A DNA stretch of 21,551 nucleotides from a virus: positions 1 through 21,551 of IMG/VR virus record IMGVR_UViG_3300028228_000341; one strand, 5' to 3'. The notes below the pieces were generated by a model that saw only the letters and a list, made by a program, of their open reading frames with translations, made no database searches and was not told the DNA's origin. Positions 1 to 21,551 of the stretch are shown in pieces (position 1 is the stretch's first letter; every line of letters starts with the position of its first letter). A program made the translations under genes and the position numbers.

Positions 1-477
1 GGTAAACGTCAGGCTGTTAATTGTAGTCGCTGCGGTCGTGATTAGGTCAGCACTAATACCTGTGATTTTATCAATCTCGTAACACTCCACATCCAGCGTG
101 CAGGATACGTCAGCAATTGTCGTCACCATGCCGGCCGAAAACGCAAGCGTCACTGTCTCGCCGCTTTCATAGCACTCTGGCAGCTCCACCGCAAACCGTG
201 CATAGCGTGTCGTTGCTCCTGCCGCTTTTAGATCCCCTGCTGATACCGTTGGTGGTGCCGTGCCGAAGGTGCCACCCACCAACGCTAGGTCGTCCCCTCC
301 GGCTGTGCCTGGCAGATTAGTATGGTAGGCGTCCCAGACTCGGAGTGATGCCAGCGAGACAGGGAAGATGGCGTTCGCGTCTTGCTTAAGGATTGTCGCC
401 CGCGTCTGTGCAGGCACGCCAGTTTCTTTGATTCTCATTAAGCCGCTGACTATTAGGTCGTCTGTTTTTGTTGTCAT
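1..477 (-). CDS. Partial tail-region structural protein, runs off the left edge
   Basis: An open frame of 159 codons starts at ATG 477 and has no stop before base 1, so the C-terminus lies outside the window. It begins MTTKTDDLIVSG. The rest is rich in Thr, Ala, Val and Gly with alternating hydrophobic residues, as in beta-rich virion proteins, and has no signal peptide or membrane segment. It follows the 166-residue gene by 39 bases, a gap that holds one copy of the GGGGCCACCC element. No strong ribosome site is visible before the ATG. I do not recognise the family. Its place at the distal end of the tail module suggests a tail-tip or fibre-associated protein, which is inference from position only. 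I am confident that it is coding and not of its function. Confidence 0.72.
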   Translation of the reverse strand, partial: MTTKTDDLIVSGLMRIKETGVPAQTRATILKQDANAIFPVSLASLRVWDAYHTNLPGTAGGDDLALVGGTFGTAPPTVSAGDLKAAGATTRYARFAVELPECYESGETVTLAFSAGMVTTIADVSCTLDVECYEIDKITGISADLITTAATTINSLTFT

Positions 478-516
478 TGAGCGTCTTTCGTTTGGTTAGG
501 TTAGTGGGTGGCCCCG

Positions 517-1017
517 TTATGGTTTTTTAGCGATCTGAATTGCCCGGTCGAGTAGTACGCTGGCCCCTTTTCGCAGCACCGCAGTCGGTGAAATACTCGT
601 GATACGCCCGGCCATTTCAAGCATCACGTTGCCCGATGCACGCAAGGCGGCTACTAGCATATCCTTATTGCCGACTAACTGGTCAACAATCTGGTCACGA
701 TTCGCCTCGCATCCAGCAACGCCCCACGCATCCATTTTCGTGGCAAGGTTATTGCAACCGCAGCCGCCGGTTTTGATCGACACAATGCCATCAATCAGGC
801 TCTTCATTGCCGTACCAACGAGTTCGTTTTTTGGCTTAATCGCCGCCGGTTGCTGGCCGGCCAAGTCTGTCATCTCAGACACAGCCGCCCACTCATCAGC
901 GTCTATCGGCTCAATGCCCCACGACGTGCGATAGCCCTGCACTTTATGCAGCGGCAACCCGGCACGTCCTTCGCAGATGTCCCTCATGCGGCCATGTAAA
1001 TGTTTGCATTCAATCAT
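517..1017 (-). CDS. Hypothetical tail-module protein with a Cys-Gly-Cys motif
   Basis: The frame is open back to 1071, but ATG 1017 (MIECKHLHGRMRD) is the better start. It overlaps the upstream stop as ATGA, and GAGG sits 8 bases before it. The product is 166 residues. A conserved-looking core reads GCGCNNLATKMDAWG followed by VAGCEANRDQIVDQL. This Cys-x-Cys ... MxxWGxxGC ... I..L pattern resembles small phage proteins I have seen without function. The C-terminal third is amphipathic and ends in a basic KKP. A metal-binding role for the cysteines is possible but unproven. It is co-translated with the cysteine-rich protein before it, so it probably belongs to the tail tip or is an accessory to it. 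Function unknown. Confidence 0.8.
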   Translation of the reverse strand: MIECKHLHGRMRDICEGRAGLPLHKVQGYRTSWGIEPIDADEWAAVSEMTDLAGQQPAAIKPKNELVGTAMKSLIDGIVSIKTGGCGCNNLATKMDAWGVAGCEANRDQIVDQLVGNKDMLVAALRASGNVMLEMAGRITSISPTAVLRKGASVLLDRAIQIAKKP

Positions 1018-2591
1018 TCGGTCACCCTCACAGTTATCACGGCACCAGGGCCATCCGAGCAACAACCCCAACCCGTGATCGTGACGACGGCTTCAAACGG
1101 ATCGCACGACACCAGCGTCATTAGGTTTGGCGTACCGCCCTGCTGGCACGGGCCTTGAGCGTTGCCTGCGTACCAATCATTGGCAGGAAATGATGTATTG
1201 CACCGGACCCCGAAGTGGCACGTATCGGCAAATTCCCCAACCCAGCAGTCTTCAAGAGCACCGATTACGCCCTCTTGCCGTAGCGGTATCGTTGTTCCAA
1301 CCGCAATTTCCGTGCAGCCAGATATGGATTCCGCCGTCGCGTATAGTGTCAGCGGCATTCTGCGGTCAGGGCAACATGGAGTCACTGACCCTTCTATGAT
1401 GCACTCATCGCCGCAGCTCTTGCATTCGACGGCCACCGTCACCGTTGTTACTCCGTCAGCGAGTAGCACGCCCCACGATGCTGACAGTTGATCAGGGCAG
1501 ATTATCGTTCGTTGTTGAGTGCCTACGATTGTGAGACCGGCAGGCACATTAAGGCTTATCTTAGTAACCTTCGTGGCACATCCTGTGCATATCAGGTCGA
1601 ACGTGAAATCATAGCCGCCAAGCTCCGACGAATCCTCTGGGATGAATGTTTCGTCGCACCCGTCTAATCCACCTGAGTAACAGGCTGACGTGCGGCCATA
1701 TGTCCCAGCGTCCGAGTAGGTCACGCACAAGCACTCGCAGTAGCATTTACAATCCGTGCATTTTGCTTGGTCGTCGCCCGCGATCGAAACGAACGCCCCG
1801 TCGTCAAAATCCCAGCGTGCCGACATTGGATCGCATGTGGCAATCACGTTGCTGCCGTCGCCCAGAAATGATGTCAAGCTGAGCGTTGTTACGTCGCCAA
1901 CGTGGCTCACTAAATTAACTGTCACCGGCTTTGTGACATCGCTATGGAAGTCGGTTGTCCATGCGTCATCATCACGGCAAACGATAGTCGTTGTCTCTGT
2001 GGTCCCGTCAGATATCCGCAAGCACACTCGACCACATAAGCAATCAGGGCACGTCTTGCGTTTTACAAATTCGCGATACGCTGCCGGTTCAATTTTGATC
2101 CGACCCGTTGTTAGGCTGGCATCGGTGAAGACAATATCGAACGTCGCAGCCATCGCTGTGCAGTTGAGTTTTCTCGCGGCAATGGTGCCACCCATTGAAA
2201 CCATCACTCGCGAATCAACACCGCCGCTGCCCGCTGATAATGGATGCAGATAGCCGAGGTAAGCCGACTCCAATGCCCAAAAGCATTGATCGCTTTCGTC
2301 CCGGTGAAACCGGATAGAGAAGTCAATATCGACGCCGTTGCAAAGGAGAACACCAGCATACTCTCGCGGGCATGTTGCACCATCAGACCACAATGATTCA
2401 ACCGTGCTGATAACGCTGGTGCCGTTGACCCAGTCGGTATCAGAGCAAACATTCGCATCAGAAAACAAAGAGACGCACACACGCACGGGAATACATTTGC
2501 AGCAATGTCCCTCAATTGATGAGAACGCAATGCCCCCGCAACCATCTCTGATGGTGCAAGGACCGCAACAACATCTTGGATTCTGAGCCAT
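1014..2591 (-). CDS. Cysteine-rich tail-tip protein with four degenerate repeats
   Basis: A 525-residue protein with about 44 cysteines (about 8%). It has four degenerate repeats of roughly 95-150 residues. Each opens with a Cys cluster followed by a beta strand of the form C-V/L-x-L/I/Y-x-SD: residues 30-45 (CCKC ... VCVSLFSDA), 181-195 (CPDCLC ... CLRISDG), 278-294 (CTDCKCYCECLC ... SDAG) and, more diverged, 390-420 (CKSC ... TPCCPDRR). Each closes with a Cys and a strand pattern such as CDPMSARW at 253, CPDQLSASW at 365 and CDPFEAVV at 496. No signal peptide is seen, so the cysteines more likely bind metal or form disulfides after release. ATG 2591 overlaps the previous stop as TAATG. Position says tail tip or fibre; I do not know a named family. 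Confidence 0.85.
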   Translation of the reverse strand: MAQNPRCCCGPCTIRDGCGGIAFSSIEGHCCKCIPVRVCVSLFSDANVCSDTDWVNGTSVISTVESLWSDGATCPREYAGVLLCNGVDIDFSIRFHRDESDQCFWALESAYLGYLHPLSAGSGGVDSRVMVSMGGTIAARKLNCTAMAATFDIVFTDASLTTGRIKIEPAAYREFVKRKTCPDCLCGRVCLRISDGTTETTTIVCRDDDAWTTDFHSDVTKPVTVNLVSHVGDVTTLSLTSFLGDGSNVIATCDPMSARWDFDDGAFVSIAGDDQAKCTDCKCYCECLCVTYSDAGTYGRTSACYSGGLDGCDETFIPEDSSELGGYDFTFDLICTGCATKVTKISLNVPAGLTIVGTQQRTIICPDQLSASWGVLLADGVTTVTVAVECKSCGDECIIEGSVTPCCPDRRMPLTLYATAESISGCTEIAVGTTIPLRQEGVIGALEDCWVGEFADTCHFGVRCNTSFPANDWYAGNAQGPCQQGGTPNLMTLVSCDPFEAVVTITGWGCCSDGPGAVITVRVTE

Positions 2592-2974
2592 TATTCACAC
2601 ACCGCTTCTTCAGGGCATTGCAAAGAAATAATCTCCCATTTTGCACCGGGAGGCTCAGTGCAGGGGCCATCCTCATAGCTTCTTAACCATGTGGCATGGC
2701 CAATCATATTCAGCAGTTCGTCCGGTGGATGATTAAGCCAACCCTCGCCCATATCCCACACGTCGATCGTGTAGTATTGGGCATCTTCGTCATACGTGCT
2801 GCCCGGCAGTGTGTCCGGGTCGCCGATCCCCACTGGCCCAGAAATAACACGAGCCTGAGCAAAACAATTAACGCACGCCCCACCAGCCGCGACGATTCGA
2901 AACCGCACGGTAGGAACGCTGCTACCGCCGCCGCCGCCAGGCAGTGGCTTAAATGTTCTGCGCTCTTGCGTCAT
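2591..2974 (-). CDS. Small tail-tip protein with conserved cysteines
   Basis: A 127-residue protein starting at ATG 2974, which overlaps the stop of the preceding hub-like frame as ATGA. A Gly-rich linker (residues 13-18) precedes a compact domain with Cys34, Cys37, Cys105, Cys120 and Cys126. The pattern CVNC ... strand ... WDMG ... IGHATWLRS ... C ... KWEIISLQC looks like one small beta domain closed by cysteines. I recall similar short C..C ... WEVI..C proteins next to tail genes in prophages, but I cannot name a family. Its place between the hub-like protein and the cysteine-rich repeat protein suggests that the three assemble together at the tail tip. Function unknown. Confidence 0.8.
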   Translation of the reverse strand: MTQERRTFKPLPGGGGGSSVPTVRFRIVAAGGACVNCFAQARVISGPVGIGDPDTLPGSTYDEDAQYYTIDVWDMGEGWLNHPPDELLNMIGHATWLRSYEDGPCTEPPGAKWEIISLQCPEEAVCE

Positions 2975-3714
2975 CTTCTCCGGACTCCACCATCGGCGTT
3001 TGACCTGTCTGGTTTCCTGACACCTCGATCAACTGTCAGTATTGTTTCTGGGCCGGGATTGTATCGCCATTCAATTTTTGTGATCTGCGGATATCGTGGC
3101 AGGGTGGCATCTACAGATGCCTGGTCAAGTGATATTTCACGGCCATTGATTTTGGTTATTAAGTCGCCGATCTTATATTCAATATGCAATCCCGGCAGCG
3201 AAAACTCGCAATCAAGCTCCGCCACTTCGTGATCATCACGGATCTTTTCGGCGTACGTTGTGATCGCGATCGAATCGTCAGCCGTCTCTGCCCCTGCCTC
3301 GTCAAGAGCTAGCGTAGACGCATAGTCCCCATCTTGCTGCACCCAGTTTTTGCGAAACTTCTGTGGCATGTCTAACACCAACTCAACTACGCGACCATTT
3401 ACCGGTCCAAACGTTTTCCGTTCCGCATCTCCAACGAGCTTAGCATCACCTGCGACCACGCATGTAATCCGCACGCCAGCTTTATCACCGGCACCGATCA
3501 ACGCTTCTGGGGGTGTGTTGCCGGTAAACAGGATCCCAATCTGATCAGGTAGCACGAATGGTTGGCCGAAGTCATCTGGCAAAATTACCCACTTAACTTC
3601 GAGTGCTTCGATGTCTGTTGTGTACTCAACAAAAATTTGCCGCCGTTGTTTTTTCCGTCGACCGAACCCTGATAAGTGAATGGATCTTCTGCCTCGCGAC
3701 GGTGCGGCAGCCAC
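2971..3714 (-). CDS. C-terminal part of tail hub-like protein, -1 frame relative to upstream ORF
   Basis: An open frame of 247 codons whose first codon is GTG 3714 with no ribosome site. The first 22 or so residues (MAAAPSRGRR...) are a shadow of the upstream ORF read in another frame. Protein-like sequence starts at about residue 25: RRQIFVEYTTDIEALEVKW, then a domain with PDQIGILFTG, then strands up to WRYNPGPETILTVD. A slip of -1 at the A AAA AAC heptamer (3648-3654) would join this part to the upstream 490-codon frame and give one protein of about 695 residues. It is therefore probably the C-terminal domain of that protein and not an independent gene. A one-base deletion in the A run would give the same picture. 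Confidence 0.75.
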   Translation of the reverse strand: MAAAPSRGRRSIHLSGFGRRKKQRRQIFVEYTTDIEALEVKWVILPDDFGQPFVLPDQIGILFTGNTPPEALIGAGDKAGVRITCVVAGDAKLVGDAERKTFGPVNGRVVELVLDMPQKFRKNWVQQDGDYASTLALDEAGAETADDSIAITTYAEKIRDDHEVAELDCEFSLPGLHIEYKIGDLITKINGREISLDQASVDATLPRYPQITKIEWRYNPGPETILTVDRGVRKPDRSNADGGVRRR

Positions 3715-5057
3715 CGCGAAAACACGCTACTCAAATCTAGCGCGGCTTCGATTTCGATTCGCGTTCCGGTGTAGTCTCCAGACTCATTCGCAACCCATAG
3801 CCGCCACGTTGTCGGGAATAATATGTATTCACTTTCTGGATCGCTTTTGTCAAGTTGCGATGCAGTTTTCTTATCGTCTTCAGTCGGCCAGCCTCGCACT
3901 AATTCAATGGTCACCTCTGCCCGCTCAATGGCTCCAATCACTTTTGTTTGATTAACGCTGTCGCCAATGCGTCTCATTACGCTGTATTTATTACAGTTGC
4001 TCGTTGCCAAATCTAACACTGACCCCGGGGCCTGAAAGTTCAACTCGCGCTCTTCACCGACGCCCTTTTGGAACACAACGATTTGTGGTTTTGTTTTTGA
4101 ATAGATGCTCTCTTCACTACCCTCTATCTCAATCCAGTTGTCGCCATCCCACTGGAACATTGTGCCAGTTGTTGTGTTGAAAAATTGGGTGCCAATAACA
4201 GACGATGCTCCAGCAGATTCAACGCTGTCATATGCCCCAATGTAGAAAACGTCTGCAAGGTATGCACTGATCCCGGTGGCATAGTCCACATACCAGTTGT
4301 AGCCCAGTGGCTGCAATAACATATCTAAGTAATAGGGCAGCGACTCCCCCAAGGGTAATTCAATTGCCTCAATGATTGGTGCATCAGATAATATATCTCT
4401 CAATACCCCTATAGCAGGGTTTTCGATAAATTCCTCATCAAGGTTTAGGTGTTGGCACATAGCTGCAATGGCCTCACTTAAACTCCACACCTTAGCTCCC
4501 AATCCACCAGCCTCCTCAATTGCCGCGTCAGTTAAAGTTGCCTCGGGATGTATAAAGTATACATCGCTAAACTTATGCGACATGTTGCCAAGGATTCTGC
4601 CGTCAACTCGCGGATTAAACACGGGAGCATATTCCGTCTGAACCTCTTCACTGAGTGCGTCATCCCACCATATCTGACCGGTAAATTTCTTGCCAAAATG
4701 ATACCCCCGCAACTGCGATTGTGCCGTGAGAACTTGGGTGCCATCCACACTCTCGGATTCCATCACGTAATCACCAAGTGCCACCCGTGTCCTAGTTCCA
4801 TCAGGTAGCAGAACGTCAATCATCTTCTGGAAACCAGACGGCTGTGATCGGTTTATTAAGTCCGACGTGACCCACCATTCCAGCGACGCGTGGTCTAACA
4901 CCTGACCGCCTGCTGATTGCACGACTGATGCAGCTCGCAACTCGGTGGTGATTTCCCCGACAGTGCTCGGCGGTTCAGCTCCGTCACTAATCCGCGTGAT
5001 CCACGCGGGGTAGCTGAATAACTTTTCAGCACCTGTGTTAACAACGTCAGTTGTCAT
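3585..5057 (-). CDS. Tail hub or tail-tip protein, N-terminal frame
   Basis: A 490-codon frame from ATG 5057, overlapping the previous stop by 11 bases. It begins MTTDVVNTGAEKLFSYPAW. The first 130 residues look like a beta-rich tail-hub domain (DGAEPPSTVGEITTELRAASV ... LEWWVTSDLINRSQP ... RTRVALGDYVMES). A central helical and acidic part follows, and near residue 290 there is an aromatic stretch, GTMFQWDGDNWIEIEG, of the sort found in tail tips and fibres. The last 20 or so residues (after DGKNN) look like an out-of-frame tail, because homologous-looking sequence continues in the -1 frame. Residues up to about 470 are real. Position after the tape measure and two small genes fits the hub of a siphovirus. 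No enzymatic motif is seen. Confidence 0.82.
   Translation of the reverse strand: MTTDVVNTGAEKLFSYPAWITRISDGAEPPSTVGEITTELRAASVVQSAGGQVLDHASLEWWVTSDLINRSQPSGFQKMIDVLLPDGTRTRVALGDYVMESESVDGTQVLTAQSQLRGYHFGKKFTGQIWWDDALSEEVQTEYAPVFNPRVDGRILGNMSHKFSDVYFIHPEATLTDAAIEEAGGLGAKVWSLSEAIAAMCQHLNLDEEFIENPAIGVLRDILSDAPIIEAIELPLGESLPYYLDMLLQPLGYNWYVDYATGISAYLADVFYIGAYDSVESAGASSVIGTQFFNTTTGTMFQWDGDNWIEIEGSEESIYSKTKPQIVVFQKGVGEERELNFQAPGSVLDLATSNCNKYSVMRRIGDSVNQTKVIGAIERAEVTIELVRGWPTEDDKKTASQLDKSDPESEYILFPTTWRLWVANESGDYTGTRIEIEAALDLSSVFSRWLPHRREAEDPFTYQGSVDGKNNGGKFLLSTQQTSKHSKLSG
3648..3654 (-). promoter_or_regulatory. Candidate -1 frameshift heptamer A AAA AAC in the tail hub gene
   Basis: In the frame of the 490-codon ORF the codons are GGA AAA AAC, so the heptamer is in the right phase for a -1 slip. 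After the slip translation continues CAA CGG CGG into the frame of the 247-codon ORF, and the result reads as one continuous protein. I did not find a convincing downstream stem by eye. Confidence 0.45.
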
Positions 5058-5253
5058 TTATTTCGTTTTCAGGAACGATGGCGATTTCAGGATTTGTGAC
5101 CGTGATCGAATCAAGAAAATCACGGTAGCTGTATTCTGCTTCCCGACCCCGAAAGAATCTCTTGTATGTGAGTAGCGGGTCAGGCAGATGCACTGTTGAT
5201 AGTGCTTCTGTTTTCAGTGCCTCAATGTTACCCGGTTCTGTTTTCTTAGCCAT
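5047..5253 (-). CDS. Small hypothetical tail-module protein
   Basis: A 68-residue protein from ATG 5253 with a good ribosome site: AAGGGG lies 7 bases upstream, inside one copy of the GGGGCCACCC element. The sequence begins MAKKTEPGNIEALKTEAL and contains LTYKRFFRGREAEYSYRDF. It is charged and soluble, with no cysteine and no membrane segment. The stop overlaps the start of the hub-like gene by 11 bases, so the two are translationally coupled. Lambda-like tails often carry small proteins here that assist tip assembly, but no similarity to a known family is visible to me. Function unknown. Confidence 0.75.
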   Translation of the reverse strand: MAKKTEPGNIEALKTEALSTVHLPDPLLTYKRFFRGREAEYSYRDFLDSITVTNPEIAIVPENEINDN

Positions 5254-5264
5254 TGGGTGGCCCC

Positions 5265-5606
5265 TTATGAACGGATTTGTCGGAAGGTAAGTGTGCCCAT
5301 TTGTATGTAACCATGTGTCCCAGAACCGTCAAGAAATGGTTGTGCGTCTGGATCGAATCCCAGCAACGCCGATAGCGGCCAACTGATGGAATCAACAACC
5401 AGTGTTCCGTTATCGAATATGTGTGATTGTACCGTGGCGACGTGGCCCCGCAATAATGACTCACTAGCGAATCCGCCGAACGTAACTTTCAGCGATATGA
5501 TCCGCGTTGTCTGTCCGCCAAACATCACAGCAGCGCCAGTGACCCCGTGCCATGTCTGCACAGATTCTTGTATGTCATACGCTGGAGCGACGATTGATAA
5601 GTGCAT
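5265..5606 (-). CDS. Minor tail protein-like small gene with a disturbed start
   Basis: From ATG 5606 the product is 113 residues, but the same frame stays open to 5657 and reads ISLAGYDYGWAAGNL just before that ATG, which looks like genuine protein. The expected start, ATG 5658, overlaps the tape-measure stop as TAATG and has GGGAGG 5 bases upstream, but it runs into TAG after three codons (ATG GCA AAT TAG). Removing one A from the AAA would give MAISLAGYDYGW and restore one 127-residue protein. An ATT start at 5651 is another option. The body is beta-rich (MFGGQTTRIISLKVTFGG ... VVDSISWPL). Position directly after the tape measure matches the lambda M/L minor tail genes. The role is inferred from position only. 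Confidence 0.72.
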   Translation of the reverse strand: MHLSIVAPAYDIQESVQTWHGVTGAAVMFGGQTTRIISLKVTFGGFASESLLRGHVATVQSHIFDNGTLVVDSISWPLSALLGFDPDAQPFLDGSGTHGYIQMGTLTFRQIRS

Positions 5607-5657
5607 CAGGTTTCCGGCGGCCCAACCGTAATCATATCCGGCTAAACTAATTTGCCA

Positions 5658-7520
5658 TTATGGCCTCCCTGCTGCGGCTGGCGGTGATTCCACTGGCCCA
5701 GCATTAGCGATGACGACCTTCATAGGTGGCTGGCCCCCTGCATTCGGTTTTCCGTTGGCAGCAATCTGTGCCAGCAGTTGGATCTGCTGCTGTGCCGCTG
5801 CCTGTGCTGCCGCATTATTCAGATTCAATAATGTCAGCGTGTCGCGTAATGATTGCAGTTCGCGGTTAACCTCTCGCGGGGTTAGCTGCCCCTGTTCTGA
5901 TTTATCAATTAGCTTTTGCGTGTGATCAAGAAGTGTTGCTACTGCCTGGACTGTCTGCTTGTCTTTTTCAGCAGGCATGAATTGAACAAGGTTTTCTAAT
6001 CGAGCCGCCCGAGTACCTGCTACGCCAGTCCCGCGGATGCCGGTTAGTAGCGTCGCTGCCAACCGGTCTCCAGCATCCATGATTAGATCAGGACCAGTAG
6101 TATCTGTACGATCCACCACTTGCGTAAATGCCTCGCGTGCAAAGCTCCGCAACGCTGCTGTTGAGTCCTGTAGGTTCTGATCTAAGATCCCAGCCAGTTG
6201 ACCCTCAAGTGCCCCGATCGGTCGCCGTCCTGTGACGTCTGCAACCTGCTGATCTGCCTTTGCTCCAGCAGTTGCTAAGTCGATCGAATCAGCAGCCTGT
6301 TGCAGCTTGGCGTCGAACGTAGCCGAGCCACCGACAATCTGCTGGGTGAATGCTCTATTCTGAGAGTTTGGCAAGAACGACTCGAAGACCTTTTCCACTT
6401 CTGTCGACCCGCGAGACATGTCCAGCAATTGGTCGAGCGTCAGGTTTTTAAGCGCTGGCCCTGTCAGTAATGCCTGCATGTCGGCAGGGATGTTTACATC
6501 TTCTTTGATGCCACCGACGGAAATAGATTTCGGCACGCCACCGCTTTGCAGTGCTCGGAATGCTTGTGATAAATCATTAGCAATGCTGACTGCTGACTCG
6601 CCGGTTTTGTCGCCTGACAGTAGTGTTGATGCCGCAAAAATCTCCTGAGCTTTTTCCGCGTCTGACCCTGCTGATATCAAGGCAGCCGTGGCTCGGACGG
6701 CCGCCTTGCCGAGCAGTGCGATATCTTCTGGCCTTGCTGTTCCAGCGGTTTGGAACAAGACACCGAACGCTTCTTTGACTGACACGTTCAGCGTGTTGGC
6801 GAGGTCAATAGCTGCACCAGCAATTGCCGTTGAACTGCCAACCTCGCCCCCCTGTGATTGCAACGCAAGTTGAGCGATCTCGACGATCTTTGTGGCATCA
6901 GCAACTCCAGCACTAGCCACTGAAGACGCGACCGAAAGCATCGCGTCAGAGTTATCGCCTGTGATTGCAGACAACGCTTCCACTCGCTCAACAATTTTGT
7001 CAGTCAGTTCGCCGCCAGCATTCTGCACGAGTGCTGCAATTGACTGCTCGCGAGTTCTAACAGCGTCGCGTGATTCCGTATCACGCCGCCTTAAATCTGC
7101 CAGCTCAGAATTCATGAGCTTAGCGATCGCCATCACTGCACCAGTCAGCGAAGCAAACCCAACCACCGATGTTGCGAAGTCCTTAACCGATGCACCCATG
7201 CGAGCTGATAGACTATTGCCACCACCGTCAACTTGCAACTTGGCTCCCTTGAGCGATTTCGTTAACTCATCGACTTTGCGTTTCTGCTCGGCGAATGCAG
7301 CCGTGCCAACTTCCATTCGCTTGAGTTGTTTGACGTTATCTTTTAGTTCATCTTCAAGACGCTGGAATGATCCGACAGCCGCCTTTGCAGCCTTGACTGA
7401 TACCTTGCCAGCTTGCTCGTAAGACTTCGACAGTTCCGCGACTTTACGTTCCAGAGCCTCTTGGCTTTTGATCGCTGCCGACGCATCAGTGACTAGTTTT
7501 ACTTCCACTTTCTGAGTCAT
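5658..7520 (-). CDS. Tail tape measure protein
   Basis: A 620-residue protein from ATG 7520, two bases after the upstream stop. The first 100 residues form a long charged helix or coiled coil (ALERKVAELSKSYEQAGK ... FAEQKRKVDELTKSLKGAK). A hydrophobic segment, FATSVVGFASLTGAVMAIAKLM, spans about 115-136. After it come Ala-, Ser- and Gly-rich helices (MLSVASSVASAG, STAIAGAAIDLANTL) of the sort seen in tape measures that hold hydrophobic segments. The C-terminus is Ala/Gln-rich (NNAAAQAAAQQQIQLLAQIAANG). It would set tail length and occupy the tube lumen until DNA ejection. At about 0.15 nm per residue, a tail near 90 nm is expected, which is short to medium for a siphovirus. No lytic enzyme domain is visible. 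Confidence 0.9.
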   Translation of the reverse strand: MTQKVEVKLVTDASAAIKSQEALERKVAELSKSYEQAGKVSVKAAKAAVGSFQRLEDELKDNVKQLKRMEVGTAAFAEQKRKVDELTKSLKGAKLQVDGGGNSLSARMGASVKDFATSVVGFASLTGAVMAIAKLMNSELADLRRRDTESRDAVRTREQSIAALVQNAGGELTDKIVERVEALSAITGDNSDAMLSVASSVASAGVADATKIVEIAQLALQSQGGEVGSSTAIAGAAIDLANTLNVSVKEAFGVLFQTAGTARPEDIALLGKAAVRATAALISAGSDAEKAQEIFAASTLLSGDKTGESAVSIANDLSQAFRALQSGGVPKSISVGGIKEDVNIPADMQALLTGPALKNLTLDQLLDMSRGSTEVEKVFESFLPNSQNRAFTQQIVGGSATFDAKLQQAADSIDLATAGAKADQQVADVTGRRPIGALEGQLAGILDQNLQDSTAALRSFAREAFTQVVDRTDTTGPDLIMDAGDRLAATLLTGIRGTGVAGTRAARLENLVQFMPAEKDKQTVQAVATLLDHTQKLIDKSEQGQLTPREVNRELQSLRDTLTLLNLNNAAAQAAAQQQIQLLAQIAANGKPNAGGQPPMKVVIANAGPVESPPAAAGRP

Positions 7521-7522
7521 CG

Positions 7523-8164
7523 CTATGCGTCCAATTTAAGGCCTAACAACGCGGCGATTATCTCACGGATTGCCTGATCGGAAAACAGTCGCATGGTGCC
7601 AACCATCTCGTTCGTAATCCTGTAGTTGAGTTGCAACACACTGCACAGAAAATAGTAATCCTCAACATCGTCAAAAATGAATGTTGAGGACTCTGAATCC
7701 CTCACAACGCGGCTGGCTTTAATGCGGTCAATGTGTGTGACGATGCTGTTGTATTTCGCATCAACCGACCACACCAACGACCCGTCAGCCTGTGGCATTG
7801 GGTATCGCTCTAAATGCTCCGGCTGCGTGATAAGCCATTGTTCGTCATTGCCAAGTTTTACAAACTGGCCGCGTCTATGATCAGGCCGAAGCAGCTCACG
7901 TTCTGTCGGTGGCTTCTCGTTTGAAATGCCCACGTAGTACCGCCCTGCATCACCTCCGTGGCCACTCGCTGCCGTCCATGTTTGCTGATCGGGGAAATAT
8001 CGGTACTCTCGATCTTGCGGAGTTAGCCACGCACACATCCTGCCGGCCTTATTTTCCGGGCCGGTGCATTGGATTTTGTCCATGCCGGTAGCGATTTCGC
8101 CCAACACTTCTTCGGGCGGGATTGCTCTGCCATCGACATCAGGAACGAAAAATAGCGGTCGCAT
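7523..8164 (-). CDS. Unknown protein between tail tube and tape measure
   Basis: The frame is open to a TTG at 8191, but ATG 8164 (MRPLFFVPDVDG) is the better start: GAGG lies 8 bases before it, and it follows the tail-tube stop by 13 bases. That gives 213 residues. Visible features are a short N-terminal strand, a Trp/Tyr-rich middle (AWLTPQDREYRYFPDQQTW), a basic patch (RPDHRRGQFVKLG) and a helical C-terminus (FLCSVLQLNYRITNEMVGT ... IREIIAALLGL). Siphoviruses usually carry the tail assembly chaperones here, often through a frameshift. This product is a single frame with no downstream extension, so a chaperone role rests on position only. Confidence 0.8.
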   Translation of the reverse strand: MRPLFFVPDVDGRAIPPEEVLGEIATGMDKIQCTGPENKAGRMCAWLTPQDREYRYFPDQQTWTAASGHGGDAGRYYVGISNEKPPTERELLRPDHRRGQFVKLGNDEQWLITQPEHLERYPMPQADGSLVWSVDAKYNSIVTHIDRIKASRVVRDSESSTFIFDDVEDYYFLCSVLQLNYRITNEMVGTMRLFSDQAIREIIAALLGLKLDA

Positions 8165-8177
8165 TTCATCGCCTCGA

Positions 8178-9095
8178 TTAAGATATTGCAATGCCTGTGG
8201 AAGCGATTAAACATGACTGGGTGCCAGCCGCTGGCAAGACTAACTCGATCTTAATCACGCCGCTGGCGTCGTCTCGGCTAGCCTGCATTGTCGTAAGATG
8301 CTTCACGCCTCCGGCTGTGCTAGCGATCTTAACATGCTCAGTGGCAGTATATAGTTCTGTGATTGCACCCGACTTACGTTTCGCAAAATAGATGTCCACT
8401 CCAGTTGATGCCGTAGCACCATTCAGTAGTGCATTTGCTTTTGCAAAATCCTGAGTTGTGATCTCGATTGTCGGGTTCGCCGTCTTGACGAAAACATCAG
8501 TTACGAAAATACCAGCACCCTGTTTTTGCTCCTGCAATTCAATGCCGGTATTGATTGTAATTCCTGTCACCTGATCAATCAGCACGCCATCGATGTAGGC
8601 TTCCGCCAAGATGAATTCCGGCAGCAGAGCGGCAGCCGTTAGGCTAGCTCCAGTTACCACGACAACAGGCGATGTGATGCCGTCAGACGACAAGTGTCTG
8701 CACTCAAGGTCAGCCGTTACTGACTGGCCGATCTGCGCTGAAATTGACGTGATGTAGGTGAATAGATTTGCGACGCTTACAGCCTGATTACTGGCAACTC
8801 CTGAGTTGCATCCGACATGCTCACGAAACGCAAAGATACTGTTCGCTGTGTTGACGCACAGCCCAGCCGAAAGGAATGTGGCTGTGTTTAATCCGAGCAG
8901 GATTTCCAAAGCTGTGGTGGTCAGCGTAGTGCTGTGCGGTGACTCGCCGATGTACTGAGCCTTAGCGCTCACCGTGCCGCTGGCATAGCCTGCCACGATA
9001 GTGTGATTAGTTGAATGGTTGAGGGACGTGATGTTCCCGACGACAACTGGCGTGCTGGCATGAGTACCAAGAACAACATCATGGATTGTGTACAT
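8178..9095 (-). CDS. Major tail tube protein (probable)
   Basis: A 305-residue protein from ATG 9095, with GAGG 8 bases upstream and a 17-base overlap with the previous gene. It is rich in Thr, Ala, Val and Ser with regular alternating strands (VVLGTHASTPVVVGNITSLNHSTNH, HSTTLTTTALEILLGL, EFILAEAYIDGVLIDQVTGITINTG, NPTIEITTQDFAKANALLNG). The domain from about residue 165, with the KSGAITELYTATEHVKI strands, resembles tail-tube beta sandwiches. Size and place, two genes before the tape measure and after the neck genes, match a siphovirus tube protein. No catalytic motif is present. The call rests on context and composition. Confidence 0.78.
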   Translation of the reverse strand: MYTIHDVVLGTHASTPVVVGNITSLNHSTNHTIVAGYASGTVSAKAQYIGESPHSTTLTTTALEILLGLNTATFLSAGLCVNTANSIFAFREHVGCNSGVASNQAVSVANLFTYITSISAQIGQSVTADLECRHLSSDGITSPVVVVTGASLTAAALLPEFILAEAYIDGVLIDQVTGITINTGIELQEQKQGAGIFVTDVFVKTANPTIEITTQDFAKANALLNGATASTGVDIYFAKRKSGAITELYTATEHVKIASTAGGVKHLTTMQASRDDASGVIKIELVLPAAGTQSCLIASTGIAIS

Positions 9096-9561
9096 CAGAA
9101 CCGCCTCGCTTTTTCTTATGAAACTTAGATTGTGTTGATAGCGTGAGCAGTGTTTGTTCCTGCAACTTACCGACTGCTTTTTCTTCTGCTAGCGTGACCT
9201 GCTCAAGTTCAGTGCGAACTTTATCACGCCACTCTGATGTTCTAAATCCGTTTGCCCCGGTCGTTGTAATCATGCGGCCCTGCTTGCTGGTCGCAGTCAC
9301 TCTGGCTCTGGTTAACACGCTGCGCCTCATGGCCCCTGTTAGCACTAGCGGGTTGATGTGCCCGACTTGCTTCTGTTTGTTTTTGTTGTATTTCGAATCA
9401 CGCCGAGCAAACTTCTGACGCCTGATTCTGCCTTCGAATCTCCACTTCAGATTGTCCCGGAACTGCAACGCCGATAGCCGATTGGCCTTACTCTGTATCT
9501 GGTTGATTCCGGTAGCGCTAAGAATACTAGATTCAATTCTCGCCCCCATGATTCCTGTCAT
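9079..9561 (-). CDS. Basic neck or minor tail protein (gp10/gpZ-like position)
   Basis: The frame opens at 9588, but ATG 9561 (MTGIMGARIESS) overlaps the upstream stop as ATGA and is the likely start, giving 160 residues. The protein is very basic: FEGRIRRQKFARRDSKYNKNKQKQ and a C-terminal HKKKRGG. It contains NPLVLTGAMRRSVLTR, which is the kind of segment (LTGxLR.S) seen in HK97 gp10-type and Mu virion morphogenesis proteins. The family likeness is by memory and moderate. It probably acts at the head-tail junction or in tail completion. It is coupled to the tube gene by a 17-base overlap. Confidence 0.78.
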   Translation of the reverse strand: MTGIMGARIESSILSATGINQIQSKANRLSALQFRDNLKWRFEGRIRRQKFARRDSKYNKNKQKQVGHINPLVLTGAMRRSVLTRARVTATSKQGRMITTTGANGFRTSEWRDKVRTELEQVTLAEEKAVGKLQEQTLLTLSTQSKFHKKKRGGSDVHNP

Positions 9562-10043
9562 GCTCGGACCCCCACTGCAAATTCGCAACGCCAGAAATCA
9601 GCGGTCTGTGTGGTGTCATCCGTTGAGTCCATTATCTGCGGCGGATTCGTGATGCTGACCGTTGAAATATTTAGCTTGTCGAGTTGCCCGATTGTGTCCT
9701 CGCGAATGCCGTCGAGTACAGCTTCGCACGCTGCTAAAAAACTAACGTACTGTGCTGATTCCGTGTCATTAGATTCTGCTGAAGGCGTTGGCCGTTCCAG
9801 CCGCAGCAGGATGATTAGATCCGTTTGAAATGTTGATGTTGTAAAGGCTGTTGATTCTAATTCAATCAACGCCAGAACTGCTTTTGCAGAGTGGTCCGTG
9901 GCATAGCCCAGAATCACTTTCAGTCCTGCTGCCGTGGCGTCAACCGTTGTTCGCCCGATGAACTCGTTAAACTCAATTGACGCAGACAGAATGCTCTTCA
10001 GGCAATTCAGCGGCTCCAACATTTGCAGCTTACGAATTGTCAT
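9558..10043 (-). CDS. Tail completion or terminator protein (probable)
   Basis: A 161-residue protein from ATG 10043, overlapping the previous stop as ATGA. It is acidic, with an N-terminal part (MLEPLNCLKSILSAS), a beta core (TDLIILLRLERPTPSAES), a helix (YVSFLAACEAVLDGIREDTIG) and a closing strand (FWRCEFAVGVRA). That layout, with a small ring-forming alpha/beta fold, two helices and a final strand, is common in siphovirus tail terminators such as gpU. Position between the gpFII-like gene and the tube gene agrees. No motif is decisive, so the call is inferred from order, size and secondary-structure pattern. Confidence 0.7.
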   Translation of the reverse strand: MTIRKLQMLEPLNCLKSILSASIEFNEFIGRTTVDATAAGLKVILGYATDHSAKAVLALIELESTAFTTSTFQTDLIILLRLERPTPSAESNDTESAQYVSFLAACEAVLDGIREDTIGQLDKLNISTVSITNPPQIMDSTDDTTQTADFWRCEFAVGVRA

Positions 10044-10393
10044 ATCGGATCAAGCTCCCGAGCATTTGAATATCTCTCAACCGTGTAGACAACAGACAGT
10101 CGCTGCATGCCGTCTTCCGGTATTCCAACTGACTCAACAACACAGCGGTAAAGGTTGCGGACGATGCAGTATTCTTTCGCCGCAACCTTCACTGATGCTG
10201 TTTGGATCCAGATACTGCCGACCACTCTATTGCGATCGCCGGCTCTGAATTCCTGATTCAAATTTTCCATCTCAACAAGACACGAGACGCGACGCTTACC
10301 GCTGGCCGTCACAAATGTAACGTCTTCGGCAAAATCGTCGCTGTTAAGAAACACGCTCGCGACATCGTTAATGATGGTTGACTTGAGAGACAT
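10040..10393 (-). CDS. Head-tail attachment protein, gpFII-like
   Basis: A 117-residue protein from ATG 10393, overlapping the previous stop as TAATG. A short N-terminal helix (MSLKSTIINDVASVFLNSDDFAED) precedes a series of strands (VTFVTASGKRRVSCLVE, GSIWIQTASVKVAAKEYCIV, RNLYRCVVESVGIPEDGMQRLSVVYTVERY). Lambda gpFII is also about 117 residues with a helix followed by a beta barrel of the same order (target strand, small domain, final strand). Position right after the capsid and decoration genes fits. I see no strong sequence identity with lambda gpFII, so the name is based on layout and context. Confidence 0.72.
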   Translation of the reverse strand: MSLKSTIINDVASVFLNSDDFAEDVTFVTASGKRRVSCLVEMENLNQEFRAGDRNRVVGSIWIQTASVKVAAKEYCIVRNLYRCVVESVGIPEDGMQRLSVVYTVERYSNARELDPI

Positions 10394-11070
10394 TAGGCAC
10401 CGTATGCGTAAGTGTATGCGACTTCAACTTTTGCGATCGTGAGCGATGGAACGGCCGTGCCAGATGCCTTTGAAAGCTGAGCGATCAACTGGACATTCTG
10501 GCCGGCTGTGATTGCACTCATGTTAAATGTTGTGCCCGCTGCGACTCGCTCGCCGTCAACGAAAAATCGCACGTCAGCAACGCCCTGCGAAAAGTCAATT
10601 GAGCACTTTTTGTAGACGCTCCCGAGGGTGGCCCCTGTAGCAACATCGTCGTTGTCTGTTGTGCCATCATCCGACTCAACAACAACTGCTGATGTACTGG
10701 TGGCCCCTTCGATTTTGAACAACGCATTGACTGCCACAGCGTCCTCATCATCATTGCGAGCAGAACCCACGCCGAACGAAACAACAGTGGCAGAATCAAC
10801 CCCAGCAACCTGAGCGATGAAATCGACTCGCTGAATTTTAGCGATATCAAACGGCAACACGTCATTGCTGTACAGACAGACGTTTTCCGCTTCACTCGTT
10901 GCCGCCAGCGTCAGCTTTGCTGCACCGCCGTCTTCGGTGATGCACAAATAAGTCGGCGTTCCGGCTGCGCTACTGTCCGCGATCGTCCAGCCGTTTTGAC
11001 CTGGAGTTGTGCTAAAGGCTTGAGCCCGATCGAACATATCAGAGAAGATGTTTGTGCCGCGTGTAATCAT
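10393..11070 (-). CDS. Head decoration or capsid-associated protein (probable)
   Basis: A 225-residue protein from ATG 11070, with AAAGGA 8 bases upstream. It is acidic and beta-rich: SDMFDRAQAFSTTPGQNGW, then FDIAKIQRVDFIAQVAGVDSATVVSFGVGSARN, then VYKKCSIDFSQGVADVRFFVDGERV, with a closing VAYTYAYGA. The FxVDGxxV strand and aromatic GW resemble concanavalin-like jelly rolls found in head decoration and adhesion proteins. It follows the capsid gene by 132 bases and has its own ribosome site, as expected for a protein made in high copy number. Direct evidence is composition and place only. A minor head protein is an alternative. Confidence 0.75.
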   Translation of the reverse strand: MITRGTNIFSDMFDRAQAFSTTPGQNGWTIADSSAAGTPTYLCITEDGGAAKLTLAATSEAENVCLYSNDVLPFDIAKIQRVDFIAQVAGVDSATVVSFGVGSARNDDEDAVAVNALFKIEGATSTSAVVVESDDGTTDNDDVATGATLGSVYKKCSIDFSQGVADVRFFVDGERVAAGTTFNMSAITAGQNVQLIAQLSKASGTAVPSLTIAKVEVAYTYAYGA

Positions 11071-11202
11071 TTCACTGGTCCTTTGGGTGTTGCTGCTTTC
11101 GCAGACTAGGCTATTCGCGGGAAACGCCCCGAGACTCGCTATTCAATGCCGCAAGCCAGCCCCCTCAGGGACTGGCAATTGGCAACTTCAACCGTGCGTC
11201 GA
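11071..11202 (-). other. Intergenic gap after the capsid gene
   Basis: A 132-base gap separates the capsid stop from the next start. On the minus strand it holds the ribosome site AAAGGA of the next gene. It also holds a short hairpin (GCCAG ... CTGGC, about 11154-11176). No T run follows the hairpin on the minus strand, so I do not call it a terminator. I see no convincing promoter. Confidence 0.5.
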
Positions 11203-13389
11203 TTACGCTCCGGCGTGTTTTTGAACGCCCCGATGGTTGAGAGCTTTAGCTCCCACGCTCTGCAAAACGTAGTACGTCATTGCAAGCGTGTGCTCGTCCA
11301 TGACGGTTCGCACTTGAGGTGTTTCCTGACCCTGCAGGAACGTTACCTCAACGGTGTCGATACGTGTTGGATTTGTGAACAGATACCATGCAGTTGTACT
11401 GTCGGCATCCAGCAACGGCTCAATGACTGGAGTCAGCGTGCGAGTGGTGTTGAATACCTGATTGAGATTTGCACTCGGATCATATGCCGAATTCACAAGC
11501 TGCTGAGTTACAGTTTCCAACGCAGACGGAACCACAATATAGCTCGGTGACAGGTTAAGAATGTCCGCACCTTCTGCTTCCTCTGGCGTGTTTTCGCCAC
11601 GCATCTGACGCATCAGATTTGTCAGCAATCCAACACTCGTGACCGATGGAGCACCAGCCCCAGTAGTTAGGTTTTTTCGCTTGCGATTACCAGAGACAGC
11701 TGAGAACAGTGACTTGCCGTCGGATGTCGTTGGATTGCTTGTGACCTGTGACCACGCAACAGCATTCACGGTGCGAGCGGCAGCGTCACCCAGTGACATC
11801 GGGATCCGCGTAAGTGCTGACATGTCGTCATTCACGATTAACTTGTAGCTGAAATCAATACCCATTGAGCGAGCCTCAACAGCATACGATTCCTTAGCGT
11901 CTGCCATGCTGGCTTTCTCAGGGGCAGCAGTGTCATTCCATGCCGGAAGGTTCGGCATTCCGCCGAGTCGCATTCGGTTAATTGCCTTGAAGTCCGGCAC
12001 CGAATCGCCTTGACGCATTGGACCCCGCCATGTGGATGGCACCTCTGAATAACCAACCATCATGGACTTATTGATCGCGTCCAATGTTAGATTCGCGAAG
12101 CTGCCAGTCGTGTGATAGGGATTGTCGCCACGATAGCCACGCACGCCAGCTTTCTCAGGCCCGAACATAGCACACTGTGCAATCTGCTCGCGGGTCAAAC
12201 CTAGTACCGTCACACCCATCGTGCGAACATATTCAGTGGCTAGATCTAATAGCGTTGCATGTCGGAAATCCTCAGCGTCTTTTGACCGGCTGGCGGCTGG
12301 CATGTGTCGCTCAACAGCAGCCTCATTACCATTGACGGCAGACCGGATTGACTTCAACGCCAACGCATCACGGATGCCTGCTTTTAGTCGGTCGACGCCA
12401 GTGGTTCCCACGCGTACGGATGACCCGAACGGGATTTCAGCGGCCGCTTCTTCTTTTTTTGTAGCCAGATGAGTCCTGACGGCAGCGATATTACTTAGCG
12501 TGCGACAGAAGGCTGCTTCGCCCGGCAGATCAGCTAGCTTGCAATGTGCATCGACGTCTGCCTCATAGGCCTCGCGAGCTTCGCGCTCGGCTCGGATAGC
12601 CACCTGAATTGCTTTTGCGATTGCATCCGCATCAATGACTGCTGCCCGTGTCTCTTCCTTTTTTTCTTCCTTCTTTTCCGCAAGCTTGTCGGTGTTTTTT
12701 AGCAGCCATCGCTGAGCGTCATCATCTGACAACTCGGAGTCCATGCCGCGTGATTCGCACAGTGCTCGTAGATCTTCATTCATCACAAAACTTTCTTCAG
12801 TGGGGGCTTGAAAAATTACCGCTGCTGGATCAAGTCCCCGCAGCTTTGCTTGATCGTCGGCACCGATAGGCGTCAACGAAACTTCGCGCAACTTCCAAGA
12901 AGTTGCCACGTTTACAGGACCGCTAAAATCACGGCCGCTAATGTTTTTGGTTTCACCTTTTGGGACGAATACTCTCTTCAGCACCTCGTACCCAACTGAC
13001 ACGTCAGTGATGTGACCATCTCGCACGTCACCTAATGCTGATTCGCCATGAGTTGCACGGCTGAAATGCAGGGTGGCACTTACCTGATTGTCTTGCTCAA
13101 TCACGTCACGAGCGCTGCCTAACTGATCTTTGACGCTGTGGCGATTATGCGAGTCAAGAAACGGAACCTGACGCGATGGCGGCATCTGAACGCCGCTGCT
13201 TAGCAACACCTCAGGAATCATTTCCATTCGCGTCCAGTCTGGCATCTCAACAGGTTGCTCCGTTGAGATCACCGCCTCGACTGTTCGCGTCTCCTCGCTG
13301 AATGTAGACGCTCGTACAGCCAATGACCGGAACGCCATCCCTGCCGCCTCTGACATTCGCTTTTGTATTTTCTGTTTACGCCTTGCCAT
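11203..13389 (-). CDS. Prohead protease / major capsid protein fusion
   Basis: A single frame of 728 residues from ATG 13389, overlapping the portal stop by 14 bases. Residues 20-190 form a prohead protease of the HK97 gp4 (S78) type: LDSHNRHS with candidate His81, TDVSVGY with candidate Ser131, and KLREVSLTPIGADDQAK closing the domain. Residues 195-310 are a charged helical linker (KEEKKEETRAAVID ... AIRAEREAREAYEA) that looks like a scaffold or delta domain. From about residue 320 the sequence looks like a major capsid protein, with LGGMPNLPAWNDT, LIVNDDMSALTRIPM and SYIVVPSALETV, the last resembling Mu gpT-type heads. Such fusions are known in prophages. The protease would cut itself and the scaffold away during head maturation. 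Confidence 0.9.
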   Translation of the reverse strand: MARRKQKIQKRMSEAAGMAFRSLAVRASTFSEETRTVEAVISTEQPVEMPDWTRMEMIPEVLLSSGVQMPPSRQVPFLDSHNRHSVKDQLGSARDVIEQDNQVSATLHFSRATHGESALGDVRDGHITDVSVGYEVLKRVFVPKGETKNISGRDFSGPVNVATSWKLREVSLTPIGADDQAKLRGLDPAAVIFQAPTEESFVMNEDLRALCESRGMDSELSDDDAQRWLLKNTDKLAEKKEEKKEETRAAVIDADAIAKAIQVAIRAEREAREAYEADVDAHCKLADLPGEAAFCRTLSNIAAVRTHLATKKEEAAAEIPFGSSVRVGTTGVDRLKAGIRDALALKSIRSAVNGNEAAVERHMPAASRSKDAEDFRHATLLDLATEYVRTMGVTVLGLTREQIAQCAMFGPEKAGVRGYRGDNPYHTTGSFANLTLDAINKSMMVGYSEVPSTWRGPMRQGDSVPDFKAINRMRLGGMPNLPAWNDTAAPEKASMADAKESYAVEARSMGIDFSYKLIVNDDMSALTRIPMSLGDAAARTVNAVAWSQVTSNPTTSDGKSLFSAVSGNRKRKNLTTGAGAPSVTSVGLLTNLMRQMRGENTPEEAEGADILNLSPSYIVVPSALETVTQQLVNSAYDPSANLNQVFNTTRTLTPVIEPLLDADSTTAWYLFTNPTRIDTVEVTFLQGQETPQVRTVMDEHTLAMTYYVLQSVGAKALNHRGVQKHAGA

Positions 13390-15046
13390 TAGTGGCTACC
13401 TCCGCTGGTGTTTGTGGTTTCGCTGGTGCTGGCTCAGTGGGTGGCACCGGAACAATGTCTGCCGTGTCAACGCCCATGATGTTGTTGATGACTTCTGGCG
13501 GGATGCCTTTTTCCTTAGCGACTGCATACAGTTCAGCCGCGTCATTTAGCACGTCCCGCCAATTGACATTGTTTTTCGCACACTCCATTTGCACGGATGA
13601 TTGGCCGTTCTGTATCCGCTTAGCCGCAGCCTCGACATCAACTTTAGGATTGATCGAAAGTGCGACTGGCCCTTGCCATTTTGCCGCAGAGAAACGACCC
13701 GGTTCCGATTGGAATTCTGCTATGGAAATGACGCCGTCAAAATACCCGTCGATCATTGCTGACCGCAGCACCGTCTCCCATATTGGCTGACAAAACGAAC
13801 TGGCGAACCACTCCTGAATGTCGTTGACCTCGGGCCATGTATCGTTGTCTGCAGATCGCTCAGAACTGAATGAACTGTTGCGGTAGTCGCCTGTGATTGT
13901 GCTCGACTTAATACCTGGCATTCCCGTCGCGATGCCACGCTGCAAGTGCTGCACAAATGCTTCCGGATTCATGTTCGGTTGGTTCGGCGATATCAAATCA
14001 AACGAGCCGTCCTTGCCCTTATTGACAATCATCCCCGGCTGTATTTTGCTGATTGAATTGCCGTCAGTATCTGTTAGATCAGTGCCATCCGCTGATGAAA
14101 CTGAGTCAGGTCCCTGACCTAATCCGAATCGTGCTGCCCCGGTTGGCTTGCTATAGGTGCCAACCACACATGCGGCCATCGCTGTGGCAGTCAATACGTT
14201 GGACTCCAGGTCGTCTGTACGACGAGCACGCAAGATAATCGAAGCCATCCACGGCGTGCCGACTAGCTGGTCGATGTCCTCTTCGATGAATAGGTGACCC
14301 ATCTTTTCAACAGGGATTCTGATGGCGTCTGCGAGTGTATTTGCCCCTGCGTAAATTGGTGCTGACCGGATCCAATATGCAACCCGCTCACCGTCTGCAT
14401 TTAATTCAATGCCCCGCCAGATTGTGTGTCCTGTTGCGATTGACTCGGCTGGAATTTCGCTGTCATCAGCCAGTCGGCAGCTATCAATCATCTGCAGCGT
14501 GAGACTGATTGGCAGGTCGTGCCGTGCCTTTTTTACGGAATCAATTGGCCGCAAACGATAGAAAGTATCGCCTGACAAAATCACGGAACGCAGTGCGAGC
14601 TTTTGCAAGCCGGACATTGTTAAGCCGCCTTGACCCGGCAAACCGCGTGCGTCGAATCCGGAATGCAATGCACCCCAAAGTTTCTTAGCTCGTGCCCGGA
14701 ATTCATTGTGCGGTGTGCCGTCTGCTCGTGTCGCAAGGGACTCCGGCTGCATGCCGCGACCGACAACTTTTGATTCAAGACTGCGGACGATTTTCTTAGC
14801 GCTCGGATTGTTCCGGTATTGGTCCCAACTGTCAGCCCGCAACCGGTCGAGCTGTGATCCAGAGACCTCATTTTCTTTTAGAGCGACGCGTCGTGACGTG
14901 TTCAGCCGGCCGAGTTTGGCCGCATTGTATGGGCCTGTCGATGTGCCGATTAGCTTTTCGATTTGAGACATCGTCGCTCGCGCATGGAATCGGCGGACGC
15001 CAACGCTGGGAGCAAAATAGCCGATGACATGATCAAGCAGATTCAT
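13376..15046 (-). CDS. Portal protein, lambda gpB-like
   Basis: The frame is open to 15280, but ATG 15046 (MNLLDHVIGYFAPSVGVRRFHAR) overlaps the gpW-like stop as ATGA and is the likely start, giving 556 residues. Landmarks of the lambda portal family are SWDQYRNNPSAKKIVRSL near the N-terminus, the LQMIDSCRLADD strand, GHTIWRGIELNADGERVAYWI, KMGHLFIEEDIDQLVGTPWMAS, TGDYRNSSFSSER, and KWQGPVALSINPKVDVEAAA near the end. It is the dodecameric channel for DNA at one vertex of the head and docks the terminase. The Pro/Ala-rich C-terminus (PVPPTEPAPAKPQTP) looks unstructured. The residues before 15046 are out-of-frame sequence. Confidence 0.92.
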   Translation of the reverse strand: MNLLDHVIGYFAPSVGVRRFHARATMSQIEKLIGTSTGPYNAAKLGRLNTSRRVALKENEVSGSQLDRLRADSWDQYRNNPSAKKIVRSLESKVVGRGMQPESLATRADGTPHNEFRARAKKLWGALHSGFDARGLPGQGGLTMSGLQKLALRSVILSGDTFYRLRPIDSVKKARHDLPISLTLQMIDSCRLADDSEIPAESIATGHTIWRGIELNADGERVAYWIRSAPIYAGANTLADAIRIPVEKMGHLFIEEDIDQLVGTPWMASIILRARRTDDLESNVLTATAMAACVVGTYSKPTGAARFGLGQGPDSVSSADGTDLTDTDGNSISKIQPGMIVNKGKDGSFDLISPNQPNMNPEAFVQHLQRGIATGMPGIKSSTITGDYRNSSFSSERSADNDTWPEVNDIQEWFASSFCQPIWETVLRSAMIDGYFDGVISIAEFQSEPGRFSAAKWQGPVALSINPKVDVEAAAKRIQNGQSSVQMECAKNNVNWRDVLNDAAELYAVAKEKGIPPEVINNIMGVDTADIVPVPPTEPAPAKPQTPAEVATNGKA

Positions 15047-15255
15047 GATGCGTCCTCCAATCGCAGGAGGGAAATCATAGAACCGCCGCCGTTGCTGCTG
15101 TTGGAGAGTTCTTCTTTCAATTCTCGCCGCACGGCAAACAGCGTGGCTAGTGATGCCATTTGTTTGGAGCGGCCGGCAGCGGTGTACGACTGAGCTGTCA
15201 GCGTTGAGCTGATGGCAGTTTCGACCTCGGCAAGTATTTCGGCGGTTGTTGACAT
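15043..15255 (-). CDS. gpW-like head-tail joining protein
   Basis: A 70-residue protein from ATG 15255, lying between the terminase side and the portal, the place of gene W in lambda. It begins MSTTAEILAEVETAISSTLTA and continues with the helix ASLATLFAVRRELKEEL. Lambda gpW is 68 residues and has two helices around a short beta hairpin, which fits helix, AQSYTAAGRS hairpin, helix. It closes the head and gives the platform for gpFII. The stop overlaps the portal ATG as ATGA. The region just upstream holds a palindrome and a GGGGCCACCC element. No good ribosome site is visible (TAGGGC only). Confidence 0.8.
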   Translation of the reverse strand: MSTTAEILAEVETAISSTLTAQSYTAAGRSKQMASLATLFAVRRELKEELSNSSNGGGSMISLLRLEDAS

Positions 15256-15287
15256 GCCCTACATTGTGTACGGATGTCAAGAAAACG

Positions 15288-15315
15288 CATTACCAGTGTT
15301 ACCAGACTGGCAATG
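15288..15315. promoter_or_regulatory. Imperfect palindrome before the head operon, possible operator
   Basis: Plus-strand arms CATTACCAGT (15288-15297) and ACTGGCAATG (15306-15315) match as an inverted repeat at 9 of 10 positions, with an 8-base centre. Inside it TTACCAG is repeated directly at 15290 and 15299, a period of 9 bases. It lies about 35 bases upstream of the gpW-like start and about 25 bases downstream of the regulator terminator. I see no good -35/-10 pair here, so an activator-dependent promoter or an operator is plausible. This is inference. Confidence 0.45.
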
Positions 15316-15337
15316 GGTGGCCCCTGTTTATCGGCGC

Positions 15338-15371
15338 AAAAAAAGGCAGCACGGATTACGTGCTGCCTTTT
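15338..15371 (-). terminator. Intrinsic terminator after the hybrid regulator gene
   Basis: A perfect 13-bp stem, AAAAGGCAGCACG (15341-15353) with CGTGCTGCCTTTT (15359-15371), encloses a 5-base loop. It starts 11 bases after the regulator stop. Reading on the minus strand the stem is followed by seven T (15338-15344), as expected for a rho-independent terminator. On the plus strand only four T follow, so it could act weakly in the other direction. The hairpin core is shared with the terminator at 16319-16354. Confidence 0.88.
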
Positions 15372-15381
15372 AGTGTTTGTT

Positions 15382-16275
15382 TCATTTCGGCAACTTCAGT
15401 AACTCGATTCCAATTTCTTTCAGTTTCTGGCGGACGCACGCTATCCAATACTGCTTGACCTCTAACTTTTGCAACTCGCCCTCGCTGCTGTTTGCTAAAT
15501 CCTTAACCGTCTCAAATCCAATTTCTCGCAAGTCTTTTTCCATGTATGCGGGCAACTGTAAAAAGGAAATCGGTTCCTTGCCAGCTGCTGTAAGCGGTTG
15601 TGATCCTTCTATTTCGGCCAACGACAAACTGACATAGTGCCGCAATCTCCTTAACGCCTTGTCTCGCCAAGCCCCAATGTTGTGCGATTTCGTCCCAAGC
15701 TCTGTCGCCAGCTGCGGTATTGTTTTCAAGTCCCCGAACCCGAACAGTCCGCTGATGATTATTCGCTCTGTCTTTGTGAGCATGTGCAAGTTTCGCTCAA
15801 TTGCTTCTATCTGCAATTCTTTTTCGCCGTCCGGTTCAGTGTACTTCAGTAAACGTTCACGCGTCGCTGACGCATAGCTCAGCATTGCCGCTTCTTTCCA
15901 GTTGTACACCTTTTCCATCGACTTCGGAGCATTCAGGAACTCATGGTTTTTGCGTAGAACGTCCGGCCATAATTCCTCCCATGTCTTGCCTGTTAACTGA
16001 TACAACTTGGCTTCAGTTGCTGCAATGCGTTCCTCTGTCCAACCCCGTGCCGCTTCATTCGGTGGGCAGTATTTTAGGTTAATCCATTTACCAATCGCTG
16101 CATCAGAGATCCCCAAGTGCTTAGCCAAGGCCGACGCGCTGCCAACGACCTTAGCCGCCTCATGCAACGCCGCGTGCTTTATTTGCACTACTGCCGTAAT
16201 TCCGATTCCTAAATCTGTGCTCTGCTGATCTGTATCATCGTCTCTAATTACTGTGATTCCGTGCAGTTCAGACAT
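15382..16275 (-). CDS. Hybrid transcription regulator: HTH, sigma region 4-like and alpha-CTD-like domains
   Basis: From ATG 16275 (297 residues), with AGAGGTGA 5 bases upstream; the frame also opens at GTG 16284. Three parts can be seen. Residues 37-80 form a Cro/YdaS-like HTH (HEAAKVVGSASALAKHLGISDAAIGKWI). Residues 150-212 resemble sigma70 region 4: LQIEAIERNLHMLTKTERIII, GLFGFGDLKTIPQLATELG, then AWRDKALRRLRH. Residues 245-293 resemble the RNA polymerase alpha-CTD HhH fold (KDLREIGFETVKDLANSSEGEL ... VRQKLKEIGIEL). Sigma regions 2 and 3 are missing, so it is not a normal sigma factor. A DNA-binding factor that contacts RNA polymerase, controlling the adjacent head operon, is my inference. 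Terminators bound it on both sides. I cannot name a described family. Confidence 0.82.
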   Translation of the reverse strand: MSELHGITVIRDDDTDQQSTDLGIGITAVVQIKHAALHEAAKVVGSASALAKHLGISDAAIGKWINLKYCPPNEAARGWTEERIAATEAKLYQLTGKTWEELWPDVLRKNHEFLNAPKSMEKVYNWKEAAMLSYASATRERLLKYTEPDGEKELQIEAIERNLHMLTKTERIIISGLFGFGDLKTIPQLATELGTKSHNIGAWRDKALRRLRHYVSLSLAEIEGSQPLTAAGKEPISFLQLPAYMEKDLREIGFETVKDLANSSEGELQKLEVKQYWIACVRQKLKEIGIELLKLPK

Positions 16276-16309
16276 TGGCGTCACCTCTTTTCACTTTAGA
16301 CATGATCAT
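16268..16309 (-). CDS. Short leader ORF overlapping the regulator start
   Basis: A 13-codon ORF begins at ATG 16309, or at ATG 16303 with GGAG 9 bases upstream, and reads MSKVKRGDANV from the second start. Its TGA overlaps the beginning of the regulator gene. Its ribosome site, GTGGAGTAGATGAT, is the same sequence used by the DGQHR gene at 17163. It could couple translation of the regulator to a leader, or it may be a leftover of a duplicated cassette. Coding is not proven. Confidence 0.3.
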   Translation of the reverse strand: MIMSKVKRGDANV

Positions 16310-16318
16310 CTACTCCAC

Positions 16319-16354
16319 AAAAAAAACCGCAGCACGGATTACGTGCTGCCTTTT
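16319..16354 (-). terminator. Intrinsic terminator between DGQHR gene and regulator
   Basis: GCAGCACG (16329-16336) pairs with CGTGCTGC (16342-16349) around a 5-base loop. The flanking CC and C do not pair, and eight T follow on the minus strand (16319-16326). It lies 11 bases after the DGQHR gene stop and immediately before the ribosome site of the leader ORF. No promoter is visible between it and the regulator, so regulator mRNA must read through it or come from a promoter inside the upstream gene. The loop and inner stem equal those of the terminator at 15338-15371. Confidence 0.8.
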
Positions 16355-16365
16355 AAACTCATTGA

Positions 16366-17163
16366 CTAAATAAATCTCGGAATAGGCTCACCGATATAAA
16401 ACTTGAACCCGCTTTTGCCAGCGTTTTGGCCAATTCGCTCGGCATTCCATGCGCGAACACACCAAGTGAATATGTGCTCTTTCAACATTCTTTTCGACGC
16501 TGCCGCATGTGTTAGCAGTCTGTCTCTCAACTGCAACGCATTATTCGTAACAAGGATCTCCGAACGCTGCCCGGTGCCTACCGTAGACCAGAACTCAGTT
16601 GCAGCATAACTGTCCAGCCTACTGCATATAAACCAGCTAGTCCCAATGATCGACGGCGGTAGCGCTCCGCTGATTCGATTCTGCTTCCCAAACTTGGCTG
16701 CATCACGATGATGCTCCTTCAGATTCTCCACAACGTCTGAATGCGACGGTGCATCATGCTTTTGCAATGTCAAAGACGCGCCGCCCTTTTCATAAGCTTT
16801 TACCATCTTGTAAACCGAAGCACATTCAGTAGGATTCGAAATCCCGTGGCTTATCAAAATATCCGAAGCACTTCGCGTTTTGTTTTGATCGATCCGATCA
16901 AATGCCGAATCAGGAACGCCGAACATAACAACCGTTTCAACCGTAGTGCCAGATTGAACAATTGCCAATAAGCGATGCTGGCCATCAATTAACCTGCTGT
17001 CAGAAAAACGGATTGCATCACCTGTTAAAATCCATTTGCCCGCTTTAATGTCGGCAGTTATTTTTTTTACATGATCAAGTCTAATTTTGCGGTTGTTGGT
17101 GTTTTCCTTGAGCCACTCCCCCGCTAATTCCGGAGTCACTTCCATTGTTAGTATTCTCATCAT
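16366..17163 (-). CDS. DGQHR-motif ParB-like protein
   Basis: A 265-residue protein. ATG 17163 or ATG 17160 fit the GGAG site 3 and 6 bases upstream; ATG 17145 is a later option. The key motif is SRLIDGQHRLLAIVQSG (DGQHR at 60-64), in a ParB/Srx-type N-terminal domain beginning with EVTPELAGEWLKENTNNRKIR. It continues ADIKAGKWILTGDAIRFSD and FGVPDSAFDRIDQNKTRSASDIL, as in phage proteins of this group found in several bacterial lineages. The C-terminal half is helical (QLRDRLLTHAAASKRMLKEHIFTWCV). Reported relatives may bind DNA or act as a nuclease or NTPase, but the reaction here is unknown. It is transcribed from the promoter at 17274-17302 through a hairpin in its leader. Confidence 0.82.
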   Translation of the reverse strand: MMRILTMEVTPELAGEWLKENTNNRKIRLDHVKKITADIKAGKWILTGDAIRFSDSRLIDGQHRLLAIVQSGTTVETVVMFGVPDSAFDRIDQNKTRSASDILISHGISNPTECASVYKMVKAYEKGGASLTLQKHDAPSHSDVVENLKEHHRDAAKFGKQNRISGALPPSIIGTSWFICSRLDSYAATEFWSTVGTGQRSEILVTNNALQLRDRLLTHAAASKRMLKEHIFTWCVRAWNAERIGQNAGKSGFKFYIGEPIPRFI

Positions 17164-17173
17164 CTACTCCACG

Positions 17174-17216
17174 AAAAAACCCGCAGCATAGGAGGCGAGT
17201 CCTATGTGCGGGTTTC
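17174..17216 (-). terminator. Terminator or attenuator hairpin in the leader of the DGQHR gene
   Basis: On the plus strand CCCGCA (17180-17185) pairs with TGCGGG (17207-17212) and CATAGGA (17187-17193) with TCCTATG (17200-17206). One G is bulged, the loop is six bases, and A/T flanks extend the stem. Reading on the minus strand, a run of T (17174-17179) follows, and GTGGAG comes next. It lies between the promoter at 17274-17302 and the start codon, so it is placed to attenuate or insulate the gene, not to end an upstream one. Confidence 0.75.
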
Positions 17217-17273
17217 TTGCCGCGATTGCTCGCGGATGTATTTAGTTATCGACACTCGCCTGTCGACGCCGAA

Positions 17274-17302
17274 ACGATATCAATTGAGATAAGATTTGTC
17301 AA
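17274..17302 (-). promoter_or_regulatory. Sigma70-type promoter before the DGQHR gene
   Basis: On the minus strand TTGACA (17297-17302) is followed after exactly 17 bases by TATCGT (17274-17279), which matches TATAAT at 4 of 6. The AT-rich spacer includes AATCTTATCTCAATTGA. It lies between the zinc-ribbon gene stop (17309) and the leader hairpin and would start a transcript near 17267. This is the best promoter in the window. Confidence 0.7.
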
Positions 17303-17308
17303 CTACTT

Positions 17309-17542
17309 TTATCCAGATCTTTTCCCCTCGATGTCAACTGGTCGATGCTCGATCTTAATGACCTCGACCCGCACCTGTACGGACCACGTATAACCGCACG
17401 GAATCCCATCAGGCTGAGTAGACCTACAGCATTTGTAGTAGCGAGTGCTGTAATGCGTCGAATACGCTAGGCCATATCCTCCTGACCCATGCCAACACAA
17501 CGGGCAGTGACGATGGGATTCAATCACGCTAGGTTTACTCAT
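17309..17542 (-). CDS. Small zinc-ribbon protein
   Basis: The frame opens at 17578, but ATG 17542 (MSKPSVIESHRHCPLCW) overlaps the terminase C-terminus as ATGAGTAA and is preferred, giving 77 residues. It has a CPLC knuckle near residue 13 and a second set of cysteines about 25 residues later (YYKCCRS ... GIPCGYTW), a plausible zinc ribbon with the common C-G-Y/H-x-W ending. The closing tail is strand-rich (SVQVRVEVIKIEHRP). Small zinc-ribbon proteins of this size occur in phages as Ogr/Delta-like activators or as packaging accessories. I see no further motif, so the role is unknown. Its coding end touches the -35 of the next promoter. Confidence 0.7.
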   Translation of the reverse strand: MSKPSVIESHRHCPLCWHGSGGYGLAYSTHYSTRYYKCCRSTQPDGIPCGYTWSVQVRVEVIKIEHRPVDIEGKRSG

Positions 17543-17720
17543 TCCATGCCCGCCCATCTGGTCGTGTGTGGCCTGCATTCAACACAGTTTTCGGCCTTAT
17601 TGGTGACGCAATCCGTGACGGGTAGCCGCCATTTTCCTCAGCGTAAGCCCGAGCTAGCGCGATCCCATAACGCACGGCATCGCGAAAGTCATTCGGCTGC
17701 CCGTCATCTTTTTTACCCAT
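17535..17720 (-). CDS. C-terminal end of terminase large subunit, -1 frame
   Basis: A 61-codon frame whose ATG 17720 is probably not a true start. The sequence after KK, DDGQPNDFRDAVRYGIALARAYAEENGGYPSR, looks like the C-terminal helix of a gpA-type terminase (the D.FRDA.RY pattern). The preceding 218-codon frame ends in a shadow sequence (KKMTGSRMTF) after the same A run. A -1 slip at A AAA AAG (17708-17714) would join the two and end the protein at 17535. It could also be a one-base deletion in the run. I read it as a fragment of the terminase and not as an independent gene. Confidence 0.65.
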   Translation of the reverse strand: MGKKDDGQPNDFRDAVRYGIALARAYAEENGGYPSRIASPIRPKTVLNAGHTRPDGRAWNE

Positions 17721-18310
17721 AACAATTTCGCGTTACCTCGGTTGTCCACACGGTCTGCAATCATGCCGTTGCATAATTGCACAATGAATTCCATGTCATG
17801 TTCTGCACCAGCACAAACCGAAAGCGACCCCGGTTCTCCCGGCTCTCGATCATCTAATCGTGATTGCAGATCTGTCTCCCAGTAATCCGTGTTGACGGTA
17901 AATAATTCCTGCCCGGTGTACTCGCCAGACTCAACTGGTGACGCCTTGTATGGTCTGCCGCCTAGGTCCGTCGATGATCCTTTGCAGGGCATCATGCCTG
18001 CATGTAGGTTGCAAAAATCATAGGTTGCTTTAGTGTCCCATCCGCTGTCAACGCTGGCGGCATGTGGAGCACAAGCACTGCCGCCATCAGCATGTTGGTA
18101 ATGTGATTGGATCACGGATGACCATACGTCTGCCAACGTTAATGACATGCCATAATCAACGACGTGTGCCTGCTGCTCAATGCCGTGTGCAAGCACCACC
18201 CACAACCGAAACCCGCCGTCCGCCTCTTGCTGGTCGATTGTCACTGTGACCATCCGGCACCAATCAGGTAGGACGCGACGTGGCACAGTTGATTTGATTC
18301 GCTGGGCCAC
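17654..18310 (-). CDS. Terminase large subunit, nuclease domain fragment
   Basis: A frame of 218 codons from GTG 18310, but homology-like sequence already begins before it (KKLQQWINEDKGETWEV, in the same frame from about 18400). It carries the RNase H-like nuclease pattern of gpA terminases: a strand with Asp26 (VTVTIDQQEADGGFRLWVVL), a second acidic site at VDSGWDTKATYDFC (Asp88, Asp92), and SPVESGEYTGQELFTVNTDYW near the substrate face. The nuclease makes the staggered ends at the packaging site. The last 15 or so residues are an out-of-frame tail after A AAA AAG. It is separated from the ATPase part by a -1 break. Confidence 0.78.
   Translation of the reverse strand: MAQRIKSTVPRRVLPDWCRMVTVTIDQQEADGGFRLWVVLAHGIEQQAHVVDYGMSLTLADVWSSVIQSHYQHADGGSACAPHAASVDSGWDTKATYDFCNLHAGMMPCKGSSTDLGGRPYKASPVESGEYTGQELFTVNTDYWETDLQSRLDDREPGEPGSLSVCAGAEHDMEFIVQLCNGMIADRVDNRGNAKLLWVKKMTGSRMTFAMPCVMGSR
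17708..17714 (-). promoter_or_regulatory. Candidate -1 frameshift heptamer A AAA AAG in the terminase gene
   Basis: In the nuclease frame the codons are GTA AAA AAG, the correct phase for a slip, and A AAA AAG is the strongest known -1 site in Escherichia coli. The -1 frame continues KKDDGQPNDFRDAVRYG. A 6-bp stem CGCGAT/ATCGCG lies about 24 bases downstream, farther than usual. Confidence 0.4.
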
Positions 18311-19113
18311 TTTTTCCGGCGTTGATTTCGAACGCCTAACTTCCCACGTCTCGCCCTTGTCTTCGTTGATCCACTGCTGTAATTTCTTTGGGCTTTTATA
18401 CTTCGAAAGGAACCATCAATCATGTCACCCCAGCCATGGAACAAAGCATAGAACACGCTGAGCTGTGACCCATAATCTGACCCCCAGTTTAACGGCGTGC
18501 CGATCAGCCACGACATATCATCAGGCGGCAGATCCCTCGCAGACATTGCTCGCTCATGATCAACGGTACAACCAGCCGGAACCCATACGCCTAAATTCAT
18601 CATGCCCGGCCTGTGGATATCATCAATGCGACCCTCGCAATACAGACAAACATAGTGTGCAGTTCTTCGCGCTAGATCCCTATCGATGCCGCCTGCTTCC
18701 GGCCGCTCGTAATGAATGCCACCAGCGCTTTTGCCGTCGCCGAATTCAATGGTTTGAAACTTAAAACAGTGCGGACATGGAACATGATATTTATGGTTCG
18801 TGGATTGTAATCGGCCTGACTCAATCGCAGATCGTCCCGTGACACTCGGCGTTGATTCCAGCAGAAACTTTCGGTCTGGATACTCGGCCCCGCGTTTCAT
18901 AAACCTGTCGATCGGATCACCTTCCGTCGATGTCGATTCTGAAAACCATTTATCGATTTCGTTCCCATGTCCCATGCGAATCGATTTGTCAGCTAGCCGA
19001 GACTTACCACGCGGCCATGCTCCGTGACAGTTTGATCGCCGCAACTTGATCTGCGTCTTGCTTTGCCGGATCGATACTTGGAGCCTGATCCCGGATGCGT
19101 GGGCAATGCTCAA
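18241..19113 (-). CDS. Terminase large subunit, ATPase centre and zinc-finger fragment
   Basis: A frame of 290 codons beginning at a TTG (19113); the first 32 residues are out-of-frame shadow. Real sequence starts near residue 33 (WPRGKSRLADKSIRMG), which lines up well with lambda NYREKSVDVAG. The expected Walker B acid pair reads NE at 51-52 (NEIDKW) where DE is usual. The coupling motif STP is at 87-89 (LLESTPSVTG). A Cys-rich insert, CPHC (113-116) and CLYC (156-159), is the zinc-binding part typical of gpA. After about residue 237 (GSFRSIK) the frame leaves the homologous sequence, and the last 50 residues are shadow. Confidence 0.78.
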   Translation of the reverse strand: MSIAHASGIRLQVSIRQSKTQIKLRRSNCHGAWPRGKSRLADKSIRMGHGNEIDKWFSESTSTEGDPIDRFMKRGAEYPDRKFLLESTPSVTGRSAIESGRLQSTNHKYHVPCPHCFKFQTIEFGDGKSAGGIHYERPEAGGIDRDLARRTAHYVCLYCEGRIDDIHRPGMMNLGVWVPAGCTVDHERAMSARDLPPDDMSWLIGTPLNWGSDYGSQLSVFYALFHGWGDMIDGSFRSIKAQRNYSSGSTKTRARRGKLGVRNQRRKKWPSESNQLCHVASYLIGAGWSQ

Positions 19114-19447
19114 TCATCTTCCATAGTCGAGCGAAGACCTGCTTACAGTTTGTCTCATCGGGCGTCGCGAACATTGTTTCTTCCGGCCGCTGGTCCATTG
19201 ATTTTTGCAGCATCGCCAGCCCGAAATTTGTCTTGAACATTCGGGCGGCCCATTGCAGCCACAGCGTGCGAAACTGAATTGAGTCATAAGCCCAGCATGG
19301 CCCCTGTGGTGCTGTGACCCACGGGCATTGTTGCTCCGAAAAAGCCTCGCCTGTGTGTGTGTAGAAATATGATCGCAGCCAGTCGGCAGACGACTCCTGC
19401 TCTTGGAGCGTCATACCCGACGCGATCACGCGAAATACAAAACTCAT
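19004..19447 (-). CDS. Terminase large subunit, N-terminal fragment
   Basis: A 147-codon frame from ATG 19447, which overlaps the small-subunit stop as ATGA; AGGGA is 9 bases upstream. It has the gpA opening: SADWLRSYFYTHTGEAFSEQQ, then QFRTLWLQWAARMFKTNFG, then TMFATPDETNCKQVFARLWKMIEHCPRI. The segment ARMFKT (68-73) stands where the Walker A of the family has G-K-S/T, with Phe in place of Gly. Lambda itself has a deviant A motif here (ARVGYSK), so this may still bind ATP. The frame ends at TAA 19004 shortly before the segment that should lead to Walker B, which continues in the +1 frame. Confidence 0.8.
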   Translation of the reverse strand: MSFVFRVIASGMTLQEQESSADWLRSYFYTHTGEAFSEQQCPWVTAPQGPCWAYDSIQFRTLWLQWAARMFKTNFGLAMLQKSMDQRPEETMFATPDETNCKQVFARLWKMIEHCPRIRDQAPSIDPAKQDADQVAAIKLSRSMAAW

Positions 19448-20034
19448 ACTTTGAAATCCCTAGCTATCTCATCCTGAATCAGACGTATCAAATCCTCAAC
19501 AGCCTGCTTTGCCGTGGCCTTGAATTCTGACGGCAGCAGATTCGCCACACGCGACCCCGTTGAATTCAGACGGTTGTTCATCCGCGAAAGTGCAATCGTT
19601 AAATCACGCTCCACCTCATCCCTGCGGATGTGAATTCCCTTTGCTGTTGCTGCTTCGATTTCCAATTTATCAGCACGAGCCGCTTCCTGTCGCTCCTTAG
19701 CAGAATCGATCTTGTCTGATTTGCGTTCCCAGTCCTGACGAGCATCATCAACTTTCCGATTGATAATCCACTCAACCAGATCCCGACCATTGTAAGTGCT
19801 GTCAGCATTTCTGGCGGCACCTTGATCCCGTAGATGCTTAGTCGATATCGAAACCAACCAAGCTGCCGCCTGTTGCGTCAGGATTTCAAGCGTCGCTTTC
19901 TGTCGTGCTGTCTCCCGGTCAGCTAGTTCTAGCGCTGCAATACGTGACTCGATGTATGCGGCATCTTCATCACTAGTTACCAAGTCGTTTAATGCGATCA
20001 AGTCGCTCAGCGTTTCGTTGTTTTCGCTGGTCAA
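19444..20034 (-). CDS. Terminase small subunit, Nu1-like
   Basis: A 196-codon frame from TTG 20034; TTG at codon 18 is another possible start, because no ATG occurs near. Residues 52-95 form the DNA-binding HTH and wing (LTQQAAAWLVSISTKHLRDQG ... TYNGRDLVEWIINRK). A long charged helix (DWERKSDKIDSAKERQEAARADKLEIEAATAKG) follows, and then the IHIRRDEVERDLTIALSRMNNRLN and SRVANLLPSE segment seen in Nu1-type small subunits (lambda Nu1 and relatives). It recognises the packaging site and brings in the large subunit. It overlaps the previous gene by 62 bases if the TTG start is used, which makes the exact start uncertain. Confidence 0.82.
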   Translation of the reverse strand: MTSENNETLSDLIALNDLVTSDEDAAYIESRIAALELADRETARQKATLEILTQQAAAWLVSISTKHLRDQGAARNADSTYNGRDLVEWIINRKVDDARQDWERKSDKIDSAKERQEAARADKLEIEAATAKGIHIRRDEVERDLTIALSRMNNRLNSTGSRVANLLPSEFKATAKQAVEDLIRLIQDEIARDFKV

Positions 20035-20296
20035 TTGTGAGGCTCACTAAGTCAGAGTGACTGTGCTGGTGCAGATGCAACGCTGATGGATCAGTAGCAC
20101 CAAACACCGACGGTTTATTCTGTGCGTTGAGTGCTGCTAGCACTCGCATCGCTGCCGTCTTTTCTCGATTGGTTCCGGTTGCAATGATCTTCAACATTTC
20201 GTTCGGGCCAATTGTAAACGCCCGATCATCAATCTGCCATGACTGGTTGATTGATTGCTCCATCAGCCGGAGCTCGCTGCGGATTGTTTGCGTCAT
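19973..20296 (-). CDS. Small conserved packaging-region protein
   Basis: A 107-residue protein from ATG 20296, overlapping the methyltransferase stop as ATGA, with a strong GGAGG 7 bases upstream. It has an N-terminal helical segment (SELRLMEQSINQSWQIDD), a helix of the form TGTNREKTAAMRVLAALNAQNK, and a basic C-terminus (QRKQRNAERLDRIKRLGN). The REKTAA.R.L.A...QN pattern recalls short proteins just upstream of phage small terminase genes. I do not know their function. A role in packaging or terminase regulation is suggested only by position. Confidence 0.75.
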   Translation of the reverse strand: MTQTIRSELRLMEQSINQSWQIDDRAFTIGPNEMLKIIATGTNREKTAAMRVLAALNAQNKPSVFGATDPSALHLHQHSHSDLVSLTIDQRKQRNAERLDRIKRLGN

Positions 20297-21507
20297 TGAT
20301 CACCCTCCAGCGTCGCCGTCTTGCCGGTGAGTGTTTCCCATCGATTGACGATCACGTCGCAGTAGGCTGGTGAGATTTCCATTCCGTAACACTTGCGGTT
20401 GAGTTGTTCGGCTGCGATCAGGGTTGTGCCGCTGCCGCAGAACAAATCAAGAATATCACCACCCTCTGAATAGTCCTCAATTATCGACGCCATCAACCTG
20501 ATTGGTTTTTGTGTTGGATGTACTCGCCTAGCGTTGTGCCCGTCGTCATTTACGACGCCGCCGTGCATTATTCTGTAAAACTTATCAAAGCCACTGGTCT
20601 TGTTTGTCCATGCTAATTCAAACGGAGAACCGAGCATCCTGTCTGCATTTTCGTTGACGCGTTTATCCCAACAAATCCATCGCCCACGAAACGGCAACTG
20701 ATCAGGGTAGCAGTTCGCACCGAATGAAACGACGATTTCATACGCCTCAAGTATAGGTCTGAGACTTAATTCACCGCTGTCGTTTGCTATTCCGCTCCAC
20801 TCAAGAGTCGATGCGTTTGATCCTTGCCAGTTTATCCCGTACGGCGGGTCTGTGATTAAACATCTTACCTTCTCACCGCCCATCAACCGCTCAATGTCCT
20901 CCGCCTTCGTGCTGTCGCCACACAGCACCCGATGCGTTCCAAGAATCCACAGGTCGCCCGGGTTCGTTATTGGATCAACTGGTGGCTCTGGCACCTCGTC
21001 TTCAATGATCTCCGCTGCCGTCGCTTCATCGATGTACAGACTTGCGGAGTCGGCCAACTCAGCCACCAACGCCTGTAACGCCGCGTCAGAAAATTCCACC
21101 TCTCTCAGCAACGCATCCAGATTCACCGCGTTCGCCGTGGCCATGGCACTGATCGGATCGAACGTCAGCAGGATCTTTGTAGCTTCCTCCGGCGTCACGT
21201 CCAGCACCAGCACAGGCACCATCTGATCAGGCATCATTCCTGCACGCATGTGACCGTCAACTATTTCATACGTGCCATCACCAATCTCGCGGACGAGCAA
21301 CGCGTCGACCATGCCGACCTCTGCGAGGATGCCGGACATCGCTGCTTTCTGGCCGTCGCTATGTGATCGCCAGTTCAGCGGATTCGCCAACAGGTCTGCA
21401 CAGCGAACGCGGTCGAACCGATTGATGCGGTCGCGGATCTGCAACGCCCCCCTTCCCCGCCTGATTAGATTTCGCCATGTTTTTATTTCCCTTGCGGAAC
21501 GGAACAC
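20293..21507 (-). CDS. ParB-like domain fused to adenine-type DNA methyltransferase
   Basis: The longest frame begins at GTG 21507 (404 codons). The likelier start is ATG 21478 in the neighbouring frame (MAKSNQAGKG, with AAGGGA 9 bases upstream). One base too many in the G run at 21447-21452 would explain the shift, after which the two join at ALQIRDRINRF. Residues 33-110 are ParB-like with DGHMR (84-88). Residues 183-400 are a class beta methyltransferase: DPPYG (220-224), HPTQKP (330-335), then FCGSGTT (356-362) for S-adenosylmethionine. DPPY favours N6-adenine. Such fusions often sit beside phage terminase genes. A role in shielding phage DNA or timing packaging is inference. Confidence 0.88.
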   Translation of the reverse strand: MFRSAREIKTWRNLIRRGRGALQIRDRINRFDRVRCADLLANPLNWRSHSDGQKAAMSGILAEVGMVDALLVREIGDGTYEIVDGHMRAGMMPDQMVPVLVLDVTPEEATKILLTFDPISAMATANAVNLDALLREVEFSDAALQALVAELADSASLYIDEATAAEIIEDEVPEPPVDPITNPGDLWILGTHRVLCGDSTKAEDIERLMGGEKVRCLITDPPYGINWQGSNASTLEWSGIANDSGELSLRPILEAYEIVVSFGANCYPDQLPFRGRWICWDKRVNENADRMLGSPFELAWTNKTSGFDKFYRIMHGGVVNDDGHNARRVHPTQKPIRLMASIIEDYSEGGDILDLFCGSGTTLIAAEQLNRKCYGMEISPAYCDVIVNRWETLTGKTATLEGDQ

Positions 21508-21551
21508 CCTGCAAAAAACGATTTATGTAAAAAGACGAGCAATAGGAAACC

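Follow-up and report, generated by a model that had tools for sequence, protein, structure and literature searches.

Among the known systems that the locus analysed here can be compared with are phage proteins that redirect RNA polymerase at its beta flap or at sigma region 4, namely gp33/gp55 and AsiA/MotA of T4 (PMC2988020, PMC7892883, PMC6755090). To the regulator that we describe they offer an analogy only: kinship in sequence was not found, nor did we find in the literature a functional account of a protein that combines a helix-turn-helix (HTH), a sigma region 4 domain and an alpha-CTD. The roles of the residues with which sigma region 4 reads the -35 element, and of those that form the DNA determinant of the alpha-CTD, are established for E. 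coli RNA polymerase.

Three modules in one regulator

The regulator is encoded by an open reading frame at 15382-16284 on the minus strand of the window (the whole 21,551-nucleotide stretch of viral DNA that was analysed; IMG/VR record IMGVR_UViG_3300028228_000341), with its stop codon at 15382-15384. A GTG start would give 300 residues; the best start is the ATG at 16275 (297 residues), for which AGAGGTGA serves as ribosome site. Three modules follow one another along the protein: a YdaS/Cro-type HTH, a sigma region 4 domain and an alpha-CTD-type domain (Table 1). This plan had been proposed in a sequence-only reading as a matter of pattern recognition; the motifs quoted there are all present in the protein, and profile matches and fold searches now bear the plan out. 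The full-length AlphaFold model has a low pLDDT of 48, in which the helices are nonetheless placed as expected. We also observed a 13-codon leader reading frame (MIMSKVKRGDANV; window 16275-16316), slightly different in the phage L003, that overlaps the regulator's start codon at its end; translational coupling between the two is possible.

Table 1. Features of the cassette and of the regulator, in window coordinates
Feature	Position	Strand	Remarks
Regulator, 297 aa	15385..16275	minus	HTH 38-72, linker, sigma region 4-like ~148-222, alpha-CTD-like ~237-297
HTH, YdaS/Cro type, residues 38-72	16060..16164	minus	Pfam match, model, allele comparison
Sigma region 4-like domain, residues 148-222	15610..15834	minus	Fold and profile; -35 contact residues replaced
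Alpha-CTD-like (HhH) domain, residues 237-297	15385..15567	minus	Profile and fold; DNA determinant residues replaced
Mobile two-gene cassette	15339..17285		Sole long DNA stretch shared with L003/L004, 94%
First cassette gene, 265 aa, phrog_5931	16366..17163	minus	97% identical in L003
Terminator hairpin, downstream border	15341..15371	minus	Common to phages with other cassette
Terminator hairpin and U-tract between cassette genes	16321..16349	minus	GTGGAG and regulator leader directly after
Terminator-like hairpin and U-tract	17167..17216	minus	Just before first cassette gene
Promoter-like TTGACA-17-TATCGT, upstream border	17274..17302	minus	Identical in L011; similar element in L015

The N-terminal module is assigned to the YdaS/Cro type by a Pfam match to YdaS_toxin (PF15943) that covers residues 38-72 and exceeds the cut-off (E 1.7e-8; 34.6 bits against 30); the allele in L003, which is 84% identical over the regulator, matches at E 2.3e-9 (37.4 bits). 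Despite its name, YdaS is better regarded as a Cro-like regulator than as a toxin. The two alleles differ at four residues of the recognition helix (58-60 and 62 within helix 58-65; DAAIG in the window, ATEIC in L003), whereas the intergenic DNA between the two cassette genes is nearly unchanged, and we infer from this disparity that the operator of the HTH would lie outside that intergenic DNA. Simple positive selection on the helix was considered and rejected: dS is also high there, which points to recombination instead. Across the gene, dS against L003 runs from 0.07 in the linker up to 0.79 in HTH residues 38-72, so the gene is a mosaic. Its dN/dS against the same allele, 0.38 overall, shows that it is under purifying selection.

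Evidence for the sigma region 4 module was derived from profiles and from structure prediction. Direct matches of the regulator to sigma factor families are weak (PHROG sigma factor, 2e-4; NCBIfam RpoD_Cterm, 7e-4), the Pfam scan did not report the Sigma70_r4 model itself, and a sigma-4 profile of only two sequences missed the protein. A region 4 profile drawn from Planctomycetota and E. coli recovers it at E = 2e-9 and 34.2 bits, the best of 2000 shuffled copies of the regulator (the control for this profile and for that of the alpha-CTD) reaching 8.6 bits. In addition, Foldseek matches the model to region 4 structures with a probability of 1.00, and VIA aligns it with such structures over 71-80 residues at Z ~10. 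By sequence and modelled fold, then, a sigma-70 region 4 domain is present in the regulator, as the sequence-only reading had anticipated. Its residues for -35 recognition, however, have gone: R584, E585, R588 and Q589 of E. coli RpoD are replaced by S197, H198, G201 (Ser in L003) and A202. Sigma region 2 gave no match in the Pfam scan, and residues 73-145 are modelled at low confidence. We set aside the reading of the protein as a sigma factor.

For the C-terminal module, the direct Pfam alpha-CTD match is weak and below the cut-off (0.008 for the isolated domain), and alpha-CTD chains of the PDB match the regulator at 0.4 only. A profile of the second of two alpha-CTD copies in Planctomycetota TPR proteins recovers it at E = 3e-9; the parent fragment of this profile matches Pfam RNA_pol_A_CTD at 8e-31 in two stretches, whereas a profile of the first copy missed the regulator. 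A separate model of the C-terminal 74 residues reaches a moderate pLDDT of 62, and RNAP alpha chains fill the first 19 rows that VIA returned for it (Z 6.1-7.3). Since RAD51-type HhH domains rank close behind, the fold match alone would not decide the identity of the module; it is by sequence and modelled fold together that we recognise an RNA polymerase alpha-CTD domain. Again the DNA-contacting residues are replaced: the 265 determinant of E. coli RpoA, R265/N268/G296/K298/S299/E302, corresponds to Y, K/I, K/N, Y/N, W and C/G. The alpha-CTD seeds and most of the sigma-4 seeds had themselves been retrieved by the phage profile, which flatters the values of 3e-9 and 2e-9 to some extent; the fold searches do not depend on those seeds.

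The bacterial-genome relatives of the capsid proteins of related phages lie in Thermoguttaceae, Pirellulaceae and Gemmata genomes only; because all of these are Planctomycetota, that phylum is the probable host. A profile of the two regulator alleles was run over two samples of Planctomycetota (392 and 396 genomes), in which a full-length relative was not found; residues ~136-220 matched RpoD-type sigma factors, and residues 236-292 matched TPR proteins with a pair of alpha-CTD copies at their C-terminal end (best E 1e-5). The regulator protein scanned against genome contigs gave no relatives. Viral scans with the single protein and with the two-allele alignment returned the same three contigs, and a pattern search of DNA for the WEELWP motif brought up, besides loci already known, just a single short YdaS-like protein.

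A cassette between terminase and portal

The regulator is the second gene of a cassette with hairpins at its bounds; some relatives of the first gene (phrog_5931) are annotated ParB-like. The L003/L004 phage, which shares this cassette, is otherwise unrelated to the window in DNA. Terminase comes before the regulator, and the head-tail adaptor (phrog_118), portal and capsid come after it; the earlier statements that the gene directly precedes the head operon and is flanked by terminators are both correct. A point that had not been seen is that the cassette is exchangeable. In L011, a terminase region 98% identical to that of the window is followed by a different gene pair at the cassette site (phrog_4652 and, weakly, phrog_5926), before a different portal gene and with the same hairpin at the end; the alternative pair is also carried by L013 and L015. 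Because L011 shares the terminase region but has the other cassette there, we take the terminase-portal junction to be an exchange site; by the same comparison, a sister phage with the same terminase and another cassette, the regulator looks accessory and dispensable for the phage core. As in a moron, the genes are present or absent between close relatives, are bounded by terminators and have a promoter-like site at their border, of a kind whose number in the cassette region is not above chance. Seven viral contigs in all match a pattern for the terminator hairpin. Three known phages with relatives of the partner gene have no comparable regulator among their annotated neighbours.

The alternative cassette (L013 1900-3030, L015 7300-8530, L011 3910-4790) contains many G-rich GGCAAGGCA-like repeats, and GGGCACCAA(T/C)GGTGC units recur next to its second gene.

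Upstream of the slot, a promoter-like site, a hairpin leader and a terminator before the ribosome site are found in the window (17157-17320), L011 (3080-3275) and L015 (9210-9380). The leader that follows the promoter-like site has a hairpin and U-tract directly ahead of the first gene's ribosome site; it is the same in L011 and similar in L015, and so precedes two different cassettes. This shared leader looks like an attenuator.

Elsewhere in the window, the large terminase gene (17654-19447) consists of three overlapping reading frames split by single-base gaps. The copies in L011 and L002 are 98-99% identical and open (637 and 641 codons), so the split is a sequencing error or recent decay. 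The packaging module starts with a DNA methyltransferase that has a ParB-like N-terminal part (phrog_498; 20293-21507), and a very cysteine-rich protein of 525 aa (1014-2591) lies downstream of tail-like genes.

How the regulator may act

We hypothesize, with a probability of roughly 0.5, that the protein is an accessory, cassette-borne transcription regulator in which the HTH binds an operator and the degenerate, polymerase-derived modules either dock on polymerase or its partners or oligomerise. The operator bound by the HTH would lie outside the cassette; the two polymerase-derived modules would, less certainly, dock on RNA polymerase or on partners (beta flap, sigma, activators), or might instead hold the regulator together as an oligomer; and operator binding would turn nearby transcription up or down. 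Because the folds are kept and the known DNA contacts are lost in both alleles, the two modules have the look of parts for docking or scaffolding, and the regulator probably works through protein contacts. The sequence-only reading had based its functional inference on DNA contact by both modules, a basis that falls with the replaced determinants; its three modules stand and its view of their meaning is partly right, in that a polymerase-recruiting role is possible.

The main rival to an account based on protein contacts is a scaffold role: the protein would be an ordinary HTH repressor or activator, its later modules serving only for dimerisation or as second DNA-binding parts and never touching polymerase. 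Phage regulators do commonly consist of an HTH and an extra helical domain, and with the known functional residues lost from both modules, these may be inert scaffolds. On the other hand, two polymerase-derived modules that occur together, and similarly in two other mobile elements, probably do more than serve as scaffolds, and the gene is under purifying selection; we regard this rival as possible, with the odds against it. An extension of the docking proposal, which we think unlikely, would have the regulator mimic two promoter-contacting polymerase domains and dock at the flap and the activator face, the HTH supplying a new DNA specificity, so that no sigma factor would be needed to redirect host polymerase; the packaging-head junction would be a swap site for such control cassettes.

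The location of the gene inside the packaging/head module, together with a weak match to phrog_248 (transcriptional activator; 0.002, residues 138-210 only), would fit a late-gene activator like ArpU/RinA that turns on the surrounding packaging and head genes. We consider this quite improbable: the sister phage, with terminase DNA 98% identical, has an unrelated cassette at the site in place of the gene, which is therefore seemingly not needed for late expression, and the regulator's own terminators separate it from the operon. By analogy with lambda Q, the protein might also act in antitermination or attenuation and enable polymerase to read through the hairpins, since a terminator hairpin, a U-tract and a ribosome site precede each cassette gene, with no room for a promoter between them; the alternative cassette, though it lacks the regulator, has the same leader before it, which makes such a role highly improbable. 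The Pfam name YdaS_toxin is all that speaks for a toxin, a reading that we set aside as next to negligible: the match is limited to the HTH, and the rest of the protein is not toxin-like.

The regulator of our preferred account keeps its folds without the DNA-reading residues, and so offers a clean test of whether such modules work via polymerase contacts alone. Its cassette context shows how regulators are exchanged among the little-studied phages of one bacterial phylum.

Comparison with proteins of similar plan

Planctomycetota RpoD and related sigma factors resemble the phage module in region 4 sequence and fold (27-36% identity); unlike RpoD, the phage protein yields no Pfam match to regions 1-3, and its -35 reading residues are gone. 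Among the relatives found, the nearest to the C-terminal module is the second alpha-CTD copy of the Planctomycetota TPR proteins (L021-L024, L026, L027), with 31-33% identity and the profile E of 3e-9. These proteins have TPR where the phage protein has HTH and sigma-4, and they keep the equivalents of R265 and N268. The two C-terminal alpha-CTD copies of the L021-L027 proteins differ from each other, the second being without the G296-S299 motif; to our knowledge, no functional description of these proteins exists.

Proteins with HTH, sigma region 4 and alpha-CTD are found on phages and plasmids. We reached a gut phage protein of 331 aa (L057, L060; MT835636.1) by way of the E. coli alpha-CTD, used as a query against phage records; the protein is 99% identical in the IMG/VR contig IMGVR_UViG_2906454065_000002, and a search with the regulator did not retrieve it. 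It matches HTH_17, Sigma70_r4 and RNA_pol_A_CTD, all above the Pfam cut-offs; it has the regulator's module order and likewise has ParB-like genes nearby. In contrast to the regulator, its HTH is of the MerR/excisionase rather than the YdaS/Cro type, and it has retained both its -35 residues (SRERVRQI) and the greater part of its alpha-CTD DNA determinant (R265, N268, NFGKKSL). The Chryseobacterium taklimakanense protein WP_124785686.1 (294 aa, mobilizable plasmid) shares part of the architecture: the modules assigned in it, outside its N-terminal part, are a sigma-4-like one and an alpha-CTD nearer the canonical form than the regulator's. Because these two proteins have the same or a similar plan, the earlier phrase 'new kind' of switch is too strong. 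Their recurrence suggests that the combination is under selection; judged from sequence, the domain plan is a recurrent one on mobile elements, and the likeness described here is one of plan.
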